DNA of 64,000 nt from NCBI RefSeq assembly GCF_008710135.1, contig NZ_VYKK01000004.1:62001-126000 (forward strand), given 5' to 3'. Shown piece after piece: positions 1 through 64,000 of the stretch. Position 1 is the first letter of the stretch; each line of letters opens with the position of its first letter. Origin of the DNA: Paenibacillus spiritus. GTDB lineage: Bacteria > Bacillota > Bacilli > Paenibacillales > Paenibacillaceae. Under the pieces are notes generated by a model. The model searched no databases and had not been told where the DNA came from. It saw nothing but the letters and a program-made list of their open reading frames with translations. Position numbers and translations under genes: made by a program.

Positions 1-779
1 GGTTCTAGCCTTTCTTTGCAAATCACTATGTAATCTTCACTAATTTCAAATCCTATGTATTTTCTATTATTTAATAAAGCCATTTTTGCAACAGTACCAC
101 TTCCCATAAACGGATCCAGAACAACATCTCCTTCATTGCTCCAACTGATGATATGATCTTCTGCTAATTTCTCAGGGAAGATTGCTGGATGTTTGAAAGC
201 TACTTTATCTAAAGTTGATTTTTGATGACCATTGGGAATTCTCCAGATATTGAATCTTACACCGAATTCCTTGAGAAGATTTTGTTTATTGTGTCTTACT
301 TGCTCCCCATCTGTATTCCTATAGTGACCCTTTATGTGCTTTTTACCGTTGTACCATTTATTTTTTCTGTCTGAAATTAAATTGACTGTTCTGGGTTTCC
401 CCTTAGATAAGATGAACATATACTCAAAAATTTGATAATAACGGTTTGTCTCAGGAAAACTTATACTATCTTTTTCATATATCATCGTGTCGTGCAGATT
501 GAATCCAATTTCTTTGAAAAATAATGCTTGTTTAAATGATGTTCCTGTCTCACTACCTTTGTCCGTTTTATCTCCAACTACCCATACAACAATTCCTCCG
601 TTCGCTGTTACTCTATATAATTCACGAGCAATCTCTTCAAAATCGAAGGAATATCCTTTGTAATTTCGCAAATCATCATACGGCGGCGAAGTGATTGTTA
701 GCGGAATTGTATTACTAGGGATTTGCTTTAAACCTACTAAGCAATCCATAGAATAAATATTATTGTAATTTAAGGACAA
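1..779 (-). CDS. DNA methyltransferase, N6/N4 beta class (C-terminus cut by window edge)
   Basis: Adds a methyl group to adenine or cytosine in DNA, probably protecting phage DNA from host restriction (inference). The frame opens with TTG at 779 behind a GAGAGGAGA ribosome binding site; no ATG lies upstream. Motif IV, TSPPYDD, is at residues 30-36. GGIVVWVVGDKTDKG follows near residue 80, and the SAM-binding motif DPFMGSGTVA with YIGFEIS is near residue 220. Motif IV before motif I is the beta-class order of the N6_N4_Mtase family; SPPY rather than DPPY leans toward N4-cytosine. No restriction gene is seen beside it, so it looks like an orphan modification gene. The protein continues past base 1. 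Confidence 0.93.
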   Translation of the reverse strand, partial: MSLNYNNIYSMDCLVGLKQIPSNTIPLTITSPPYDDLRNYKGYSFDFEEIARELYRVTANGGIVVWVVGDKTDKGSETGTSFKQALFFKEIGFNLHDTMIYEKDSISFPETNRYYQIFEYMFILSKGKPRTVNLISDRKNKWYNGKKHIKGHYRNTDGEQVRHNKQNLLKEFGVRFNIWRIPNGHQKSTLDKVAFKHPAIFPEKLAEDHIISWSNEGDVVLDPFMGSGTVAKMALLNNRKYIGFEISEDYIVICKERLE

Positions 780-819
780 CTAATCTCTCCTCTCTATATT
801 TTTTGATAAAAACTCAATT

Positions 820-960
820 TCATCTTGTCGCTTCTCCTGATTCAACCTTCATCCACGCAGGAATCTCGTCGCTCACTTTGCCGCTTGCCACCTTGATCCA
901 CTTGACATCTTCTTCTGAATCTACTGTTGGACCAATATAGATATCCTTCTTTTCATTCAT
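820..960 (-). CDS. Small hypothetical protein, 46 aa
   Basis: A short acidic protein starting MNEKKDIYIGPTV and ending SGEATR. The ATG at 960 is preceded by GAGGAATTGCAA, a fair ribosome binding site. It sits in line between the gene ending at 975 and the methyltransferase starting at 779, as expected of an operon member. I do not recognise a family. Confidence 0.55.
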   Translation of the reverse strand: MNEKKDIYIGPTVDSEEDVKWIKVASGKVSDEIPAWMKVESGEATR

Positions 961-974
961 TTGCAATTCCTCAT

Positions 975-1214
975 TCAAAATGTATGACATCCACGATGAT
1001 ATTTCTGTCCTTTGTACTTATAACGAGCGATAAATGTCTTAATAAGAATCAGATTATCATTCACGCGTTCCAAGACAATCACTCCCAAATCAGTCATCCA
1101 TCTCAGTTTCCCTTTAACATTAGGAATGTTGGACACCTGTTTAACCAGGTATCCAACTTCAACATTACTTTCTAATGCTCTCATTCGAGCATGTTCGCTA
1201 ACTTTGATTCTCAT
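975..1214 (-). CDS. Hypothetical protein, 79 aa, basic
   Basis: Begins MRIKVSEHARMRAL. An upstream GTG at 1223 is in frame but lacks a ribosome binding site, whereas the ATG at 1214 has GGTGA six bases away, so that start is preferred. The early SEHARMRA segment followed by short beta strands faintly recalls small RelE-like or DUF4258-type proteins, but that is only a resemblance. It directly follows the gene ending at 1220. Confidence 0.6.
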   Translation of the reverse strand: MRIKVSEHARMRALESNVEVGYLVKQVSNIPNVKGKLRWMTDLGVIVLERVNDNLILIKTFIARYKYKGQKYHRGCHTF

Positions 1215-1219
1215 ATGTA

Positions 1220-1441
1220 TCACCGCTTATTTGCTACACGATCACGTTGCTTCTTATATTTTGTCAATGTAGCTCCCTTCTCTTCACTTGCTTTCGCTGG
1301 ACGAATATACTGAAATGTCAGTCCATTCTTTGCACAATGGCGAATTGCTTCATTTTCAGCCTGAAGACGAACTTCTGGAAGATTGTCGATAATCACACTT
1401 ACACCATTGTCACTTGTCGCTACGCCATAGAATTTAGTCAT
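1220..1441 (-). CDS. Hypothetical protein, 73 aa, basic C-terminus
   Basis: Starts MTKFYGVATSDNGV behind AAAGGAGTAATAAATA, a strong ribosome binding site, and ends in a very basic tail (TKYKKQRDRVANKR). It is the first gene downstream of the promoter-like element at 1461-1485 and is followed almost without gap by the gene starting at 1214. The family is unknown; the basic tail could bind nucleic acid (inference). Confidence 0.65.
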   Translation of the reverse strand: MTKFYGVATSDNGVSVIIDNLPEVRLQAENEAIRHCAKNGLTFQYIRPAKASEEKGATLTKYKKQRDRVANKR

Positions 1442-1460
1442 TATTTATTACTCCTTTAAA

Positions 1461-1485
1461 TTTATTATTATATTTGTTGTCTAAT
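1461..1485 (-). promoter_or_regulatory. Recurring AT-rich promoter-like element
   Basis: On the minus strand this reads TTAGACAACAAATATAATAA, one copy of the element found ahead of many transcription units in this window (other copies near 6440, 18300, 38340, 62340). The TATAAT within it or the following TAATAA could be a -10 box. It lies just upstream of the gene starting at 1441 and downstream of the RecJ-like gene's end at 1495. Confidence 0.45.
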
Positions 1486-1494
1486 CATATCTGT

Positions 1495-3151
1495 TTAAAC
1501 TTCTCTTAAATCATCAATGAATAACTGCATAGTTTTAACTATTTTGAACTTTGGTTTATATTGCTTCCAATAGTTCATATTTAAAGTTCCAATTGCTTCA
1601 ACTTCGGCAAATACAGGAACAGTATTAAAATAGTCTTCATTCGTTTTGAATTTCATTAACTGAATACTGTCACAATCAATCTTAACTGTATTCAATTGTT
1701 TCCCCATGAGTTTTTTATCTGAGACGAATAATCCCTTGAGAAGAAACTTTCCAGGTTTAAAGTCTTTACCGGAAATCCGGTAGAACTCGTTGAGATAGAG
1801 AATCATCTTTTCATTGATCTCTGAAACATCAAATTCCAAGTCATAATAAAGGGAATCGTCAGGAATGAAGTCTGCCAATTTTTCATTTAGTTCCTGTATT
1901 AATAACTCCAGTTTAGTCTTACTTAACTGAACTCCGCCAGCCCCACTATGACCAGCCACAAAAGTAGTATTATCGCAACTTTCCAATAACTCTAACATTG
2001 AAAAGTCTTCTAAACCACGAAAACTACCCGCGTATGTATCTTCGCCATCTCCATAACCTAAAACAATCGCAGGACAATTATAAGCACTAACCAGGTCGGC
2101 AGCCGCCAATCCATTAATTCCTTTACCAAGTTCGGGATTAACAATGACTACAACCTTATCGCCTTCATTAGCCAAAGTTTTATGGTATTTAATTGCTTCA
2201 GACTGAATTTCTTTCCGCTTCTCATTTCCTGATACAAGTCGCTTTGACAATTCAAGTATCTCTTCGTCGCTTCCCTCACACAACATGAAGTCAATAGCTA
2301 ATTGAATATTGTCTGCTCTTGTTGCTGCTGTAACTGCCGGTGATACCCCGAACAAGAAATCTGTAGAACTAAGATTATTCACATCGAAGTTCATTAGCGT
2401 GAACAATTGTTTTAGCCCTCTATGATGCAGTCCCTTTAACGATTGCTTTGCAAAATATCTGTTTTCTAGTTCCATCATAGACATGACATCGGCCAATAGA
2501 GCAAGTCCGGGCAAATCGTCAAACTCGTTTGAGTAATATGTATTCATGCATTCATCAATCACTTGGCACACCTTATATGTCAACAGCCCACCACAAGCAT
2601 TTTTATTTGGATATTCATCTCCCTCTTGTTGAGGGTTAACTAAGATTGCATATGGATTATTAACTGTAACTGTATGATGATCTATGATTAAGCAGTCCAT
2701 TCCTCGTTCCGTTAATGTTTTCATGGACTCAATGTCATTTGAGGAACTGTCAACTGCGATGAAGAGTTTAGTCTGCGTTGGAATTTGGTCTAGCAAATTG
2801 TTAATGTTGTGACCTGTTGAACGTTCATTGCAGATATAATATACGTCATTAGTGAAATTTTTTAGATATTTATACATAATCACCAACGATGTTACTCCGT
2901 CAAAATCTGAACTAATCAGGATCTCCAGAGATTGTAATTGCCTCACGGTTACGAATTGCAAGAATGATTCGTTGTGCTAATGCGTCAATATTTTTGAGAA
3001 GATATGAGTTACAAATTACATTTGACAGTGGATTTAAAAACTGATCAATGTTTGTGATACCATTAAGTTTAGCTAGTTTTGTGTATGTATTATCATAATG
3101 GTCAAGGGGAATCTTTGGTGTTCGTTGCTTCCAATTCATTGTTTTTATCAC
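1495..3151 (-). CDS. RecJ-like single-strand DNA exonuclease (DHH family), interrupted; candidate translational bypass
   Basis: RecJ proteins degrade single-stranded DNA 5' to 3'; SPbeta carries one (YorK). The gene is in two frames. The first 79 codons end in SGDPD followed by TAG at 2914-2912. The remaining 469 codons, read from TTT at 2904, begin FDGVTSLVIMYKYL. Joined at the two GAT codons (2917-2915 and 2907-2905) they give SGDPDFDGVTS, the exact DHH motif I (GDxDxDG). Later motifs are intact: FIAVDSSSND, IIDHHTV (DHH), LALLADVM, and GHSGAGGVQ of the DHHA1 domain. The joined length of 548 residues fits RecJ. The start is unclear: GTG at 3151 or ATG at 3139, both with poorly spaced ribosome binding sites. 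It could be a programmed bypass or a 10-nt insertion mutant. Confidence 0.85.
2905..2919 (-). other. Candidate ribosome bypass site (GAT TAG TTCA GAT)
   Basis: The take-off codon GAT (2917-2915) is followed at once by the stop TAG, and a matched landing GAT sits at 2907-2905. The intervening bases can fold as CTGA-TTAGT-TCAG, a 4-bp hairpin with the TAG in its loop. Matched codons, a stop right after take-off and a small hairpin are the known features of the T4 gene 60 bypass. The gap is 10 nt, so the hop also changes frame and restores the RecJ motif. Confidence 0.5.
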
Positions 3152-3156
3152 AACCT

Positions 3157-3297
3157 TTATCGAATACTGATCTTACAATTCACCGGAATATCAATCTTAT
3201 CGTATGTATCAATGGCCTTAAGAAACTTAAATGTCTGAGCCTTGCTTTCTCTTCCTGTTGTCTTGTTGATGATTCGGATACTAACTTTACGATTCAT
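3157..3297 (-). CDS. Small hypothetical protein, 46 aa
   Basis: Starts MNRKVSIRIINKTTGR with GGAGAG nine bases upstream of the ATG, and ends CKISIR just ahead of the RecJ-like gene. The alternating beta-type pattern and basic character are visible, but no family is recognised. Its close spacing to both neighbours suggests cotranscription with the exonuclease gene. Confidence 0.7.
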   Translation of the reverse strand: MNRKVSIRIINKTTGRESKAQTFKFLKAIDTYDKIDIPVNCKISIR

Positions 3298-3314
3298 TCC
3301 GATCACTCTCCAAA

Positions 3315-3491
3315 TTAAGATTCGATAACCTCAAATGATACGATGTGGTTAATATTGATACTCAGGTTGCCATTGGTTAGCCATGTTATTTGACGTGCTT
3401 CACGCTTCAAGAAGTATTGTCTTAATTCATCAATTACTTGCCCTTCCATCGTCCAGTTTTGACCATTAACCATTGTTACTTTCGCTTTTAT
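3315..3491 (-). CDS. Small phage protein, 58 aa, apparent ATA start
   Basis: The ribosome binding site AGGAGGTG is perfect, yet the only frame that follows it begins at ATA (3491-3489), six bases away. It gives (M)KAKVTMVNGQNWTME and ends NHIVSFEVIES. The first ATG in frame lies at codon 7, too far from the ribosome binding site, and the GTG inside the site leads to a stop after ten codons. The body looks like small beta-rich phage proteins. Whether ATA is really used needs protein data. Confidence 0.65.
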   Translation of the reverse strand: MKAKVTMVNGQNWTMEGQVIDELRQYFLKREARQITWLTNGNLSININHIVSFEVIES

Positions 3492-3539
3492 ATTTGTTCA
3501 CCTCCTCAATATGATGAAAGATAAGTTTTATCAGTATTT

Positions 3540-3830
3540 TTACTTATTGATTAGATGGTCAGCAACTCGCGCTTTTGGAAGTCTCATAACTACAAAGGCA
3601 CCAAAGTCAGACAATGCGCTCTCTCCTTTAATGGCATCCTCAGGGATTAAAACTTCGGTATTAATGCGGAAGTAACCCTTGTATTTACCTGATTTTGCTG
3701 GGGAATATGTTTTTAGTTGTCCAGAGAATGGAGCGAGTACTAAAATACTATCGTCATATTTATCTTTTATCTGTCCCGCTAATTCGGTAACCGTTTCTTT
3801 ATTAACATCAAATATTACATCTCTACTCAT
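3540..3830 (-). CDS. Hypothetical protein, 96 aa
   Basis: Starts MSRDVIFDVNKETVTE. It contains a helix-like first third, then a beta-rich middle with SGKYKGYFRINTEVLIPEDA, and ends in a basic stretch. The ATG is preceded by GGGAGACTTGATTGA, an acceptable ribosome binding site. No domain is recognised. It belongs to the leftward run of small genes between 3.1 and 6.4 kb. Confidence 0.7.
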   Translation of the reverse strand: MSRDVIFDVNKETVTELAGQIKDKYDDSILVLAPFSGQLKTYSPAKSGKYKGYFRINTEVLIPEDAIKGESALSDFGAFVVMRLPKARVADHLINK

Positions 3831-3878
3831 TCAATCAAGTCTCCCTTATTTTTTTAAATAATCAATATATAGCTCCCT

Positions 3879-4130
3879 TTAATATTGTTCAACATATGTA
3901 TGTTCTGGCTTAACACTCCACCATCTAGCTTCATCACCAGCCACAATCTGATACTCCCCATCATACATCTCTGCCAGACGACCACTATCATTCCAGACTG
4001 TAATAAAGAAATCCTCTTTATCTACGAAATCAATGTTTGTTTCTACTGCATATTCTTTGTCTTTTGTAAGACCCCAACTTTGATGATCTTCTGCAGTATA
4101 TTTAACTACAGTGAATTCTTTTTGTAGCAT
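3879..4130 (-). CDS. Hypothetical protein, 83 aa, aromatic
   Basis: Begins MLQKEFTVVKYTAED with GGAAAGGAAAATAATTA upstream. It is rich in W, Y and acidic residues (ITVWNDSGRLAEMYDG, ARWWSVKP) and looks like a small beta-sandwich protein. A short stem-loop separates its ribosome binding site from the stop of the gene at 4162. Unrecognised. Confidence 0.7.
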   Translation of the reverse strand: MLQKEFTVVKYTAEDHQSWGLTKDKEYAVETNIDFVDKEDFFITVWNDSGRLAEMYDGEYQIVAGDEARWWSVKPEHTYVEQY

Positions 4131-4161
4131 TAATTATTTTCCTTTCCTCATAAAAGAATTT

Positions 4162-4368
4162 CTATCGTAAATCAAAATATTTAATATTGCCGAAGGTCGA
4201 ATCCGTAGTAGAAAATATTCCTTGCGAATCCTTTCTGGCAAATTTGACTTCTGCCCAACCATAACCGCTCTTATCCAAATCAACAGCATATAAATGCCAT
4301 GATTGCCCAAGTTTTAGTTCTTCTCTTCCTCGTTCTTCAAGCCTTTGCCATAAGTTCATTAGTTTCAC
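4162..4368 (-). CDS. Hypothetical protein, 68 aa
   Basis: Starts MKLMNLWQRLEERG and ends IKYFDLR, with GGAAAGGTGAAACTA ahead of the ATG. Its stop codon, TAG at 4164-4162, shows that TAG is an ordinary stop in this genome. The stop lies inside a small hairpin that precedes the next ribosome binding site. Family unknown. Confidence 0.7.
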   Translation of the reverse strand: MKLMNLWQRLEERGREELKLGQSWHLYAVDLDKSGYGWAEVKFARKDSQGIFSTTDSTFGNIKYFDLR

Positions 4369-4407
4369 CTTTCCTTATAAAAGTATGTATTTATCATGTT
4401 TTTGTTT

Positions 4408-4785
4408 TTAAGCACTCACAATAGGAAAATGAATTCCATTCACAACAAATGATCCTACCGAATAATAGTATCCACCATTCCCCGCATCTGCGGTCATTTC
4501 GGCTAGAGCGATTGGATTTTGATTATGTAACAAGGTAACTCTTACTTTATTAATGATAGTATCATCATCTGGGATATTAACCTGTTCTCCAATTTCGACT
4601 CTGGTAATAGCGGCATCCAGTTTAACATTACTAAATTGTCCATATGCTCCTGCACAACAATCATATTCACTTTCTTCAAGAGTAACGATTGTTCCATCGT
4701 CCAAAACGAGCTTGTTCTCATTCCATTCTACAATTCGCTTATAAAGCAAGTGCTTTTCAATATCCTTTAAATCGCCATAGTTCAT
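4408..4785 (-). CDS. Hypothetical protein, 125 aa
   Basis: The start MNYGDLKDIEKHL at 4785 is chosen because AAAGGAG lies seven bases upstream; the in-frame TTG at 4803 overlaps that site. The protein is acidic, with a CCAGAYGQF segment in the middle and a glycine-rich GNGGYYYSVGSF stretch near the end. No known domain is recognised. Confidence 0.7.
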   Translation of the reverse strand: MNYGDLKDIEKHLLYKRIVEWNENKLVLDDGTIVTLEESEYDCCAGAYGQFSNVKLDAAITRVEIGEQVNIPDDDTIINKVRVTLLHNQNPIALAEMTADAGNGGYYYSVGSFVVNGIHFPIVSA

Positions 4786-4836
4786 TTTTAGTCTCCTTTT
4801 CAATTTATAAAATTTCTTCGTAAAACTCTTATTTGA

Positions 4837-5094
4837 TTAAAACTCATATCCAAATCCATCTTTAGCTTTCTTGAATTCAGTTTCCAGTTTTAACTTCGTT
4901 TGAGTCAGTACATTGATTAAATCATCGATCCAATATGAGCTGAAAGAATCTATTTCAAACCAACATTCGTCATCTTCGGAATAAATGTTAATAACAACAT
5001 GTCTATCTATCTCCCTTCCTCTTTTGGTAAATCTCACTCCAAACTGCGAACCACCAATATCTAGATCCGACTCTTCTAAATGTTCATTATCCAA
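4837..5094 (-). CDS. Hypothetical protein, 85 aa, acidic
   Basis: Starts MDNEHLEESDLDIGG behind GAGGAGAGATAGAAGTTG. A basic patch (RFTKRGREIDRH) is followed by YSEDDECWFEIDSF and a C-terminal helix of alternating K and E. No family is recognised. It is one of the tightly spaced leftward genes. Confidence 0.7.
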   Translation of the reverse strand: MDNEHLEESDLDIGGSQFGVRFTKRGREIDRHVVINIYSEDDECWFEIDSFSSYWIDDLINVLTQTKLKLETEFKKAKDGFGYEF

Positions 5095-5136
5095 CTTCTA
5101 TCTCTCCTCTTTTCACATAATGATAAAATTCTAATT

Positions 5137-5454
5137 TTATACCTCAACAACATCTTGCCACTTAGCCCAATAATCCCATTCAAGACCCGCTTCTTTAGGG
5201 GTTCTCAGTTTCATTTTTTCTTCGTCTATCACAACTACAACTTTCTTGAGAATTTCGTATTCATCAAAGTCATCAGAACTACTTACCAATTCAACATAAC
5301 TGTCATCGGTTACTCCATCGCCCATTACCCTATCTTTCGCAAATTCGTAAATTCCCTCTGCTTCTTCTAGACTGTCAAATTCAGGACTTTCCCAATACTC
5401 TGTATGTATACGATATTTTTTGATTTCTTCCTCAGTTAGTCCCATTTGTACCAT
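5137..5454 (-). CDS. Hypothetical protein, 105 aa, acidic
   Basis: Two starts are possible, ATG at 5454 (MVQ) or at 5445 (MGLTEEEIKKY). The second reads more naturally, but the AAGAAGGAAG ribosome binding site overlaps the upstream gene's end and serves neither ideally. The C-terminus, WDYWAKWQDVVEV, is rich in tryptophan. It overlaps the preceding gene by 19 bases, which implies translational coupling. Unrecognised. Confidence 0.7.
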   Translation of the reverse strand: MVQMGLTEEEIKKYRIHTEYWESPEFDSLEEAEGIYEFAKDRVMGDGVTDDSYVELVSSSDDFDEYEILKKVVVVIDEEKMKLRTPKEAGLEWDYWAKWQDVVEV

Positions 5455-5642
5455 CTTCCTTCTTGTTTTTGATTCATATTTTTCACAACTGACTGTTTAA
5501 TGTCATCGCTTGCTCCGTTCATTGATCCATAATCAAAGCCAGTAACAAACATCTGTTTCGCAACTTCCTTGCTATATTCAGGGATATTTTGCGCTTCAAT
5601 GAGTATCATAAATTGCTCAATGCACTGTTCCTTGTAAGTCAT
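5436..5642 (-). CDS. Hypothetical protein, 68 aa
   Basis: Starts MTYKEQCIEQFMILI with GGAGAGAGATAA upstream. It is mainly helical, with a hydrophobic heptad-like N-terminus, and ends GRWYKWD. Its last 19 bases encode the start of the next protein in another frame. Family unknown. Confidence 0.7.
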   Translation of the reverse strand: MTYKEQCIEQFMILIEAQNIPEYSKEVAKQMFVTGFDYGSMNGASDDIKQSVVKNMNQKQEGRWYKWD

Positions 5643-5680
5643 TTATCTCTCTCCTTTCCCATAAAACACAAATTTCATTA

Positions 5681-6043
5681 TCAACTTTGTCCTTCTAGTT
5701 TCTTAATTTGTTGTTCTTCATATTCAATCATTTTCTTAGCAATCTTCAATAATCGCTTACGATATTCTAGGTGCTTCGAATCATTCCCCCACCCGATAAT
5801 ATCCATTGAATTTTGATATGTGATAAACATTCTGGGGTCATCAGCATGATTTGATTTTGCTACAATTACGTTATTGCAATGATTCCCAATGCCAAATGAA
5901 TTAACGTTGCTAATTTCAATTGAGTTTAGAGATCTTCGATATCCCCTCATTCCCTCACAAATTTTATCTACAAATTCCTTTGGGTTAGCTTTGATTTGGC
6001 TAAATTCATCATTCAGAACAGTAATTGTTGTCATGTACCCCAT
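5681..6043 (-). CDS. Conserved-looking phage protein, 120 aa
   Basis: Begins MGYMTTITVLNDEFSQI with AGGAGAATAATA upstream. The N-terminal beta strand plus the middle segment GIGNHCNNVIVAKSNHAD, containing H and C residues, and a coiled C-terminal helix (KKMIEYEEQQIKKLE) are visible. This layout recalls small proteins common in Firmicutes phages, but I cannot name the family. Confidence 0.72.
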   Translation of the reverse strand: MGYMTTITVLNDEFSQIKANPKEFVDKICEGMRGYRRSLNSIEISNVNSFGIGNHCNNVIVAKSNHADDPRMFITYQNSMDIIGWGNDSKHLEYRKRLLKIAKKMIEYEEQQIKKLEGQS

Positions 6044-6133
6044 TATTATTCTCCTTTCTTATTTAACGGTAAATTTTTATTCATTATTTTTGCTTTAGTT
6101 AATTCCATTTTCAGATCATTTTGCGTTTATGTA

Positions 6134-6403
6134 TTACTTATACCACTGCAACTTACACATTAACGGAAATCCGTATAATTCTTTTCCAATGTCGTTTATA
6201 ATGTAGACTTCACCATTTAAGAAAGACACATAAGGATTCTCATCATAAAACTTTCTTTTGACTTCATACATCTTATTCAGCGTAATGTCCAAATTCACCC
6301 CCACGAACATTTTAAGTTGCTCAATGATAATCACAAAACTTGCCTCTTCTTCTTTATCTGTAAATTCTAATGATGATCCTTGAGTCTTGGTTTCGCTTTT
6401 CAT
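6134..6403 (-). CDS. Hypothetical protein, 89 aa
   Basis: Starts MKSETKTQGSSLEF behind AAAGGAAAGGAG, and is the first gene after the promoter at 6433-6461. It divides into a charged N-terminus, an amphipathic helix and a beta-rich end (GEVYIINDIGKELYGFP). It diverges from the rightward gene at 6534. No family recognised. Confidence 0.7.
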   Translation of the reverse strand: MKSETKTQGSSLEFTDKEEEASFVIIIEQLKMFVGVNLDITLNKMYEVKRKFYDENPYVSFLNGEVYIINDIGKELYGFPLMCKLQWYK

Positions 6404-6432
6404 GAGATTAACTCCTTTCCTTTACATAGATT

Positions 6433-6461
6433 ATATTATTATATTTGCACTAATAAAGCAA
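6433..6461 (-). promoter_or_regulatory. Probable SigA-type promoter, TTGCTT-17-TAATAT
   Basis: On the minus strand TTGCTT (6461-6456) and TAATAT (6438-6433) are 17 bases apart, with the recurring TTATTAGTGCAAATATAA segment between them. It faces the gene starting at 6403, whose ribosome binding site begins about 10 bases further on. Confidence 0.65.
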
Positions 6462-6533
6462 GCACTTCTTTTTTATTATTGTGTGTATCTAAAATGTAAA
6501 ATGGTAACACTATTAAATAGGGAGGTGAAAAAG

Positions 6534-6728
6534 ATGTTCGTTGACTGGAACGGGGAAGATTGGATGAGAATTGTTCCTAAGTATGTAGTTGAAGAAGTAC
6601 CGGCCATTGATGGTAGCACAGAATATAGAATTTGCCGACTAAACGATAAAAAATATTCAAGAGAGTCTTGGGGTAGTGCCATTCAAGCTCAAAATGCAAG
6701 ATTATTGGGCGAGTATAGCTTTGATTAA
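6534..6728 (+). CDS. Small protein, 64 aa, one of few rightward genes
   Basis: Starts MFVDWNGEDWMRIV at 6534, with GGGAGGTG seven bases upstream; longer in-frame starts lack a ribosome binding site. It ends ARLLGEYSFD and is followed directly by a bidirectional terminator. Being on the plus strand against a block of leftward genes, with its own terminator, suggests separate regulation such as expression in the lysogen (inference). Family unknown. Confidence 0.75.
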   Translation: MFVDWNGEDWMRIVPKYVVEEVPAIDGSTEYRICRLNDKKYSRESWGSAIQAQNARLLGEYSFD

Positions 6729-6732
6729 AGAA

Positions 6733-6765
6733 AGAGGAGGCTTATGCCTCCTTCTTCACTTTTGA
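6733..6765. terminator. Bidirectional Rho-independent terminator
   Basis: AGGAGGC (6735-6741), TTAT loop, GCCTCCT (6746-6752), followed by TTCTTCACTTTT on the plus strand and by TCTTTCTTT on the minus strand. It ends the rightward gene at 6728 and can stop leftward transcription coming from the primase gene. Confidence 0.85.
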
Positions 6766-6794
6766 TAAAAACTATATTTCCTCAGCTTTTAACA

Positions 6795-6837
6795 ACTATA
6801 TGTAGTAGTCATTAATGTAATATTTACTACATATAGT
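6795..6837. repeat. 13-bp perfect inverted repeat with nested palindrome
   Basis: ACTATATGTAGTA (6795-6807) and TACTACATATAGT (6825-6837) are exact inverse copies around a 17-base loop that itself holds ATTA-ATG-TAAT. It lies directly after the primase stop codon. There is no T-run on the leftward side, so it may be an operator or an mRNA-stabilising hairpin rather than a terminator. Confidence 0.7.
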
Positions 6838-6839
6838 AT

Positions 6840-7919
6840 TTAGCTTGGTATCTTGTATCGATTTTCGCTATATAAGCGGAAAAATACTACCTCACCCTTG
6901 TCACATGGACTATCTTTGTCCTGTAATAAGTTATTTTGATCCCATAGAGCATACACATTTCTTGTTTTGCCGAATTTGGAGGCTTGCTTAACTATATCCT
7001 CTTTTCGTTTATCTTTATCCAACGCAATAACAATATCTATTTCGTTCCCCAATTCACGAATCAAATTAACTTGCCACTCACTCAGGTCGTCTCCACTTAT
7101 AGCTACACAATTTCGATAACCATATTGTGATGACATCCAGCAGCTCTTTTCGCCTTCAAATATGATGATTTCTTTTTTTTCTAGGATATAATAAACGGCT
7201 CTATGCCAGTTATAGAGTTCAACCATCTTATTGAAGTTGTAGAGGTACATGAACTTATAGATGTCTCGCGCTTCATAATCATCATGAATAGTTCGTCCTT
7301 TAACAGAGATAATCTCACCATAACGATTATGTATAGGGAAAATGATTCGCTGCGATTTAATATCGTATCCTATTTGAAATTCAACTTGAGTTAAATAGTC
7401 TACTCCCTCATCTAAATACTTCTGGTGAGGGAACATTACATATTGTTCAAGTATTTCTTCGTCGTATACCTCATTATCAATCTCAGGCAGCTCTCTTCGC
7501 TTTTTACGCTGCTTCTTAACCTCTTTGAGCCATTTCAAGTGGTTATGTGAAGGAGTTGAAATATGCGCGCTGTTTAGGAATTCAGAATAAGATAATTTCT
7601 CGCATATCCATCTTTTCGCCTTAAACAGACTTTTGTTTCTTTCGTCTTCTGAGTACAAATCAAAAACAATATAAGTAACGAGACCATAAATATCTAAGTC
7701 AGATTCGCCAAATGAACGAATCCGACTTGATAATGATTCATTAATATAGACCTGAACTGAGCGCTTGTTTGGTGAATTGAACTTTGATGGTAGTTGGGCT
7801 TCGTACCGATTATGTTTTTTCTGTATGTGTTCACATTCCATAAGTTCAAGCAGTTCACCAATCCGCTCTTCTTCCAATATTCTAATTTTTATTTCTTTTA
7901 AATCATTTCCATTCTGCAA
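6840..7919 (-). CDS. DnaG-like DNA primase (TOPRIM), zinc ligands lost
   Basis: Makes RNA primers at the phage replication fork. The catalytic core starts near residue 178 with FQIGYDIKSQRIIFPI and VKGRTI, matching the DnaG N-terminal core. The TOPRIM motifs follow: IIIFEGEKSCW near 250 (catalytic E) and DIVIALDKDK near 300 (DxD). The N-terminal zinc ribbon is present only as a trace (CEHIQKKHNRYEAQL, then LPSKFNSPNKRSVQV), where the usual CPFHxEKTPSF is missing its metal ligands. At 359 residues it is shorter than cellular DnaG and lacks the helicase-binding domain. It follows a LAGLIDADG gene by 2 bases and the helicase beyond that. Confidence 0.85.
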   Translation of the reverse strand: MQNGNDLKEIKIRILEEERIGELLELMECEHIQKKHNRYEAQLPSKFNSPNKRSVQVYINESLSSRIRSFGESDLDIYGLVTYIVFDLYSEDERNKSLFKAKRWICEKLSYSEFLNSAHISTPSHNHLKWLKEVKKQRKKRRELPEIDNEVYDEEILEQYVMFPHQKYLDEGVDYLTQVEFQIGYDIKSQRIIFPIHNRYGEIISVKGRTIHDDYEARDIYKFMYLYNFNKMVELYNWHRAVYYILEKKEIIIFEGEKSCWMSSQYGYRNCVAISGDDLSEWQVNLIRELGNEIDIVIALDKDKRKEDIVKQASKFGKTRNVYALWDQNNLLQDKDSPCDKGEVVFFRLYSENRYKIPS

Positions 7920-7921
7920 AT

Positions 7922-8752
7922 CTATCCCACCCTAATAGGTACGGTGAACTTCTCTGGAGTTACTACTCTATTCAAAATAACTGTGTGAATTAACTTGTAA
8001 TCCATAGTTTCTTTTGCTAACTGTCCAAAGTGACTCTCTTTCATTAAATAAGATAACCGATAGCTATCATATACGCTGAATACCAATGTTTTGTCTGGTT
8101 TTTTCCATTTCGGATCATGTTTTACCTTTGGTCTCACTTTAAACTTCTCCCAAAAAACACTCTGCGCATAATTAACTTCGTCGATAGAGAAACGAGTTAC
8201 TGATAATTCATAAAACGAATTCTTATTTTTACCTTTTGGATAATTATGATAACCGTCATCTAACATCCATATGGTTAACGAATTGTGATTTAATAATTTC
8301 AAAGTATCAATAATGTTTAGTTCATAATACTCATTTAAACAAGACATTGATTTGGTCGTGAATAAGTACTGATTTTGTCTATTTTTACTATCTTGCTCTT
8401 TACTTCTGTCCACGAAATATAGTTCATCATGGTTGCATAAGTTTTTGATTAATTGCAGCTTCGCATAAGCATAGTTTTTCTGATCTTCGCAATGAGATAC
8501 GGATAACAAAGTTAAACTATTTTTCTTCTGAAGACACCCATCGCCTAGTATGCTTCCGATAACTAAGTCTTTTTGTAAATATGTAAGTTGGTTATGCTGC
8601 TCTCTCATTTGTGGAGTTACCCCAAATAATAACAACTTGTTTCTTACAGTTGTTGCTGCTACTCCATATATCTCAGCAATTCGATAAGATGATAATTGAT
8701 CTATTACATAATGCTTATATAATTGCTCTTTCTCAATCTTAAATTCTCTCAA
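7922..8752 (-). CDS. Free-standing LAGLIDADG homing endonuclease
   Basis: A mobile DNA endonuclease of 276 residues. An N-terminal helix-turn-helix (SSYRIAEIYGVAATTVRN) precedes two LAGLIDADG helices: KDLVIGSILGDGCL near residue 62 and LTIWMLDDGYHN near 160. That is the two-motif monomeric type (LAGLIDADG_2). It sits neatly between helicase and primase genes without breaking either. No inverted repeat or intron is visible, so it is an intergenic, intronless homing gene. The start is ATG behind AGGAGTGGTTAATTG. Confidence 0.9.
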   Translation of the reverse strand: MREFKIEKEQLYKHYVIDQLSSYRIAEIYGVAATTVRNKLLLFGVTPQMREQHNQLTYLQKDLVIGSILGDGCLQKKNSLTLLSVSHCEDQKNYAYAKLQLIKNLCNHDELYFVDRSKEQDSKNRQNQYLFTTKSMSCLNEYYELNIIDTLKLLNHNSLTIWMLDDGYHNYPKGKNKNSFYELSVTRFSIDEVNYAQSVFWEKFKVRPKVKHDPKWKKPDKTLVFSVYDSYRLSYLMKESHFGQLAKETMDYKLIHTVILNRVVTPEKFTVPIRVG

Positions 8753-8762
8753 TTAACCACTC

Positions 8763-10262
8763 CTAAAACTGTGAATTAGATTTCTTACCCATTTGAGAAT
8801 AACAAACCTCTCTAAACGAATTAATTCCGTAGTTGACTTCATAAATGATCTGCTCGGATGTATCACCCGACCTATTTTTACATATGAATATAATTAAATA
8901 TGTCTTATCTGGATCGAGTTTATATTCTTTTTTATGCCACTTTCCGTCAAAGTCGCTTTTTTCCCAATTATAACAAAACAACTCTTCTTTTTTCCCAGGG
9001 TATTCATCTGCAAACAATAATCTTCCCATCAATACAGTAGACGCCACCTCGACAATTTCAAGAGACTTGCCAATAGCACTCATATCTAAATATCTGTACT
9101 CTTTACCGATTTTCAACTGTACTGTTGCAAGCATCCCTACGTTATTAGCTTCTGGCTTGATGCAATCAAATATAGCCTGAGCGTCATTGCTGAATGCTTC
9201 CCATCTAGCCATTTCAGATGAAGAACTGGCTTTAAAAGTGTCTAAACCGGCATAGCCATATCCGAGTGGCCTCATCATCTGTATGCGGCTTATTACGTCT
9301 TCTGCCCTGTATTTTTTAAGATCATAAAACTTAATAATATCCTTTGGTTTTTGCTCAAGCCATTCCTTTGCGGCATTTAGTCTTTCAATTGTTTTTTCAT
9401 CGAAATTCCCCTCAATTAGTTTCTCTCTATTAATCGGCTTATTTAGAACCTTAGAAGCTATGGTTGCCAAAGTAAGGTTTCTTGTCTTCCAGACATTCTC
9501 TTCGTTTGCATAAACCATCCCTTTTTCGTTGTTCTCCAGCAGGGCAAGGATGAATTTTTCCATAAATATTGAACTCTTACCAATGCCCGAACTGAGGATT
9601 AAGTAGATTAATTCACCTCTGCGCCAACCTTTAATCTTTTTACTTAGTCTTGGAGAATCGTGTAGAGGTAATCCCATCGCTTCCCCCTGATTCATTTTAT
9701 CAATGGCTGTATCTAGATTATCTAATAAATCATATTCCACTACTTCTCCACAATTAATATGAGAGAAAATCTGGCTAGTCTTAAATTGAAAAAAGGACTG
9801 CATTTGCTTGAGCGTCATCTTAGTTAATTTAGTCACTAATTCCTTATTGCTAACATCAACTAAACTTTCAGATTGAAACTTTCGCAAACTTTCATATTTT
9901 TGAATTTCAGAAAAATGATATTCATCATTACCCTTATCTTTTTGGCACTCCTCCTTAACTTCTTCAATCGAGTTGTACCCCCCATATTGATTGTAGTAAT
10001 CAAAGTAAGATTTCCTTCCCACTTCAACTGGTCGTGAGGTTAAGAATGAATATGTAGTAGTATCATCAAATGTTCTTATGCTATTCTCGTACATTTCTTT
10101 CCCTATGTAATAAAAATACCACCAAATTCCCTCAGTAAAAGTGTCTTTAGTGATTTCATGATTCCTGTATTTTTCGTACAATGGTGGAGTGCTCCATAAG
10201 TACCCCACAAAAAGAGACTCGTGGATTTTCGATGGTTTAACAAACTCTTCTATATATTCGAT
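8763..10262 (-). CDS. DnaB-like replicative helicase, apparent ATC start
   Basis: Unwinds DNA at the phage fork. The RecA-like core starts near residue 210 with GWRRGELIYLILSSGIGKSS, where SGIGKSS is Walker A, followed by MVYANEEN. The segment GMLATVQLKIGKEYRY and the terminal IIFICKNRSGDTSEQ fit DnaB-type motifs. The usual start GTG at 10208 has no ribosome binding site. Upstream in the same frame, AAGGGGG lies eight bases before ATC (10262-10260), adding 18 residues that end in ESLFVGYLW, the expected helicase N-terminus. Its ribosome binding site overlaps the upstream gene's stop, so translation is probably coupled. Confidence 0.85.
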   Translation of the reverse strand: MEYIEEFVKPSKIHESLFVGYLWSTPPLYEKYRNHEITKDTFTEGIWWYFYYIGKEMYENSIRTFDDTTTYSFLTSRPVEVGRKSYFDYYNQYGGYNSIEEVKEECQKDKGNDEYHFSEIQKYESLRKFQSESLVDVSNKELVTKLTKMTLKQMQSFFQFKTSQIFSHINCGEVVEYDLLDNLDTAIDKMNQGEAMGLPLHDSPRLSKKIKGWRRGELIYLILSSGIGKSSIFMEKFILALLENNEKGMVYANEENVWKTRNLTLATIASKVLNKPINREKLIEGNFDEKTIERLNAAKEWLEQKPKDIIKFYDLKKYRAEDVISRIQMMRPLGYGYAGLDTFKASSSSEMARWEAFSNDAQAIFDCIKPEANNVGMLATVQLKIGKEYRYLDMSAIGKSLEIVEVASTVLMGRLLFADEYPGKKEELFCYNWEKSDFDGKWHKKEYKLDPDKTYLIIFICKNRSGDTSEQIIYEVNYGINSFREVCYSQMGKKSNSQF

Positions 10263-10275
10263 TTTTTAATCCCCC

Positions 10276-10869
10276 TTACAAGAATGCCGATATATCTAAC
10301 TCATCGCGGTTTTTATTTTTATTTTTATTTTTAAGTGAATTGTCGCCCCTTGTGCTGATTGTCTGATCTTGCGTTGTTGATTTTAAAGTCTGTATCTCTC
10401 GTTCTTTTTTTCTTATTCGTCTATCATTTGCTTCATTCAGCTTATCAATCATAATACTAATCCCATAATTGATAGCCTTTGTATCTTTGCTTCCATCTAA
10501 CTTATTAACAATGCACCATTTGATACTGTCTTCTGCCAATAAATAAGCGTCAAGCATAAGTGAGTAATCTGGCCCTGACCGCCACTGTCTAACCTTCTTG
10601 CCTTCTTTAACTAAGTAGCCCGCCCTCAGATCTTTCAATCTGTTAATGTTGCCTTTAGGAAGAATGATGATGTCATGCAGCTTAATAATATACTGATATA
10701 AAGCATCCCACTGTTCAACCTCAATCTTAGTTTCTTCCTTCTCTTTTAGATATTTTCCGTGGCAATATTCCTTATGATAGTACCGCTTATCATCTCTTAT
10801 CATATCTGCTTTATGCCCATGTTGCTCGCAGATAGGACATTTCAACAAACGTTCAGCCAACAAGTTCAC
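10276..10869 (-). CDS. Zinc-finger replication-associated protein, 197 aa
   Basis: Begins MNLLAERLLKCPICEQHGH; the cysteines of CPIC and the later YCHG form a likely zinc site in the first 40 residues. The middle is helical (LLAEDSIKWCIVNKL). The C-terminus has a KNKNKNK run encoded by TTTTTA-type hexamer repeats and ends DELDISAFL. The position directly upstream of the helicase suggests a helicase loader or partner (inference). The start ATG has AAAGGAGGTGAACTTG upstream. Confidence 0.75.
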   Translation of the reverse strand: MNLLAERLLKCPICEQHGHKADMIRDDKRYYHKEYCHGKYLKEKEETKIEVEQWDALYQYIIKLHDIIILPKGNINRLKDLRAGYLVKEGKKVRQWRSGPDYSLMLDAYLLAEDSIKWCIVNKLDGSKDTKAINYGISIMIDKLNEANDRRIRKKEREIQTLKSTTQDQTISTRGDNSLKNKNKNKNRDELDISAFL

Positions 10870-10874
10870 CTCCT

Positions 10875-11198
10875 TTATAAAGCATTCGCAATTTCAATAT
10901 CCATCCTGTCGAGTAACGCTTGAATATTTTTACGATTGATCCTGGATACACTCAAATCATCCTCTATCTTCCCAATCATTTCTCGTAACTCTAAAAATGT
11001 TTCTCTGTTTGCTTCAAGTTCTAGCTCATAAGCCGATAAATCGCTTTCTGCTCTAATATATTCGCGTTCCGATTCCTTAATAATTTGTTCGACCATTTTA
11101 CCTGCTTCAAATCCAATATGTATCTTTATTAGAGAAATCAAATCATCATTATCAATAATCAGTTCAGTGTGTCCATTTGGTAGCTGAATTAACTCCAT
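10875..11198 (-). CDS. Coiled-coil hypothetical protein, 107 aa
   Basis: Starts MELIQLPNGHTELI and is then almost entirely helical and charged (SEREYIRAESDLSAYEL, LREMIGKIEDDL), as in a coiled coil. It precedes the zinc-finger and helicase genes with six bases between. The ATG is preceded by GAGAGGCGAAATC. Function unknown; a structural partner in the replication complex is possible. Confidence 0.7.
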   Translation of the reverse strand: MELIQLPNGHTELIIDNDDLISLIKIHIGFEAGKMVEQIIKESEREYIRAESDLSAYELELEANRETFLELREMIGKIEDDLSVSRINRKNIQALLDRMDIEIANAL

Positions 11199-11224
11199 GA
11201 TTTCGCCTCTCTATGGTTAATGAA

Positions 11225-11305
11225 ATACCTCTTTCATGAGGTTTTATACACTATATATTGATAATATAATAGATATAACTACTATATGTTGTATGCAAAT
11301 CAGAA
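11225..11305 (-). promoter_or_regulatory. AT-rich leader with hairpin and possible promoter
   Basis: On the minus strand TTGCAT is followed after 17 bases by TATCTA, a plausible promoter for the gene starting at 11198. Closer to the gene, ACCTC-ATGAAA-GAGGT forms a small hairpin. The stretch also holds CATATAGTAGTTATAT, similar in wording to the inverted repeat at 6795. Confidence 0.4.
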
Positions 11306-11307
11306 AA

Positions 11308-11940
11308 TTATTTATTTCCATTCGCCTCTTCTTCATTTATCAGTACTTCTGCAAAAATGGGAGCTACAACTTCACAAAATGCAATTGCTTGACGATCTCC
11401 TATGTATTCAACATCTAGATATGCAAAATAATCTCCGCAAAACACCTCATTCAGATATGTACTGTTATAAAGTTGGCTATAAAAGTAATCCTGAGACATT
11501 TCGCCTTCAGATTCAAGACCGATCAGTTCGTCATAAGCATCCCTCATTTTAGTTGATAGATCAGAGTATTTATATTTATCCTCAGTCATATAATAATAGT
11601 CACGTTTCTTTTCTCGATAATATTCAAACAAATCTTTCTTAATTTGCTTTACCGTCTTTTCTACGTCTACCCTATCTGCTCGATCTCGATCATGGATCTT
11701 ATCATACAAATAACCTTTGCCTTCACCATACTTGCAAATTCGAATAAGCAAATCTTTAAAGTTTTCATTTTCGTTCATTCGCCAACTATAATTAAAGTTT
11801 CCACAATCACTAATTACATTTAAATCACCATTATTAATTGTGATGGTTGCCCATTGGCATCGATGACTATCAATCCTTAGTCGATAAACCTCTGACACAT
11901 CTTTAGTAACACTATATTTACTCAATAAACTTTTCTCCAC
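11308..11940 (-). CDS. Conserved-looking phage protein, 210 aa
   Basis: Begins MEKSLLSKYSVTKDVSE and contains WATITINNGDLNVISDCGN followed by YSWRMNENENFKDLL. The pattern of a W-A-x-I strand, S-D-x-G-N and Y-S-W recalls a protein common in Firmicutes and enterobacterial phages, but I cannot give its function. The C-terminal third is helical and ends FAEVLINEEEANGNK. The ATG is preceded by GAAGTGGAGAAAAGT-type sequence. Confidence 0.72.
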   Translation of the reverse strand: MEKSLLSKYSVTKDVSEVYRLRIDSHRCQWATITINNGDLNVISDCGNFNYSWRMNENENFKDLLIRICKYGEGKGYLYDKIHDRDRADRVDVEKTVKQIKKDLFEYYREKKRDYYYMTEDKYKYSDLSTKMRDAYDELIGLESEGEMSQDYFYSQLYNSTYLNEVFCGDYFAYLDVEYIGDRQAIAFCEVVAPIFAEVLINEEEANGNK

Positions 11941-11966
11941 TTCTTAATAAATTGAGGGTTTCATCG

Positions 11967-12830
11967 TTATTCAAAAGGATTTGTATCGTCCTCTTCTTCG
12001 TCTATGTATTCACTCATATCCTCTTCATCAAATACTTTATCGATCACTTCAGTAATCCAGTCGATAGTAAACTCAAAACTTGGATTTTTCTCTTGTTGTC
12101 GTCTAATTGCTTCAATAACCATTTTAAACAGTGAAAGGTCAACGCCTGTAAGTTGCTCTTCAAGTACATTTGCATCATTAAGGTCAAGTTGTCCACATTG
12201 CAAAATCATCTTTAAATATTGACCAGCATTGATGCTCCAACCTCGTTGAATGAATTTTCGTGAACGAACTACTGATGCAAGTGGATATTTGGAACCAACA
12301 TATTTTAGTTCTTTTGTGAGGATGGATTCGAGTGCTTTTTGAGGAAGCACCAGTTCGTTTTTATGGGGGATATAGTAGCATGTACAGTGTGAAAAATCGT
12401 AATTCTCATGGATTTCTTCGGGTTTCCCATAAAATCTTATTACTAGTTGTACGCTATTTGATAGCGAGATAGCATTTGAGGATAGAAATACTGGTTTATA
12501 TCCATCTTTATATTTATCTTTTGCTACTCCCGCACTTGGAACGAAAACGCGGATTCTTCCGTCTACATCCTGGACTTCAACTCCATATTTTCTCTTCGTA
12601 CTTTTGTTGAACTTTTTAACGAAATACTCTGCAACAGTTTGACATGCTTCTTTAGTGGTAAAGTAGTAATCGTAATCATTCGGATCTTCGTTCTGAAGCA
12701 GTGACACAATCGCCCCACCAGTAATAAACGATTGTTCATTAATAAGTTTAGATATCTTTTCATCGTCAATTGAAGCGATGAATTTTCTATGTGCGTCTTG
12801 CAACTTTCTTTTAACCATTTTAGCGTTCAA
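11967..12830 (-). CDS. Pol-beta-fold nucleotidyltransferase-like protein, 287 aa
   Basis: Starts at TTG 12830 behind GAGGTGAAGGG. Near residue 38 it has FITGGAIVSLLQNED followed by DYDYYF, the GG-x-DxD hallmark of the nucleotidyltransferase fold, and a later VVRSRKFIQRGWS segment. The gene at 27117-27824 has the same plan (ISGGCIYSL, DYDFF, LPRFVERG), so the phage carries two paralogues. Members of this fold transfer nucleotides to RNA, protein or small molecules; the substrate here is unknown. The tail is acidic (DEEEDDTNPFE). Confidence 0.7.
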   Translation of the reverse strand: MNAKMVKRKLQDAHRKFIASIDDEKISKLINEQSFITGGAIVSLLQNEDPNDYDYYFTTKEACQTVAEYFVKKFNKSTKRKYGVEVQDVDGRIRVFVPSAGVAKDKYKDGYKPVFLSSNAISLSNSVQLVIRFYGKPEEIHENYDFSHCTCYYIPHKNELVLPQKALESILTKELKYVGSKYPLASVVRSRKFIQRGWSINAGQYLKMILQCGQLDLNDANVLEEQLTGVDLSLFKMVIEAIRRQQEKNPSFEFTIDWITEVIDKVFDEEDMSEYIDEEEDDTNPFE

Positions 12831-12861
12831 TTATCCCTTCACCTCATATGTATTATTATTT

Positions 12862-13053
12862 TTACTTATTAACGCTCTCATACAATCCACAAATACAATA
12901 ACTAAAGAATTTATCTAATCGTTGCTTCGCCTCTTCTCCGCATCTGCAATTTTTAAATTCTTGCTCTTCACGATCATAATCTCCAAGCTCAATACCTAAA
13001 CCGATCAGATGGTCTATGTCTTCTGGTCTCGCTGCAATCTATCCTGTTTTCAT
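12862..13053 (-). pseudogene. Small zinc-type protein frame with an in-frame TAG at codon 5
   Basis: ATG AAA ACA GGA TAG, then an open frame IAARPEDIDHLIGLGIEL running to CRCGEEAK and SYCICGLYE, with paired cysteines suggesting a zinc site. The reading is otherwise intact for 59 codons. A promoter -10 box overlaps the ATG, so the true start may lie after the TAG (ATT is the next codon). It could be a nonsense mutant, a readthrough gene or an unusual start. Confidence 0.45.
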
Positions 13054-13080
13054 AATAGCACCTATTTTCATATTTGTATA
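13052..13080 (-). promoter_or_regulatory. Probable promoter TATACA-17-TATTAT with upstream recurring element
   Basis: On the minus strand AAAACAAAAATAATTA is followed by TATACA (13080-13075), a 17-base spacer and TATTAT (13057-13052). The same layout with the same -35 is seen at 23731-23759. Confidence 0.6.
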
Positions 13081-13106
13081 TAATTATTTTTGTTTTAATT
13101 AGTAGC

Positions 13107-13130
13107 ATGAAATCGGGCTTTCATGTGCTT
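13107..13130 (-). repeat. Hairpin ATGAAA-GCCCGA-TTTCAT
   Basis: A perfect CATGAAA/TTTCATG inverted repeat around six bases, upstream of the promoter at 13052-13080. It is a clear example of the small hairpins that recur between genes of this window. Confidence 0.6.
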
Positions 13131-13179
13131 TTAGTGTTAAAAAAGTTCAGTTTTTATAAGGTTTTTAAAAGCTAATATC

Positions 13180-13202
13180 AAGTATTATACAACAAAATAC
13201 TT
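13180..13202 (-). terminator. Weak hairpin at the end of the 47-aa gene
   Basis: AAGTATT and AATACTT pair across nine bases, overlapping the stop codon of the gene at 13201. It is AT-rich and without a long T-run, so its strength as a terminator is doubtful. Confidence 0.35.
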
Positions 13203-13344
13203 ATTCCTCGTCATCCGACAACATTACATTGATTCTTGACAATAAAACTCGACTAATTTGTATAGCTTCTTTACCTTTTTGGATGAAAACATAATCGCCA
13301 TCGTAATCAATGTTAGTTACATTAAGGTTGTTCAACTCAATCAT
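13201..13344 (-). CDS. Small hypothetical protein, 47 aa
   Basis: Starts MIELNNLNVTNIDYDG with AAGGAGGAGTATAG upstream, an excellent ribosome binding site, and ends VMLSDDEE. It has beta-rich first and helical second halves. It is probably an independent small phage protein; function unknown. Confidence 0.75.
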   Translation of the reverse strand: MIELNNLNVTNIDYDGDYVFIQKGKEAIQISRVLLSRINVMLSDDEE

Positions 13345-13384
13345 CTATACTCCTCCTTTCTGTAGCATAATTTCGTAACGTGTA

Positions 13385-13558
13385 TTAATCCTCAAGCCGA
13401 TTTACTGACTCCATTTCATTTCCGCAGCAGCGTTGTGTTTTGTCATGTGGGCCGAAAGGGAGAACATGGCCGCAAGACTTGCACTGTTAAGCATTTCCCC
13501 ATCTACGAATAAAGTCGTTAACCATTAATTGCTTGTGTACATTAACTTCTGATTTCAT
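13385..13558 (-). pseudogene. Zinc-ribbon protein frame interrupted by TAA
   Basis: The ATG at 13558 has AAGGAG nine bases upstream. The frame gives MKSEVNVHKQLMVND to WGNA, then TAA (13489-13487), and continues in the same frame with QCKSCGHVLPFGPHD and QRCCGNEMESVNR. The CxxC...CC pattern is a clear zinc ribbon that only makes sense as one protein. It is a nonsense mutant or a readthrough product. Confidence 0.6.
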
Positions 13559-13609
13559 ATTCAATCGCTCCTTCGCTATATCCGCCTAGTATACACTTTC
13601 TTAATCAAA

Positions 13610-13870
13610 TCAAGCCTTTATGAAATTATTAGCATCGTAACGTGCAGCTTCCAGGTTCGTTCCAACAAAATCCTTATCATAGACCGTGTAATTTCTTTCA
13701 AATTGAATATCTGACCATTTATATAGCAATATTGGTTCTGTAAAGCGTGCTACCCACTCTCCGTTACTGGTTACACTCCTGAAGACATGGTTCCCCTTTT
13801 TTGATCTTCTGTGTAAATAAAACTCACCAGTACTCTTCTCCATTACTAAATCAACTCTTATCGTATACAT
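13610..13870 (-). CDS. Hypothetical protein, 86 aa
   Basis: The start MYTIRVDLVMEKSTG at 13870 has GGAG six bases upstream; the ATG at 13882 overlaps that site. It is a basic, beta-rich protein (FYLHRRSKKGNHVFRS) ending ARYDANNFIKA. No family recognised. It follows the gene ending at 13893 by 22 bases. Confidence 0.7.
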   Translation of the reverse strand: MYTIRVDLVMEKSTGEFYLHRRSKKGNHVFRSVTSNGEWVARFTEPILLYKWSDIQFERNYTVYDKDFVGTNLEAARYDANNFIKA

Positions 13871-13892
13871 CACCCTCTCCATCCAGCGTTAA

Positions 13893-14105
13893 CTACCTAA
13901 TTATTACAGGCCACTTAGCCCAATTATCCATTGTTGTAGTCTTTACAACCTTGTCCTCTCCCGTTTCAATCCCATTTACAACTTTCTTATAAGTGACCTC
14001 ACCAATAGCTAGATGAACAACCTTGCGAATATTTTTCCCATCAGAATAGTAATTTCCCGTAGCCAAATTCCCTCGCTTAAATCCAACACCTATTTCGAGA
14101 TTCAT
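13893..14105 (-). CDS. Hypothetical protein, 70 aa
   Basis: The start MNLEIGVGFKRGNL at 14105 is preceded by CGGAGATGGAAA; the upstream in-frame ATG at 14129 has no ribosome binding site. The protein is beta-rich, with paired lysines, and ends NWAKWPVIIR. Unrecognised. Confidence 0.7.
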   Translation of the reverse strand: MNLEIGVGFKRGNLATGNYYSDGKNIRKVVHLAIGEVTYKKVVNGIETGEDKVVKTTTMDNWAKWPVIIR

Positions 14106-14141
14106 TTTCCATCTCCGTTCTTTCTTCATGAAAGTAAACTT

Positions 14142-14543
14142 TCATTTATTTTTATTCTCATAATACTGTACAAGTGCTTTGAACTTTTCTAAGTTAACTC
14201 CAGCCAAGGCCTTTTCAATATCCTTGATATTCTCCTTCAACGATATATCATTGACTTCAAAATTACCGCTAATCATTTCATATTCTTTTTTTGTCAACAA
14301 GTCGCCCGGTTTTGCCTCGCCATCTCCCCACCAAGCCCACATAATCGTCTTGCCCTTGTGCTCACCTTCTAGAATCTTAAAACATACTTCTGATCCATCA
14401 ATATAATTAACCTTCAGTCGTGTGTACTGAGGAAGTGTACCGAGTGGCAAATGAGCATCATAGTTATCTACTTCCCATACTTCTTCACCATCTTTCGACG
14501 TAAAAAGAGTCTGACCTTCTTTAATTTCATCATATGACTTCAT
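14142..14543 (-). CDS. Hypothetical protein, 133 aa
   Basis: Starts MKSYDEIKEGQTLFTS behind AGGAGGAATAAAATA. The first 90 residues are beta-rich with a tryptophan cluster (KTIMWAWWGDGE), suggesting a small SH3- or OB-like barrel. The last 40 form a charged helix (KDIEKALAGVNLEKF). Function unknown. Confidence 0.72.
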   Translation of the reverse strand: MKSYDEIKEGQTLFTSKDGEEVWEVDNYDAHLPLGTLPQYTRLKVNYIDGSEVCFKILEGEHKGKTIMWAWWGDGEAKPGDLLTKKEYEMISGNFEVNDISLKENIKDIEKALAGVNLEKFKALVQYYENKNK

Positions 14544-14590
14544 TATTTTATTCCTCCTAATATTCTTAATAAAAGAAAGATTTCATCTTC

Positions 14591-14727
14591 TTATTCAAAC
14601 AAAGCTTTGTATAACGCAACTTTGCCAGATAAATCTGAAGTAACTCTTATAAGATCTTGGTCCATTTTGCCTTATAAATATAAGCTAGAATTATCTCCAT
14701 ATCTTCAGGGGCGATACTAATTTTCAT
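14591..14727 (-). pseudogene. Two overlapping micro-frames, possibly one frameshifted gene
   Basis: The first frame (14727-14647) starts MKISIAPEDMEIILAY behind ATGGAGGTTCAAA and ends after 26 codons. The second (14665-14591), MDQDLIRVTSDLSGKV to YKALFE, overlaps it in the -1 frame at GCAAAATGG. Joined there they give one 45-residue protein. It could be a pair of coupled micro-genes, a -1 slippage site or an indel. Confidence 0.4.
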
Positions 14728-14768
14728 TTTGAACCTCCATTTCCATGTTGAAGCAAAGTTACATAAGC

Positions 14769-14930
14769 TTAATCATCAAGATAGGTTTCAGAAATTGTTT
14801 CATCATCAAGCTTCAATTCAATTACGGTATACGATTTTGATCCGTATGATACACTCTCTCTTCTTGTATTGATGCTCAGATTTTCTTTAATGTAATTTCT
14901 AATGAAAGACTTCAATTCCTGTGGACTCAT
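14769..14930 (-). CDS. Small hypothetical protein, 53 aa
   Basis: Starts MSPQELKSFIRNYIK with GAGGAGTGGTGATTT upstream, and ends DETISETYLDD. A helix is followed by a beta pair. It looks complete and normally expressed; family unknown. Confidence 0.72.
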   Translation of the reverse strand: MSPQELKSFIRNYIKENLSINTRRESVSYGSKSYTVIELKLDDETISETYLDD

Positions 14931-14977
14931 AAATCACCACTCCTCAATTTCTTGATCAAAGGAAAATTTCATCAAAT

Positions 14978-15301
14978 TCATTTTTGTATTGACTTTGTAT
15001 TTTGACTAACTTTCCAAAACAGTTCATTAGCAACCTTGCCGCACTTTTCAAAGTGGCTTTTTGCCATTGATTTTAGTGTAATAGTGTAATCATCTTTTTT
15101 ATCTTGGTCAAAAAACCATACCCAAGCAACATATCTATCATATTCAGATGCAATGATCTGAATTTTATCTATAAATTCATTCTTAACTCTTTTACCGTTC
15201 TCCATTATTACATTTGAGTTAGTCTGCTTGCATCCCTTTGATGAATAAATTAGTTCAGATCCATTTTCCCCAACAAGTATAGAGACTCTATGTACCATCA
15301 T
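14978..15301 (-). CDS. Hypothetical protein, 107 aa
   Basis: The start MMVHRVSILVGENG at 15301 lies eight bases after GGAGGTG; the upstream ATG at 15322 overlaps this site. It has a beta-rich first half with ELIYSSKGCKQTN, then YVAWVWFFDQDKKDD and a helical end. No family recognised. Confidence 0.7.
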   Translation of the reverse strand: MMVHRVSILVGENGSELIYSSKGCKQTNSNVIMENGKRVKNEFIDKIQIIASEYDRYVAWVWFFDQDKKDDYTITLKSMAKSHFEKCGKVANELFWKVSQNTKSIQK

Positions 15302-15360
15302 ATTCTTTTCACCTCCATTCATTATGAAATGCCACTTTTATCGGTTGCTATTTTCTCATT

Positions 15361-15537
15361 CTAATCTTTTAAAGTGTTTAGCAATTTATCCAAAGTGTTG
15401 ACATCTTCATCAATAATCCATTGTGCTCCAGTCATTGAATGAACCACAACTTTACCATCGTTTTTCTCATAGTAATGAGAGATATTTTGAACATTAACTC
15501 TCCAGTTTCTACCGTCTATATGTAACAACACAAACAT
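15361..15537 (-). CDS. Small hypothetical protein, 58 aa
   Basis: Starts MFVLLHIDGRNWRVN behind GGGGGAGTAACC and ends in a leucine-rich helix (DTLDKLLNTLKD in plan). The segment SMTGAQWIIDEDV is copied in the broken gene at 16110-16252 (GAQWNVDESVETLD), so the two are paralogues. Confidence 0.75.
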   Translation of the reverse strand: MFVLLHIDGRNWRVNVQNISHYYEKNDGKVVVHSMTGAQWIIDEDVNTLDKLLNTLKD

Positions 15538-15548
15538 GGTTACTCCCC

Positions 15549-15869
15549 CTATTTAAATATGTAATCTGTATGTCTTACAAACCAGTGTTCTCCCCCTGCA
15601 ACGGACATAGCTTCCACGCCGTACTCCCCATCTTCTTCACTAAACCAATCCCATTCCACCACAACACACTCTTGATTAATTTCAAATTCGTGCGAGTTGG
15701 TGTTCGCAGTAATTATGATGTGTGTTCCTGGAATAACCTTAGAATAATCCCCAGTCAACCTACGAATTTCATCAACGCAATGTTGAAGCACGGCTTGCAC
15801 TGCTGATTTATCTACTGCGGGGTTGTTAATAAATTTTTCTTCAATTTCATCCAGATACTTTTTATTCAT
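15549..15869 (-). CDS. Hypothetical protein, 106 aa
   Basis: Starts MNKKYLDEIEEKFINN. A helical N-terminus carrying LQHCVDEIRRLTGDY is followed by a beta-rich half with VVVEWDWFSEEDGEYG and HWFVRHTDYIFK. It could be a small KOW- or SH3-like domain protein. Not recognised. Confidence 0.7.
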   Translation of the reverse strand: MNKKYLDEIEEKFINNPAVDKSAVQAVLQHCVDEIRRLTGDYSKVIPGTHIIITANTNSHEFEINQECVVVEWDWFSEEDGEYGVEAMSVAGGEHWFVRHTDYIFK

Positions 15870-15889
15870 ACTCTGTTTTCTTCCTCTAC

Positions 15890-16117
15890 TTAGAATTGGC
15901 GAATCGTAATATATTCTTTATTCCTACATTGAATACATTTTATAGCTAAACAAATTGGACTTTGGATCTCCAACGTCACCTTTTCAGTTGTTTCGGCGAT
16001 AAATTGTAAGCCGTGCTCTTTCTCATAAGTAACAATGACCTCTTCTTTAAGTCCACACGAACAGGAATAATCAATGATTGTTTTAAGTTTTACCTTGGTA
16101 GTTCGATTATTATCCAT
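15890..16117 (-). CDS. Zinc-ribbon protein, 75 aa
   Basis: The start MDNNRTTKVKLK at 16117 follows TTGGAGACAAGA; the in-frame TTG at 16129 overlaps the site. SCSCG in the middle and CIQCRNK near the end give four cysteines in CxC and CxxC pairs, likely one zinc site. Small zinc ribbons are frequent here; the target is unknown. Confidence 0.72.
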   Translation of the reverse strand: MDNNRTTKVKLKTIIDYSCSCGLKEEVIVTYEKEHGLQFIAETTEKVTLEIQSPICLAIKCIQCRNKEYITIRQF

Positions 16118-16252
16118 TCTTGTCTCCAAGAAATACCCCTCTTTCTATTGTTCTTTTATCCGTTCCCAAAAGTCCGTCTAGTGTTTCTACACTCTCATCG
16201 ACGTTCCACTGTGCTCCCTAATAAAAACAATTCTTAGTTGTTTATTTGTCAT
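16110..16252 (-). pseudogene. Decayed paralogue of the 58-aa protein at 15361
   Basis: ATG at 16252 behind AGGAGATAAGTAGAA gives MTNKQLRIVFIREHSG before a stop. A second frame holds GAQWNVDESVETLDGLL, which matches GAQWIIDEDVNTLDKLL of the gene at 15361. The middle third found in the paralogue is missing, so this copy has lost sequence and frame. Confidence 0.6.
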
Positions 16253-16271
16253 TTCTACTTATCTCCTATAG

Positions 16272-16559
16272 TTAATTATTTGCCAATGATTCTAAAGCTT
16301 CCCGCACCCTATTAACTTCACCATGTATGCGATATATTTCACCAGAAGCGTTGCGACAAAAAACAGGATTGTCATTGTCTAAACGAATCACCTCTACGGA
16401 TTGATCTGTTGTTGAGAACTTTACTTTCACATTTGAAAAAGTAAACACATTATATGTAGTCAAACGAGCATTAAGGAAGCCGAATTCCGACTGACTATCC
16501 CCAATGTTTTTATCTATTGCACTTTGAACCAATAAATTATATTGTTCCTTCATATTCAT
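16272..16559 (-). CDS. Hypothetical protein, 95 aa
   Basis: Starts MNMKEQYNLLVQSAI with AGGAG ten bases upstream. A beta-rich core (TFSNVKVKFSTTDQSVEV) is followed by VFCRNASGEIYRIHGE and a terminal helix. No family recognised. Confidence 0.7.
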   Translation of the reverse strand: MNMKEQYNLLVQSAIDKNIGDSQSEFGFLNARLTTYNVFTFSNVKVKFSTTDQSVEVIRLDNDNPVFCRNASGEIYRIHGEVNRVREALESLANN

Positions 16560-16593
16560 CTAGCACTAACTCCTTTCTAACAAAAGTCATATT

Positions 16594-16932
16594 TCATCGA
16601 GTCTCAATTCTTAATTTTGTTTGTCTCTTTAGAATTCTTGCCATCATATTATGTCTTTTATCACAAAACCCTTTTGCCCATTCATCAGGATTTCCAAATT
16701 TGCTTACTGGCATTTGAATTCCGCTAAATTGAAATTGGAGCCACCCTTCAGGATTAATGTCGTTCTCAACAATGTATAAACGAATAGCATCAATCAAATT
16801 ATCTGTTGAAGTTCTGTAAATCATGTCCTGGTCTAAATATTCTTGATGCGTATCAATTATTTCCTTCGCTTTTTGTTCAATTTCGAAATCGGAATAGGCT
16901 TTACCAGAGCTAACGTATTCAATTGTTAACAA
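16594..16932 (-). CDS. Hypothetical protein, 112 aa, TTG start
   Basis: The TTG at 16932 lies eight bases after AAGGAG and gives (M)LTIEYVSSGKAYSD. It is mostly helical, with FGNPDEWAKGFCDKRHN and a basic C-terminus (RILKRQTKLRIETR). Unrecognised; the basic end could contact nucleic acid. Confidence 0.68.
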   Translation of the reverse strand: MLTIEYVSSGKAYSDFEIEQKAKEIIDTHQEYLDQDMIYRTSTDNLIDAIRLYIVENDINPEGWLQFQFSGIQMPVSKFGNPDEWAKGFCDKRHNMMARILKRQTKLRIETR

Positions 16933-16982
16933 GTCTCTGTCTCCTTTCTAAGTAAAATTCACATTTCAACAAAATAATCATT

Positions 16983-17264
16983 TCACGTCATGATCTCAAA
17001 GTCTTTATATCCGTTTTCAATCAGAAACTTAGTCATCGTTGCCTTACTATGCGTTGTAGCAATTGTAGAACACGGTTTATCTGACCCTAGCCAAGCTACA
17101 ACCTTATTAGAAGAGTTGTAAAAGCGCGCTTCATACAATGTCCTGTATAATGCCTTTCGTCCAGGTGCAGACTTTGAAATCCCAGCGAAATATCTGCCCT
17201 TTTTCACTGACAGTAATTCTCCGAGGTTGCTTTCGCTTCCAAGATAGGATATCTTCTTTTCCAT
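16983..17264 (-). CDS. Hypothetical protein, 93 aa, basic
   Basis: ATG at 17264 (MEKKISYLGSES) is preferred over TTG at 17276, though both have weak ribosome binding sites. The sequence is basic with KKGRYFAGISKSAPGRK and a helical end (TKFLIENGYKDFEIMT). No family recognised. Confidence 0.6.
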   Translation of the reverse strand: MEKKISYLGSESNLGELLSVKKGRYFAGISKSAPGRKALYRTLYEARFYNSSNKVVAWLGSDKPCSTIATTHSKATMTKFLIENGYKDFEIMT

Positions 17265-17312
17265 TCTTTTTTCCAACTCACATTCCTAATGAAAGATTGG
17301 TTTTATAAAAAC

Positions 17313-17492
17313 TCATTCTTTGATAATCTCCCACACAACTTCATCCGATACACAATCGCTAAATAATGACTCTCTGTCATCATGATTTGCGTCTTCTTCT
17401 GCCATTTGTTCGAATGTATATCCCTCTGGATAGTGCTCTGGAATTAATTCATACTCGATAATCGATGTTCTCGTGATTTTTACCTTAACCAT
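17313..17492 (-). CDS. Small acidic protein, 59 aa
   Basis: Starts MVKVKITRTSIIEYE behind AGGAGGTAGTAAAA. A basic strand is followed by a strongly acidic helix (EQMAEEDANHDDRESLF) and ends VVWEIIKE. The strong ribosome binding site and good coding pattern support it; function unknown. Acidic small phage proteins sometimes inhibit host enzymes. Confidence 0.75.
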   Translation of the reverse strand: MVKVKITRTSIIEYELIPEHYPEGYTFEQMAEEDANHDDRESLFSDCVSDEVVWEIIKE

Positions 17493-17535
17493 TTTTACTA
17501 CCTCCTTTCTCTGATCCCATGAAAGGCTAATTTTA

Positions 17536-18027
17536 TCAGAACCAATTAATTATTTCATGATTAATTTCAATCTTAATAATCGAACTATCAATCCTGTACT
17601 CTTTCATTTTTTTCTTCGACATGCTCCATGAAAGCCCAAGAGTATCACTCTTTTGAGAAGAATAAACTCTTTCAGCCTTAACGATATAAATTATCATCTT
17701 CTGATTATTTCTTTCATCAATGTAGTCCATAACAAACGCATAATATGGTTTGCACCCAAAAATATTCGAAGCATATTCTATGTTTTTCTTTTCCTTTTCT
17801 AAATCTTTTGACACTAAGAAACTAGGTTGTTTACCGCTTCTTGTTTTCACTGAGATCCCGATTAGTTCATTAGTTGCATTGTTTCTGCCTACGATATCTA
17901 GTCCAATTTGGTCTACATGTGCAACCGAAAATCCTTCTCTTGATAAATAGTACAGTACAAGGTATTCTCCATAATCACCTGTCACCTTTGAATGCCTTGC
18001 GCTTTTTTGCTCAGCATAATCATTCAT
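17536..18027 (-). CDS. PD-(D/E)XK-fold nuclease-like protein, 163 aa
   Basis: Residues 17-70 read GDYGEYLVLYYLSREG, then IGLDIVGRN and GISVKTRSGK. The Glu of GEY, the Asp of LDIV and the Lys of SVKTR are in the order and spacing of the restriction-endonuclease-like fold. Such phage proteins include Holliday-junction resolvases and repair nucleases. The C-terminal half has IYIVKAERVYSSQK and is less conserved. The start ATG follows AAGGAGATTGCCAT. Confidence 0.75.
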   Translation of the reverse strand: MNDYAEQKSARHSKVTGDYGEYLVLYYLSREGFSVAHVDQIGLDIVGRNNATNELIGISVKTRSGKQPSFLVSKDLEKEKKNIEYASNIFGCKPYYAFVMDYIDERNNQKMIIYIVKAERVYSSQKSDTLGLSWSMSKKKMKEYRIDSSIIKIEINHEIINWF

Positions 18028-18050
18028 ATGGCAATCTCCTTATGAAAAAC

Positions 18051-18180
18051 TCATCTGATTTGTTTACCCTCGTTATAACCTTCTTTGATCTCATCATGTA
18101 GAACTAATTTCAATGTCTGACCACTAACATGGTCTGTGATACTATGCATTCCGTTAATAAGTCTAATTGTCTCTTTTCAT
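18051..18180 (-). pseudogene. Small gene with a +1 shift in an A4 run
   Basis: ATG at 18180 follows AAAGGAAAG but meets TAG after five codons. Dropping one A of the AAAA run (18174-18177) opens MKETIRLINGMHSI to NEGKQIR without a stop. Alternatively translation begins at the internal ATG 18149 (MHSITDHVSG), which has no ribosome binding site. An indel or a sequencing error is likely. Confidence 0.5.
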
Positions 18181-18284
18181 CTTTCCTTTTGTGTTCTATC
18201 TTATTCCCTTTCAACTAAAACAATCTCTCTCTCTAAAATAAATTCTACATCGAAATAAGAAATTCCTTCCTGCTTAATAATTAT

Positions 18285-18313
18285 ATATTATTATATTTGT
18301 TCTAATAAGTCAA
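18285..18313 (-). promoter_or_regulatory. Strong SigA-type promoter, TTGACT-17-TAATAT
   Basis: On the minus strand TTGACT (18313-18308), spacer TATTAGAACAAATATAA and TAATAT (18290-18285). It carries the recurring element in its spacer. Downstream, a GGAAGGA site and a short open frame (SYFDVEFILEREIV in plan) without a standard start lead to the broken gene at 18180. Confidence 0.7.
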
Positions 18314-18409
18314 TCAATTCTCCCACTTTATTTTACTTATATCCACTTGAAGATACTCTACCAATTTTATTGTTAATTCGGATTTAACCAACGACATCAG
18401 CAGCTTCAT
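18314..18409 (-). CDS. Micro-protein, 31 aa
   Basis: ATG at 18409 follows GAGGGG and gives MKLLMSLVKSELTIKL to KIKWEN. It overlaps neither neighbour and ends where the promoter at 18313 starts. It could be a leftover or a real amphipathic micro-protein; evidence is only the ribosome binding site and the open frame. Confidence 0.4.
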   Translation of the reverse strand: MKLLMSLVKSELTIKLVEYLQVDISKIKWEN

Positions 18410-18421
18410 TTTCCCCTCATA

Positions 18422-18691
18422 TCATCTACACAAATACCCAACTCTAATTTCAGTTTTGTTCCATTCTGCATCGAACACTTTTATTCCTGCTGTGCGAAGA
18501 TGTTTTCTTACAATCACTTGTTCTTGAGATACTTTATCCATTAGCATTTCCATATGACAAACAAATAACTCTCGAAATCGCATATTAGAATTGAAAGTGA
18601 TATCCATGTTGTCTTGCAGAACGTCCAGCAGGAATGGGTAAATTACATGCCATTTTATCAACTCTAATTCTGCATCTACTGGCATTCTCAT
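18422..18691 (-). CDS. Hypothetical protein, 89 aa
   Basis: Starts MRMPVDAELELIKWHV behind AGGAGGAAGAAAC, first gene after the promoter at 18722. Mostly helical with several methionines and HMEMLMDKVSQEQ, ending KTEIRVGYLCR. Unrecognised. Confidence 0.72.
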   Translation of the reverse strand: MRMPVDAELELIKWHVIYPFLLDVLQDNMDITFNSNMRFRELFVCHMEMLMDKVSQEQVIVRKHLRTAGIKVFDAEWNKTEIRVGYLCR

Positions 18692-18721
18692 GTTTCTTCC
18701 TCCTAGAACTAACGTTCTTAT

Positions 18722-18750
18722 ATATTACCGCTTTGTGAATGAAAATTCAA
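18722..18750 (-). promoter_or_regulatory. Probable promoter TTGAAT-17-TAATAT
   Basis: TTGAAT (18750-18745) and TAATAT (18727-18722) on the minus strand with a 17-base spacer, placed between a terminator and the gene starting at 18691. Confidence 0.6.
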
Positions 18751-18778
18751 TGATTATCTCTAAATATAAATCTGTTAT

Positions 18779-18812
18779 TAAAAAGGAGTAACCATATGGT
18801 TAACTCCTTTCT
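18779..18812 (-). terminator. Rho-independent terminator after the 78-aa gene
   Basis: On the minus strand AAGGAGTTAACC, ATAT loop, GGTTACTCCTT followed by TTTAAT; 11 pairs with a single bulge. It closes the unit that ends with the gene at 18813. Confidence 0.75.
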
Positions 18813-19049
18813 TTATGAAAGCCCAATTTCATTTGAATTCTTATCTGCCTTAGCTAAAGCAAATTGTCTTGCGAGAAATTCTAAATGCTCGAAAAGATAC
18901 CCCTTACCAAATAAAAACGATAACTCTTTACAATATTCTTTGTCTCCAGTTATTAAGAAGAATTCTTTTGCTGTCCGAATATTGAACACAGTCTCTCTTG
19001 CAATTTCTAAGATATCTTCATCTGTTTCTTTAATGCCTGTCAACAGCAT
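18813..19049 (-). CDS. Hypothetical protein, 78 aa, helical
   Basis: Starts MLLTGIKETDEDIL, with GAGG nine bases upstream. All-helical with an internal KEYCKELSFLFGKGY segment. It is the last gene before a terminator. Family not recognised. Confidence 0.7.
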   Translation of the reverse strand: MLLTGIKETDEDILEIARETVFNIRTAKEFFLITGDKEYCKELSFLFGKGYLFEHLEFLARQFALAKADKNSNEIGLS

Positions 19050-19126
19050 ATAACAAATCCTCGTTTCACTAAGAAATGTTCATTCTATAAGAATTCAGCG
19101 ATTAGAATTTTTACTCTAGATATTTG

Positions 19127-20440
19127 TCATCCATTAAAATTAAAACTTATCAATCCCAGAGAAATAGCTGTGTATCTGATTCGAGCAATTATGGCGTCGA
19201 TATTAGTAGTGTACATCTCTTGAACTCTGGGATCTTCTCTTTTAATGTGATGCCATATAGAGTGTTTGCAGTTATCTGAAAAAACAATGATTATTTCTGC
19301 ACGTTTCGATTCGCCTATCAGAATATTATGCGATTCTTTAAATGAATCATAAACTGAAACATTTAACCCACATTCACTTAAGGCTCTAACATAGGCGATC
19401 CTGCCTCCAACTAAGAGCACCGAGAAATCACCAACATATGTGTGATTGCTCTTCTTCTTGTTGTAATTTTTTTTCTCTGAGTTATTTGATGTGTTAGCAT
19501 GTTTGTTGGACTGATAAATGGAGACAATTTTAACCTTCCTTGATCCCTCTTCAAGCGTTGCTTTTGCGGGGGTTAATAGTTCATAATCTTTGTCTTCATT
19601 TATAATTGAGTATTTGTTTCCATGTAGGTCAGTAAATAAAACAATATCTTCTTCTTTATCAATATACCCATATAACTCTACTACTTTTGACTCAAAGTTA
19701 TTATTCAGAATTACTGATTTCTTAATTGTAGTTTTTCGGTTAAGTTTTTTTAGGAATTTTATGGTCATTTTTCTGATATCTGAAACCAAAAAGAAAACTA
19801 ATCCTTTTTTTCTGTTCGCTCGAAATTCATTCTGTCTTTCTAAGTCACCGTTTAATTTTACTAATTTATGATTAATCACCGTGAGTTCTCTTATTTCAAT
19901 GCTTTTCTTACTTATCTTTTTTCTCAGGTTATCAATATTCTCTATAAGATTTAATATCTTTTCTCTGTGTACATCCTTTAAAGAATTGATTTGATCCGAA
20001 AGAGATTTAATCTGAGCAAGATATTCACTGTCTCTACTTTCGTTATTAACTCTAATTGGTTCGCTCTGTAGCTTTCTTATTAAATCGTTTTGTTGCTGTA
20101 TTTCTTTTTCTAATGAATTTACTCTCAAGGTAAAGTCTTCGTAAATTTTATTCACTTCTTGTACACGATTTCGCTCAAGAAATAGTTCCTCTTTTAAGCT
20201 TTTGATTGAATCATTAAGTCGCTTTATTTCTTTATCTTTTTTACAATTTTCAGAATGCAAAGCATTAACTTTACGCTGCATTTTTCTTATGCTCTTCTTA
20301 TCTTCGTTTTCTACAAATTTCCGATGGTCAATCACTTCATTCATGTTTGGTTTTGCGTTTGATAGCAATTCTTTTTTGTGTTTTAAGTTTTCAGTTTTTT
20401 GTTCATATCTCTTTATAAAATCGTTGTCATTATATTTCAT
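19127..20440 (-). CDS. Coiled-coil protein with C-terminal DUF2325 domain, 437 aa
   Basis: ATG at 20440 follows GTGAGGAGG by six bases. Residues 1-230 are a long coiled coil rich in K, E, L and N. A small beta domain follows near 250-300 (VVELYGYIDKEEDIVL), then a low-complexity Asn/Lys linker. The last 100 residues begin VLLVGGRIAYVRALSE and include VYDSFKESHNIL and VFSDNCKHSIWHH, the pattern of the DUF2325 family. DUF2325 is a Rossmann-like domain of unknown function in Firmicutes. The upstream gene encodes a ribbon-helix-helix protein and the two are 20 bases apart. Confidence 0.8.
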   Translation of the reverse strand: MKYNDNDFIKRYEQKTENLKHKKELLSNAKPNMNEVIDHRKFVENEDKKSIRKMQRKVNALHSENCKKDKEIKRLNDSIKSLKEELFLERNRVQEVNKIYEDFTLRVNSLEKEIQQQNDLIRKLQSEPIRVNNESRDSEYLAQIKSLSDQINSLKDVHREKILNLIENIDNLRKKISKKSIEIRELTVINHKLVKLNGDLERQNEFRANRKKGLVFFLVSDIRKMTIKFLKKLNRKTTIKKSVILNNNFESKVVELYGYIDKEEDIVLFTDLHGNKYSIINEDKDYELLTPAKATLEEGSRKVKIVSIYQSNKHANTSNNSEKKNYNKKKSNHTYVGDFSVLLVGGRIAYVRALSECGLNVSVYDSFKESHNILIGESKRAEIIIVFSDNCKHSIWHHIKREDPRVQEMYTTNIDAIIARIRYTAISLGLISFNFNG

Positions 20441-20475
20441 TAAAATCCTCCTCACTGATCGCTAGAAAGCAGTTA

Positions 20476-20931
20476 TCATTTTTTGCTTAAATAATACTTT
20501 CGAATATCAGGAGGTGCATTGAAGGTGCCGAATATTTTTATTGATGATATATAGCGCGAAATGAATTCGCATTCTATGTCATCCCGTATTGTCAATTTGC
20601 CAAAAGCGACAATTCTAAATTTATTCTTACCTCTCTCATCTTCTGGAATAAACAGTGCGGGCTCTCCACTGACCAAATTATATAAATTGGCTTTATCGAT
20701 CACTGTAGATCCAATATATATGGCAAGTTTTTTATCCCTTCTCCTCTCATCATCGTAGTTTCTCAAGGTGCTTTCTATAATGTAAGAATGCTTATCTAAC
20801 TGATTTCTGATTGCCGTTTTGAAAAAATCTGTTCGATCTTTATATAAAGTTCCGTCAATTAGCAAATCAACATTGCCTAAGTCCATAACGCTAATATTCA
20901 CAGAGACCTTTTCGGTGTTAATTTCATTCAT
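20476..20931 (-). CDS. Ribbon-helix-helix (CopG-like) DNA-binding protein, 151 aa
   Basis: Residues 8-45 read VSVNISVMDLGNVDLL, then YKDRTDFFKTAIRNQLD, the beta strand plus two helices of CopG/MetJ-type repressors with the typical RTDFxxxAIRNQL helix. The C-terminal part has IYIGSTVIDKANLYN and a beta-rich tail of unknown role. Such proteins bind DNA as dimers. It is paired with the DUF2325 gene and probably regulates this unit. ATG at 20931 follows AAGGAGGACAGAAAATA. Confidence 0.78.
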   Translation of the reverse strand: MNEINTEKVSVNISVMDLGNVDLLIDGTLYKDRTDFFKTAIRNQLDKHSYIIESTLRNYDDERRRDKKLAIYIGSTVIDKANLYNLVSGEPALFIPEDERGKNKFRIVAFGKLTIRDDIECEFISRYISSIKIFGTFNAPPDIRKYYLSKK

Positions 20932-21034
20932 TATTTTCTGTCCTCCTTGAATAATTAATTATATTCCAAGTGTGTTCCAACTGGAGCATATTTATACTCA
21001 AGGATTTTATTTCTTGATAAATTATGTATTCTAC

Positions 21035-21553
21035 TTACTTTTCTTCATCTTCATACATCGACGCTAAACTTTCTTTTCGATCTTTTTCGCTCATTGTATT
21101 AAATTGAATAACATTGTTATTTTCCCTAATATTCTTTATTTCTCCTAGTTCTCTATATCGCTTCACCTCATCCATCAATCTGCTAACCAACATATCGTCA
21201 TCATCTGGCGATGCAGGAATACTTAGTCTCGCTTTACCGTTAATGAATCGTTTGAGTGCAGCATGAACTTCATCTAGATCAACAGGTTCTTTGTATCCCT
21301 TATCGAATTCTTCTTGTGTCATTATTTCAGATTCATTCCCTTCCTCAATTTCAATAAGCTCACATGCCGAATCTATATATGTATCAAAACTCTGTAAGAA
21401 TGTTGCTTCTGCTTCTGTCAATTCTACATCTTCATTGAGTCTGTCATGCAATTCGTTTGCTATATCAAAAAGTGAGTTCATCATTGAATCAAAACACTGA
21501 TTATTAAAATCTTCTTTCTCTTTAATCGTCTGCTCTCTTTGGTGTTTGTTCAT
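21035..21553 (-). CDS. Acidic helical protein, 172 aa
   Basis: Starts MNKHQREQTIKEKED with AAGGAGATGTTATAG upstream. Almost entirely helical and acidic (LNEDVELTEAEATFLQSF, SPDDDDMLVSRLMDE, SMYEDEEK). There are no cysteine clusters or known motifs. It could be a scaffold or an inhibitor; nothing in the sequence decides. Confidence 0.7.
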   Translation of the reverse strand: MNKHQREQTIKEKEDFNNQCFDSMMNSLFDIANELHDRLNEDVELTEAEATFLQSFDTYIDSACELIEIEEGNESEIMTQEEFDKGYKEPVDLDEVHAALKRFINGKARLSIPASPDDDDMLVSRLMDEVKRYRELGEIKNIRENNNVIQFNTMSEKDRKESLASMYEDEEK

Positions 21554-21599
21554 CTATAACATCTCCTTATTATTTTATTTTATTAATGAAACACGCATT

Positions 21600-21746
21600 T
21601 CATCTAGACTGTCTTCTAGAAATTTCTCCATCTAACACCTGTAAAAACTTGTGTAAATCGTCCTTCATAATGATGAGATGATCGATTCCGATCAACCTCA
21701 AGTCTAGATTTATTAATGATTTCATAGCGTCCAACCAATTTTTCAT
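21600..21746 (-). CDS. Small helical protein, 48 aa
   Basis: Starts MKNWLDAMKSLINLD behind AAGGAGTGTTAAT and is a hydrophobic-amphipathic helix pair ending EISRRQSR. It directly follows the gene ending at 21748. Possibly membrane-associated; function unknown. Confidence 0.72.
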   Translation of the reverse strand: MKNWLDAMKSLINLDLRLIGIDHLIIMKDDLHKFLQVLDGEISRRQSR

Positions 21747-21747
21747 A

Positions 21748-22143
21748 TTAACACTCCTTCATTATATTATAATTATATTTAGCAATATTAGTAGCCATAT
21801 CAACAGCACAACTTCTACAGATTCCCGGTGTTGCGGTATTACTCCACAACTCTACTTCTCCACATAATTTGCACTCAAACTCAGTCATTGCACATCCACC
21901 AGCACCGCTTCTTGAATGTTGAATTGCATATGCCAATTTTTTTATATCTAAAGGAGATTCTTTTAGTTTAATTACTTCATCTAGTTTCAACATGACTCTT
22001 GTTTGTAATTTACGATCAGCATTTTTTAACTCCTGCCAAGAGATAGATTGATCGAAAACATCGACAAGAACACTTTCATACTCAGACATGTTTCCTTTTT
22101 TCAATTGTTGAATGCGGTTTATGTAAAAATCATCAAGACTCAT
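21748..22143 (-). CDS. Zinc-finger protein, 131 aa
   Basis: ATG at 22143 (MSLDDFYINRIQQL) is chosen over the ATG at 22182, which overlaps the upstream stop. The N-terminal 70 residues are helical. After a SRSGAGGCAMTEFE linker, CKLCGEVELW and GICRSCAVD form a four-cysteine zinc ribbon. It follows the SLOG-family gene. Role unknown. Confidence 0.72.
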   Translation of the reverse strand: MSLDDFYINRIQQLKKGNMSEYESVLVDVFDQSISWQELKNADRKLQTRVMLKLDEVIKLKESPLDIKKLAYAIQHSRSGAGGCAMTEFECKLCGEVELWSNTATPGICRSCAVDMATNIAKYNYNIMKEC

Positions 22144-22182
22144 TCTTAATTTTACCCCCAATGTTTTAATAAAACATGCCAT

Positions 22183-22860
22183 TTATCCAAACATTCCATA
22201 CAGCACATCTAACTCATAATCATATTGTGGTTTAAGTGTATATAGCGTCTTGCCATCTTTCCTAGCATATCTTACACAATTAGCTGTACCACCTTTTGCG
22301 CCATCCCAAGCCGCTATAACAATACGACTGTGATCAACCATATATTCATTGCGCTTCTGCATCTTAGACACATGGTATTCACCTATACTAACGCCATCCA
22401 CTTTGTAAGCTGGTAACTCATCCACATATACAACTTCATCGGCCATATCAAGCATCTTCTTGTACCATGTCTGAGTTTCACGTTCATTCCATTTAGAAGC
22501 CTGATTCTTGAATGGTACAGCAACAATGTTTCTTATATTTGGATAATATACTTTCTTAAAACCGTTCACAGTCCAGAATGCTATTTGATCGAAGCCAATT
22601 GCTCCACCTGAAATGAACCGTTCAATTCCTTCATTTTCAATTAAATCAATCAATATAGGTTCAAGTTTATTCTTTATGTATTTTGATTGATCTCCTGTTA
22701 GACTATAACAATCACCAAGTTTGTTTGGTCTATGTCCAGTGAAGCACACGGACTTACGTTCAAGTTCTTCTTTAATTTTTGCCTGTCTTCGTCGCTCTTC
22801 TATTCGCTGTTTCATTTCCTCTTTGCCTTCAGGAGTATTTAATTTCGCGAAATCGACCAC
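22183..22860 (-). CDS. YpsA-type SLOG (DUF1273) nucleotide-sensing protein, 225 aa
   Basis: A Rossmann-like ligand-binding protein. After a charged helix, residue 39 onward reads CFTGHRPNKLGDCYSL, then FISGGAIGFDQIAFW, VAVPFKNQASKWNE and AAWDGAKGGTANCV, the signature of the DUF1273/YpsA branch of the SLOG superfamily. SLOG proteins bind nucleotide-derived ligands and some act in defence signalling. In phages their role is unknown; salvage or counter-defence is a guess. ATG at 22860 follows AAGGAGGGAGAAGTATTA. Confidence 0.88.
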   Translation of the reverse strand: MVDFAKLNTPEGKEEMKQRIEERRRQAKIKEELERKSVCFTGHRPNKLGDCYSLTGDQSKYIKNKLEPILIDLIENEGIERFISGGAIGFDQIAFWTVNGFKKVYYPNIRNIVAVPFKNQASKWNERETQTWYKKMLDMADEVVYVDELPAYKVDGVSIGEYHVSKMQKRNEYMVDHSRIVIAAWDGAKGGTANCVRYARKDGKTLYTLKPQYDYELDVLYGMFG

Positions 22861-22885
22861 TAATACTTCTCCCTCCTTATACTTT

Positions 22886-23308
22886 CTACCACCATAAGCA
22901 TTTATGGCATAGGCAAAATATTGGCATCACATCTTCAATCTTTTCATCTATCTCTTTAATCTTTCTTTCTTCACTAAAATCACCAAGCGTTAAATCTAAT
23001 CTTAGACCTTCTATCATTCTGTCGATACACTCTTGAAATGTTATTAGTTTACCCTTGTAATCAAATTTATGGAATCCAGTATCAATTACATTTACTTCAT
23101 CGTACATACGAAGTCGCTCATATAACCATAGTTTAAAAGTATAGTCCAGCGACCAGGTTTCTCTTGAGTCGAATCCATAAATCTCTCTTTGTTTACTCCA
23201 CCCTTCTTCCCTGCTGTCTCCTGGACACCATCCTTGAGGAGTGTCTTCAAGTTTTATACCTAAATCATCAATGTATTTTCGCAATTCATTTAATCCTTTC
23301 TTAATCAA
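22886..23308 (-). CDS. Conserved-looking phage protein, 140 aa, TTG start
   Basis: TTG at 23308 lies six bases after AAAAGG. The central part, EIYGFDSRETWSLDYT, followed by WLYERLRMYDEVNVID, has the look of a strongly conserved phage family I have no name for. It ends with a possible metal site (CLCHKCLWW). It lies between the SLOG gene and the gene at 23318. Confidence 0.72.
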   Translation of the reverse strand: MIKKGLNELRKYIDDLGIKLEDTPQGWCPGDSREEGWSKQREIYGFDSRETWSLDYTFKLWLYERLRMYDEVNVIDTGFHKFDYKGKLITFQECIDRMIEGLRLDLTLGDFSEERKIKEIDEKIEDVMPIFCLCHKCLWW

Positions 23309-23317
23309 ATAGACCTT

Positions 23318-23599
23318 TTATAGTCTATTTCTCAACTTTCTCTGACAGAATTGCATAGCTTCAAACAATGTATCGGTATCTGCTTCTACCGTTTCTGTAC
23401 CAAATATTCTTTCATTCTCATTCAGACTGGGCTTTTCTTTGTAAACGAATATTTGGCTCCTAATAATTTCACCGTTCCCGACACCGCAGCTATCATCTGA
23501 GAAAATCATGATATTGTAATCACCAATTGGAATTATTAAGCTTGCCTCTGATCCTTCATTGCTAGAAGTAATCCTGCCTTTTAATTTAACACCGTCCAT
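23318..23599 (-). CDS. Hypothetical protein, 93 aa
   Basis: ATG at 23599 (MDGVKLKGRITSS) has GGGGAG nine bases upstream; the TTG at 23608 is inside that site. It is a beta-rich protein ending in a helix (LFEAMQFCQRKLRNRL). It is the first gene after the promoter at 23731. Unrecognised. Confidence 0.7.
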   Translation of the reverse strand: MDGVKLKGRITSSNEGSEASLIIPIGDYNIMIFSDDSCGVGNGEIIRSQIFVYKEKPSLNENERIFGTETVEADTDTLFEAMQFCQRKLRNRL

Positions 23600-23730
23600 T
23601 AACTCCAACTCCCCATATTTTTAATAAAAGAACTCTTTCATCGACACTTCTGTTTCTTTTTTTGATTTTTATTTCGGATGAATATTCACACTTTAATGAG
23701 AAAAATGGTGGTAAACAACTCCACTGAAGT

Positions 23731-23759
23731 CATTATACCACCTTGTATTTAATATGTAT
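23731..23759 (-). promoter_or_regulatory. Strong promoter TATACA-17-TATAAT with recurring upstream element
   Basis: On the minus strand AACAAAAATAATAA is followed by TATACA (23759-23754), 17 bases, and TATAAT (23736-23731). It matches 13052-13080 in both layout and wording and faces the gene starting at 23599. Confidence 0.75.
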
Positions 23760-23777
23760 ATTATTATTTTTGTTTTA

Positions 23778-24290
23778 TTAAGTAATTCGTAAATGTTTCT
23801 TATCGGTTACCAGTACTACTCCATCAATCAGTTTACCGGCTTTAACGTCTACAAGCAGTAACTTAGTATCTACCTTTGCTGGTTGTGGAATCTTATATGT
23901 ATCAGGTATTTTGCTTTCGTCTAATACATTTAGCGAAGGGGGGTTCTTTTGCAATTTTACGGTAAACACACCTGTGTTAACTTTATCGGTATTGTTGAGT
24001 TCGAGAAACCCTTGCATATATTCTTTAAGCCACTTTTGTTTGTTCTCCAGGTACTTACGCTTTTTGTTTAATCGTGCCTCTTCTGCTTTATATGCCTCAA
24101 TGTCTCCATTTAGATTGGTAATAAATTTGGCGATGTTATCGCATTTGTTGATCATTTCATCTTCGATTGACTCAAGGGTATCTTTGTACATTTCAATATC
24201 GTCTTCTGTCATTTCATCGTTACTTAGTGCTGCATCAACAAATTCATTGAGGAACTTATATTGCTCAGATAGTGAGTAAAGTGAAGGCAT
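23778..24290 (-). CDS. Siphovirus Gp157-family protein, 170 aa
   Basis: Starts MPSLYSLSEQYKFLNE and has the coiled-coil core EAYKAEEARLNKKRKYL, then a beta end with PPSLNVLDESKIPDTY and LRIT. This is the plan of the Gp157 family (helix, coiled coil, then a P-x-S-x-x-V strand). Gp157 genes are common in temperate phages beside recombination genes; overexpression of one in Streptococcus was linked to phage resistance. The exact role is unknown. ATG follows AAAGGAGAAATTATACAT. Confidence 0.82.
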   Translation of the reverse strand: MPSLYSLSEQYKFLNEFVDAALSNDEMTEDDIEMYKDTLESIEDEMINKCDNIAKFITNLNGDIEAYKAEEARLNKKRKYLENKQKWLKEYMQGFLELNNTDKVNTGVFTVKLQKNPPSLNVLDESKIPDTYKIPQPAKVDTKLLLVDVKAGKLIDGVVLVTDKKHLRIT

Positions 24291-24306
24291 ATGTATAATT
24301 TCTCCT

Positions 24307-24543
24307 TTAGTTGTTTTTCATGTATTTCCATAACAGGATTAGATATTTTACTTTTCGTTTTAATGGGATATTAACAACGCCTCTAATGTAAAAATTCGAA
24401 ACCTCAACCCCAGTATTTGACTTAACCATTGCATCATCATTAGTTAATTCAAAACCTGCTCGATTTCTTGAGAAAATTAATAAATTTTCGCCATTAATAG
24501 TCACAATATTACTCTTATCCATCTTTTTAAAGCCTATCTTCAA
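24307..24543 (-). CDS. Hypothetical protein, 78 aa, TTG start
   Basis: AAAGGGG lies nine bases before TTG 24543, giving (M)KIGFKKMDKSNIVT; the longer frame from GTG 24588 has no ribosome binding site. The protein is basic and beta-rich with a hydrophobic end (KVKYLILLWKYMKNN). Unrecognised; the start is uncertain. Confidence 0.55.
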   Translation of the reverse strand: MKIGFKKMDKSNIVTINGENLLIFSRNRAGFELTNDDAMVKSNTGVEVSNFYIRGVVNIPLKRKVKYLILLWKYMKNN

Positions 24544-24591
24544 TATTCCATTCCCCTTTCTTTCGTGATGAAACTTCTGTTTTATCACCCT

Positions 24592-25686
24592 TTAGTATTC
24601 TTCAATATTCGCTTTTACAACTTCATAGTCCTTATACAGTTGAGGATCTTGGTCGGCGACAATGTTATAAAGGACACTAAAGTTATAATTACAATCTCTA
24701 AATACCCTTCCATCCCCGTTCCAATTCTCTCCCGTATAGGAATAGATATCATCCTCAATATCCTGATCCAATTCATTTTCAACATTAAAGTACCCTAATC
24801 CAGTCTCCGCATAATCACAACCATTACTCCAATCATTTCGGTTCTTCTCAAGATAATGGGCTAGTCTTAGGTATTTATTCTGTTTGACTATCGCGCTTAA
24901 CAGATCATCCCAGGAATCATCAAGCTCCAAGTCATACTTAGCAAGAAGCAGCGCAAGTTTCTTGTTTTGTTCTTTTTCTTTCTCTATTTTCTCTTTTTTA
25001 ACTCTCTCTTCTCTCATCTTGATGACTTGAGTATTCCAGATTTTTTTAATCTGTTCGATAACCGACTTCCTCAACTCTTCAAGTCTATTCTCAGAATATT
25101 GAGTCGGGATCTGTTTTTTAATTTCTGAAGGGAAATTGTAGTACATTTTAGTAGTATCTTTTGAGCGATTCGTTTTGTAACCATAGTAAGAAGAACTAAT
25201 GCCAATTTGCTCTAAAATATCAAACACTTTCTTTTCTGTTGCTTGATTTATTTTTAGTTTTTCAACATTCTCAATATGTGTTTCTTTCTCAGATTCTGCA
25301 ATAGCATTAATGAATAAAATCAAACTGTCTAACTGCGTAGTGTCTGTCTCATCAAAATATATGTATACGTAATGATAGTTCTTCTCAAAACGCATACCTT
25401 TTGCCATCCCTTTTTGTTCTATGTATTTATCAGTATCATACCCCTTCCATTCAACTCGGAGTATTGGTTTGCTATCCCACCATTCACTTTTCTCACTCAG
25501 CCTTGCGCTGAAGGTGGACAGATGCAATGGAGTAAACTTCTGAATTTTTGTTAGACCCGTTGATTCTTCTAGTTTCTTGAACTTTGAGGTAGTAATATCT
25601 TTCATTTTCTCAATCTCTTTTATAATCTCATTAAAGTTTTTCTCTAGTGTGTCAGACTCCCAAACACCCAAATAAGTCATCTCCAT
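24592..25686 (-). CDS. Large hypothetical protein, 364 aa, central coiled coil
   Basis: Starts MEMTYLGVWESDTLEK. Residues 60-130 form a mixed domain with WDSKPILRVEWKGYD and YHYVYIYFDETDTTQ. A long charged coil follows (REERVKKEKIEKEKEQ) near 225-245, then a C-terminal acidic domain with NGDGRVFRDCNYNF. The ribosome binding site is unclear. I recognise no family; the size is unusual for this region of small genes. Confidence 0.7.
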   Translation of the reverse strand: MEMTYLGVWESDTLEKNFNEIIKEIEKMKDITTSKFKKLEESTGLTKIQKFTPLHLSTFSARLSEKSEWWDSKPILRVEWKGYDTDKYIEQKGMAKGMRFEKNYHYVYIYFDETDTTQLDSLILFINAIAESEKETHIENVEKLKINQATEKKVFDILEQIGISSSYYGYKTNRSKDTTKMYYNFPSEIKKQIPTQYSENRLEELRKSVIEQIKKIWNTQVIKMREERVKKEKIEKEKEQNKKLALLLAKYDLELDDSWDDLLSAIVKQNKYLRLAHYLEKNRNDWSNGCDYAETGLGYFNVENELDQDIEDDIYSYTGENWNGDGRVFRDCNYNFSVLYNIVADQDPQLYKDYEVVKANIEEY

Positions 25687-25708
25687 TTCTAATAAAATTT
25701 AGATTTTA

Positions 25709-25888
25709 TTAACTTACAACAAACTTAAACGACTCTGTGTACTTTTTAGCAATAGTCCATTTTTCTTCATTCTTTTCATTTTTTGTTGGATTATCAATTA
25801 GATACTCATTGAAAAACCACCATATCCCCTTCATATCTTCAGCAGACATTTTCACTACATATTCTGTCTGATCTTTAAGAACTTGCAC
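25709..25888 (-). CDS. Small hypothetical protein, 59 aa, GTG start
   Basis: GTG at 25888 follows AAGGAGGGATTGCT and gives (M)QVLKDQTEYVVKMSA, then MKGIWWFFNEYLIDN and a basic helix. It looks intact and well expressed. Its stop lies inside the TAAAATTTAGATTTTA hairpin that precedes the next ribosome binding site. Confidence 0.75.
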   Translation of the reverse strand: MQVLKDQTEYVVKMSAEDMKGIWWFFNEYLIDNPTKNEKNEEKWTIAKKYTESFKFVVS

Positions 25889-25904
25889 AGCAATCCCTCC
25901 TTCT

Positions 25905-26138
25905 TTAAGCTCTTTGTTCTCTCACAAATTTATGTATTTGAATAAGTTCTCTAAAATTCCTCTTCATCATTAACTCATCAACTTCATCCATAATCTGATA
26001 CATGGCTTCTTGATGGTCAACTCTCATTGATGAAGGACAATCTAGTTGATCTGGTGTTGCAACATTGTATAACTCTTCACTCTCGGGACAGCATGATTCA
26101 AAGGTATTCCATAAACAATGGGTATTGTTACATTTCAT
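25905..26138 (-). CDS. Cysteine-rich small protein, 77 aa
   Basis: Starts MKCNNTHCLWNTFESCC; C3, C8, C16, C17 and C34 suggest a metal site, with H7 nearby. The rest is a helix with MYQIMDEVDELMMKRN. It is preceded by AAAGGAGGAATTTGG, and diverges from the rightward gene at 26235. Confidence 0.72.
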   Translation of the reverse strand: MKCNNTHCLWNTFESCCPESEELYNVATPDQLDCPSSMRVDHQEAMYQIMDEVDELMMKRNFRELIQIHKFVREQRA

Positions 26139-26160
26139 TTAACCAAATTCCTCCTTTAAG

Positions 26161-26189
26161 TTTAAAAGAGTAAGCACAAATGATATAAT
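26161..26189 (+). promoter_or_regulatory. Promoter TTTAAA-17-TATAAT
   Basis: Plus-strand TTTAAA (26161-26166) and TATAAT (26184-26189), 17 bases apart, 45 bases upstream of the rightward gene at 26235. The -35 is weak, the -10 perfect. Confidence 0.55.
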
Positions 26190-26234
26190 TAGATGTAGAA
26201 TTGCCTAAATAAGTGTACAAGAGGAGATGAGATT

Positions 26235-26525
26235 ATGCGTTCAGTAGATGTCTTTCTTTATGATCCAACAAATAGGTTGTACTCTTTCCTGCAATTAATC
26301 TGGATAAGAATGCCATTTACCGAATATGAACTCGACATTGCTTCTTATGAGGAGTGGAGAAAAAGAGGTAATATGGTAAGATTTAAAAATTATGTAATTA
26401 AAGAATTTAAAGATAAAGGCATTTCTAAGGGCGAAACCATCAGTATCATCCAAAATGAATTCGAAGAAAGAGGGATTACATTTTCAGAATTGCCAAAGAT
26501 TATTTATAAAATTTGGGATGAATGA
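26235..26525 (+). CDS. Hypothetical protein, 96 aa, rightward
   Basis: ATG at 26235 follows GAGGAGATGAGATT. The protein starts MRSVDVFLYDPTNRLY, with YEEWRKRGNMVRFKNYV and a C-terminal EFEERGITFSELPKII. It is helical and basic, like a small DNA-binding protein, but no helix-turn-helix is certain. One of only three rightward genes in the window; separate regulation from the leftward lytic-type block is likely (inference). Confidence 0.75.
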   Translation: MRSVDVFLYDPTNRLYSFLQLIWIRMPFTEYELDIASYEEWRKRGNMVRFKNYVIKEFKDKGISKGETISIIQNEFEERGITFSELPKIIYKIWDE

Positions 26526-26545
26526 ATCCCCATAAAAGTTATATT

Positions 26546-26833
26546 TTACAATGACTCAAATTTCGCCTCAAACTCTTTTAATTGCCTTTCTAGAGTTTGG
26601 ATAATTACATTTAATAGTTCCCAATTACCAAAATATCTAGATAAATCGGCATTAGTACCTGAACCATCTCTGAATTTAGAAATAGACAGACTATATAGAC
26701 CGTCATCAAGCGCAGCCTGATTTCTATTCTCTCTTCGTTCTTCATAAAGTTTTTTCAGTACTTTGATTCCTTCTTGAGTTGTTTTAATTAGTTCTAGTAA
26801 CTCTTCCCCTTGTTGCAATTGTTGAATATTCAT
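26546..26833 (-). CDS. Coiled-coil hypothetical protein, 95 aa
   Basis: Starts MNIQQLQQGEELLELI, with a heptad-rich N-terminus, a central RDGSGTNADLSRYFGN loop and a second coil (LERQLKEFEAKFESL). It is convergent with the rightward gene, 20 bases between stops. Unknown function. Confidence 0.7.
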   Translation of the reverse strand: MNIQQLQQGEELLELIKTTQEGIKVLKKLYEERRENRNQAALDDGLYSLSISKFRDGSGTNADLSRYFGNWELLNVIIQTLERQLKEFEAKFESL

Positions 26834-26854
26834 TTATATACTCTCCTCTTAAAA

Positions 26855-27082
26855 TTATGATTTCATCGCATTAATATTGTAGTATTTTCCATCGGTTCCA
26901 ATTAGTCTATCCACTAGCGTTACTGTTAATTTCCTATTGTAACGTTCTGCTTTTTCTTCATCCTGGAATAATTCGTAATAGGAGTTTGCTACTTCTTCAG
27001 GATTATTCGCTACAATAAAATCATCGAAAGCTTCATACTCTGGATCAAAATCATTAGTAAATTCTACTTGGTATACCTTCAT
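26855..27082 (-). CDS. Hypothetical protein, 75 aa, acidic
   Basis: Starts MKVYQVEFTNDFDPEY with GGTGAGATTAGA upstream. A beta strand, an acidic helix (FQDEEKAERYNRK) and a beta hairpin with GTDGKYYNI. The fold plan resembles small phage proteins with an N-terminal KxYxVE strand. Unrecognised. Confidence 0.7.
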   Translation of the reverse strand: MKVYQVEFTNDFDPEYEAFDDFIVANNPEEVANSYYELFQDEEKAERYNRKLTVTLVDRLIGTDGKYYNINAMKS

Positions 27083-27116
27083 TCTAATCTCACCTTTTCT
27101 TGATCAAATCACGATT

Positions 27117-27824
27117 TCATGATCCAAAATGATCTAATTGATTATTCTCCAATATCTCAATCTCTCGTTCGCTAAATCCAATATCATTGAGTCTGAGAAG
27201 CATTTTGCTGACTTCTTTATTGCTCACCGACATTCCCCTCTCAACAAATCGAGGAAGTCTTACAATCGTTCCCACAATGTCTCTAGCTCTTCCTTCGTTG
27301 TAATAGATTTTATTCCCTCTTACGAATCTCCAATCACTCAAGCAAGCAACATTGCCATTCTTCCAATAGGTCATGTTGTGCTTGAAATCAAACTGGTTAA
27401 TTACCTCTTCGGGCTTACCAATCCATTGAGTAATGATCTGGTATTTTCCGAGTGAGATTGCATTTTGAGTAATAGTCATATTGATGTCTTTGTACAATCC
27501 CCCACTCCTAATCTCACTTTTGTAAGATGCTTCATTCATAAAATACTCTCTCAACTTCATTGCTAACTCTTCAGACTCAACAAAAAAATCATAGTCTTTC
27601 GGTTCTTTCTCATGATAAAGACTGTAGATACAGCCTCCAGAAATGTAAGACTGAAGAAAGAAGTCGTATTGTAGGGATTGTGGAAGCAAATTTGTTAATT
27701 CGTCTTTTGCATAGAAAAGCCTAGTCGATATGTCGTTAATTTTTTCATTATGTATTTGTTCTTCAGTCTTATATGTTTCCTTTAATAAACCAAATTTAAT
27801 CATCAATCGCTTAATGATATTCAC
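27117..27824 (-). CDS. Pol-beta-fold nucleotidyltransferase-like protein, 235 aa
   Basis: GTG at 27824 lies five bases after AGGAGGT. Near residue 60 it reads SYISGGCIYSLYHEKE followed by DYDFFVESEE, the GG-x-DxD motif, and later VRLPRFVERGMSVSNK. It is a shorter paralogue of the gene at 11967-12830. A third nucleotidyltransferase of a different (MNT) type is at 46856. Substrate unknown; RNA or tRNA modification is possible. Confidence 0.7.
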   Translation of the reverse strand: MNIIKRLMIKFGLLKETYKTEEQIHNEKINDISTRLFYAKDELTNLLPQSLQYDFFLQSYISGGCIYSLYHEKEPKDYDFFVESEELAMKLREYFMNEASYKSEIRSGGLYKDINMTITQNAISLGKYQIITQWIGKPEEVINQFDFKHNMTYWKNGNVACLSDWRFVRGNKIYYNEGRARDIVGTIVRLPRFVERGMSVSNKEVSKMLLRLNDIGFSEREIEILENNQLDHFGS

Positions 27825-27861
27825 TTAATACCTCCTTCATATTTTGGTTGAAATTCTTCTT

Positions 27862-28329
27862 TTATCGGAACATCATATGGCTAGTCCCATTTTCATCATC
27901 AATGTTCCAATTACCAAAACAAGTTTTTACCGTCTGTTCTTTCGAAATAACTATGTATAAATCGCCTAATTTACTAACATAAGAATCCTGGGCTTCATTT
28001 TTATATTCAGATTCACCAACCCAATCGACATAGAATTCATCCTTGGTTCCATCTTCATAAATTAGATCAACCGAACAAATATCTCTAGCGGACAATCGTT
28101 CGAAGAGATTATGCTTCCATTCCTCAACGTCAAAAGCATTATATTCTTTATTGGCTTCTCTGCTAATTGCTATTGAAAATAGTTCACAAGTTGTCATGTG
28201 CATAATACTGTTATAGTGCTTTGTAATATGTTTTTTTAAATCTCGTACTTGAAAATTGCCTATGTATTTTCCATCAATACTCAGAACTTCGCAATTCTCC
28301 AAAGCAAACTCAACACTTTTTATTTTCAT
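27862..28329 (-). CDS. Conserved-looking phage protein, 155 aa
   Basis: Starts MKIKSVEFALENCEVL. Contains the strand-rich IDGKYIGNFQVRDLKK, then DVEEWKHNLFERLSARD and DEFYVDWVGES. The composition and plan recall a family seen repeatedly in Firmicutes phages, which I cannot name. Its ATG overlaps the stop of the upstream gene, so the two are coupled. Confidence 0.72.
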   Translation of the reverse strand: MKIKSVEFALENCEVLSIDGKYIGNFQVRDLKKHITKHYNSIMHMTTCELFSIAISREANKEYNAFDVEEWKHNLFERLSARDICSVDLIYEDGTKDEFYVDWVGESEYKNEAQDSYVSKLGDLYIVISKEQTVKTCFGNWNIDDENGTSHMMFR

Positions 28330-28614
28330 CTATTCACTCTCCTTCTTATTTTTATTCTTTCTTGCATTTGCTAATCGTTTAGCAGCCGCTTTACGCTGTT
28401 CCTCGCTCATAACCCGTTTCTTATTACTCTTCGCTCGGAAGGACACCTGATTCCGATCTACAAGATAATATGTATTTCCTTCTTCATCTGTTTTATATTC
28501 TTGGAATCCCGCCTTTCTCATACGAGTCCTTTCCTTACTCGATGAACAAAAGATTTGGTATTGATTCGTTTCCTCCGTGTATACAAGCACATTCTCTCGT
28601 TCACATGGCTCCAT
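28330..28614 (-). CDS. Hypothetical protein, 94 aa, basic tail
   Basis: Starts MEPCERENVLVYTEET; the middle holds ERTRMRKAGFQEYKTD and the C-terminus is a basic, alanine-rich helix (KAAAKRLANARKNKNKK) like a nucleic-acid-binding tail. It is translationally coupled to the gene starting at 28329. Confidence 0.7.
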   Translation of the reverse strand: MEPCERENVLVYTEETNQYQIFCSSSKERTRMRKAGFQEYKTDEEGNTYYLVDRNQVSFRAKSNKKRVMSEEQRKAAAKRLANARKNKNKKESE

Positions 28615-28619
28615 ATGTG

Positions 28620-28802
28620 TTAGTCCTCATTTCTGTATTCGCTTTTAAGTCTTCCTAAAATGTCATATACGGCAGCAATCCTTGCATATTGTAATTCGTT
28701 ACCCTTCGATGTTCCCACACAAATTGGTTCCCCATACTTATAACAATCGTTAATATGCCATTCATAGGCTTCATTACAAACTTCATTGTTTTTGCAAATC
28801 AT
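28620..28802 (-). CDS. Cysteine-containing small protein, 60 aa
   Basis: Starts MICKNNEVCNEAYEWH. Cysteines 3, 9 and 20 with H16 could bind metal. It ends ILGRLKSEYRNED. It lies directly upstream of the gene at 28614. Function unknown. Confidence 0.65.
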   Translation of the reverse strand: MICKNNEVCNEAYEWHINDCYKYGEPICVGTSKGNELQYARIAAVYDILGRLKSEYRNED

Positions 28803-28823
28803 CAGATCGTATCCACTATCTTT

Positions 28824-28958
28824 TCAGTTTTTAATCACGGAGTATCTATAGCCATTGTCACATTCAATTAGGTCATTCGCTTCAATCAAAACATTTCCTC
28901 TCCTTCTACATACCACTTGAGATTTTACATTATCAAATTCAATCCTGGTATTCTTCAA
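28824..28958 (-). CDS. Small hypothetical protein, 44 aa, TTG start, coupled
   Basis: The frame from TTG 28958 gives (M)KNTRIEFDNVKSQV, then VCRRRGNVLIEANDLI and ends YSVIKN. It reads as real protein, but its start lies inside the previous small gene (overlap 20 bases) with only a GAG-type site, so translation would depend on coupling. An internal TTG with AAGGAGAGG upstream would give a 22-residue form. Confidence 0.5.
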   Translation of the reverse strand: MKNTRIEFDNVKSQVVCRRRGNVLIEANDLIECDNGYRYSVIKN

Positions 28959-29067
28959 GCAGCTCAATTGCAAACTCTAAATCAAACATTTGATGCTTTA
29001 CTATGGTAATTGTTCTAGCTATGGATGTGTCATTTCTTTGTTCGTACTGTTCAACTTCTCCAGACAT
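28939..29067 (-). CDS. Small protein overlapping the zinc-finger gene in another frame, 42 aa
   Basis: ATG at 29067 lies seven bases after GAGGAGG and gives MSGEVEQYEQRNDTS to ELLEEYQD. Its first 49 bases are read in a different frame inside the gene at 29019-29213. The ribosome binding site is encoded by the Glu-rich EEEEKE of that gene. A clear case of overlapping genes. Confidence 0.65.
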   Translation of the reverse strand: MSGEVEQYEQRNDTSIARTITIVKHQMFDLEFAIELLEEYQD

Positions 29068-29213
29068 TCTTTTTCCTCCTCTTCAGTTCTATTAATTCTC
29101 AAACGAGTATACACGTGGCCGCAAATTTTACATATCTTTGCATGAGTATACCACTGTTTATCTTCGATCTTAATCAATTCATACTCGTGTTTATGATTAC
29201 TTTTCTTGCCCAT
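29019..29213 (-). CDS. Zinc-finger protein, 64 aa
   Basis: Starts MGKKSNHKHEYELIKI. H7 and H9, then KICKICGHVYTRLR, give a CxxC plus HxH zinc site. The acidic end (TEEEEKECLEKLN) also encodes the next gene's ribosome binding site. AAAGGGGGATGGTAA precedes the start. Probable nucleic-acid or protein adaptor. Confidence 0.72.
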   Translation of the reverse strand: MGKKSNHKHEYELIKIEDKQWYTHAKICKICGHVYTRLRINRTEEEEKECLEKLNSTNKEMTHP

Positions 29214-29246
29214 TTACCATCCCCCTTTCTGTTTAAAATGTCGATT

Positions 29247-29417
29247 TTATTCAAATTCTTTCTTAATGGCATCAAACAATTGTTTGCTAATTTCAATACG
29301 CCTTGACGTATTATAATCGTCTAGTTCCATATAATATTTTTCATTAGATTGTGTAACTATGACTTCACCATAATTGTTAGATAGACCGAGCGATAATACA
29401 AAATGCGTTTCTATAAT
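29247..29417 (-). CDS. Small hypothetical protein, 56 aa, apparent ATT start
   Basis: The site AAAGGAGGG is seven bases before ATT (29417-29415), which opens (M)IETHFVLSLGLSNNYG, continues EVIVTQSNEKYYMELD and ends AIKKEFE. There is no ATG, GTG or TTG in frame until codon 31. A third gene in this window with an ATN start. Confidence 0.6.
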   Translation of the reverse strand: MIETHFVLSLGLSNNYGEVIVTQSNEKYYMELDDYNTSRRIEISKQLFDAIKKEFE

Positions 29418-29461
29418 ATATAAGCCCTCCTTTCTTGACGAAGTTCTGATTTAGTTAACTT

Positions 29462-29617
29462 TCACACGCCTCTATAAACAAAATTTAACTTGCCATCATG
29501 ATCGAAATATGGTTCAAGTCCAGTATAAATATGGATCTCCTCTGTTTGCTTAAGATGTTCTGCGACTATCTGGCTGATTTCATTTAACGTAAAGTGCAAT
29601 TCCTTTTTCACTCTCAT
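29462..29617 (-). CDS. Small hypothetical protein, 51 aa, coupled start
   Basis: The ATG at 29617 shares ATGA with the stop of the DUF4326 gene. The protein starts MRVKKELHFTLNEISQ and ends LNFVYRGV, with a helix and a beta end. Coupled translation with DUF4326 is very likely. Confidence 0.72.
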   Translation of the reverse strand: MRVKKELHFTLNEISQIVAEHLKQTEEIHIYTGLEPYFDHDGKLNFVYRGV

Positions 29618-29901
29618 GGACATTCATCACTCTCTGGTGCCAAATTATCGGCAAGTTCAGCCAAGATATCACCATGACATGCTTTAGGCTTACAGAAACA
29701 GCACAATGTTTTACCTTTTAGCTCGTGTAGCCTATTAAGTAATTGAGGCTGCGCCTTAATCCACTCAGCGTATTTACGGATAACGTCGTCCCTGTCGCCA
29801 TCCTTACCTATGACAAAAGGATTTCCCCAAATTGACCCGCGTCCGATATACACGTCATATGGAACTTTATGATACTTGTTCACCACTTTAGTTTCGCTCA
29901 T
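29614..29901 (-). CDS. DUF4326 protein, 95 aa
   Basis: Reads VVNKYHKVPYDVYIGRG, then SIWGNPFVIGKDGDRDD, a helix with YAEWIKAQPQLL and the metal-like end TLCCFCKPKACHGDIL. This is the full signature of DUF4326 (YIGRG, WGNPF, CxCKPxxCHG). The conserved C and H residues suggest a metal site. It is frequent in phages and actinobacteria; function unknown. ATG 29901 overlaps the end of the upstream cysteine-rich gene in another frame. Confidence 0.9.
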   Translation of the reverse strand: MSETKVVNKYHKVPYDVYIGRGSIWGNPFVIGKDGDRDDVIRKYAEWIKAQPQLLNRLHELKGKTLCCFCKPKACHGDILAELADNLAPESDECP

Positions 29902-30019
29902 ATGTATCTTCTCCTAATTCCCATTCATCATTTTCACAAGCATCGCATCCAGGACAAGGACAGAAATCATCAACATCAACTGCATAACCAATTTGACCTG
30001 AACCGTTACAGAGATTCAC
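29888..30019 (-). CDS. Cysteine-rich micro-protein, 43 aa, GTG start
   Basis: GTG at 30019 lies seven bases after GAGGAGTG. It reads (M)NLCNGSGQIGYAVDV, then DDFCPCPGCDACEND and an acidic end. Five cysteines in CPCPGCDAC plus C4 make a likely zinc knuckle, like the DnaJ-type CxGxG. Its last 14 bases overlap the DUF4326 start. Confidence 0.65.
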   Translation of the reverse strand: MNLCNGSGQIGYAVDVDDFCPCPGCDACENDEWELGEDTYERN

Positions 30020-30035
30020 AATATTCACTCCTCAA

Positions 30036-30266
30036 TTAAATATGAACATACGGCGTGTCTGAAAAGTATTCTTTTTCAATATCAGAAAATTTCAACTTCT
30101 GATCGTGAGGCAACAATGAGATTATTTCAAGGATAGTTTCATATTTATGTATGGCTTTAATTTTACTTAAGCATTCTTCTTCAGTGTGGGCGTTAGAGTT
30201 AAATATATATAGTTCGTGATATAATCTATACTTGATTTCACCCAAATGGTAAATAAATTGTTCCAC
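30036..30266 (-). CDS. Hypothetical protein, 76 aa, helical
   Basis: Starts MEQFIYHLGEIKYRLY, with a continuing helix AHTEEECLSKIKAIHK and a C-terminal FSDIEKEYFSDTPYV. AAGGAGGACATCAGTGG lies upstream. Unrecognised. Confidence 0.7.
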   Translation of the reverse strand: MEQFIYHLGEIKYRLYHELYIFNSNAHTEEECLSKIKAIHKYETILEIISLLPHDQKLKFSDIEKEYFSDTPYVHI

Positions 30267-30308
30267 TGATGTCCTCCTTTCTCAGTAAATGATCCATTTC
30301 ATAAGCCG

Positions 30309-30689
30309 TTACACTGGATACAGGTAATTTACAGCCTTACCTTTACTTTTGGCGTATTCAATTTCTCGCTTTGTGCTTGAACCAATATATCCATCTACAT
30401 TAATCACAAAGATTTCATCTGCCAAATCAATTTTTCTAAAATGGATGTTATCGAGCATTTCTTTCTCCTGAGATGTTAACTCTATACCTTCAGCATGACC
30501 GAAAACTCCTACTGAGATCACGAGATTCCCCAACATAGTCAAGTTTTTGTTGACCACATTAAATTCTTCTTTGTACTTTGTAGAACCGCATAGCGTAATT
30601 ACTTTCATATATTCTCCCTCTCTCCTACATTTACATGGATATTTATAGTGAATTCCTTCGCTACATTTGGGGCAAGCACCTATACTCAT
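30309..30689 (-). CDS. Nucleoside 2-deoxyribosyltransferase-like protein with N-terminal zinc knuckle, 126 aa
   Basis: From residue 28 it reads MKVITLCGSTKYKEEF, with GVFGHAEGIELTSQEK, then LADEIFVINVDGYIGSS and TKREIEYAKSKGK. This is the plan of the Nuc_deoxyrib_tr family (GS motif, D-x-F-V-x-N, G-x-S-T). These enzymes cleave or swap bases on deoxynucleosides or deoxynucleotides. Residues 6-21 (CPKCSEGIHYKYPCKC) form a zinc knuckle. Both ATG 30689 and ATG 30608 (at MKVITL) have a ribosome binding site, so long and short forms are possible. Confidence 0.8.
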   Translation of the reverse strand: MSIGACPKCSEGIHYKYPCKCRREGEYMKVITLCGSTKYKEEFNVVNKNLTMLGNLVISVGVFGHAEGIELTSQEKEMLDNIHFRKIDLADEIFVINVDGYIGSSTKREIEYAKSKGKAVNYLYPV

Positions 30690-30708
30690 TCTACAATTCC
30701 TTTCTAAC

Positions 30709-30954
30709 TTAATATTGAATAAAAACTTCCTTATTGTCGTTCAAATCATCCCAGGCAGCAATAAACTTCTCATATTGATCAATGGTTTCTTTGGCTCTTT
30801 GAATTCCACATCCATTATATTGATTATAAATAAAAACAGCTTTACTCTTTGATCCATATGAAAATTCGCTCCGTACTTCTGGATGGAGTAATTTCGCCCA
30901 CTTCTCATCTTCGATTAAGAAATCATCATGTGTAGCTTTGCGTGAAAAAATCAT
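30709..30954 (-). CDS. Hypothetical protein, 81 aa
   Basis: ATG at 30954 (MIFSRKATHDDFL) lies seven bases after AAAGGAG; the TTG at 30984 is without support. Contains WAKLLHPEVRSEFSYG, FIYNQYNGCGIQRAKE and an acidic end. Unrecognised, though HPEVRSEF looks conserved. Confidence 0.7.
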   Translation of the reverse strand: MIFSRKATHDDFLIEDEKWAKLLHPEVRSEFSYGSKSKAVFIYNQYNGCGIQRAKETIDQYEKFIAAWDDLNDNKEVFIQY

Positions 30955-30993
30955 TCTACTGCTCCTTTCCTCATCAAATATCAAATTTATGAG

Positions 30994-31317
30994 CTATTTT
31001 ATTTCCCTCACTTCGGCTTCAATTTCTTCATCTTCCTCGATCACTTTAATTGTGATACCATCTTCAACTTTTTCATAATCCTTTGTATCAAATCCATCAA
31101 CCTTAACTCGTACCTTTCCATAACCTTCAATAAATGTGTCATCACGACTTACCAGCCTTGAACGTTGGATGGCTAGATTTTCAGCATGAGCCTCTACAGT
31201 TTTGCAGTCAAAGAAATATTCACTGAAATTCTCCATCCACTCTTCATTGATAATATTCTCGTCAATCTCAACAATATATGTATTGGTTGTTACTACTTCG
31301 CATTTAAACTTTCTCAA
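30994..31317 (-). CDS. Hypothetical protein, 107 aa, TTG start
   Basis: TTG at 31317 lies six bases after GGAGAG. A beta-rich protein with RKFKCEVVTTNTYIVE, FSEYFFDCKTVEAHAE and an acidic C-terminus (IEEDEEIEAEVREIK). The plan is similar to other small phage proteins with an N-terminal strand. Unknown function. Confidence 0.7.
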   Translation of the reverse strand: MRKFKCEVVTTNTYIVEIDENIINEEWMENFSEYFFDCKTVEAHAENLAIQRSRLVSRDDTFIEGYGKVRVKVDGFDTKDYEKVEDGITIKVIEEDEEIEAEVREIK

Positions 31318-31357
31318 ATCACACTCTCCTTTTCTAAATGAAATCCTTATTTCATAG

Positions 31358-31552
31358 TCAATATTGACACATAACGCCCAGCAAGTACCTCATTGGTACA
31401 CATCCCTTGTTCCACCGAAAATATGCAAACTTATCTTCTCTGCACTTAACATACTTTTCAATCAAATCTTCATCTGTTCTAGTGTTGAACATTGATGGAT
31501 GCCCATTTTCTCCGCAAACCAAAATGTTATAAAATTGTTCTTGACCATTCAT
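31358..31552 (-). CDS. Small hypothetical protein, 64 aa, coupled
   Basis: Its ATG overlaps the stop of the upstream gene as ATGA. Reads MNGQEQFYNILVCGEN, MFNTRTDEDLIEKYVK and ends YLLGVMCQY. Four cysteines but no clear pairing. Unrecognised. Confidence 0.7.
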   Translation of the reverse strand: MNGQEQFYNILVCGENGHPSMFNTRTDEDLIEKYVKCREDKFAYFRWNKGCVPMRYLLGVMCQY

Positions 31553-31821
31553 CCGTTCATCGCACCTCCTGCTTTCACATATGCATCAATCCGTTTCTGA
31601 AGTCTTTTCTTGCTCCGCTGCTTTTTAGTTCTGTTTTGTATCTCTTGTAGACGCTGAATCTCGCAACTGACGTGATCAGCGGCTAAGAAGTTTTTTCCAT
31701 CTACTTTAGAACTACAAACCTGAGTATTTTTGTTATTTGTCTCTCCATAGTTAAATCTCATTTCTAACACTTCCGATTTGTGATCTTTCTTTTTAAAAAT
31801 ATTCCAAATGTTAATCCCCAT
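31549..31821 (-). CDS. Hypothetical protein, 90 aa, basic helix
   Basis: ATG at 31821 (MGINIWNIFKKKDHK) is supported by GAGGAG ten bases upstream, overlapping the end of the zinc-ribbon gene. The middle has VCSSKVDGKNFLAADH and the C-terminal helix is very basic (KKQRSKKRLQKRID). Possible nucleic-acid binder. Confidence 0.68.
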   Translation of the reverse strand: MGINIWNIFKKKDHKSEVLEMRFNYGETNNKNTQVCSSKVDGKNFLAADHVSCEIQRLQEIQNRTKKQRSKKRLQKRIDAYVKAGGAMNG

Positions 31822-31822
31822 A

Positions 31823-32002
31823 TTAATCATTCTCCTCATTATTTTTATTTTTCACCTTATAGTATTCCTTGCCAGACATTTCCCAAGGAGTAGATTTGCC
31901 ACATCTTAAGCATCTGCTCAATGTTTCTGATTCATATATTTCGCCACCACACTTTGAGCATGTATCAAACTCGGTTTGAAAGAAATCTTTTTCGATATTC
32001 AT
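31823..32002 (-). CDS. Zinc-ribbon protein, 59 aa
   Basis: ATG at 32002 follows GAGGTTATCCAA. Reads MNIEKDFFQTEFDTC, SKCGGEIYESETLSRC and LRCGKSTPWEM: a CxxC...CxxC ribbon of the rubredoxin or topoisomerase type. The tail KVKNKNNEEND is low complexity. Intact. Confidence 0.75.
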   Translation of the reverse strand: MNIEKDFFQTEFDTCSKCGGEIYESETLSRCLRCGKSTPWEMSGKEYYKVKNKNNEEND

Positions 32003-32012
32003 TTGGATAACC

Positions 32013-32279
32013 TCACATAGTCCTGTTATATAAATATCTCATTTCTTCCTCAAGCGATTCATAGCCATAAGTATTTTTTACATTCGGGAAAATAACTTTG
32101 CTAAAAGCAAAATCATTATGTTCAACCGTCAAAACAATTTTATGTTCCATATCATGCTTATTGTCCCCTGCCCCTTCAAACAAAAGGCTTATTGTAAATG
32201 CTGGTTGGCATTCATTAATTGAATATATTTCGTCAAAGATTTTGTCAACTTTCTCTTGAATACACTGAATAATGTCCAC
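32013..32279 (-). CDS. Hypothetical protein, 88 aa, GTG start
   Basis: GTG at 32279 lies ten bases after GGGGAG. Starts (M)DIIQCIQEKVDKIFDE, with a beta-rich core (KIVLTVEHNDFAFSKV) and a helical end. Unrecognised. Confidence 0.65.
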   Translation of the reverse strand: MDIIQCIQEKVDKIFDEIYSINECQPAFTISLLFEGAGDNKHDMEHKIVLTVEHNDFAFSKVIFPNVKNTYGYESLEEEMRYLYNRTM

Positions 32280-32301
32280 TGTTCAGCAACTCCCCATTAA
32301 G

Positions 32302-32472
32302 TTATAGTCCTCTCAATTCATCCACTAATTGCTGCACCTTCAGACCATATTCCTTTCGGCTAGTCAAAGATGCGGCAATAATGTTGTCTACGTCCCATTT
32401 ATTTAACTCTATGTCGCTTAATATCTTTTCAGTTGGCGTCCCTGCTATGTATTTGATTGTGTTAATGTTCAT
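32302..32472 (-). CDS. Small protein, 56 aa, coupled start
   Basis: The ATG at 32472 shares ATGA with the upstream stop. Reads MNINTIKYIAGTPTEK, LSDIELNKWDVDNIIA and LQ-type helix ending VDELRGL. A small helical protein; function unknown. Confidence 0.72.
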   Translation of the reverse strand: MNINTIKYIAGTPTEKILSDIELNKWDVDNIIAASLTSRKEYGLKVQQLVDELRGL

Positions 32473-32882
32473 TTGCTAAGATATTTGAGTTCTTCCCTAA
32501 GTCGTTTGACTTCCTTCTCAGCCGACTTAATCAGTGCTTTGGTATAAGAAATTTCTTCTCCCTTGAACTTATCATATGTATCACCAGGAAGAAGTTTTGC
32601 CACACCTTTTGACCCATCGTTGAAAATTGTAATTGTTGTTGTTCCGCTATAGATTACTTTATAACCAGCATGTTTAACCGTTTCCGATTTTTTACTATTA
32701 ATTGATCCCTTTTCCGCTTTTCCTTTCGCTAATTCAAGTTCGCCTTCACGGCAAAAGAAGGTTCCTTCTGGAAAATTTACTGAATAGTGGTATCCGTCAA
32801 TAGTGTTAGCAATCTTTCCAACAGACCCTTCTTCATTTAAAAATACAACTTCATCTCCAACTTTAAATTTTCCCATTAGCAA
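32469..32882 (-). CDS. Hypothetical protein, 137 aa, SH3-like start
   Basis: Either TTG 32882 or ATG 32876 (MGKFKVGDEVVFLNEE) starts it; AAAGGAG suits TTG better in spacing. The N-terminus KFKVGDEVVFLNEEGS resembles KOW/SH3-type modules. The middle has AGYKVIYSGTTTITIF and the end is a coil (AEKEVKRLREELKYL). Function unknown. Confidence 0.72.
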   Translation of the reverse strand: MLMGKFKVGDEVVFLNEEGSVGKIANTIDGYHYSVNFPEGTFFCREGELELAKGKAEKGSINSKKSETVKHAGYKVIYSGTTTITIFNDGSKGVAKLLPGDTYDKFKGEEISYTKALIKSAEKEVKRLREELKYLSK

Positions 32883-32916
32883 TCTATCTCCTTTTCATCT
32901 TTAAATAACAGTTTCA

Positions 32917-33153
32917 TCAAACCAGTATTTCGTGAATCTGAACTCTATTGTCATATTGCCTTTTGGTTAATTCATACAATACGCAATAATCGGGTGTTGA
33001 ATAAACATGACCAGTTATCAAATAGTATCTGACATCATCTCCATTCGTAACCGTGAGATGTTTATTAATCAGGTTTTCAATATAATACGAACGCAGTTGT
33101 CTTGATGGTATTCCAACTATCTCTTTATTAGTTAAGTGATCAATTAATTTCAT
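32917..33153 (-). CDS. Hypothetical protein, 78 aa
   Basis: Starts MKLIDHLTNKEIVGIP; its ATG overlaps the stop of the 54-residue upstream gene. Beta-rich with RYYLITGHVYSTPDY. Coupled translation likely. Unrecognised. Confidence 0.7.
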   Translation of the reverse strand: MKLIDHLTNKEIVGIPSRQLRSYYIENLINKHLTVTNGDDVRYYLITGHVYSTPDYCVLYELTKRQYDNRVQIHEILV

Positions 33154-33314
33154 TCTTCATCCATCTTTTTTTCATACTGATCCATTGCACTTTCAATGTC
33201 TTCTAGAATATCTTTGGTTTTATCCCGAAGTTCAATCAATTCACTGTATGTCAAATCTCCACTCTTGGCATCCTCAAGCAATTCACTGTAACGGTCAATA
33301 TTAATAGAAAACAT
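33150..33314 (-). CDS. Small coiled-coil protein, 54 aa
   Basis: ATG at 33314 follows AGGAGGTAAAAAACT. Reads MFSINIDRYSELLEDA, LTYSELIELRDKTKD and ends QYEKKMDEE; one long helix. A good ribosome binding site and overlap with the next ATG support it. Confidence 0.75.
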   Translation of the reverse strand: MFSINIDRYSELLEDAKSGDLTYSELIELRDKTKDILEDIESAMDQYEKKMDEE

Positions 33315-33334
33315 AGTTTTTTACCTCCTATTAA

Positions 33335-33874
33335 TTAATTGATTTGCTCATTTCTTTCTGTACGGATAATGTATTCGATAATATTTACGGCCTTGCTGAA
33401 GTCATAGTTAGGAACCTTGTAATCAAACTTTTTATTTCTAAACTTTACACCATCTTGAACAACGCGGCTGAGAATTTTTTCAACATCATCACCACGTTGT
33501 TGCATACGGCGCATTCGTGTTGATTTATCCACTTTAATGTAGATTGTGATGAATTCGATTTCTGGCATTTTTTCTTTCAAGTCCTTAATGCCATCTGGGT
33601 CGCAGACATAGACGTCTGTTTCTTCGATTTGTGATTTTGTGCTGAAGTAATGATTTTTCTCAATAAGTGAGTAAGCCGCAATATCACCGTTTCTTTTCAT
33701 TTTTTCATATTCGCCTGATGTACAGAAGATATGCCCGTATTCACCTTCATAGCGCGGTGTACGAGTGGTATATGACTGTACAATATTGAACCCTCTTTTC
33801 CCAAGTTCTCTTGCAATCTCAGTCTTGCCAGCTCCCGAGTATGCCATTAATACAAAAATTTTACGCTTATTCAT
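33335..33874 (-). CDS. Guanylate-kinase-like nucleotide kinase, 179 aa
   Basis: Residues 7-18 read FVLMAYSGAGKTE, the P-loop (GxGKT type), and SYTTRTPRYEGEYGHIF near 38 is the GMP-binding signature of guanylate kinases. YVCDPDGIKDLKE and the arginine-rich STRMRRMQQRGD lid follow. It phosphorylates GMP or dGMP, supplying nucleotides for phage replication; SPbeta carries related kinases. Its start overlaps the last base of the upstream 3D gene. ATG follows AAGTGGTGAATTAA. Confidence 0.88.
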   Translation of the reverse strand: MNKRKIFVLMAYSGAGKTEIARELGKRGFNIVQSYTTRTPRYEGEYGHIFCTSGEYEKMKRNGDIAAYSLIEKNHYFSTKSQIEETDVYVCDPDGIKDLKEKMPEIEFITIYIKVDKSTRMRRMQQRGDDVEKILSRVVQDGVKFRNKKFDYKVPNYDFSKAVNIIEYIIRTERNEQIN

Positions 33875-34422
33875 TAGTTTAATTCACCACTTCCCATTTT
33901 AATTATTTTTACTTTTACTCCCTTTTTGCGTCCAAACTTTCTTGCCTCCTTCAAATCTTCGATGAACAAATCCAGCTTGCGGCCTTTTATGGCCGACCCG
34001 GTATCTTCTACTCTTCTTTCACCTATATTATCTATGTATATAATTGTGCCGATTGGCAAAACTTTAGTATCTGCTGAAACGGTACGGCCTTCCTTTGTTC
34101 TTACACCGCTTGCGGTTAAAGCATACCCTTTATCGCCAGGAGTTTTCCCAGTTGACTCTTTGCCGTTTGTATAGGCAGAAATTTCGAACAGCATCCACTC
34201 TTCTCGATCTTCCTGATTCTTTCTCTGTGGTTTAACTTTCTCATCATGATCTTCTGCTTTTGATATGAAATTAGTCCTAAATTCTACCTTCTTGGCTACT
34301 TGAGATTTATATGTATTATTCGTGTTTTTCAGTTCTTCGACTACGCTCACGTTTAAAGTATGAGTAAAATCTATTGTAGGCTGCGCGAATAGTAGCAAAG
34401 AGAGGATAGCGCCCTTTAGCAT
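33874..34422 (-). CDS. Secreted 3D-domain protein (YorM-like), 182 aa
   Basis: ATG at 34422 (MLKGAILSLLLFAQPT) follows AGGAGGTTCCG; the first 18 residues are a signal-type hydrophobic helix. From residue 90, EISAYTNGKESTGKTP, TASGVRTKEGRTVSAD, VLPIGTIIYI and VEDTGSAIKGRKLDLF make the 3D domain with its three aspartates, the barrel shared with MltA and resuscitation-type cell-wall hydrolases. It probably remodels peptidoglycan during lysis or in the lysogen. SPbeta YorM has this domain. Confidence 0.85.
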   Translation of the reverse strand: MLKGAILSLLLFAQPTIDFTHTLNVSVVEELKNTNNTYKSQVAKKVEFRTNFISKAEDHDEKVKPQRKNQEDREEWMLFEISAYTNGKESTGKTPGDKGYALTASGVRTKEGRTVSADTKVLPIGTIIYIDNIGERRVEDTGSAIKGRKLDLFIEDLKEARKFGRKKGVKVKIIKMGSGELN

Positions 34423-34445
34423 CGGAACCTCCTGTATTTTAGAAA

Positions 34446-34468
34446 ATAGCCCCACTTGTTACGGTGAG
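34446..34468 (-). terminator. Terminator between the 37-aa gene and the 3D gene
   Basis: On the minus strand GCCTCAC, loop CGTAACAA, GTGGGGC (one GU pair) then TATTTTCT. It separates the recombination genes from the 3D gene. Confidence 0.7.
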
Positions 34469-34488
34469 GCATGTTTATTTTTATTTAT

Positions 34489-34602
34489 TTAGATATGTTC
34501 TCCAGCAAGACTAGCACTAACCTGTTCTTGCTGCTCCTTAGTCAGTTGATTCCAATTAGCAGCCATCTCATCGAGCGCTTCTTGAACCGTTTTTTCTTTC
34601 AT
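34489..34602 (-). CDS. Micro-protein, 37 aa, tape-measure-like motif
   Basis: ATG at 34602 follows AAGGGAGAATATAAA. The sequence MAANWNQLTKEQQEQV followed by SASLAGEHI resembles the W-x-x-L...Q...LAG pattern repeated in phage tape-measure proteins, here alone in a tiny gene. The ribosome binding site and a terminator just downstream support expression. Confidence 0.65.
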   Translation of the reverse strand: MKEKTVQEALDEMAANWNQLTKEQQEQVSASLAGEHI

Positions 34603-34651
34603 TTTATATTCTCCCTTCTTGATAAACTCTGTCTTTTATCAACTCTATGTA

Positions 34652-35791
34652 TTAGTTCGACACATTAAATTCAGTAATGAACTTTACTGCCTCGGCCAAT
34701 GCGTTAACATCAGTTACGGTTGGATATGCAGTTGTTCCAAGAATCTTTTTGAATTCGGGAACAATAAATTGGGTTAGTTGTTCATTAGTGAATCGAGTTT
34801 TTTGTTCATTGATTTTTGCAATCAGATCTTCGGCAGAAAATACTTCTTCCGCATATTCCCTTGCCTTCTCATCTCTAATTGCCACTTCTTCTATTTTGAT
34901 TTCTTCTAGACTCTTACCTACTTTGCCGATCTGTCCTTCCACAGCATCTTTAAACACCTTGAAGAAATTTTCTGCACTATAATCAACTTTCTCTGGCAGA
35001 TTTGTGAAGCGTCCACCCGCTACACTGATATAATTAGAAGGTCTAAAGTACATTTTCACTTCTGTAGTATGGAAGTTTGAGGCAATATCTTTCCCCTTTT
35101 TTGTTTTCTCATTTTCTTCAATAATTTCTCCATCTTTATTTGTAACCTTGACCTCAGTGTGCAAGCAGCAAATTAGATCTGCTTGAGATTCAAATACCTT
35201 TTTACCAGTTGCGCTCATCATTAATTCTAGAGTGTTATATTTTACACCATCGATAGTCGTAACTTCTTTCTCTTTTGTCCAGCAAATATAGACAAAACCG
35301 ATTCCCAACTTCGTTAAAATGTCAAACTGCTGAGAAAGCTCATTTTGGAGTAGAATATATCCATTTTCATTAGTGGATTGTGTAACATCTTGAAGGCTAG
35401 TGAATTTTTTACCATATTTTTTACTTGCCTTTTCAATAATGTAGTCAGTGCAACTATCGATACAACGATCAACAGTGTCAATACCAATTAATTTAGTTAC
35501 AGGATTTGTTTTTGCTTCTTCTACCAAACCCTTTACAATTTCATTCTTAAAGTACTCCCACGGTTTCTCTTCCTCGTATAATGCAATAGTATTTCTCAAA
35601 TGCCACGACTTCTCGCCAGGCTCAAATGCGATATGCAAATCCGCTTGAGGGTCGTTGGGATAGTGCAGTTCCGTTAGTTCTTTGTAGAGTCGAGTTTTAC
35701 CACCTTTGTAACCAGAAGCAATAATCGTTTTATAAGATTGCAAGTCTACCTTTGGAATATTAGTGCGAACATTTTTACGAAATCCAGCCAT
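34652..35791 (-). CDS. Sak4-like / AAA_24 RecA-fold recombination ATPase, 379 aa
   Basis: The P-loop is TIIASGYKGGKTRLYK at residues 22-37, and LIGIDTVDRCIDSC near 105 is Walker B. CWTKEKEVTTIDG and the later VKMYFRPSNYISVAGG complete the RecA-like core typical of phage Sak4/AAA_24 proteins. These load on or anneal single-stranded DNA together with the phage SSB. The C-terminal 90 residues are helical. The upstream GIY-YIG gene ends one base before its start, and the SSB-like gene lies beyond it. Confidence 0.82.
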   Translation of the reverse strand: MAGFRKNVRTNIPKVDLQSYKTIIASGYKGGKTRLYKELTELHYPNDPQADLHIAFEPGEKSWHLRNTIALYEEEKPWEYFKNEIVKGLVEEAKTNPVTKLIGIDTVDRCIDSCTDYIIEKASKKYGKKFTSLQDVTQSTNENGYILLQNELSQQFDILTKLGIGFVYICWTKEKEVTTIDGVKYNTLELMMSATGKKVFESQADLICCLHTEVKVTNKDGEIIEENEKTKKGKDIASNFHTTEVKMYFRPSNYISVAGGRFTNLPEKVDYSAENFFKVFKDAVEGQIGKVGKSLEEIKIEEVAIRDEKAREYAEEVFSAEDLIAKINEQKTRFTNEQLTQFIVPEFKKILGTTAYPTVTDVNALAEAVKFITEFNVSN

Positions 35792-36646
35792 TTATATATT
35801 CTCCTTTTTCCATCTTTGATTTTTAATAATTTTATTAATACAACTCGTACCCACATTAAACATCTTGGACAAATCAGTCATTGTTGTTCCATTAGAATAT
35901 AATATCCTAATCTCATCAGCGCGTTTTTGAGTCATCTTTATTCTAGAATACTTCTCACAATCTATTGCTCCTCCAGTAACGCTCCTCCATGTTTTTCCGT
36001 CTCTAATACTGGCTATGACTTGACTTGAAACGTTAAACCTTCTTGCTATTAACGCTAATGGATGAGAGTCTTTTAACATCTTGATTATTTCCATAACGTC
36101 ATTTGATGTTAATTTAGAACAGTGATTGTCTTCGCCTTTGGGCTGTGATTTACTCATATTCTGTCTGGCTTTAATGCTCATTACTCTGCCTTTATTAGCC
36201 TTACTAATCTTCATTCTTGTGTCATTAGAGTGTGTTTTCCCGAAGAATGAATTGTTTTTACCAGTACAGTCATAATGATTCAAACTCATTTTCTTTCTCG
36301 TTTCGTCACCATGTATAGTGCGACCATTCACATCAGCAACCAACTTATTATATCCACGATCAGAGTCACCCGTGTTTAAGGCATATATCCAAAGATTTTC
36401 ACGATACATCAACTCATTCTTATTTTCTACTATTTCTAATAATTCTATATGAAATTTTTGTTCACCATATTTATTCCATGCGTATTGTAAGTGGTTATTT
36501 CGATGTCTGTTAGAATTGAGAGCTGCTTTATGAGTTCTCCATCTTACAGCAACATTTATTGAAGAACCGATATATATCTTCTCTCTTTTTAGTTCAAGTT
36601 CACCTACTCTTACAATAGCGTATATTCCACTAACGTTTAAATTCAA
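35792..36646 (-). CDS. GIY-YIG homing endonuclease with NUMOD3 and HTH, 284 aa
   Basis: TTG at 36646 after GGAGGG. The catalytic domain reads SGIYAIVRVGELE, then KIYIGSSINVAVRWR (GIY...YIG, catalytic Arg) and later ENLWIYAL. NUMOD3-type DNA-binding repeats follow (GKNNSFFGKTHSND, ISKANKG), and two helix-turn-helix segments (ALIARRFNVSSQV, TDLSKMFNVGTSC). A mobile endonuclease inserted between SSB-like and Sak4-like genes. The intact C-terminus suggests it is active. Confidence 0.92.
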   Translation of the reverse strand: MNLNVSGIYAIVRVGELELKREKIYIGSSINVAVRWRTHKAALNSNRHRNNHLQYAWNKYGEQKFHIELLEIVENKNELMYRENLWIYALNTGDSDRGYNKLVADVNGRTIHGDETRKKMSLNHYDCTGKNNSFFGKTHSNDTRMKISKANKGRVMSIKARQNMSKSQPKGEDNHCSKLTSNDVMEIIKMLKDSHPLALIARRFNVSSQVIASIRDGKTWRSVTGGAIDCEKYSRIKMTQKRADEIRILYSNGTTMTDLSKMFNVGTSCINKIIKNQRWKKENI

Positions 36647-36683
36647 TCGCCCTCCATTTCTGCTCCCTATGAATTTTATATTT

Positions 36684-36725
36684 AATCTGGACCATGCTCT
36701 TATAAAACATAGTCCAGATTACTAA
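36684..36725 (-). terminator. Hairpin after the SSB-like gene
   Basis: On the minus strand AATCTGGAC and GTCCAGATT pair perfectly (9 bp) around 19 bases. It lies between the SSB-like gene and the GIY-YIG gene, so the endonuclease may be partly insulated from the operon. There is no strong T-run. Confidence 0.55.
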
Positions 36726-36760
36726 TGCTAAGATTGTTCTCTCTCTATTTAATCATTGAA

Positions 36761-37921
36761 TTATTTTGAAAACGGATCGGCAAACGGATCGCTGTTCGCT
36801 GCTGACGCAAATGGATCATCAGTAAACGGGTTGTTTGTTGCCGGATTTCCGTTTTCAAAAGGGTTTGCGCTAGTAAGTGTTGCAGTCTTTTGGAACTCTT
36901 CCTCTGTTAGAAGTTCTCTCATTAGACTGTTTGCTACATATCCCGTAATCTCAAGTCCCTTTTTATCTCCGTTTGTGACTCGCTCTTTCCGAACTACACG
37001 TTGAGTATCATCTACATCTGCAAATGGATCGTCTGAGTCAAGTTCTTCAACTACGTCAACATAAGCAAATGTAGCACGATTATTATCTTGTCCTGTCACT
37101 TCAATAAAGTCATATGTATTAAGAGATGCAAATGCATCAGCAAGCGACTTCTTACCTTCTGCTACTTCCGTTTGATAAACAATAAGTTCTACATCTTTAG
37201 GATTGGAACGTTCCTTACCAAAGTCCAGGAACACTGCATTCACTTTTGTATCACCAGTGTCCTCTTCTTGATAGGTGCTTCTGATACCGATTTGCATATT
37301 GAAATAATTCACTTCACGGAAAGCAGGATTATTAAAGTCTGTTACATAATCAAATTCTACTCCAGCATGTTTTACTGTTTGGAATGTTCCGTCTTCCTGT
37401 TGAATCTGACCATTTACAATTGGACGAACCGAATTAATAGTGCGCTTTACAAAAGTTGTAGTTGTGCCATCGTCTTTAGTGAATTCTTCAATACTGTAGC
37501 TTCCACGAACCTCGTACCACTCATCCGCTTTAATAAGTTTGGCAAGTCGCTCACATTTGTCCCAATCGACTTCAATTGGATGATATGTATTATCCGGGAA
37601 CTTCTCTTTATTGTTTCGATCTGCCCAATCAACAGTTACCGATTTTTTATGTGTACTGCTGTAAGGGTAAGCAAATTTTTGTTCCATCGCGGCCAGTTCA
37701 ACACGTAGACGGTTACTAGGAGCAGTTTCAATCTCGAACTGAATTACTCGCCGTGGCTTACCTGTTGTCCTTGTTGTGGTTTGCTGTGCAATAGGCTGTT
37801 TAACCCAACTATCTGATTCGTCCTTCTTGCTTACCTGACTAACTTTACCAATGAATCGGAATGAACTTTTGAACTCTTTACCTTCGTGTTTTTTGTTAAG
37901 TTTAATTTTATAGTCTGCCAT
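36761..37921 (-). CDS. Phage single-strand DNA-binding-like protein with DPF-repeat tail, 386 aa
   Basis: A beta-rich protein starting MADYKIKLNKKHEGKE. The region 60-330 alternates strands with many aromatic and basic residues (FEIETAPSNRLRVELA, YEVRGSYSIEEF), consistent with OB folds. The tail holds repeated NPFEN, NPFTD, DPFAS, DPFAD and DPFSK motifs with acidic neighbours. Cellular SSBs end in a single acidic DDxPF tip that recruits repair proteins, so this looks like a multiplied version. Position ahead of the Sak4-like ATPase supports the SSB assignment. Its start follows GGGAGATTATAAATTACAA. Confidence 0.68.
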   Translation of the reverse strand: MADYKIKLNKKHEGKEFKSSFRFIGKVSQVSKKDESDSWVKQPIAQQTTTRTTGKPRRVIQFEIETAPSNRLRVELAAMEQKFAYPYSSTHKKSVTVDWADRNNKEKFPDNTYHPIEVDWDKCERLAKLIKADEWYEVRGSYSIEEFTKDDGTTTTFVKRTINSVRPIVNGQIQQEDGTFQTVKHAGVEFDYVTDFNNPAFREVNYFNMQIGIRSTYQEEDTGDTKVNAVFLDFGKERSNPKDVELIVYQTEVAEGKKSLADAFASLNTYDFIEVTGQDNNRATFAYVDVVEELDSDDPFADVDDTQRVVRKERVTNGDKKGLEITGYVANSLMRELLTEEEFQKTATLTSANPFENGNPATNNPFTDDPFASAANSDPFADPFSK

Positions 37922-38069
37922 TTGTAATTTATAATCTCCCTTATTGTTTGTTATTTTCTTTTTTTATATCTTATGTAGTTAGTTGTTCGATTCAAAGGGA
38001 GGACTTCTCAGCTTATCGCCTATGCTTCTCACCACCTTTTTAGAATTGAGGTTGTAGCCTCTATATAAT

Positions 38070-38084
38070 CGTGTCTGAGACACG
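38070..38084 (-). terminator. CGTGTC-TCA-GACACG hairpin downstream of the tRNAs
   Basis: A perfect 6-bp palindrome 16 bases past the end of tRNA-Ile. It may end or delimit the tRNA transcript for processing; no T-run follows. The next 150 bases up to the SSB-like gene hold only a weak 18-codon frame (GTG GTG start) and a GAGG-CTACAA-CCTC hairpin. Confidence 0.45.
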
Positions 38085-38099
38085 TTATTTTAGGTTTAA

Positions 38100-38173
38100 T
38101 ACTCCCTACAGGACTCGAACCTGTGACCGCAGAGATATAAGCTCTGAACTCTAACCGACTGAGTTAAGGGAGC
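38100..38173 (-). tRNA. tRNA-Ile, anticodon UAU (reads AUA)
   Basis: Folds as a cloverleaf: acceptor GCTCCCT/AGGGAGT with one GU pair; D arm ACTC/GAGT; anticodon stem CAGAG/CTCTG with loop CTTATAT, so anticodon TAT; T arm ACAGG-TTCGAGT-CCTGT. No CCA is encoded. UAU reads AUA, a codon common in this AT-rich window and rare in many hosts, so it probably boosts translation of phage genes. Confidence 0.92.
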
Positions 38174-38177
38174 GAAG

Positions 38178-38258
38178 TACGGATGATCGGACTCGAACCG
38201 ATACGCCTTGCGGCAGCGGATTTTAAATCCGCTATGTCTGCCATTCCATCACACCCGC
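38178..38258 (-). tRNA. tRNA-Leu, anticodon UAA
   Basis: Class II tRNA: acceptor GCGGGTG/CATCCGT, anticodon stem GCGGA/TCCGC with loop TTTAAAA (anticodon TAA), variable arm TGCCGCAAGGCG, T arm ATCGG-TTCGAGT-CCGAT. It reads UUA and UUG. It is four bases from tRNA-Ile and both are transcribed leftward from the promoter at 38312. Confidence 0.93.
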
Positions 38259-38311
38259 AAATTCTTGATAAAAGTATTCTTTTATTATCCTCTATATATC
38301 TTTATATTACT

Positions 38312-38339
38312 ATAATAACATCTTATTATATAAAGTCAA
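38312..38339 (-). promoter_or_regulatory. tRNA promoter TTGACT-16-TATTAT with recurring upstream element
   Basis: TTGACT (38339-38334) and TATTAT (38317-38312) on the minus strand, with AGAGCAAAAATAATAAT immediately upstream of the -35, the same arrangement as at 62314. It drives the two tRNAs and perhaps the recombination genes beyond. Confidence 0.75.
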
Positions 38340-38355
38340 TTATTATTTTTGCTCT

Positions 38356-38383
38356 AAAAGTAAGGAGTTTCCTCCCTACTTTC
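38356..38383 (-). terminator. Terminator after the 128-aa gene
   Basis: On the minus strand AAAGTAGGGAG, GAAA loop, CTCCTTACTTTT: 10 pairs with one mismatch, overlapping the stop codon region at 38376. It separates the control region from the tRNA unit. Confidence 0.7.
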
Positions 38384-38762
38384 CGAATAAGTGAAGTCTA
38401 ACACAATCCATAAAGCCCATCTCTTCATCCTTGCTATGTATAGACCACATATCTTCTGCGGTCCCGGTCCACTGGTTAGTCATGAAGTCGTTGAGTGGTT
38501 GTTGAAATAGCTGTTCAATAGTCGTTTTCTTTGATTCTTTGTATGACAAAAGGAAATTATCTTTGGTTTTAAAGGCATTCTCTCTCTTTTTGGCCCTAGT
38601 TATACTGAGGAAATATTGCAAATCTCTTCTTGTATCGAAATTCATAAAAAGCAATTCTTTTTGTTCTTCATTGCTAGGGAATAAAAAGCTGAGTTCACTC
38701 CAAAAAGCAGTAGCCGATAAACTAATATTCAAATGTTGAGATAATGATTCACTAACTTCCAC
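38376..38762 (-). CDS. Hypothetical protein, 128 aa, GTG start
   Basis: GTG at 38762 follows GGGGGAGATATAAA. Reads (M)EVSESLSQHLNISLSA, then RRDLQYFLSITRAKKR and DNFLLSYKESKKTTIE. It is helical and soluble; no family recognised. As the first gene beyond the agr-type cassette it could be the output of that circuit (inference). Confidence 0.7.
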   Translation of the reverse strand: MEVSESLSQHLNISLSATAFWSELSFLFPSNEEQKELLFMNFDTRRDLQYFLSITRAKKRENAFKTKDNFLLSYKESKKTTIEQLFQQPLNDFMTNQWTGTAEDMWSIHSKDEEMGFMDCVRLHLFGK

Positions 38763-38908
38763 TTTATATCTCCCCCGAGTTGGTAATATTTATTGTCTGT
38801 AGATAGTTTATTATTTAACGCCTTCTAAATCAACAGTCTTACCCCACCGGGTAAAATATATTGACTTAAGTCCATTTTTTCGCTTGCCATGAATAAAATG
38901 TATTTAAT

Positions 38909-38925
38909 TGTCGCAAAATGTCGAT
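38909..38925 (+). promoter_or_regulatory. Two TGTCG repeats 10 bp apart, Spo0A-box-like
   Basis: TGTCGCA and TGTCGAT lie exactly 10 bp apart (38909 and 38919). The Spo0A box is TGTCGAA and tandem boxes at 10 bp occur in the abrB promoter. Each copy here has mismatches (one and one at the key end), so this is a candidate only. It lies in the 220-base intergenic stretch between the LytTR gene and the gene at 38762, which also holds a TTACCC-CACC-GGGTAA hairpin. The same direct repeat could equally be a LytTR operator. Confidence 0.4.
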
Positions 38926-38982
38926 GGATATTTTCTTTTATAGTTTATATATGTAATTATAATTGTTTTTTAAATTAATATA

Positions 38983-39378
38983 TTAATCCTTCTTAAAGAA
39001 TCTTTCAAAATATAGCTTCACATCTTTAAAACGCTTTTCAGCAATTGTTATAAATTCATTTTTTGTTCCTAACTCATGATCTATTTTATACTTGAATAGT
39101 TTAAATTTCTCATCCAGTTCGGGATGTGCATTTAGATTGGCTATCATTCCTTTGTCAGTTTTTATATAACCTTCTTCTTGGTTAAGCAGCATTAAGGTTT
39201 TGTCAACATTAACACAGTCCCTATAGTACTGCCCATCTTTAGTTATATAAACGAGAAATCCATCTTTTTCTTTTTTTGTGGATTCTGTTCTTACTCCAAT
39301 CACGTCTTCTATATTAAGCCACTCGGCCTCTTTAGACATTGATTGACCATCCCACTGACAAACTTTAAAGCACCTCAA
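38983..39378 (-). CDS. Single-domain LytTR-family regulator, 131 aa, TTG start
   Basis: TTG at 39378 lies eight bases after AAGGAG. Starts (M)RCFKVCQWDGQSMSKE, then NIEDVIGVRTESTKK, VYITKDGQYYRDCVN and YIKTDKGMIANLNAH. This is the LytTR DNA-binding domain, with the characteristic Y-I-x-T-D-K-G-x-I-A-N end. There is no receiver domain, so it is not a classical response regulator. The C-terminal 40 residues (KFKLFKYKIDHELGTK) are extra. As last gene of the agr-type cassette it is probably its output regulator. Confidence 0.75.
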   Translation of the reverse strand: MRCFKVCQWDGQSMSKEAEWLNIEDVIGVRTESTKKEKDGFLVYITKDGQYYRDCVNVDKTLMLLNQEEGYIKTDKGMIANLNAHPELDEKFKLFKYKIDHELGTKNEFITIAEKRFKDVKLYFERFFKKD

Positions 39379-39398
39379 CGGTAACACTCCTTCCTTTT

Positions 39399-39441
39399 AT
39401 ATATTTTGCCCATTGGACTTTATACAATGGGCAAAATATAT
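39399..39441 (-). repeat. 17-bp perfect hairpin between agrD and the LytTR gene
   Basis: ATATATTTTGCCCATTG (39399-39415) and its exact inverse copy (39425-39441) flank nine bases. On the minus strand it follows the agrD stop by 13 bases and precedes the LytTR ribosome binding site, with no T-run. As RNA it is very stable and may lower read-through to the regulator gene or protect the agrBD mRNA. Confidence 0.8.
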
Positions 39442-39454
39442 GTATCATTTTATT

Positions 39455-39574
39455 TTATTCTGGTACTTCTTCACCATAAATGAAAATTAGGCTAGCAGTA
39501 GACGTTTCGGCAAATACGAATGCCGACATTACCACTCCGATAATTGTCATCAACTTACGAGTAATCTTATTCAA
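39455..39574 (-). CDS. agrD: AgrD-type cyclic-lactone autoinducer precursor, 39 aa
   Basis: TTG at 39574 follows AGGAGGTGAAAATTC. An amphipathic basic leader MNKITRKLMTIIGVV is followed by TASLIFIYGEEVPE. AgrD peptides have a leader, a five-residue ring closed on Cys or Ser, and an acidic tail with a proline. SLIFI followed by YGEEVPE fits a serine-lactone ring. The start overlaps the end of agrB by eight bases. Being short, it is easy to miss, but context makes it convincing. The exact mature peptide ends are a prediction. Confidence 0.82.
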   Translation of the reverse strand: MNKITRKLMTIIGVVMSAFVFAETSTASLIFIYGEEVPE

Positions 39575-40109
39575 GAATTTTCACCTCCTTCTTAGGGTTT
39601 ACGTTGATAAGCAATAAACTCTGAATAAATATTGCCAAAGTAATAGTGGAGTTATCAATGATCAGAGATAGAATTACAATAATTACTGACAGAATTTTAA
39701 ATATGTAATGATATTTTTCTTTGACCCTTGTTTTTTTCAGAATCCTAGACGGTGCAAAACACACGCACAGAACAATACTAAATAGGGTTATTATTGTACT
39801 AAATCCAGAAATAACATAACTGAAGTTGCTTGCAATAAATAATGTAGACGTAGTGATTAAAACGCATGTATCTGCATTTTTTGAATGATACCCACCAGAA
39901 AACTTTCTTAATAAAGCAAAAGATATAATGGCTAACAAATAGTCTCTTCTTTGACCAAAGTAATTAGATAATATCAACAAAAATAGTATTGGTAACGTAT
40001 TCGTAATTAAAACCTTTATGGTGAACTTCACTTTAGCAAAAGAGGGTAATTCTCTCTCATAATGTTTTTTTAGAAAACTAGCCACCTCGAATGAAAGGTG
40101 TTCTATCAT
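39567..40109 (-). CDS. agrB: AgrB-type membrane endopeptidase, 180 aa
   Basis: Processes and cyclises the AgrD peptide in the membrane. Residues 65-82 read LLRKFSGGYHSKNADTC: the His of GGYH and the Cys six residues later are the catalytic pair of AgrB. Four to five hydrophobic segments are visible (LITNTLPILFLLIL, FIASNFSYVISGF, TIITLFSIVLCVCF, ILSVIIVILSLIID). It lies between the sensor-like gene and agrD. ATG at 40109 follows AGGAGGTATTTGAA. Confidence 0.93.
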   Translation of the reverse strand: MIEHLSFEVASFLKKHYERELPSFAKVKFTIKVLITNTLPILFLLILSNYFGQRRDYLLAIISFALLRKFSGGYHSKNADTCVLITTSTLFIASNFSYVISGFSTIITLFSIVLCVCFAPSRILKKTRVKEKYHYIFKILSVIIVILSLIIDNSTITLAIFIQSLLLINVNPKKEVKILE

Positions 40110-40124
40110 TTCAAATACCTCCTA

Positions 40125-40796
40125 CTAGTCCTTCTTTATACCACTTTTATAATCCTTTTTTTCATTGGCTTCCTCTATAAGCCAATAACCCATGATGCAA
40201 ATTATCCAAAAAATAATCTCTAGAAAAAAATTATTAAATCTATATATACTAAACAACAAAATAAAACCAGCTAACACTATAACAAGAAAATAAAAACTTA
40301 GTTTATTAAATCTAATGCTGCTCTCACTCGTGAACCCACCAGTTGTATAATTCTTTCTTTTCACTCTTATGTATTGTCCGAGGAAAACAACAATTATCAC
40401 ACTTACTATTTGTATAAATCTAGATACTGTTTTATCTGCTTGTATTGCAGAAACTGATTCAAACGCCATAAATTCTTTTAATATATTAATGCCAACTAGC
40501 TCAACCAATCCAAGCGACATGTATCCGGTAAAGGCCAATTTTATTGAATCGATCATTGAAAGCTTAAAATAGAAAAGCAGGCATAAAAATAATAAAATAA
40601 AAGATAGTGATGGCGTCAAAGCCTTAATCATCTCATGGTGCTTTAGAGTAAATGCCCCTACAGACATTAAGAAAACGGTTAAAGTTATTTCTTTATATCT
40701 AAATTTCAAATCCACTTTAAATAAATTAAAAGAGAAAAAGATAATTGCAAATCCTTCTAACATAGACAAGCCAACATAGATAATCGCGTCAGCCAA
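40125..40796 (-). CDS. AgrC-like sensor membrane domain without kinase, 223 aa
   Basis: TTG at 40796 follows GGGGGAG. About six membrane helices are visible (LSMLEGFAIIFFSF, ITLTVFLMSVGAFTL, SFILLFLCLLFYF, IVSVIIVVFLGQYI, FYFLVIVLAGFILLF, FLEIIFWIICIMGYW). This is the shape of the AgrC N-terminal receptor, but the protein stops after a short basic tail and has no histidine-kinase or GHKL domain. Placed first in the cassette under a strong promoter it is the likely peptide receptor, working with another partner, or an immunity or transport protein. Confidence 0.6.
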   Translation of the reverse strand: MADAIIYVGLSMLEGFAIIFFSFNLFKVDLKFRYKEITLTVFLMSVGAFTLKHHEMIKALTPSLSFILLFLCLLFYFKLSMIDSIKLAFTGYMSLGLVELVGINILKEFMAFESVSAIQADKTVSRFIQIVSVIIVVFLGQYIRVKRKNYTTGGFTSESSIRFNKLSFYFLVIVLAGFILLFSIYRFNNFFLEIIFWIICIMGYWLIEEANEKKDYKSGIKKD

Positions 40797-40843
40797 ACAA
40801 CTCTCCCCCGTTCATTAAAGCAAATATAATTATTTATAAACTA

Positions 40844-40871
40844 ATAATATCATTCATTTCTTAAATGTCAA
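40844..40871 (-). promoter_or_regulatory. Promoter of the agr-type cassette, TTGACA-16-TATTAT
   Basis: A perfect -35 TTGACA (40871-40866) and TATTAT (40849-40844) on the minus strand, about 48 bases before the TTG start at 40796. The leader contains AAATAATTATATTTGC, similar to the recurring element in inverse wording. Confidence 0.8.
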
Positions 40872-40896
40872 CACTTTATATGAAATTAATTTTACA

Positions 40897-40926
40897 ACAA
40901 AAAAGATGAACCCATAATGGTTCATC
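40897..40926 (-). terminator. Terminator after the recombinase-fold gene
   Basis: On the minus strand GATGAACC, loop ATTATG, GGTTCATC then TTTTTTG. A classic Rho-independent terminator that separates the unit 44.6-40.9 kb from the agr-type cassette. Confidence 0.9.
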
Positions 40927-40940
40927 TCACATGCTAATGC

Positions 40941-41936
40941 CTATTTTAGATACTGTTTCACTTCTGGATATAACATTGATATTGTATCGATATTTAGATA
41001 CTCTTTCTCAATCCTAGTTGTTATTTTGTAATCAATGCCAAACTGTTTACATACCATTATAATCTCTTGCCGGTCGAATTTACCCGTTTGTTGAATCAGA
41101 TCATACGCAAGTTTTATCATCCCAGATTTACGAATATTAGTTGGAGTCAAATAATCTTGCCCAAATAGTTTTGCTATAGAAGAAATACGGTTAGTGATTA
41201 ATGTAGGAACTCCTACATCAGAAATCTTACTATTTAATGCAGCAGGTCTAAATACATAGGGACTATCCACTAATTTGATAATTGGATATCTCGAAGCTCC
41301 CTCTCCATTGTTTTTAGCATATTCCTCTTGTCTTGCGGCACCTAACAATAAGCCCATTAGTTTGTCGGAGACATTGACTTTACGAGTTACCAAAGGTCCT
41401 TTAGATGGTTTATTTCTAATTTCTAAGACATTGCTATGTGGATCTAAATCTTTCTTTAGAATATTTAACAATTCGGAATATTGTCTTCCCAGTATCCCCT
41501 CAAAGATGGCCTGAATTGAAGCGGAATCTTGAAAGTTGGCTATTTTACCTATGAGAGTAGCTATTTCTTTTTCTGTATAATATACTTTCTTACTTGTATC
41601 CACAAAACTGCCTACGAAATCATCTGTAGTAGTTGAGGCCAATGGGTTAATGTTATCATCTCTAAGATCTTGTTGTATGCCCCACTGTATGTACGAGCGT
41701 ATTAAGCCCAGTGCAAAGGAACTTGAAGCAAAGCTTGAGGGAGCTAATAGTTTCATCAATCGGCTAGCCTCATTGATATTAAAATTATATAAGTCTTTTT
41801 CTAGCTGTTCTTCTAGGTCATTTGATACTTTAAATATCCTTAAGTGTGCATTCTTCATCTGTTCGGTTAAACCTTTTAAAAACCTGTTTTTTTGAGTTTC
41901 ATTATAAATTATATCGTCATATATTCTATTCGACAT
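40941..41936 (-). CDS. Tyrosine-recombinase-fold protein with degenerate catalytic site (MrpR/YopR-like candidate), 331 aa
   Basis: The N-terminal half is helical like a core-binding domain (LIRSYIQWGIQQDLRD). The C-terminal half reads KLMGLLLGAARQEEY, SPYVFRPAALNSK, DYLTPTNIRKSGMIKL and ends TRIEKEYLNIDT. LTPTNIRKSG aligns with the LTPHxLRHS motif of tyrosine recombinases, but the two histidines are replaced. SPbeta's master repressor MrpR (YopR) is reported to have such an inactive recombinase fold and is about the same length. The neighbour upstream starts two bases away. A repressor role is inference. Confidence 0.62.
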   Translation of the reverse strand: MSNRIYDDIIYNETQKNRFLKGLTEQMKNAHLRIFKVSNDLEEQLEKDLYNFNINEASRLMKLLAPSSFASSSFALGLIRSYIQWGIQQDLRDDNINPLASTTTDDFVGSFVDTSKKVYYTEKEIATLIGKIANFQDSASIQAIFEGILGRQYSELLNILKKDLDPHSNVLEIRNKPSKGPLVTRKVNVSDKLMGLLLGAARQEEYAKNNGEGASRYPIIKLVDSPYVFRPAALNSKISDVGVPTLITNRISSIAKLFGQDYLTPTNIRKSGMIKLAYDLIQQTGKFDRQEIIMVCKQFGIDYKITTRIEKEYLNIDTISMLYPEVKQYLK

Positions 41937-41938
41937 CT

Positions 41939-43276
41939 TTATTCCTCCCCAAATGATGAGACTAATGTTTCAAAATAGTTAAGTACTTTTTTTCTAGTTG
42001 TATTAGCATTCATACGAGTGGATAAATGTCCTTCTTTGAGTAATTCGTTTAATTCTTCATTCCGAAAATCAATTTTATCAATGTACTTTTTTATTTCTTT
42101 CGTGTGAATATCATTATTAATTAAATACTTGGCTATTACAGTATAACCAATAAACATCAGGGGATGATTAATATTACTCTCCCTGTGAGAGTTAGGGTTC
42201 TCCAAAAATTCGTCCACATATGAACCGACCAAGTAATTGTAAAATTTGATCAGATATTCAGAAACCTCGGTCGCCTCCATTTTAGTTTGCGGGTTAAATA
42301 CTTGATCTATTGCATACGACATAATATCAAACGTTGTCAATTGACCCGCAAGAGTTGAAATTGTTGAAGCAGAAGCAATTTTACCTTTCAGGTCAGACTT
42401 AAGTTGAAGATCTCTTACAACTTGATCTGATTTTCTGTTAGAGAGCAATTCTTTTCGTCGCTCTACTTTTACGGGGTTTATCGTGTTTATTTGACCAAAA
42501 TATCTTTGAGCGGTTGGCGTATCATACGATCTGATAGTAACCCAGAGCTTTTGTTGAGTGTCTGGGTTAATTAGTGTAGTACGAATAGAGCCCTGGAGAC
42601 GATGATAACCATCAAGAATGCTAATAACCGCACCCTCATTTACCGTTAGTGTCATTTTCTTCTCATTATAACTAAGTGGCTCCACTTCGTTACTATAAAT
42701 ATTGAGAGCAATAACATCTTGCAGATACGTACCATTCGTCATTTCTTCTGCAATATCTTTAACACTCTCTGGATTAACGTCTGGTGTGGGAACCACACCG
42801 TTTTGAGATTGAATATATTTCGCACTCCGTTGAGTATCATAATCGTATATAATCATCTGGCTATTTACCATTTTAACTAACATTGTGATTGGTAACTCAG
42901 TCATGTAATTTGTGTCATCTGATTTAATTACTCTCTCAAAAATAAGAGGCAATTCAAGCTTTTCTTCTTTGAAAATCTGTGAAATATTCCTCTTGGCAGT
43001 ATCAACTTCATTATCTGTAAACCAGTGATCAGGGCTTACAGCGTCATTTTTAATGACCACGTAGATGGCTTCTGTGATTAAACAAAGTAGAGATAAACTT
43101 AAACTTGAAATGGGTTGTTTCCCACTTACAATATCGTCAAAAACTCCAAGTGCTACGCCAAGTTCTTTTAAATGTTTATTAACTTCATTTTTCTTTTTGC
43201 GTGATGCCTTGATTTCTTTAATTTGCTCTACGATTAAGGTTTCTAATTCTTCTCTTTCTCTTTTCATTACTTTCAC
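41939..43276 (-). CDS. DGQHR-type (ParB/DndB-like) protein, 445 aa
   Basis: The N-terminal 150 residues are helical. From residue 145, SQMIIYDYDTQRSAKYI, EEMTNGTYLQDVIALN and AVISILDGYHRLQGSIR follow the plan of DndB/DGQHR and ParB-like proteins, with DGYHR as the core motif; TPTAQRYFGQINTIN and KVERRKELLSNRKSD come next. Such domains bind DNA or nucleotides. It precedes the recombinase-fold gene in one unit, and SPbeta also has a protein of similar size (YopQ) beside YopR. Function unknown; control of lysogeny is an inference. Confidence 0.7.
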   Translation of the reverse strand: MKVMKREREELETLIVEQIKEIKASRKKKNEVNKHLKELGVALGVFDDIVSGKQPISSLSLSLLCLITEAIYVVIKNDAVSPDHWFTDNEVDTAKRNISQIFKEEKLELPLIFERVIKSDDTNYMTELPITMLVKMVNSQMIIYDYDTQRSAKYIQSQNGVVPTPDVNPESVKDIAEEMTNGTYLQDVIALNIYSNEVEPLSYNEKKMTLTVNEGAVISILDGYHRLQGSIRTTLINPDTQQKLWVTIRSYDTPTAQRYFGQINTINPVKVERRKELLSNRKSDQVVRDLQLKSDLKGKIASASTISTLAGQLTTFDIMSYAIDQVFNPQTKMEATEVSEYLIKFYNYLVGSYVDEFLENPNSHRESNINHPLMFIGYTVIAKYLINNDIHTKEIKKYIDKIDFRNEELNELLKEGHLSTRMNANTTRKKVLNYFETLVSSFGEE

Positions 43277-43313
43277 CTCTATAATTTAATTATACTACAT
43301 TACTTTTATATTA

Positions 43314-44108
43314 TTAAATTTTGAGTTTATTTAATTCACTGCCTATGGCATTAAAAAATACCGATTGTGAAGGATTAGTATAAATGAATTTTTTACATAT
43401 CTCTACTAGGGCACTATAATCAAAAGACTTTAATGCTCTGACAACTTCCGCTCTGTACTTTTTAAAGCATTCCTCACAAAACTTGTCCCCTTCAAATGAT
43501 GGCGTAAACTGCCTGTAGCAATTATGTTCGATGCAAATCTTATCTTTAACAGAAACACTCTGTCCATAAGGAGAAAAACCAGCTTTACGCATAGCCACAG
43601 TCCAAGTAACATTAAACTTCTTCAAGGCATCCACTGTAGGCTTAAGCCTTAAACTTTCATATTCTTTGCTCGTTGGTACGTACCCAAGTTCCTTAATCGA
43701 TTTTTTTAAATCATCTAGCGCAGCATCTAATGTAATATACCCGCCAACTATTTTTACATTCGCGGTCTTACACATATCTTCCCAGCCATAGTGTTTACTA
43801 ATATAATCGCTGCTGGGAGAGTATCCTGATTTATCATATAATACCTTAGAAACTTCACCATGCTCTAATGCCAACAACTTCAAATTACTAATAGCATTAG
43901 TGCGATTTTTTTTTATTGTATATTGTTCTTTATCAAGTATCTCACATTCCTTCAAAAACTCCGAAAAATTGATATCATATGTTTTTTTTAATGTTTCCCA
44001 AACTGGTAGATCGCCTCGATTTCTATTGAACAGATCAACAGTTAAATATCCTCCTGCCCGCACAGCAACAGACTTCGCTTTTTCAATGATTGTTTTATTT
44101 AATATCAT
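43314..44108 (-). CDS. DNA-binding protein with endonuclease-associated repeats, 264 aa
   Basis: Two or more copies of a repeat: FNRNRGDLPVWETLKK near 28, and ALDDLKKSIKELGYVP, TSKEYESLRLKP, WTVAMRKAGFSP near 130-180, matching the repeat that accompanies HNH homing endonucleases (PTxxEY...W..A...AG). The C-terminus has CIEHNCYRQF and FCEECFKKYR, likely a zinc site. No HNH nuclease is present. ATG overlaps the end of the upstream zinc protein by four bases. It may be a DNA-binding regulator. Confidence 0.65.
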   Translation of the reverse strand: MILNKTIIEKAKSVAVRAGGYLTVDLFNRNRGDLPVWETLKKTYDINFSEFLKECEILDKEQYTIKKNRTNAISNLKLLALEHGEVSKVLYDKSGYSPSSDYISKHYGWEDMCKTANVKIVGGYITLDAALDDLKKSIKELGYVPTSKEYESLRLKPTVDALKKFNVTWTVAMRKAGFSPYGQSVSVKDKICIEHNCYRQFTPSFEGDKFCEECFKKYRAEVVRALKSFDYSALVEICKKFIYTNPSQSVFFNAIGSELNKLKI

Positions 44109-44581
44109 TGTTTCACCTTTCGTTCGTTTGTGTATAGATAACCCATACCCTTACTAGTTCTAATTATTCCCACTTTTTCTTGCAGGAAAACATCGTTCCT
44201 ACATCCACTACAATATGTCTTTTCCATGCAATACTCAAGCTCTGTAACGTAGACTCTTCCGCAAACTTTGCAATCTATTTTTGCTCTTATTGGTCCATCA
44301 TAAGCTTTAATTAAATTTGTTATACTTTCATTTTTTTCACTTTCAATTTGTTTATGTAGAGAAGAGAAATTATCCCATATCTCTACTCTTCCTGTACTTA
44401 CTCGGAAGTTTGATACTGTTTCGGTATTTATTCCAAAATACTCTTCGCCAACAACTGTTACGTACCTTCTTCCCTCCTTAAAACATTGGATAAATTCATC
44501 TACTTGCTTAGAACTAAGATTAGCGGTTCCTTTAATCCCACTATGTAGTGTAAAGATCATAGTGAATAATTTATCGTCCAT
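44105..44581 (-). CDS. Zinc-ribbon protein, 158 aa
   Basis: ATG at 44581 (MDDKLFTMIFTLHSG) follows GAGGTGTTAT. The first 100 residues are beta-rich with RRYVTVVGEEYFGINT. Then IDCKVCGRVYVTELEY and KTYCSGCRNDVF give a CxxC...CxxC ribbon, ending in a basic tail. It begins the control-region unit 44.6-40.9 kb. Confidence 0.7.
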   Translation of the reverse strand: MDDKLFTMIFTLHSGIKGTANLSSKQVDEFIQCFKEGRRYVTVVGEEYFGINTETVSNFRVSTGRVEIWDNFSSLHKQIESEKNESITNLIKAYDGPIRAKIDCKVCGRVYVTELEYCMEKTYCSGCRNDVFLQEKVGIIRTSKGMGYLYTNERKVKQ

Positions 44582-44651
44582 ATAACACCTCATAATAAAT
44601 TTACTATAATAATAATCTTTTGCAAGGGTAATTCAGCGGGCAAACAAGGGT

Positions 44652-44706
44652 AGAAAAACGCAAATAGACCTATACATATAGTCTTATAATATGTATAGGT
44701 CTATTT
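44652..44706 (-). terminator. Terminator after the acetyltransferase gene
   Basis: TAGACCTATACAT (44665-44677) pairs perfectly with ATGTATAGGTCTA (44691-44703). On the minus strand it is followed by TTTGCGTTTTT. It separates the accessory gene from the control region. Confidence 0.8.
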
Positions 44707-44716
44707 ATCTTTCATA

Positions 44717-45268
44717 TTATTCATCGTAACCGTGTGAAACGGAAAGCTCACTTCTTATTTTTTCTTTTTGATAATGTGTTTTTTGAGGCCAATAAGTATC
44801 ATACACAGGTTTCGCCTGAAGGTTAGCTTGATGTTTGTTAATAAAATCTGTAGTAGAACCAATTACAGTAGCAGGGCACCCTGCCACTACGCTTCCACTT
44901 GGGATTGATTTCGTAACAACTGAACCAGCAGCAACAATAACATCGTCACCTATTGTTACATTGCATAAAATAATGCTTCCAAAACCAATAAAAACTCTGT
45001 TTCCTATTGTAACTTTTCCTATTTTTGACTTTCCAAAGTACAATTTTGTGCTTGCATCATGTGCCAATATGGAACTGTTCGTTATAGTTACGTCATCGCC
45101 AATTTCTATCAACCAAGCGTGTCCATAATCGATATGACTGTTGAAAAAGTTAAAGTTCTTTCCAACCTTCAAGCCATTCTCGATTAATAAATCCAGTTCC
45201 GATTTCGGATGTATTTTGTTCTTTATTCTTACACTTAACGACGAGAGGAAAGCTAAAATAAATTTCAT
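44717..45268 (-). CDS. Hexapeptide-repeat O-acetyltransferase, 183 aa
   Basis: ATG at 45268 (MKFILAFLSSLSVRI) follows GAAGGGG by nine bases. A left-handed beta helix is marked by IEIGDDVTITNSSILA, KIGKVTIGNRVFIGFG, NVTIGDDVIVAAGSVV and IPSGSVVAGCPATVI. The His in ILAHDAST is the probable catalytic base. It transfers acetyl from acetyl-CoA to a sugar, as in serotype-converting phages. No transmembrane segment except a weak N-terminal one. With the glycosyltransferase at 52067 and the acyltransferase at 62962 it suggests lysogenic surface change. Confidence 0.85.
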   Translation of the reverse strand: MKFILAFLSSLSVRIKNKIHPKSELDLLIENGLKVGKNFNFFNSHIDYGHAWLIEIGDDVTITNSSILAHDASTKLYFGKSKIGKVTIGNRVFIGFGSIILCNVTIGDDVIVAAGSVVTKSIPSGSVVAGCPATVIGSTTDFINKHQANLQAKPVYDTYWPQKTHYQKEKIRSELSVSHGYDE

Positions 45269-45345
45269 CAATTTATACCCCTTCACCTATGTTCTCCATT
45301 AAGTACGGATATTATTTACAATATACCCCTTTTCTTCAACCGTGT

Positions 45346-45522
45346 CTATGGATTTTTAGTCTTATGTACCCAATTCAATTTTTTATCGAATATCCTATAG
45401 TTTGCTGCTAGAAAATTATTTAATGCTTCTGGGTTATCTGATGAAAGAACTGTGGGCCTCCACATCTCTTCTCCTGTAACCTCGTTTTTCCACTCTAATT
45501 TCTCTAAGACATATCTCCCCAT
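45346..45522 (-). CDS. Small hypothetical protein, 58 aa
   Basis: ATG at 45522 follows AAAGGAAGAAAT. Reads MGRYVLEKLEWKNEV, EEMWRPTVLSSDNPEA and LNWVHKTKNP. Small beta-helix-beta plan. It lies between mazF and the acetyltransferase but is not a typical antitoxin. Unrecognised. Confidence 0.72.
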   Translation of the reverse strand: MGRYVLEKLEWKNEVTGEEMWRPTVLSSDNPEALNNFLAANYRIFDKKLNWVHKTKNP

Positions 45523-45594
45523 ATTTCTTCCTTTCTAATATTATTTTAACTAAAATAATATTAATATCGTTAGAATATACATTTACTAAATGTA

Positions 45595-45990
45595 TTAGAA
45601 TTTTATGTACTCATTAAGGCCAGTACTTACTAAATAAGCTTTATCCATATCTTGTTTCAATTCTCCAGGAAGAGATAGCAACTTATACTTAAGTTGTTTT
45701 TTAGGGATGGTAATAATTTGTTCAAAAAGAATAGTTGAGTCTTTAGCAATTCCAGTTTTTTCTGCCTTAATCTCCACATGTGTGGGAAGCCTCTTTTTTG
45801 TGGCGCTAGATGTGACTGGAACTACGAATACTAGAGGCGAATATTTATTGCCCATATCATTGCTAACTACGACAACAGGTCTTGTGCCTCCTTGAACTGA
45901 ACTGTCTTTATCTGGCTCCCCCAGATCTGCAAGATATAAATCATACCTTCTGATTTCATTTTCTTTGCTAATCATTACATTTACACTCAT
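45595..45990 (-). CDS. mazF: MazF/PemK-type endoribonuclease, apparently orphan, 131 aa
   Basis: Cuts mRNA at short sites. The family signature is complete: IRRYDLYLADLGEPD, QGGTRPVVVVSNDMGN, LVFVVPVTSSATKKRL, GIAKDSTILFEQI and a helical end. A MazE antitoxin would be expected directly upstream, but 46.0-46.15 kb holds only a regulatory stretch and then a divergent gene. Either the antitoxin is supplied elsewhere or the toxin is used as a regulated host shut-off enzyme. ATG follows AGGAGTTGAAAGCAT. Confidence 0.9.
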   Translation of the reverse strand: MSVNVMISKENEIRRYDLYLADLGEPDKDSSVQGGTRPVVVVSNDMGNKYSPLVFVVPVTSSATKKRLPTHVEIKAEKTGIAKDSTILFEQIITIPKKQLKYKLLSLPGELKQDMDKAYLVSTGLNEYIKF

Positions 45991-46030
45991 ATGCTTTCAA
46001 CTCCTATTTATTATATATATTTGGTCTGTC

Positions 46031-46085
46031 ATTATAGTATGAACCCTTACATATTATTATATACACATAATTATTTTTGTACATA
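46031..46085 (-). promoter_or_regulatory. mazF upstream region with TATAAT and recurring element
   Basis: On the minus strand ACAAAAATAATTATG is followed by AT-rich sequence and CATACTATAATGAC; TATAAT lies about 40 bases before the mazF start. There is no clear -35. Confidence 0.5.
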
Positions 46086-46154
46086 CGGAACGTTTGTTCT
46101 GTCAAGTATTTTTAACTACAGTGTTAAATATCCCTCTTCTGTGTGAATAATCAC

Positions 46155-46186
46155 TTGACATCTTGGATATATATGTTAGTAATACT
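46155..46186 (+). promoter_or_regulatory. Probable promoter of the RsfA-like gene
   Basis: Plus-strand TTGACA at 46155-46160 is a perfect -35; a -10 could be TAGTAA (46177) or TAATAC (46180), neither strong. It is divergent from the mazF promoter. Confidence 0.5.
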
Positions 46187-46204
46187 AATTTTGGAGGAAT
46201 GAGT

Positions 46205-46675
46205 ATGCAAAGACAGGATAGTTGGACAAATGAAGACGACTTGTTATTAGCCGACACCGTAATAAAACATATTGAGACCGGCAAAACACAATTAGAAGCG
46301 TTTGAAGCAGTAGCCAACATTCTTTCTCGCACAGCAGCCGCTTGTGGGTTTCGCTGGAACAGCAGTGTACGCAAAAGATGTGAAGAACGAATTCAGCAAG
46401 CGAAAATAACACGAAATAAAGACAAGTCAATAAAACAAAATCCTTCTGATAATTCGAATAAATCTAATCCCTCCTTCGATGAGGTAATTAACTACTTAAA
46501 ATATATTAAACTTTATTTAGAGAATTCAAACAAAGAATTGTTATTTTTACGTCAAAAAGTTTCAGAAATCGACAGTGGTACGCCATCCATACTAAGACCA
46601 GAAGAAATAAATAAGCTAGTAACAGCAATGGAGAAAATAATACAACAAAATGAGAAAGAGATGCCAACGGGGTAG
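46205..46675 (+). CDS. RsfA-family (Myb-like) transcription regulator, 156 aa
   Basis: ATG at 46205 follows TGGAGGAATGAGT. Residues 4-66 read QDSWTNEDDLLLADTV, KTQLEAFEAVANILSR and TAAACGFRWNSSVRKR, which is the near-invariant SANT/Myb-like domain of RsfA/YlbO proteins. RsfA is a prespore-specific regulator under SigmaF in Bacillus (known). The rest is an Asn/Ser linker and a coiled coil (NKELLFLRQKVSEID). A rightward gene with its own terminator, so possibly expressed in the lysogen to touch sporulation. Confidence 0.88.
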   Translation: MQRQDSWTNEDDLLLADTVIKHIETGKTQLEAFEAVANILSRTAAACGFRWNSSVRKRCEERIQQAKITRNKDKSIKQNPSDNSNKSNPSFDEVINYLKYIKLYLENSNKELLFLRQKVSEIDSGTPSILRPEEINKLVTAMEKIIQQNEKEMPTG

Positions 46676-46700
46676 TTCCCGAAAGCATCTCTTCATATTT
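46658..46700 (+). terminator. Terminator overlapping the end of the RsfA-like gene
   Basis: GAGATGC (46658-46664) pairs with GCATCTC (46685-46691) with an inner GGG/CCC stem, followed by TTCATATTT. The last codons lie inside the stem. Confidence 0.65.
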
Positions 46701-46734
46701 CATCTAGATTGTGACTTATTCAAGTCTCATTGAC

Positions 46735-46832
46735 TGCCTAATGCTACAAGTGATAAGATTAGTTTGCGGTGATAATCGTTGGCCGTCGGCGCATAGCTGA
46801 TCTCTTGGCGGAGAAATCAGCTATTTTTTATT
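46735..46832 (+). ncRNA. GC-richer intergenic stretch ending in a strong terminator; possible small RNA
   Basis: No open frame is visible here. The segment GCGGTGATAATCGTTGG and GCCGTCGGCGC is far richer in GC than its surroundings, and ATAGCTGAT/ATCAGCTAT (46793-46801, 46816-46824) followed by TTTTTTATTTT is a textbook plus-strand terminator. No gene reads into it except the RsfA-like gene, which already has a terminator. A small regulatory RNA is possible; no known riboswitch class was recognised. Confidence 0.35.
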
Positions 46833-46855
46833 TTAATTAAATTGTATTTATAAAG

Positions 46856-47170
46856 TTATTTGCTATATATCTCTACTGCTCCTGGTCTGATTCTATCAAT
46901 GAAAGGTTCATTGAATTCATAGGTAACAGCATTAAAGTGAATCCTTTGATCAATTTCATACTTAATCTGAAAACCTTCACGGTTTATTGCTTCCCGCTCA
47001 TCGTAATCATGAACTATAACAAGAATATCAATATCGCTATTAGGTTTCGCAGTTCCATTTACTTGAGAACCGAATAACAAGACTTGCTCGATACTTAAGT
47101 ACCTTTTCAACAACTCTTCACTGAACAACTTTGCAGATCTTAATACATCCGGTGACACTTCTTTTTTCAT
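46856..47170 (-). CDS. MNT-type minimal nucleotidyltransferase, 104 aa
   Basis: ATG at 47170 (MKKEVSPDVLRSAKL) follows GTGGAGTTCTG. QVLLFGSQVNGTAKP followed by SDIDILVIV is the GSxxxGxxxxxSDxDL motif of MNT/MntA nucleotidyltransferases. MNT proteins often pair with HEPN toxins and adenylylate them, but no HEPN gene is adjacent, and the upstream small gene is frameshifted. Possibly the remaining half of a lost MNT-HEPN module. Confidence 0.8.
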   Translation of the reverse strand: MKKEVSPDVLRSAKLFSEELLKRYLSIEQVLLFGSQVNGTAKPNSDIDILVIVHDYDEREAINREGFQIKYEIDQRIHFNAVTYEFNEPFIDRIRPGAVEIYSK

Positions 47171-47186
47171 CAGAACTCCACTCACC

Positions 47187-47359
47187 TTAAAAATTATCAT
47201 TTTCAAATGTGATTTCCTGATTATCTAATTTTAGCTTGATTGTCTGTAGTTTTGACTCAAGCCAATCGTGTTTATACACTTTTCAAGCTCACCCTTTGCA
47301 ATGTCTACAGCTTTTAAGACTATCTCAATCTCCAATGTATCCAACCTATTTTTGTCCAT
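47187..47359 (-). pseudogene. Small coiled protein frame broken by a 1-nt deletion
   Basis: ATG at 47359 behind GGGTGGATAAATA gives MDKNRLDTLEIEIVLK to KCINT. Near 47264-47270 the sense shifts frame and continues DWLESKLQTIKLKLDN to FENDNF, up to the MNT gene. One missing base explains both halves. Indel or sequencing error. Confidence 0.55.
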
Positions 47360-47399
47360 TATTTATCCACCCCTCTATCAAAATAAAATCCACATTTTA

Positions 47400-48203
47400 T
47401 TACCTCTTATGGGGATCTTCCACTACTGATACTTTGCTCACATCAAATCCAAGCTCCTCAAGTCTCTTCTTTCCCTCTGCTGTAACAACATTAAGTTTAA
47501 TCGTACTATAGTTATTATCCCCATAGAGTTCAGCTTGCATCTTGTCTCTGCTGTATGGGACTCGATAAAATTCCCTAAGAGAATATATGATAGGCTTTTC
47601 ATTATCATCGTACGACACATGTACAGTACGTGAAGTGCACTTTACTATCACCCCAGCACCATTATATATATCATATCTCATTACACTCAAAGGAACGATA
47701 TCGCCTACATTATATTTTGTAACTTTGTCTTTCTTAAGGTCTTTTTTTGCCCCCAAGATACTAGTCATAGCAAAACAATCCTCTTGTCCAAGAGAACCGG
47801 AATACCTATCTCCGTTATTCTTGATACGATACCCATAAATAGCAGAATCTAATATTTTGGTTACCAGCACGCTGAATATCTTAGTTGATCCGGGCCTCTT
47901 CACTTTCACAAGTTCACCTATTCTAATACCTAACTTATTAAATTCTTCGATGTCTTTTTGATTTTGTTTCTCATCTTCTTCTCTTCGCACTTCGTTCTTT
48001 TTAATCAGTCTTAACTTCCATGCAGGAAGTTCGCTGCTCCTGTGGTTTCCTTCAAGTTTAACCCGTATATACTTATGTAAGTTGGTAGCTAGGCCCTGTA
48101 CTTCGCCTATTTGCCCAGCACGGGCCTGACGCTTATTATCAGAGGTTAATATATCCTCCATTACTTCCACTAAATCTCCGTAGTAAAATAAATATTTGTC
48201 CAT
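47400..48203 (-). CDS. Hypothetical protein with repeated SH3/KOW-like segments, 267 aa
   Basis: Starts MDKYLFYYGDLVEVME. Three segments look alike in plan: GQIGEVQGLATNLHKY, IRIGELVKVKRPGSTK and YNVGDIVPLSVMRYD, each a G-D/E-x-V strand leading a small barrel. It is basic in the middle (EVRREEDEKQNQKD linker). The multiple-barrel layout suggests binding of nucleic acid or protein. Function unknown. Confidence 0.7.
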   Translation of the reverse strand: MDKYLFYYGDLVEVMEDILTSDNKRQARAGQIGEVQGLATNLHKYIRVKLEGNHRSSELPAWKLRLIKKNEVRREEDEKQNQKDIEEFNKLGIRIGELVKVKRPGSTKIFSVLVTKILDSAIYGYRIKNNGDRYSGSLGQEDCFAMTSILGAKKDLKKDKVTKYNVGDIVPLSVMRYDIYNGAGVIVKCTSRTVHVSYDDNEKPIIYSLREFYRVPYSRDKMQAELYGDNNYSTIKLNVVTAEGKKRLEELGFDVSKVSVVEDPHKR

Positions 48204-48249
48204 TCAATTCCTCCTCTCATGATAAATCTTGCATTTCACATGGTCGTTC

Positions 48250-48516
48250 TCACGCAGACAATTTATGACCTAAAAGTCCAGCAATTTTTCCTGCTTGGGA
48301 TTTGGTAATTGAAAAATCACCAACAATGCTGTCATCTTCGTCCACAAAATCGATTACCACCTCTGGGTCGCCTTTATTCTCCGAAAATTCATTCTTGATA
48401 CGGTTGAAAATTATTCTCGTCTCGTCCTCAGTGCCAGTATTTAGTGACAGCAATGCCTCAAACTTGTTTTCTACAGTATTGATTTTTGTGAACACTAATC
48501 CCCATGTATTATTCAT
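48250..48516 (-). CDS. Hypothetical protein, 88 aa, one of two paralogues
   Basis: Starts MNNTWGLVFTKINTVE, with FEALLSLNTG, a helix, then PEVVIDFVDEDDSIVG and AGLLGHKLSA. It matches the gene at 50194-50457 along the whole length (NTWGxxFxKxNT, LLSLN, GHxxxx), so they are clear duplicates. No family recognised. ATG follows AGGAGAGTAATACT. Confidence 0.75.
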   Translation of the reverse strand: MNNTWGLVFTKINTVENKFEALLSLNTGTEDETRIIFNRIKNEFSENKGDPEVVIDFVDEDDSIVGDFSITKSQAGKIAGLLGHKLSA

Positions 48517-48631
48517 AGTATTACTCTCCTCTTTTTAGTTTTAATAAATCATTCCTTTTACTGTTTCACTCACTACTATACTCTTAAGCAAACGGCCCTA
48601 CTCATTTTTCCCCATTCCTTACTTATTCATC

Positions 48632-48832
48632 TTATTCATCTTTACCATACACCACAGCCTCCATATAGGCCATATTTTGAGCGTATGCGAGTTCCCAGCA
48701 GTACTTAGCATTCACCTTCAAGCACATTGCCATCTCGTTAAACTCAGCCTCTGTAAGCTGTCTCAATTGATTGATTGTATACAGTTCAGCCATTCTCTGA
48801 TGAACAGGCAATATATGAGTTGTATATTCCAC
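48632..48832 (-). CDS. Small helical protein, 66 aa, GTG start
   Basis: GTG at 48832 lies eight bases after AGGGAGAG; a longer frame from ATG 48910 lacks a ribosome binding site. Reads (M)EYTTHILPVHQRMAEL, then LRQLTEAEFNEMAMCL and KYCWELAYAQNMAYME. This resembles a family of small proteins I associate with Paenibacillus genomes and phages (not verified). It supports a Paenibacillaceae host. Confidence 0.7.
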   Translation of the reverse strand: MEYTTHILPVHQRMAELYTINQLRQLTEAEFNEMAMCLKVNAKYCWELAYAQNMAYMEAVVYGKDE

Positions 48833-48916
48833 TTTATCATCTCTCCCTTGTTCTCTTGATGATAAAGTATATGCACAATTAGTTGTGAAATTGCATGTCC
48901 ACTTGTGCATTTATGG

Positions 48917-49165
48917 TCATTCTTTTACACGCTGCCATACCTCTTCGATTGTCCAGCGCTTTGAAACACCTGCTTCATCGGCTTGTCCGTTTAAATAGTC
49001 AACAATTTTATATGCCAACTCCAAACCAGGCAAAGTCTTTCCCCTGGTCAAATTGGTTACTGTATTACGATGAACTCCCCATATGGTCGCAAGCTCTTCA
49101 TTTGTAACATCTGATCTCACTTCCAATAAGGCAAATCTCAGATTACACTTTATATTAAATGACAT
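48917..49165 (-). CDS. XRE-type helix-turn-helix regulator, 82 aa
   Basis: Residues 20-55 read TNEELATIWGVHRNTV and TNLTRGKTLPGLELAY, the helix-turn-helix of the XRE/Cro family, ending YLNGQADEAG and VWQRVKE. Such single-domain proteins are phage repressors or antitoxin-like regulators. ATG follows AAGGGGGATCCTT. It lies upstream of the small gene at 48832 and is probably cotranscribed with it. Confidence 0.82.
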   Translation of the reverse strand: MSFNIKCNLRFALLEVRSDVTNEELATIWGVHRNTVTNLTRGKTLPGLELAYKIVDYLNGQADEAGVSKRWTIEEVWQRVKE

Positions 49166-49244
49166 AAGGATCCCCCTTCACCCATTAAACCTAAAAAAGA
49201 AGGAAATTGCTTCGGCATTACAAGTTAACCAATCAACCAATTTA

Positions 49245-49683
49245 TTAAAACTTCATTCTTTCTTTTATAAGTCTATATGTATGTTCAAGCTCTCTGGGAA
49301 AATATTGAGACATTAGACGACGATAAGATTCTTCATATTTTTTATACAAAAAAATGTTCTTTGACCACTAGAGCCTTCTCCTGAATTTCTTCAAACTGAT
49401 CTGCTGTAATATCAATCTTATAACCCCGAAATTCTAACCAAGCATGAGTTTTTTGAAAATGGTGTTCTTCTCTGTTTTCAAAATACTCGCCACACACGTA
49501 AAAGCAATCAAATCCAAATTCTTCAAGCTGCCACTTTCCCAGTAACTCACTTGTATCTCCACACGTTCCAGATGGAAAGTCAAAACTTAAAGTGGAATTA
49601 TTGAACTTTCCATCTTGTCTTATTGATTCAATGACATTCCAAAACCGATAACAAATCGCTTCTAATTGTTATTGTTCCTTCAT
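49245..49683 (-). pseudogene. Transglutaminase/papain-like cysteine-peptidase-type protein, broken twice
   Basis: ATG 49683 gives MKEQ and then TAA (49671-49669), after which the frame stays open: QLEAICYRFWNVIESI, DFPSGTCGDTSELLG, CFYVCGEYFENREEHH, THAWLEFRGYKIDITA. Cys of TCGD, His of HAWLE and Asp of DITADQF match a bacterial transglutaminase-like family. At a T7 run (49348-49354) the sense shifts frame and continues LYKKYEESYRRLMSQY to KERMKF. Two lesions in about 145 codons suggest decay, or a stop plus a sequencing error. Confidence 0.65.
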
Positions 49684-49725
49684 ACAGAGGACACTCCTCC
49701 ACAAGCTTGATAAGGTGGTATTCAT

Positions 49726-50076
49726 TCACTTAGATGAATTAGGATTAATTTTATCAATCACTTTCATCAACTCATGCAAACCAGTCAATGCTTCAGCAGC
49801 CTGCTTGGGGTTTTTTATAGCATCAGACATAAAATCTTTAGTGAAATCTGTCTGTGCATTTTTTTCGTAAAGTTTAACTTGAGCATCAAGTTGGCTATTA
49901 ATTTTATCAATTTCATTTTGGTGTTGAAGTAATAACTTATCGATTTCTAGCTTGTAAATTTTCTCCTGTTTCTTTAAATCAGACTTATACTGATGCCTCA
50001 AACCCATGTAGGTAAGACCAGATGTTATTAATGAAACCAGGATAGGTGTAGCGACAGTTAGTGCAGTGTTATCCAT
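49726..50076 (-). CDS. Membrane-anchored coiled-coil protein, 116 aa
   Basis: Starts MDNTALTVATPILVSL, with a single transmembrane helix through residue 26, then a basic linker (GLRHQYKSDLKKQEK) and a coiled coil (LLQHQNEIDKINSQL). The topology recalls superinfection-exclusion or spanin-like proteins, but nothing more specific is visible. ATG follows GGGAGGGAACCGC. Confidence 0.72.
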   Translation of the reverse strand: MDNTALTVATPILVSLITSGLTYMGLRHQYKSDLKKQEKIYKLEIDKLLLQHQNEIDKINSQLDAQVKLYEKNAQTDFTKDFMSDAIKNPKQAAEALTGLHELMKVIDKINPNSSK

Positions 50077-50193
50077 GCGGTTCCCTCCCTATAATAGTTA
50101 TTTGACCATGAACTATTTATCAGTAATTCTTTCCAACTTGTCTAAAATAGTTGTATTCTAGCATGTGTTTGGTCATATAGTGGTCAAGCCTCC

Positions 50194-50457
50194 TTAATCA
50201 ATAGTGTGACCGAGCATGGCCGCAATATTAATAGCTGTTGTCTTTGTAACAGAATAATCATCGACAATGTCATCACTTGGATCAAGTAAATCTAAAACAA
50301 TTTCTGGTTCGCCGTTGTTCTCCTTGAAGCTCTCTTTAATGGATTTGAACAAATCTATTGTCTTTGTTTCGTCTCCAATATTCAGTGACAGCAAAGTTTC
50401 AAATTCATTTGATTTCGTATTCACTTTGACAAAATTAAAGCCCCATGTGTTTTCCAT
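50194..50457 (-). CDS. Hypothetical protein, 87 aa, paralogue of 48250
   Basis: ATG at 50457 (MENTWGFNFVKVNTK) lies seven bases after AAGGGATG; the longer frame has no ribosome binding site. Contains LLSLNIGDETKTIDLF, PEIVLDLLDPSDDIVD and AAMLGHTID. Full-length similarity to the gene at 48250 shows a duplication with two genes and a broken gene between. Confidence 0.75.
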   Translation of the reverse strand: MENTWGFNFVKVNTKSNEFETLLSLNIGDETKTIDLFKSIKESFKENNGEPEIVLDLLDPSDDIVDDYSVTKTTAINIAAMLGHTID

Positions 50458-50496
50458 AACTAAACATCCCTTCTCTATTTGAAATAGCCACTTCAC

Positions 50497-51078
50497 CTAC
50501 AACAGTCTGAGATTATTTTTTGCATGATACTCAGCCCAACATTTAATGAACGCATCGGGATTTTCTTTTAGCGATCTTCTGTACTTTAAATACTTTCGTT
50601 TAAGTGGCTTCATTTCATTGTTCCAAACGTCGCTGTTAACCCAATCCCAAATATCAAAATAAATCGTATCAAATTTTGTTCCTTTTGGGTGTTCATATGT
50701 AAATACATCGCCATGAATAATCCTTACTTTATCATTTAGTTCAAGTTGCTTTCCTACTAATTCAATAACTTCTTCATGTTTTTCTAGAATTGTTATCGTT
50801 TTGATTTTTTCGTCTTTTAAAATTGGTATAAGAATCATCCCGATGCCAAGGCCAGCGATAAACACATCTCCATGAGCCTTTCTAACAAATTCTGAATTAG
50901 TTCTTTGTTCCATAGGAGTATCGGACATAACGACTTCTCCACTACGAGTTAAGCGCGTATATGTCCCATCAGGAATATAATCTCTCCAGGATCTGTTTTC
51001 TTTAGTAATGGTGAATTTACTAAGTTTGAATTTACCCATTTCTCTCTCTTCGAGAAATTCTGCCATAGGCGTAAACAT
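50497..51078 (-). CDS. SAM-dependent methyltransferase-like (class I), 193 aa
   Basis: Starts MFTPMAEFLEEREMGK behind AGGAGGAGAACA. Motif I is VFIAGLGIGMILIP near residue 70, acidic loop TITILEKHEEVIEL, RIIHGDVFTYEHP and motif IV DTIYFDIWDWVNSD. The layout resembles spermidine-synthase-like class I enzymes. The substrate is unknown; phages use such genes for DNA, protein or small-molecule methylation. Confidence 0.78.
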   Translation of the reverse strand: MFTPMAEFLEEREMGKFKLSKFTITKENRSWRDYIPDGTYTRLTRSGEVVMSDTPMEQRTNSEFVRKAHGDVFIAGLGIGMILIPILKDEKIKTITILEKHEEVIELVGKQLELNDKVRIIHGDVFTYEHPKGTKFDTIYFDIWDWVNSDVWNNEMKPLKRKYLKYRRSLKENPDAFIKCWAEYHAKNNLRLL

Positions 51079-51111
51079 TGTTCTCCTCCTTCTTCTTATA
51101 AAGCAGTCATT

Positions 51112-51471
51112 TCAAACAAATTGAATAGAGATTCCGTCTTCACTTGTCTGAACACTCACTGTTAATTCTACCTGTTTATTTTCTTCAATTTGCTTTAGTA
51201 CTTGCACTTCATCGTTCGTAAAATTCCCATCAATGAAGAGCTTATAATTGTCTTTTCTCCCTTCAAGTTCATCAACAAGGTATTCGTTTATCCCTTTAAC
51301 CAGATCTTCGATTTTATCCATCTTATCAATCATAAGAAATTTATCTTCCGAATAAATCATGACCATCGTGACAGGTACACCTTTATAGTCGAAGAAAATA
51401 TCTCCTTTTTCTTCATTGAAGATTTCAGCCATTGCTATATTCTTTCTTGCTTTCCCTTTAATCAGTCTCAT
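51112..51471 (-). CDS. Hypothetical protein, 119 aa
   Basis: Starts MRLIKGKARKNIAMAE after AAGGAGATGCAAAC. Beta-rich with KGVPVTMVMIYSEDKF, DKMDKIEDLVKGINEY and an N-x-Y strand near the end. No cysteine or histidine motif. Unrecognised. It lies between the nuclease-like and methyltransferase-like genes. Confidence 0.7.
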   Translation of the reverse strand: MRLIKGKARKNIAMAEIFNEEKGDIFFDYKGVPVTMVMIYSEDKFLMIDKMDKIEDLVKGINEYLVDELEGRKDNYKLFIDGNFTNDEVQVLKQIEENKQVELTVSVQTSEDGISIQFV

Positions 51472-51494
51472 GTTTGCATCTCCTTATAAAATAG

Positions 51495-51992
51495 TTATTT
51501 CAATTTGTTTTTAATACTTTGCAGCCTCAATATCTGTACAACTTCATTTTTGGAAAGTGGTAAACTAAGTGCATGTTGTTCAAGTTCTTGAACTATATCT
51601 TCAATAAATCTCACTTCGATATTTTCCTGAGTGAATTTACTTATCCATTTTGAACGGTTTATTGGTTTTCCTAAAAGGCTATACGTAGTGATAAATATCT
51701 TCTTGATATGATAGCCATGTGATCCACCCACAATATCTTCTATCTTGTCGTTTCGGTCTAGAGCGTTTAGTTGATTAACAAAATGAAGAAATCCATTCTG
51801 TTTGTTCTCACCGCCGCTGATTTTAGTTGAACCAGTTCGAATCTTCACTTCGCAGTCAAGAATTTCCTTGGTCTTGATATTTACCGCAAGGATGTCAATA
51901 TCAGAATGAAATTGTCCATAATCAATTCCATCTATAATGAAATAATTTTTAGAAGCAAGCCACGCATATACAATTTTCTCATTAACATCCAT
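51495..51992 (-). CDS. PD-(D/E)XK nuclease-like protein, 165 aa
   Basis: NEKIVYAWLASKNYFI gives the early Glu, HSDIDILAVNIKTKE the catalytic Asp, and DCEVKIRTGSTKIS the E-x-K pair, in the spacing of the restriction-endonuclease-like fold. The second half, KKIFITTYSLLGKP, is shared with type II or repair nucleases of phages. It is the second of three such proteins here (others 17536 and 56531). Target unknown. Confidence 0.75.
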   Translation of the reverse strand: MDVNEKIVYAWLASKNYFIIDGIDYGQFHSDIDILAVNIKTKEILDCEVKIRTGSTKISGGENKQNGFLHFVNQLNALDRNDKIEDIVGGSHGYHIKKIFITTYSLLGKPINRSKWISKFTQENIEVRFIEDIVQELEQHALSLPLSKNEVVQILRLQSIKNKLK

Positions 51993-52066
51993 AATAATCA
52001 GCCCCCAAACCGTTCTTTACAATGTATTTCGCCATACTGATCAAATAAACCATTCATTTAGAAACC

Positions 52067-53107
52067 CTAGATGCCTACAACAGATTTAACCTTACTCTTC
52101 ATATTTCTGATAATCAACAAAGCATGAAACAATTCAGGAGCAATCAAGTAGGCATCGACTAAACGATTTTTTGATTGTTTTTCCCTTTTCCATGTTCTCA
52201 TCAATTCCTTCATTTCTTTTGTTGTTCCTGGATATTGAATTTCAATATCCTTAAGGAGCTTGCGAATATATATAGATTTCGCCGATTGCAGGCAACTACT
52301 TAAATTGTAGAAATAGTTATCAATCATTTCTCCCTTAAGCAAAGTCATGGCTACCTCCTTGAGATTAGGATTTTTCCCAAGCATAAAGTAACCAGCTCTC
52401 TTTAGTGCATCAGCAAAGTCGAATTTTTTAATGTTGTAGTTATTAGTAAGAGATCCTTTGCGCTGGACGTAATAGGAATATACGTCTTGTAATGAAACTA
52501 CCTTATCGGCTACACTAAGAGCCTTAAAAGCGAACTCTTGATCCTCACCATTTACGCAGCAGGGAGTATATCTGATGTTGTGGTCATTTAGTTGTTTGCG
52601 GTTATACAGCCCACTTATAGCGCTTATCATTCGTATTGACTTATCCAGTACAAGTTTTTTAAGTGTCTCTTCTCCGTTCATCATGAGCGTGTTATCATAG
52701 GGAAGAATACTATGATAGTCGTTAATAAGTTCTCCTTGCTCTGTGACTTTTCTCCATTTCCAGAATACTAAATCTGGATGTTCGTCTTTAATGACATTGT
52801 TAAGAGTTTCAATCAATTTAATCTCTACATAATCATCTCCGTCGAGAAAGTAAACATATTCGCCAGTAGATGCTTCAATTCCTGTATTTCTTGCTACACT
52901 TACTCCGGCATTCTCTTGATTGATAATTTTTACGTTATGTAGTTTATTCTGAGCGATGTACTCTGTAATTACCTGTAATGTTGAATCGATAGAACCATCA
53001 TTGACAATAACTAATTCAAAATTATTATCTGTCTGATTGGCTAATGAATTAAGTGTACGTGTAACGTGTTTCTCTACATTGTAAACCGGAATGATTACAG
53101 AAATCAC
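52067..53107 (-). CDS. Family 2 glycosyltransferase, 346 aa
   Basis: GTG at 53107 follows GGGGGTGTATCCAA, giving (M)ISVIIPVYNVEKHV. Then NFELVIVNDGSIDST (metal-binding region), GEYVYFLDGDDYVE (the DxD-type motif) and CVNGEDQEFAFKALS: a standard GT-A fold of the CPS-type GT2 family. It transfers a sugar onto surface polymer or teichoic acid. The C-terminal 100 residues are basic and helical. Lysogenic conversion that blocks superinfection is a likely role. Confidence 0.92.
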   Translation of the reverse strand: MISVIIPVYNVEKHVTRTLNSLANQTDNNFELVIVNDGSIDSTLQVITEYIAQNKLHNVKIINQENAGVSVARNTGIEASTGEYVYFLDGDDYVEIKLIETLNNVIKDEHPDLVFWKWRKVTEQGELINDYHSILPYDNTLMMNGEETLKKLVLDKSIRMISAISGLYNRKQLNDHNIRYTPCCVNGEDQEFAFKALSVADKVVSLQDVYSYYVQRKGSLTNNYNIKKFDFADALKRAGYFMLGKNPNLKEVAMTLLKGEMIDNYFYNLSSCLQSAKSIYIRKLLKDIEIQYPGTTKEMKELMRTWKREKQSKNRLVDAYLIAPELFHALLIIRNMKSKVKSVVGI

Positions 53108-53194
53108 TTGGATACACCCCCAGATAATTTTACGATAGCTGTAAAAAAATATCAATAAATATATTTAGTAAAATTATTATTTTTGTATAAAACT

Positions 53195-53250
53195 GAAACT
53201 AAGGCGGTTTTCTTCGTCTACTACAAAATAACCACCTTAGTTGTTTTTAG
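53195..53250. terminator. Bidirectional terminator ahead of the glycosyltransferase
   Basis: AACTAAGGCGGTT (53197-53209) and AACCACCTTAGTT (53230-53242) pair with a single mismatch and are flanked by TTTTT on the plus side and TTTTAT on the minus side. It isolates the glycosyltransferase, which then has its own upstream element (ACAAAAATAATAATTTTAC at 53165-53185). Confidence 0.85.
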
Positions 53251-53257
53251 TTATATT

Positions 53258-53560
53258 TTAGTTCTCGTCTGTTTGAAAATACTTTTCATTATTGTTGACA
53301 AGTTCTTTGACTAGGATTTCACATTCAGCATCATTCAAGCAATCTATCTTTTCTTTTAATTCTTCTACATCAAAATCTAAACTATCTAAGATATCAATCA
53401 CGATGAGTAATAAATCTCTTCCTGTATCAACCTCGCTATGAAGTTTCTCGAACTCTTTGGGGTTAGTACTATAAGTTTTAATAACCATAGCTAAATTATG
53501 AATCTCGTGTAATTCAAATAAGTCAAGTATTTCCAAGAGACTTCTGCTTTCGCTAGTCAT
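53258..53560 (-). CDS. Acidic helical protein, 100 aa
   Basis: Starts MTSESRSLLEILDLFE. All-helical with DLLLIVIDILDSLDFD and a strongly acidic composition. No cysteine motif except C-pairs at IDCLNDAECE. Followed by a terminator. Unknown; acidic phage proteins may mimic DNA, but no evidence here. Confidence 0.7.
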   Translation of the reverse strand: MTSESRSLLEILDLFELHEIHNLAMVIKTYSTNPKEFEKLHSEVDTGRDLLLIVIDILDSLDFDVEELKEKIDCLNDAECEILVKELVNNNEKYFQTDEN

Positions 53561-53683
53561 ATATATCCTCCTTTTATTGGTTTCCTAGATAAGTGTATAC
53601 CCAACGAGATATTATTGAAAGAAACGTTTATGCGAACATTCTATGTACCTGATAGAGTTTTTTGGTAAATGACTTATTTCATC

Positions 53684-53875
53684 TTAATTAATGATTTTTG
53701 TTACAATAACTCCATTCACATGTACTTCATTGATGCATTCAAAGTCATATGCTAAGACTTCTTTCTGTATCTCTTCATTGAAATTAAGTAAAGCCTCCTC
53801 GTAATTGTCACCAAATACATAGGTCTCATATTTTGCATAAGGCATACTCCAATTAACTTTGAATAAACGTTTCAT
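53684..53875 (-). CDS. Small hypothetical protein, 63 aa
   Basis: Starts MKRLFKVNWSMPYAKY behind AGGAGGCGTGATAA. Beta-alpha-beta plan with YEEALLNFNEEIQKEV and VNGVIVTKIIN. The plan recalls the gene at 26855. Unrecognised. Confidence 0.7.
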   Translation of the reverse strand: MKRLFKVNWSMPYAKYETYVFGDNYEEALLNFNEEIQKEVLAYDFECINEVHVNGVIVTKIIN

Positions 53876-53917
53876 TTATCACGCCTCCTTTCTTGATCAA
53901 ATAATCTTTTTATCAAC

Positions 53918-54409
53918 TCATAATAACTGTTTCAGTTGCTCCTTATGTTTAATAACTTGGTCAGCAATTTGAATTCTTAACGTATGACTTAATTTCTCGT
54001 CTAAGACAGACATTATTTCATTTCTTTCATTAACGTAATTAGAATAAGCATATTTTCCGTCTTTCCCGATATATATCGGCCCAATATCATCACAATCATT
54101 CTCGTCTACATACCCACCAAACTCCTTGACGATTTCGGTCATGATGCGAACAGATTCTCCCCAGTTGCCTAAAATTAATGCAACATGTGGCTTCGAGTCA
54201 AATTCAGTTTCGGGTAGTTTATCACTGGTTACACAATAAAATAAGTTCCGTCTATCATCATTATATTTGAAAACAACATTACCTATTTCGCCATCTCTGT
54301 CTTCATCAATGTAAAAGTTAGCTTCGCTGTCAAATTTCGTCTGTACCACATTATAAATATCAATAGCTTTTACTTCTTTACTTACGTACCCCTTTGTATC
54401 TACTCCCAT
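53918..54409 (-). CDS. Conserved-looking phage protein, 163 aa
   Basis: Starts MGVDTKGYVSKEVKAI, with VVFKYNDDRRNLFYC, VALILGNWGESVRIM and FGGYVDENDCDDIGP. The MGxDxKGY start is frequent in Firmicutes phages but I know no function. The end is a helix. ATG follows AGGAGAAATTAAA. Confidence 0.75.
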   Translation of the reverse strand: MGVDTKGYVSKEVKAIDIYNVVQTKFDSEANFYIDEDRDGEIGNVVFKYNDDRRNLFYCVTSDKLPETEFDSKPHVALILGNWGESVRIMTEIVKEFGGYVDENDCDDIGPIYIGKDGKYAYSNYVNERNEIMSVLDEKLSHTLRIQIADQVIKHKEQLKQLL

Positions 54410-54437
54410 TTTAATTTCTCCTATTCAAATAAAATAT

Positions 54438-55127
54438 TCATTCTATCGAGACTTCTTTGTATCTCTTGTGATCTTCAGAAATCCATTGAATAATTTTTAT
54501 ATGTCTTTCTTGAGCATAATTTTCATTTCCTTCATTATACCAATCTTCGTACTTACTTTGATGTTTACTTGTATTACACCATAGGCAAGAAGGTAATAGA
54601 TTCGTAATGTCGTTTGCTCCATTATTCTCAAAATGTTCTTTATGAAAGTCGCTCCATATGTATTTACGTTTTCTTTTAATGAAATGCTCCTCTATTGGGT
54701 GATCACAGTAAGCACATCTATAATTAAAATAGTTTTTGCAATTTTCCCATTCGTTTTTTGTTACTTCGTGTTTTTTATGTATATCTCTAAAATTACGATA
54801 ATCTCGTAGCCTATCTCTATTTTCTTCGCACCACTTAGCATATCGTTCAGCATATACTTCTCTATTTTCTTTTGCATGTTTCTTATATCCCGCCTTTTTC
54901 CGTTCTTTTCTTATAGGATCGGCGTGATAGTATTCAAGTTCTCGTACTCGACATTCCTCAATATGTTCCGCCCTGTACTTTGCTTGATATTCATTTTTAC
55001 AGTCTTTACACCAAGAATCTACTTTATTCTTTACGCCTTCCTTTTTTGTTGTCACCTTATGATAGTAAAAATACTCTTTTGTTGCAGGTTTTTCGTTTTT
55101 GCAATTTGTGCATACTTTAAAATCCAT
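54438..55127 (-). CDS. HNH endonuclease with N-terminal zinc domain, 229 aa
   Basis: ATG at 55127 (MDFKVCTNCKNEKPA) is taken; GTG 55142 or ATA/ATT nearer GGAG are alternatives. N-terminal CTNC and CKDCKNEYQAKYRAE form a zinc module common in phage HNH proteins. A long basic helix follows. The nuclease reads YRCAYCDHPIEEH, SDFHKEHFENNGAND and TNLLPSCLWCNTSKHQ, the CxxC, DHxxP-like and CxxCNxxK elements of HNH with zinc support. Probably a homing-type endonuclease. Confidence 0.88.
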   Translation of the reverse strand: MDFKVCTNCKNEKPATKEYFYYHKVTTKKEGVKNKVDSWCKDCKNEYQAKYRAEHIEECRVRELEYYHADPIRKERKKAGYKKHAKENREVYAERYAKWCEENRDRLRDYRNFRDIHKKHEVTKNEWENCKNYFNYRCAYCDHPIEEHFIKRKRKYIWSDFHKEHFENNGANDITNLLPSCLWCNTSKHQSKYEDWYNEGNENYAQERHIKIIQWISEDHKRYKEVSIE

Positions 55128-55208
55128 TAACTTTATAATCACTCCAATATTTTATTCTTGATTTCCCCTCTAATTATCCTTTTGAAAGAATCATTTTACC
55201 AACAGAAT

Positions 55209-55447
55209 TTATTTCGTTACTAACTTGACATGACTTAAGTGGTCTCTTCCAAAACCCCACGTTTCATAATCCGCTTTATTGCGATAATTCCCTACCGTAC
55301 TATGTAATATGTTGAATGTAAAACAATCCCCCCTTTACCACACACCATACATTCAAAACCAGATTGTCTTCCCATATATTCGGCATCATACTCTTGTCCG
55401 TTAACTTCGATTCTGATAATTCCTTTGGGAAATAGTTCTTTTGGCAT
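55209..55447 (-). pseudogene. Zinc-type protein shifted at a G6 run
   Basis: ATG at 55447 (MPKELFPKGIIRIEV) reads to FECMVCGKGG and stops after 51 codons. Removing one G of the G6 run (55329-55334) opens CFTFNILHSTVGNYRN and TWGFGRDHLSHVKLV to a stop at 55209. The joined protein has a CMVCGKxDC-type site, and reads well. Homopolymer indel or sequencing error. Confidence 0.6.
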
Positions 55448-55699
55448 TTACTTCAACCCCGCCCCCACAACGTATGGCATACATTTATAATCAAATGTCC
55501 ATTTTCTATCAGTCCATTCACTGAATCCGTAAGGTGCGTATTCATTGAAATGATATACATTTCCTTTAATTTCTTTCTTACAATGATCACATACATGTCC
55601 GTTTTCAGAAGAAATATCCATTAATACTAGAGAACGTGGAGTGAATTCATTGTCCATATAGCCCAGGTTGCACATTAGATACTTTTCATACTTCTTCAT
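55448..55699 (-). CDS. Zinc-type protein, 83 aa
   Basis: Starts MKKYEKYLMCNLGYMD. GHVCDHCKKEIKGNVY with later HFNEY and KCMPY make a plausible metal site. It is directly followed by the frameshifted gene, whose ATG abuts its stop. ATG follows AGGAGTTGATGTGGG. Confidence 0.7.
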   Translation of the reverse strand: MKKYEKYLMCNLGYMDNEFTPRSLVLMDISSENGHVCDHCKKEIKGNVYHFNEYAPYGFSEWTDRKWTFDYKCMPYVVGAGLK

Positions 55700-55729
55700 C
55701 CCACATCAACTCCTGATAAAAACATAACT

Positions 55730-55885
55730 TTATGCGCTTTTGTTATTGGCAGATCGTACAATCACAATTGCGTTATCTTCTCTACATATTTCCACAAACT
55801 TGTTCATTTCCCCTTCATTCTCGAAAGAATATTGACTCAAGGCCAACTGACCGTTAACCTTTTCGAATACCGATACTACATACAT
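55730..55885 (-). CDS. Small protein, 51 aa
   Basis: ATG at 55885 follows AGGAAGGGATTAAAG. Reads MYVVSVFEKVNGQLAL, EGEMNKFVEICREDN and ends NNKSA. Beta-helix-beta. First gene after the promoter-like region at 55925. Unrecognised. Confidence 0.72.
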   Translation of the reverse strand: MYVVSVFEKVNGQLALSQYSFENEGEMNKFVEICREDNAIVIVRSANNKSA

Positions 55886-55924
55886 CTTTAATCCCTTCCT
55901 ATTCATTATGTATTCCTTATTTCT

Positions 55925-55965
55925 AATTACATTATATCATAATTATTATTATATTTCCACTAATA
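55925..55965 (-). promoter_or_regulatory. Promoter-like region with recurring element
   Basis: On the minus strand TTTATTTATTAGTGGAAATA is followed by TAATAATAATTATGATATAATG; either TAATAA (17 bases after TTTATT) or the TATAAT may be the -10. Another copy of the shared element, between a terminator and the gene at 55885. Confidence 0.5.
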
Positions 55966-55967
55966 AA

Positions 55968-55993
55968 TAAAGAAAACACCCTTCATGGGTGTT
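55968..55993 (-). terminator. Rho-independent terminator
   Basis: On the minus strand AACACCC, ATGAA loop, GGGTGTT then TTCTTT. It ends the unit containing the two small membrane genes at 56.0-56.4 kb. Confidence 0.85.
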
Positions 55994-56006
55994 AAAAATC
56001 AATTAA

Positions 56007-56255
56007 TTACTGGTAATCTTGATAAGCCCAGTAGAATAAACCCGCTGCAATCAAGACACAAATCATCACTAACGGGAAACTGACAAAATGGTTATATGTC
56101 CAATTAGCTAAACCTTTTTGTAGTGACATATCGATCTCGTCATCAATAAACTTTGTTTTATTTGGTGTTGTAGCTTTAAGAAAATACAACACTGCACAAA
56201 TAAACGGATATACCAATGCAATGGCTCCAAAACCCAATTTTTGATCTTTACCCAC
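56007..56255 (-). CDS. Small membrane protein, 82 aa, GTG start
   Basis: GTG at 56255 lies five bases after GGAGGTG; the ATG at 56276 overlaps that site. Two transmembrane helices: FGAIALVYPFICAVLYF and FPLVMICVLIAAGLFYW, with an acidic loop. Two small membrane proteins in a row followed by a terminator could be holin-like or immunity proteins (inference). Confidence 0.72.
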   Translation of the reverse strand: MGKDQKLGFGAIALVYPFICAVLYFLKATTPNKTKFIDDEIDMSLQKGLANWTYNHFVSFPLVMICVLIAAGLFYWAYQDYQ

Positions 56256-56306
56256 AATATCACCTCCTATTGTCATTTTACAAGAATAGAAGACAAGTAT
56301 GTATGA

Positions 56307-56450
56307 CTAAAAGCACATAATTATAATTGCAACAATAAACAATGCAATAGAGAAATCTCTTAGCACTTCAATCAATGACGATGGCTGCTCAGTACTGAGC
56401 GAACCAACAATATTGCCGTTTTCATCACGGTATCTAATTATAGTTCTCAT
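56307..56450 (-). CDS. Small tail-anchored membrane protein, 47 aa
   Basis: ATG at 56450 follows AGGAGAAAATAAA. Charged start MRTIIRYRDENGNIVG, then a C-terminal hydrophobic helix FSIALFIVAIIIMCF. It precedes the two-helix protein at 56255. Function unknown. Confidence 0.72.
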   Translation of the reverse strand: MRTIIRYRDENGNIVGSLSTEQPSSLIEVLRDFSIALFIVAIIIMCF

Positions 56451-56508
56451 TTTATTTTCTCCTATCTACTTATCTGTCTTAGATTAATAGATTAATGTTG
56501 TTTATGGC

Positions 56509-56532
56509 AAGAGGATGCTGGAGCATCCTCTT
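56509..56532 (-). terminator. Hairpin at the end of the 517-aa gene
   Basis: AAGAGGATGC, TGGA loop, GCATCCTCTT: a perfect 10-bp stem touching the stop codon at 56531. There is no long T-run on the minus strand, but it isolates the nuclease-like gene. Confidence 0.65.
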
Positions 56533-58084
56533 ATAATTTAGATCGGTTAATCTCAAATAAAGCGAGTAACTGTGTATTGACAAAATCATTAAAGGCTGTT
56601 TCCAGCATAGGAATGCTGCCTTCTTCCTGAATATACGATGTCCAGTCACCAGTAAGGTATTCACCTTTATTGATTTTGTCTTCAAAAAGAGCATAAATAG
56701 ATTTGTTCGTTTCGGACATATTTTTCAAGATTCTTTCTAATTCCATTATTGAAATGATTTGAGGCTTTATATCAAATAATTTTAGATCAACATCCTTTTT
56801 CTCAAAGTGCTCACTCAAAACATTACTATAATACCAATCACTATTGGCCTGATATAATTGCTTATATGTCACAACGGCAGATATGATTTTCTTGTTTTGA
56901 ATGTCTCCCACCAAGTCGAAAAAGACTTTATCATTTAATTGTTTTGCTACTGAAGTTAATTGTTCAAATCCTGTGCTAATCTTTTTGCTAGAATTATCGC
57001 CCTTCATTGCATATTCAGATGATATATATGCACTATATTCTATACCCTTACATTCGATTAAGAATATATAATCTTCGTAAACAATAACGTAATCACATAC
57101 TTTTTTATCCGATAATTTTCTTAGTTGATTTTCAGTAATTATCTGCGAGTCATTATTAAATAATCTAATAACTTCGCCCACGTAAGATTCAAAAGAAGCA
57201 CCAAACTCAAGGCCAAAAACACTGGGTATGTCTTTTTTGCAAATATCAAAAATGCCTTCTAAAACCCTTCTCATCAGCAACTCTTTATGTACGGCGAGAT
57301 AGTTATCTTGATCATCTAGTTTTAATAATGGTCTTTCAAGAAATGCGCCTTGTAGATAGGTATCATAAAAAAGAGCGTGTATTTCACCAATTTTCTTCAC
57401 AACATTTGTGTTAAATTCTTTAACTTGGTTTTTGGTTATTGAAAACAATCTGAAGAAGTCATCAATCTTAGCTTCGGTATAAATGTTCTTATCTAATCCG
57501 TATAAATATTGTTTAGACAATATTTTCGGGTTTCGTTGAAGCATTCCTGCATAGAGGGCAAATCCCATTGTATACCACTCCAAGAATGACATATTATATG
57601 TGTCGATAAAGTATTTTTCGCTTTTCTTAAAGAAATTTGGAATAAATATCTTCAGCGATCTCCCAATATAATCGGACCCATAGCCTTGTTGTAAATAAAA
57701 TTGCTGGCGTGACATATTAATGAAAAATTCAACTACTCCATTTGGCTGTTGGACTAACAGCCTTTGCGCTATTGGGTCATAATAATTCTTGTAATGCTTC
57801 ATGATTTTTTGAAAATCTTTGAGTGTAATTTCCTCGTGTCTGTATTCATGATGATATAGAAGATTGGATTGAATTGAATGCAAAATGAAATGCATCGGAT
57901 AATGCGCCATTCGCCGTCTGTCTTCAAAAACATTTTCGATTATATTAGACGCAAAAAGAGCATATGAAGTCGGATCATATTTTTTTAACATGGCCTGTAA
58001 TCTCTCTCGAAAGATGTCTGCTTGGTGTTTTAAACGATAATCTGAATCTTCCATATGCTCCAACCTTTCTATTGTTGTTTTCAC
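56531..58084 (-). CDS. Large helical protein with C-terminal PD-(D/E)XK domain, 517 aa; candidate defence gene
   Basis: The first 280 residues are helical (RRMAHYPMHFILHSIQ, SLKIFIPNFFKKSEK). From residue 285, GLEFGASFESYVGEVI gives the Glu, KKVCDYVIVYEDYIF the Asp, and LIECKGIEYSAYISS the E-x-K, a nuclease-type site of the restriction-endonuclease fold; a further 180 residues follow. It stands alone between terminators, in a region of accessory genes, and is the second largest intact protein here. Large single-gene nuclease proteins in prophages are often anti-phage systems. No known named system is recognised. Confidence 0.7.
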   Translation of the reverse strand: MKTTIERLEHMEDSDYRLKHQADIFRERLQAMLKKYDPTSYALFASNIIENVFEDRRRMAHYPMHFILHSIQSNLLYHHEYRHEEITLKDFQKIMKHYKNYYDPIAQRLLVQQPNGVVEFFINMSRQQFYLQQGYGSDYIGRSLKIFIPNFFKKSEKYFIDTYNMSFLEWYTMGFALYAGMLQRNPKILSKQYLYGLDKNIYTEAKIDDFFRLFSITKNQVKEFNTNVVKKIGEIHALFYDTYLQGAFLERPLLKLDDQDNYLAVHKELLMRRVLEGIFDICKKDIPSVFGLEFGASFESYVGEVIRLFNNDSQIITENQLRKLSDKKVCDYVIVYEDYIFLIECKGIEYSAYISSEYAMKGDNSSKKISTGFEQLTSVAKQLNDKVFFDLVGDIQNKKIISAVVTYKQLYQANSDWYYSNVLSEHFEKKDVDLKLFDIKPQIISIMELERILKNMSETNKSIYALFEDKINKGEYLTGDWTSYIQEEGSIPMLETAFNDFVNTQLLALFEINRSKL

Positions 58085-58162
58085 CTTTAATAGTATAGCA
58101 TTATTTGACTATAAACTCATAATGACTGTATAACCATTTCATAAAATCAGACTTTTATTAAA

Positions 58163-58792
58163 TTACACAAATCTACCAATCATCGGTTTATCGTAAATCC
58201 CGAACCATCTCTGATAATTGTTTTTCACGCTATTAAAGTATTCATCTTCAATTTCTTCAAAATGATCAAAGAAATTATCATTAGCCGTGCATCCTCCAAA
58301 TCCTTCGCCTATGTAAACTACAATAGCAGAGGAATTCACTTCATGAAGTCTTCTTAGCGCCCTATATGCCACATCATCCATATAAGGCCATGACATTATA
58401 AGTATGTCTATCTGATTTCCGTACTCCTCAATCGCTGCAATAGCATCCATTTGTTCTACTTTTGTCACTGTTTCTTTCCATTCTTTATATTCTCCATGAT
58501 TCATGTTTGCCTAAGAAAAATCATCAGTTGTAATAATATCAACACCTTTTTGGCGCAGCGCATAAGACAAAATTCCCCGTCCAGCCATCACTTCTAAACA
58601 TCTTCTATTGTCGATCCACTCAACAAACGGATTAATCCATCTCCAAGAAACAAAAGCGAACATTCCTTCTTTGTTATATTTATATCTTGCCTCGAACGCT
58701 CCGTCTTGGAAGGGGTTGTTAAAGACTGGCATTGCCTCTGGAATAACATAAGCTGCTCTCACTTTATTCTCTGTGATTTCATATGTACTCAT
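58163..58792 (-). pseudogene. Methyltransferase-like protein, one gene interrupted by TAG
   Basis: The frame is continuous from ATG 58792 (MSTYEITENKVRAAYV) to the stop at 58163, except for TAG at 58513-58511. Before it: RRCLEVMAGRGILSYA (SAM motif I) and GVDIITTDDFS. After it, in the same frame: ANMNHGEYKEWKETV, MDAIAAIEEYGNQID, ILIMSWPYMDD and YIGEGFGGCTAND. A Trp codon (TGG) at that place would be expected. Nonsense mutant or amber readthrough; either half alone lacks a complete fold. Confidence 0.72.
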
Positions 58793-58833
58793 AATTATCA
58801 TTACTCTCAAATTTTGATAAATTAACTGTTTTA

Positions 58834-59277
58834 TTAACTAAATTGATATTCAGCCCATACATAGCCTTCAGCGTCTCTGTAATTGTCGCTTCTGTCGCCA
58901 TTCTCTTTTTCCCCAGGCCAATCAATCAACTCGTTTTTAAGTTCTTCCCATGTGTGAACCGTGCCATATTCATCAACGATCTCGTAAACATCTTCATTTT
59001 TTGCATAGAAATCCTTCAATTCCTTGACGCTTTTGAATTGAGGCTGTTTTTCAAAAAGTGGCTTCCACCCACCGGATCTTTTACCAATATGAATTTCTTC
59101 GTATCCAACATTTGTGAGGCTTTCGATTCTGAATTGTACATCATATATATTTTCTTCCGCCGCATTCCATTCTTTAAGTTGGTTTAAAAAGACATTAATC
59201 ACTTGGTTTCTTTTGTTCATTTCCTCCCTATGATAAATATATTCTTTTCTATTTCTCAAATAATAATTTGTACTCAT
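58834..59277 (-). CDS. Conserved-looking phage protein, 147 aa
   Basis: ATG at 59277 follows GGGAGTGATCAAA; starts MSTNYYLRNRKEYIY. The middle reads EEIHIGKRSGGWKPLF and FEKQPQFKSVKELKDF, the end TWEELKNELIDWPG and GYVWAEYQFS. The MSTNYYLR and HIGKRSxGW motifs belong to a protein family frequent in phages and bacteria; its function is unknown to me. Confidence 0.78.
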   Translation of the reverse strand: MSTNYYLRNRKEYIYHREEMNKRNQVINVFLNQLKEWNAAEENIYDVQFRIESLTNVGYEEIHIGKRSGGWKPLFEKQPQFKSVKELKDFYAKNEDVYEIVDEYGTVHTWEELKNELIDWPGEKENGDRSDNYRDAEGYVWAEYQFS

Positions 59278-59318
59278 TTTGATCACTCCCATTATATTAT
59301 TCTAATAAAATCCTGCTT

Positions 59319-59633
59319 TTATGAAGACATCCCCATAAAGTGATAGCCTTCTTCCTTCATATACTCGATATGTGCTCTCAACTCTCCATAGCGGATCTGC
59401 TCAGGAGTAAACTTAGCAAGTTTTAAATCGCCTTGATTATCCATGAATCCATACTCAGAAGGTTCTTTGTCTTTAATATCTTCTAACATTTTTTGAAGTT
59501 CTCCACTGTTAAAAGCGTCAATCACTTCCAAAGCCATATACTTCTTTTGAGCTTCATCAAAGGTTCCATTATCCCTATTGTTATAATACATATTACACAG
59601 TCTAATGAGGCTTTCCACACGCGCCTTTTTCAT
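59319..59633 (-). CDS. Hypothetical protein, 104 aa, helical
   Basis: Starts MKKARVESLIRLCNMY. Helical, with SGELQKMLEDIKDKEP and YGELRAHIEYMKEEG. Unrecognised. It follows the small gene at 59679 by 45 bases including a hairpin. Confidence 0.7.
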   Translation of the reverse strand: MKKARVESLIRLCNMYYNNRDNGTFDEAQKKYMALEVIDAFNSGELQKMLEDIKDKEPSEYGFMDNQGDLKLAKFTPEQIRYGELRAHIEYMKEEGYHFMGMSS

Positions 59634-59678
59634 ATATATCGACTCCTATAGGTTGATCAAATACTGTTTTTATTTAAT

Positions 59679-59963
59679 TTACTGTTGAATTAATAGTTTG
59701 ATTTGTCCTCTGTTAATTATACTTTCCAAGTCAGATACATAATAATGTTCACTTGCGAACCCTTCATACATTGGCTCTAACGTGAGTTTATATCCATCCT
59801 CCACTTTGTATCTATCAGTGTTAATTCTGAATAACATTGGAACTTCAGGATCTGAAGAAGATGTGTAAGATATACCTAAGATTGAATTAAGAGGTTTCGC
59901 TTTATCCAGAAAAAACACCTTGTCTACACCGTTTTTCAAAATAATCTCAGTTAATTTTTTCAT
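59679..59963 (-). CDS. Hypothetical protein, 94 aa
   Basis: Starts MKKLTEIILKNGVDKV after AGGAGAGAATTAAT. Beta-rich with DPEVPMLFRINTDRYK and EGFASEHYYVSDLES. Unrecognised. Confidence 0.7.
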   Translation of the reverse strand: MKKLTEIILKNGVDKVFFLDKAKPLNSILGISYTSSSDPEVPMLFRINTDRYKVEDGYKLTLEPMYEGFASEHYYVSDLESIINRGQIKLLIQQ

Positions 59964-60006
59964 ATTAATTCTCTCCTTTTTGGATAAAATCGTTGTTTTA
60001 AGTTGT

Positions 60007-60183
60007 TTATTTCTTCAGGATTTGTTTTGCCTTGTTTCTTTCGGACTCACTATCAAAAATTATTTTAAACAGTCCCGAAACTCCTTCAAATAACACAGTT
60101 TCAATATCCCAGTAAGTCCATTCAATACCCGCCTTATCTAATTTTTTCGTGTCCTTGGTAGTCACCAATAGTCCATATTCCAT
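60007..60183 (-). CDS. Small hypothetical protein, 58 aa
   Basis: ATG at 60183 follows GGAGGAATTATA. Reads MEYGLLVTTKDTKKLD, GIEWTYWDIETVLFEG and a basic end. Beta-helix. Intact and well supported; family unknown. Confidence 0.73.
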   Translation of the reverse strand: MEYGLLVTTKDTKKLDKAGIEWTYWDIETVLFEGVSGLFKIIFDSESERNKAKQILKK

Positions 60184-60211
60184 TATAATTCCTCCTAATA
60201 AATTATAATTT

Positions 60212-60442
60212 TTATAACAATAAATCTATTAATTTTGGATCTTTAATTTCTGCCGTATGCTGTTGATGCACATATTCAATATTAATTGGTTTATAATCAA
60301 CAAAACCATTTTTCATCTCGTACTCATACTTTTCACTATTTAGAATAACATCAATTCTGATAATATCTTTATCTAATACTGCATTGCTCAAATCTTCGTC
60401 GTATAGTGCTTTCAGCAAGATGAATTCATTAGTATCAAGCAT
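60212..60442 (-). CDS. Hypothetical protein, 76 aa
   Basis: Starts MLDTNEFILLKALYDE after GGATGGTGAATTGA. Contains IIRIDVILNSEKYEYE and PINIEYVHQQHTAEI. It is the first gene after the element at 60485. Unrecognised. Confidence 0.7.
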   Translation of the reverse strand: MLDTNEFILLKALYDEDLSNAVLDKDIIRIDVILNSEKYEYEMKNGFVDYKPINIEYVHQQHTAEIKDPKLIDLLL

Positions 60443-60484
60443 TCAATTCACCATCCTATATGTATTATTACTTCCTCTACCTTT

Positions 60485-60515
60485 ATTTATATTTTATCAT
60501 ATATTATTATTTTTG
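60485..60515 (-). promoter_or_regulatory. Recurring AT-rich promoter-like element
   Basis: On the minus strand ATATACAAAAATAATAATAT followed by ATGATAAAATATAAAT. Placed between the terminator at 60528 and the gene at 60442, as expected of a promoter region. Confidence 0.5.
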
Positions 60516-60527
60516 TATATACCTTTT

Positions 60528-60560
60528 TATTCTGGGGCCACAATTCATCTGTGACCCCAA
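60528..60560 (-). terminator. Terminator after the DUF262 pair
   Basis: On the minus strand GGGGTCACA, GATGAAT loop, TGTGGCCCC then AGAATAAAAA. Nine pairs including one GU; GC-rich by local standards. Confidence 0.7.
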
Positions 60561-60572
60561 CTGAACTATTCA

Positions 60573-61592
60573 TTATTCGCTCCGTTGAGTACTCATATAC
60601 TCTTCATAAAGCTTTTGGAGGCCGTTAATCCGTCCGTTGATACTATCTTTTTTTGTTGTGCCTCCCTTAGACCATCTACGATATGCATCATCTCGTTTGT
60701 TGTTATTGACATAATGCTGCAAAAACGGACGAACATTTTCATTGAAATTGTTATTGATGATGAAGCAGGTTACAACTGGGATGAACACCTTTGTCATAAA
60801 CTTGGCGTACTCTGGCAATGTGTTTTCAATAAAATCAAAAGCTCGTGATACTTTATCAAAAATGTCCTCATCAACTTTAGTTTTTACGAACAAATCAGTA
60901 ATGTTTGCCGTTCCATAATCTTTGACTTCGTACCGGCCAACTAATGCCAATGCTTGAAATACAGACATTTGCGGCTCTGACTTTCTAACACTTCCGTCAG
61001 CAAAATGAGCAACATTCGTAAACAGCGGATGCCCATTTACTTTTTGCTGGACGAATTCACTTGTTTCCGGCTTCGCGCGAACGATTGCTAGGTGAGAATT
61101 ACTCATTTTCGCCCCCTTGTTAAGACGATCAACGAGTTTTCTTGAGACTTCCGCCTTATCTTCTCCTTCTTCCAATTCAACCGGACGGATAGCAATTGAA
61201 AATGAATTAAATTCTTCTTTTAAAATTTCAGGAAAATCCGAAAACTTCAGCCCTGAGATATCATATTCTTCCCCATCGGCTTCCAAAATAAATGGTTCTA
61301 CGTTTCCCAATTTATATCCATCATTTTTAAAAGAGTGTAAATATGTAGCCCGTTGTCCACCATCAACAGTATCATATACATTTAACTCTTTGTCACCCAC
61401 GATTCGCTTTTCTTTAATTGCTGTTAACTCTGGGATAAAAAACGTAAATACAGAATCAATTATTGTTGTGGCGTCCGCATCCGTCCATTGTCCAGAGGGG
61501 CGCTGATAGGGATTATCAAAAACAATGGTACCCTTGTCAATCATAGTACACATCTGTTTAACGTTTGTATTAAAGGGACTAACTCTTTTCAT
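60573..61592 (-). CDS. DUF262 (GmrS-N/ParB-like) protein, 339 aa
   Basis: Reads DNPYQRPSGQWTDADA near 27, VFTFFIPELTAIKEK and VYDTVDGGQRATYLHSF near 70-85, then a long helical domain. QR-x-x-x-x-W and DGGQR are the core of the DUF262 nucleotide-binding nuclease-like domain known from GmrSD type IV restriction and related defence proteins. No C-terminal HNH (DUF1524) is present. It starts inside the end of the 128-residue partner gene (14-base overlap). Probably acts with it. Confidence 0.82.
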   Translation of the reverse strand: MKRVSPFNTNVKQMCTMIDKGTIVFDNPYQRPSGQWTDADATTIIDSVFTFFIPELTAIKEKRIVGDKELNVYDTVDGGQRATYLHSFKNDGYKLGNVEPFILEADGEEYDISGLKFSDFPEILKEEFNSFSIAIRPVELEEGEDKAEVSRKLVDRLNKGAKMSNSHLAIVRAKPETSEFVQQKVNGHPLFTNVAHFADGSVRKSEPQMSVFQALALVGRYEVKDYGTANITDLFVKTKVDEDIFDKVSRAFDFIENTLPEYAKFMTKVFIPVVTCFIINNNFNENVRPFLQHYVNNNKRDDAYRRWSKGGTTKKDSINGRINGLQKLYEEYMSTQRSE

Positions 61593-61965
61593 TATTTAAC
61601 CCCCTTTCATCAGCCCCAATTATAGTAAAAAGCACAGTAACTTTATTCAGATATTCCTCTTTAAATTCGGTGACTTTTTTCCCACCAACAGTTATTTGAC
61701 CATCTAAGAAACGAAGAATTGCATTAATGCGTTTTACTCCGTCCATTACCATTAGACTTGAATTTTCACCCACAGTTGTTGTTGTAAAAGTAAAATCCTT
61801 ATCTGCCTCAAGATTGTAGAGTAGTGTTCCTACATAAATAGATTGCTCGTCTTCTGTTCCATAATCATCAACTATTTGAAGTGAATTCGAATAGTCAATT
61901 CCTAACTGCGTATAAACCTTTGAAAAATTAGTCAATGAAACGGTTTTAATATCAACAATACTCAT
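61579..61965 (-). CDS. Short DUF262-like partner protein, 128 aa
   Basis: ATG at 61965 (MSIVDIKTVSLTNFS) lies seven bases after GGAGGT. VMDGVKRINAILRFLDG near residue 85 corresponds to the DGxQRxxAxxxF motif of DUF262, with Q replaced by K, preceded by SIYVGTLLYNLEADKD. It ends soon after, so it carries only the N-terminal part of the domain. Overlaps both neighbours' ends and starts, forming a three-gene unit with an HTH protein. Confidence 0.72.
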   Translation of the reverse strand: MSIVDIKTVSLTNFSKVYTQLGIDYSNSLQIVDDYGTEDEQSIYVGTLLYNLEADKDFTFTTTTVGENSSLMVMDGVKRINAILRFLDGQITVGGKKVTEFKEEYLNKVTVLFTIIGADERGLNNEKS

Positions 61966-61970
61966 TGTCG

Positions 61971-62174
61971 CTACCTCCACTCATAATTGTGTTTTAATTC
62001 GTCTAACTCAATACCTAATACCTTGGCAATTCTTAAGAGTTCTTTACCAGTAAATCGATCTGTTGCAATTTTGTCTAGAAAGGTTTTATATTTTATATTG
62101 GCCTTCTCGGCCACCCAAGCTTTTATAAAACCCTTTTCTTTTATTATATCTGAAATGTAATTCCCAAGATGCAA
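61971..62174 (-). CDS. XRE-type helix-turn-helix protein, 67 aa, TTG start
   Basis: TTG at 62174 lies seven bases after GGGGGTG. Reads GFIKAWVAEKANIKYKTF and FTGKELLRIAKVLGIEL, a compact XRE helix-turn-helix. It leads the DUF262 pair and probably controls it; a perfect TTAGTACTAA palindrome lies 33 bases upstream of its start. Confidence 0.82.
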   Translation of the reverse strand: MHLGNYISDIIKEKGFIKAWVAEKANIKYKTFLDKIATDRFTGKELLRIAKVLGIELDELKHNYEWR

Positions 62175-62206
62175 TTAGTATCACCCCCTCATTTTTTACC
62201 TATATT

Positions 62207-62216
62207 TTAGTACTAA
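62207..62216. promoter_or_regulatory. TTAGTACTAA palindrome, candidate operator
   Basis: A perfect 10-bp palindrome between promoter and start of the HTH gene, with a half copy (GATACTAATT) at the start codon and CTGAAATTTCAG nearby. Typical placement for autoregulation by an XRE protein. Confidence 0.5.
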
Positions 62217-62313
62217 TACACTGAAATTTCAGACAAAAGAATAAAATAAAATTCCATAAAAGTAACATTTCAAGCTAATCAATATTATGTGTTGCTCTCT
62301 TTTTCATACCTAA

Positions 62314-62342
62314 ATATTACCACTGTATCACTCATAAGTCAA
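62314..62342 (-). promoter_or_regulatory. Strong promoter TTGACT-17-TAATAT with upstream element
   Basis: TTGACT (62342-62337) and TAATAT (62319-62314) on the minus strand, with AAAGCAAAAATAATTA immediately upstream of the -35. It drives the HTH and DUF262 genes with a leader of about 130 bases. Confidence 0.82.
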
Positions 62343-62382
62343 TAATTATTTTTGCTTTAAAAGCTACTGACTGCTTTGCTTT

Positions 62383-62778
62383 TCAGCATCGAATCACAAT
62401 CGTTTCTCCGTCCTGTTTGCGAATAGTCGCCTGAAACACTCCATTAATACATTCAACTAATTCTAATGCAGATCCCTGGTACCAAAACAAATAATCCTCT
62501 AAAACTTCACTGAATTTAACCGGCACACCATCAGGACGGAACCCAGACTTAACGAGGTAACTTTCATCATCAAAATCCGTCTCATATTCTTCAAACCATA
62601 CGAACCGGCCTTGTTGCATGACAAAAGTAGCCTTAGTATCGGATGGTACATAACCGGCAGCTAGGAAGTAATCTATAGTGTTGTAATCTGCCAATTCTCC
62701 TTCTTGCCCATTTTTGACTATATATAGACCACCGTCATCCATTAACTGAATCTTTACTTCCTCGACTACTTTCGTCAT
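62383..62778 (-). CDS. Hypothetical protein, 131 aa
   Basis: Starts MTKVVEEVKIQLMDDG after GGGGGCAAGTATT. Beta-rich with LYIVKNGQEGELADYN, MQQGRFVWFEEYETDF and ECINGVFQATIRKQDG. Slightly richer in GC than its neighbours. Unrecognised. It lies alone between the acyltransferase terminator and the HTH promoter; CTACG-ATGTAA-CGTAG upstream may be an operator. Confidence 0.7.
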   Translation of the reverse strand: MTKVVEEVKIQLMDDGGLYIVKNGQEGELADYNTIDYFLAAGYVPSDTKATFVMQQGRFVWFEEYETDFDDESYLVKSGFRPDGVPVKFSEVLEDYLFWYQGSALELVECINGVFQATIRKQDGETIVIRC

Positions 62779-62904
62779 AATACTTGCCCCCTATCTCCTA
62801 CGTTACATCGTAGATTATGGTTCAATAGTAACACAAACACTTGTTCTTATAAAGCGATATTTTTCACTCTTTTAAGTCAATTGTGATTGTTGTCCATTAA
62901 ACAT

Positions 62905-62950
62905 ACAAAAAGAGCACAACCGTATCGTTTACGATTGAGCCCTTTTTGTA
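62905..62950 (-). terminator. Terminator after the acyltransferase gene
   Basis: On the minus strand CAAAAAGGGCTCAATCGT pairs with ATACGGTTGTGCTCTTTTTG across a short loop, with two mismatches, ending in TTTTT. It follows the acyltransferase stop by 12 bases. Confidence 0.75.
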
Positions 62951-62961
62951 TTTCTAAACGT

Positions 62962-64000
62962 TTAGGAAGCTTTCTGAATGGAAACATCAGCGAGTGAGTT
63001 TTTACTTTTACCAAATCTAATTAGCTTTCTTATAGGTTCTTCATAGTATCTAAATGATAAAGATGCTAACCCAATCGTCACGATTAAAGAAAGAGAATAA
63101 TCCAACCAACTAATTAGATTCAACTCATCTATATAATTTAGTACTAGAGCATGCAATATGTAAAATGAGAAACTAATCTCCCCCAAAAAGACTAGAAATC
63201 TGTGTGATAACATTTTTGAAATTACTCCCCCTCCATATGCAAAAATGAAAATCATTAATCCCCATACTGGTACATAATATTGACCCTTCATGTTTGGCAA
63301 GTTTATATGTCCTGCCAATAATACAAATAACACTAATAAAGCCAAACTTGTAAACTCTAATAAAGTCATATATTTAGATTTTAATTTTATTCCCCTTTCT
63401 GATAATTCAATAAAAACATTCCCCAATATCATACCAAATACAAATTCAAAGATTCGCGTGAAAGGAAGGAAATTAAGAATCCACACATAAAAAATATTAT
63501 CTTGTGTTAATATCAGATTGAAAGTGAATAAAGCCGCCCATGATAAAAAAACTATAGTTACGACTTTCTTTGCATTTCTAGTGAAACTTATTTTTGAAAA
63601 AAAGAACATAATAAACGGAAACATAAAATAGAAAAATGCTTCCGCCGACAGTGTCCAAGATACATTATTGAAATTAAACCAGATCCCCGAACTCGGAACA
63701 TAACCCTGAAGCAACAGTAAATTAATTCCAGAAACAATTACCAGTTTAATGCTATATAATCCATCTGGATGAAAAGTAGATAGAAATAATGGCAACGAGA
63801 GAAAGAAAGTGAGTAAATGCATAGGATAAATCTTAGCAAATCTTGCTTTATAGAATTTTTTTACATATTCTTTTTCTAAAGTTCTAAACTTGTTGCTGTA
63901 ATTATAGGTAAGTATAAAGCCTGAAAGAATAAAAAAGAATTGTACTCCAGCATGTCCAAAACCAGCATTAACGAAAAATGCAACACCAGTATGAAACAAA
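62962..64000 (-). CDS. Membrane acyltransferase, OafA/YrhL type (N-terminus cut by window edge)
   Basis: The frame is open to the window end, so the true start lies beyond base 64000. FHTGVAFF supplies the conserved His, then VQFFFILSGFILTYNY, KFYKARFAKIYPMHLL (R-F-x-R-I-x-P element), NVSWTLSAEAFFYFMF and FLGEISFSFYILHALV, all hallmarks of acyltransferase family 3. Ten or so membrane helices. It O-acylates surface glycans or peptidoglycan; in phages this changes receptors in lysogens. Confidence 0.9.
   Translation of the reverse strand, partial: LFHTGVAFFVNAGFGHAGVQFFFILSGFILTYNYSNKFRTLEKEYVKKFYKARFAKIYPMHLLTFFLSLPLFLSTFHPDGLYSIKLVIVSGINLLLLQGYVPSSGIWFNFNNVSWTLSAEAFFYFMFPFIMFFFSKISFTRNAKKVVTIVFLSWAALFTFNLILTQDNIFYVWILNFLPFTRIFEFVFGMILGNVFIELSERGIKLKSKYMTLLEFTSLALLVLFVLLAGHINLPNMKGQYYVPVWGLMIFIFAYGGGVISKMLSHRFLVFLGEISFSFYILHALVLNYIDELNLISWLDYSLSLIVTIGLASLSFRYYEEPIRKLIRFGKSKNSLADVSIQKAS

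Follow-up and report, generated by a model that had tools for sequence, protein, structure and literature searches.

Very few genes are known to be read by translational bypassing in nature; one of them is T4 gene 60, in which a 50-nt gap is accompanied by elaborate signals. The passages of a 2016 review that are drawn on here cover T4 gene 60, the mitochondrial byps and a Streptomyces phage candidate, describe the mitochondrial bypass as independent of the mRNA context and the take-off stem-loop as a stimulator in gene 60, and state that no occurrences of natural in-frame stop hopping were known (PMC5009743). In T4, the mobA gene adjoins gene 60, and the insert has been suggested to protect against cleavage (PMC5009743, PMC3014915, PMC2988022). 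Some phage enzymes are also described as being split by homing endonucleases and made as two proteins that reassemble (PMC2988022). A literature search for RecJ frameshifting in Paenibacillus phages found no paper, most subscription papers and preprints lying outside its reach.

Here we describe a RecJ-like gene on the minus strand of the window (the whole 64,000-nucleotide stretch of Paenibacillus spiritus DNA that was analysed, which is part of a 606-kb bacterial contig), in which the active-site motif is split by a 10-nt insert containing TAG. The upstream frame (3151..2912, minus strand) opens with GTG, the ATG at 3139 being the likelier start, and its product ends in ...AITISGDPD before TAG at 2914-2912. 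The +1 frame reads ...SDFDGVTSLV and is open to the stop at 1497-1495 (minus strand). Two GAT triplets (2917-2915 and 2907-2905) are spaced 10 nt apart with the TAG immediately 3' of the first one, and the minus-strand junction thus reads ...GDP-D (GAT 2917-2915)-TAG-TTCA-GAT (2907-2905)-F-DGVTS. When 2914-2905 are omitted, GDPDFDGVTS is obtained, and the joined protein has 75 + 469 = 544 aa. This split, and the restoration of motif I by a 10-nt omission, had been claimed in an earlier note on this DNA, and its coordinates and frames were confirmed on the minus strand. We propose, with a probability of roughly 0.8, that this phage RecJ-like exonuclease is expressed by programmed translational bypassing in the form of a short stop-hop. 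The window most likely represents a large Paenibacillus prophage, since the close IMG/VR relatives of the gene sit on viral contigs (of 101-218 kb, and one of 21 kb) and the relatives within the genus and family include Paenibacillus dendrobii, P. barcinonensis and other Paenibacillus. The features of the locus are given below, where gap genes are the eight among 25 distinct close genes (the window gene included) that carry an insert beginning with TAG at precisely this codon boundary.

3154..3158, minus strand: putative ribosome-binding site AAAGG (in ataaaggttgtgataaaaacaATG), suggested by the sequence.
2915..3139, minus strand: N-terminal coding part of the RecJ-like gene, 75 codons from ATG 3139-3137 to ...ISGDPD; this part is conserved in the 25 distinct close genes.
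2915..2917, minus strand: proposed take-off codon GAT (Asp); GAT in 8/8 gap genes.
2912..2914, minus strand: TAG stop directly after the take-off codon; TAG in 8/8 gap genes.
2908..2911, minus strand: linker TTCA; TTAG, TTAA, CTA or CCA in relatives.
2905..2907, minus strand: proposed landing codon GAT, the same as the take-off codon, which would not be decoded again; from the sequence and the relatives.
2905..2914, minus strand: the 10 nt predicted to be omitted from the protein, TAGTTCAGAT; gapless relatives are contiguous at the same codon boundary, and the gap is conserved beyond fourfold sites.
1495..2904, minus strand: C-terminal coding part, 469 codons plus TAA, resuming with FDGVTS and containing DHH, DHHA1 and RecJ OB domains; from the frames and Pfam.

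The 25 distinct close genes came from searches of 394 family genomes (100 genus genomes among them), viral contigs and GTDB contigs, and six more distant genes served as outgroups. Identical copies and the divergent L013/L027, L036, L037, L058-L061, L064, L069-L071, L222-L225 and L254-L256 were left out of the counts, and from the 188 phage records only two, Sundance and KKP_3916, were taken, both as outgroups. The first scan of the GTDB contigs gave no match to the gene; an alignment-based scan of these contigs gave seven loci, of which four were used (copies of genes already counted). A search at the order level (10 of 392 genomes) yielded three additional genes, which are more distant, have frames of 540-568 aa and were left out of the counts, and the comparison of the gene with phage and plasmid DNA produced no DNA-level match. 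A loose junction-pattern scan of the viral contigs returned at least 120 stretches, and a stricter pattern returned 12, namely six known gap genes and six unrelated stretches.

Besides the eight gap genes, the set comprises one gene with a +1 site and 16 contiguous genes. The earlier note had suggested checking whether the 10 nt are an insertion present in several genomes, and seven further distinct genes indeed carry a TAG-initial insert of 9-10 nt at this boundary. The insert is 10 nt long in five gap genes and 9 nt in three. The junction is GAT-TAGTTCAGAT-TTT in the window, GAT-TAGTTAGGAT-TAY in G017, L041 and G202, GAT-TAGTTAAGAT-TAT in L046, GAT-TAGCTAGAC-TAT in L049, and GAT-TAGCCAGGC-TAT in G093 and L042. 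The landing triplet is GAT in five gap genes, the synonymous GAC in one (L049) and a mismatched GGC in two (L009 and L042), the latter two being of the 9-nt type and related to each other. The reading put forward in the earlier note, a hop of 10 nt from one GAT across the stop to the matching GAT, is the one that fits all five 10-nt genes. Because related phages keep a similar insert at this place, the arrangement looks like a rare, deliberately kept discontinuous reading rather than a broken gene. Among the contiguous genes the motif is GDPD in six (L043, L044, L047, L053, L062 and L212) and DVD or DCD in the other 10. The remaining gene, L031/L067 (G222, Paenibacillus sp. Marseille-Q4541), has the junction GAT CCC TGA C TAC before L067:3001, where a CCC_TGA +1 site would rebuild SDPDYDG; here, recoding at the same catalytic motif seems to have arisen in a second form. 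In the more distant relatives L013 (G041) and L036 (G257), a frame break was observed at nearly the same position between the DHH and DHHA1 domains, around NKERK/NEERK..Q, which may reflect either chance decay or another recoding site.

The downstream part alone matched Pfam DHH (6.6e-15) and RecJ_OB (2.3e-6), both over the cut-off, and DHHA1 (8e-4) below its cut-off. Motif I of the contiguous relative L044 aligned without gaps to two RecJ chains of solved structure, 8y30 and 5f54, these being the alignments shown among four matched sequences, and by comparison via L044 the motif of the window gene (GDxDxDG) is complete only when the gap is bypassed. In Deinococcus radiodurans RecJ, Asp79, Asp81 and Asp83 of motif I are reported to hold two metals, and alanine changes at metal-binding residues to leave the enzyme almost completely inactive (PMC4846377). 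The alignment and these roles of the aspartates place the insert between the second and the third metal ligand. According to the proposed stop-hop, the ribosome would halt with TAG in the A site while peptidyl-tRNA-Asp sits on GAT, the tRNA would release, the mRNA would slide by 10 nt (9 nt in some relatives), and the tRNA would re-pair with GAT or GAC, or weakly with GGC, before decoding restarted at the next codon; the pairing of GGC with tRNA-Asp could occur through a middle G-U. This would join GDPD to (F/Y)DGVTS and restore the three metal-binding aspartates of motif I, and ribosomes terminating at TAG would produce only a 75-aa peptide lacking the catalytic domain. The joined product would carry the peptide ...ISGDPDFDGVTSLVIMYK. 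Both the hop itself and its efficiency are inferred.

Both halves of the gene are under purifying selection. The dN/dS values were 0.022-0.122 for the upstream part (23 of 28 gap-gene pairs) and 0.046-0.066 for the downstream part (the 6 of 28 pairs with unsaturated dS). In the six codons 3' of the gap, summed over the 28 pairs of the eight genes, we counted 64 synonymous differences per 131 sites and 7 non-synonymous ones per 373 sites, giving a pN/pS of 0.038. The 10-nt gaps are identical at 8-10 of 10 positions between genes that are only 33-46% identical at fourfold sites, the pairs being mutually related; this contrast is weaker with the fourfold sites of the N-part alone (28-80% identity), and its P values come from related pairs.

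The alternative that survives best, although unlikely, is a split gene, in which the 75-aa N-part and a C-part made by separate initiation would reassemble. It could draw on the TTG and GTG starts that precede the junction in the downstream frame of the window, and on a TTG or GTG 6 or 7 codons past the junction in seven of the eight gap genes. However, TAG or TAA stands right before the landing codon in the +1 frame of four of the five 10-nt genes (G017, L041, G202 and L046), which puts YDGVTS out of reach for a separate start there. In G202 (L028/L045), this stop just upstream is followed by a downstream frame with no ATG, GTG or TTG for 46 codons, and thus the first 46 codons cannot stem from a separate start, yet codons 1-45 are constrained against the gapless L043, L044, L047 and L062 (pN/pS 0.10-0.33), if less sharply so against some genes (up to 0.35, against the gap gene L041). 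The break would, moreover, separate the metal ligands of motif I.

For the 9-nt genes, the hop might be replaced by UAG readthrough, as a 9-nt gap preserves the frame and two of the three genes have a landing triplet that has drifted to GGC. We consider this very unlikely, since the three extra residues in motif I would displace its third aspartate, the GAC of L049 retains the Asp identity, and the 10-nt genes would be left unexplained.

A plain +1 frameshift at GAT_TAG is highly improbable as well. It is compatible with the window sequence taken alone, where no stop interrupts the +1 frame between GAT and FDG, and a +1 site occurs at this motif in the sister gene of G222. The relatives exclude it: in the four 10-nt genes with a closed +1 frame, unlike in the window, such a shift cannot join the two parts, and the 9-nt genes require no change of frame. 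The earlier note was also right that the shift would add residues to the catalytic motif, which in the window gene are the three residues SSD, its product reading ...GDPDSSDFDG....

Split prophage genes are common, but decay or a sequencing artefact is scarcely credible for eight distinct genes that come from isolates and metagenomes, are near saturation at synonymous sites in many pairs and have a low dN/dS on both sides, and the view that the gene is not decayed, which the earlier note had taken, is upheld.

The TAG codon does not look reassigned, because it is an ordinary stop of 11 of the 54 mechanical ORFs of at least 120 aa in the window. No suppressor tRNA was found in the window, and no tRNA at all in nine 20-kb pieces from G000, G017, G202 and G093; TAG reassignment or suppression is thus not supported by the ORF stops and the tRNA scan of the window and these pieces. 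The window carries at 38100-38258 (minus strand) a tRNA-Ile with anticodon UAU (reading AUA), which is unusual in bacteria, adjoining a tRNA-Leu(UAA). When the window was compared with pieces of four relatives, recJ was the sole split gene among 71 minus-strand frames with matches; plus-strand split-gene matches in the same comparison were taken as antisense shadows. A scan for stop-hop motifs picked up the recJ site in the window, and L230, the neighbouring piece, gave two matches.

The small hairpin (CTGA/TCAG) that was claimed to enclose the stop is present in the window sequence, but did not hold up as a signal: one of its four pairs forms in only one of the eight gap genes, and 92% of random gaps form a helix of 4 bp or more around the stop. 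A CTGG/YYAG stem shared by the gap genes was rejected likewise, as random gaps yield such matches. No stimulatory RNA structure stood out in seven of the eight gap genes, L009 being left out (folding z-scores -0.53 to 0.77), and no nascent-peptide signal was recognised by eye upstream of the junction.

The start codons of the two groups of genes differ. When starts were assigned by position, two codons before a conserved Trp, the 16 contiguous genes and the +1 gene had ATA (15 genes: L029, L030, L043, L044, L047, L048, L050, L051, L053, L054, L056, L062, L212, L012 and L031/L067) or ATC (L010 and L011), and the eight gap genes ATG (5) or TTG (3). The exceptions are G202, with an ATG three codons further up, and the contiguous L012, with a GTG three codons up, inside the Shine-Dalgarno sequence. 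The ATA and ATC starts are mostly preceded by a strong extended Shine-Dalgarno sequence resembling AAGGAGTGAT. In Staphylococcus aureus reporters, AUA and AUU starts with an extended Shine-Dalgarno sequence are described as giving about 10% of AUG expression in poor medium, and one AUA gene as reaching up to 30% in rich medium (PMC13009471). The start-codon contrast may represent only one or two evolutionary events. It suggests, but does not prove, that these phages exchange one means of keeping the RecJ-like nuclease scarce for another, the bypass being one that would keep it scarce. A possible, though tentative, extension is that a mobile mini-bypass linked to homing endonucleases is kept as an expression valve. 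The nuclease would be held low by a non-canonical AUA or AUC start behind a strong Shine-Dalgarno sequence in the gapless genes and by a 9-10 nt stop-hop with a normal AUG or UUG start in the gap genes, and one line would combine an ATA start with CCC_UGA frameshifting. With recoding placed inside the catalytic motif, the recoded lines would make no active enzyme without it.

The link with a homing endonuclease comes from G202, where a 303-aa LAGLIDADG endonuclease gene (P0001; Pfam LAGLIDADG_3, 2.4e-5) lies directly upstream of recJ and overlaps its start.

L045:1892-2803 (G202:C1:4537244-4538152), plus strand: LAGLIDADG homing endonuclease gene, assigned by Pfam.

Such a gene adjoins recJ in only one of the eight gap genes (G202/L045), and the link between endonuclease and gap is for this reason suggestive only. 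No relatives of the endonuclease beyond G202 were found at 1e-15 in the 394 family genomes, and a scan of viral contigs, sensitive to close relatives only, returned its own copy. Downstream of recJ, the ORF L047:5485-6060 has an HNH domain over the cut-off and L046:6672-7310 one below it, and L043:4677-5351, which lacks a Pfam match, resembles an endonuclease only on visual inspection. In these phages, recJ may commonly have mobile endonucleases nearby.

The G202 gene looks mosaic around the gap. In the C-part tree G202 lies among the contiguous L043, L044 and L047, and monophyly of the gap genes is rejected (p-AU 4.4e-5); in the N-part tree (73 columns) all gap genes group together with support of 92/79, which is not strong. 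Between G202 and L047, the DNA identity amounts to 76-100% in the measurable portions far upstream, to 73-81% across the N-part and to 78-100% past the gap, apart from one 75-column stretch at 69%. We therefore compared, site by site, positions at which the three gapless sisters agree on a base that is absent from the five other gap genes. G202 was sister-like at 6/6 sites from -167 to -138, gap-gene-like at 5/7 sites from -62 to +19 and sister-like at 19/19 sites from +28 to +282; further upstream, two of three sites were gap-like. From this pattern, no more than a short tract surrounding the gap looks transferred (few sites), and a transfer of the whole N-part with the gap into G202 was rejected. 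The gap TAGTTAGGAT, identical in G202, G017 and L041, points to the transfer of a short tract too. The gap may have originated as an insert linked to a homing endonuclease.

If the proposed stop-hop is true, a conserved hop of 9-10 nt in a bacterial virus, both in-frame and frame-changing, would constitute a minimal natural bypass and show how little suffices, namely a stop and a matching landing codon. It would also supply a set of gap, linker and landing variants that lends itself to comparison, and a candidate case in which bypassing serves regulation instead of just accommodating an insert; bypassing of this kind would, according to the 2016 review, broaden interest (PMC5009743). Automatic gene callers probably label such genes as broken. 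The 9-nt in-frame versions, the CCC_TGA +1 version, the homing endonuclease beside one copy and the start-codon difference are observations beyond the earlier note. Bypassing itself is known; new here would be that it is short, natural, conserved and found in both frame classes.

The window gene resembles T4 gene 60 with mobA in that it is a phage DNA-metabolism gene with UAG directly after the take-off codon and a gap missing from relatives, and the T4 gene likewise has a linked homing endonuclease, which in the recJ genes is seen in G202 only (PMC5009743, PMC3014915, PMC2988022). However, the T4 gap is 50 nt long and flanked by Gly GGA codons, whereas the recJ gap has 9-10 nt and Asp GAT; gene 60 has a take-off and a 5' stem-loop, neither of which is supported in the recJ genes; MobA is of the HNH type and the G202 endonuclease a LAGLIDADG protein; and the gene 60 protein and RecJ are unrelated. 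In addition, the recJ gap is kept in several phages, whereas the gene 60 process is, in the source as cited here, apparently unique to T4 (PMC3014915). The synthetic 'stop-hop' constructs in Escherichia coli share with recJ the matched codons around a stop and the short distance, but the recJ site is natural and conserved, requires a longer hop (9-10 nt) and lies within the active site of an enzyme. With the mitochondrial byp elements of Magnusiomyces capitatus it has in common short untranslated inserts in coding sequence and the occurrence of imperfect landing codons (PMC5009743); it differs from them in belonging to a bacterial system, in concerning one gene versus 81 byp sites and in having a stop in the A site. 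The candidate of Streptomyces phage Hau3 is also a phage gene proposed to be bypassed (PMC5009743), but that is a UUA-linked terminase gene, whereas here TAG and RecJ are involved. Finally, the CCC_UGA signal described for +1 frameshifting in the Listeria phages PSA, A118 and A500 (PMC5009743) is shared by the sister gene L031/L067, but is absent from the window gene, which would rely on the stop-hop instead.
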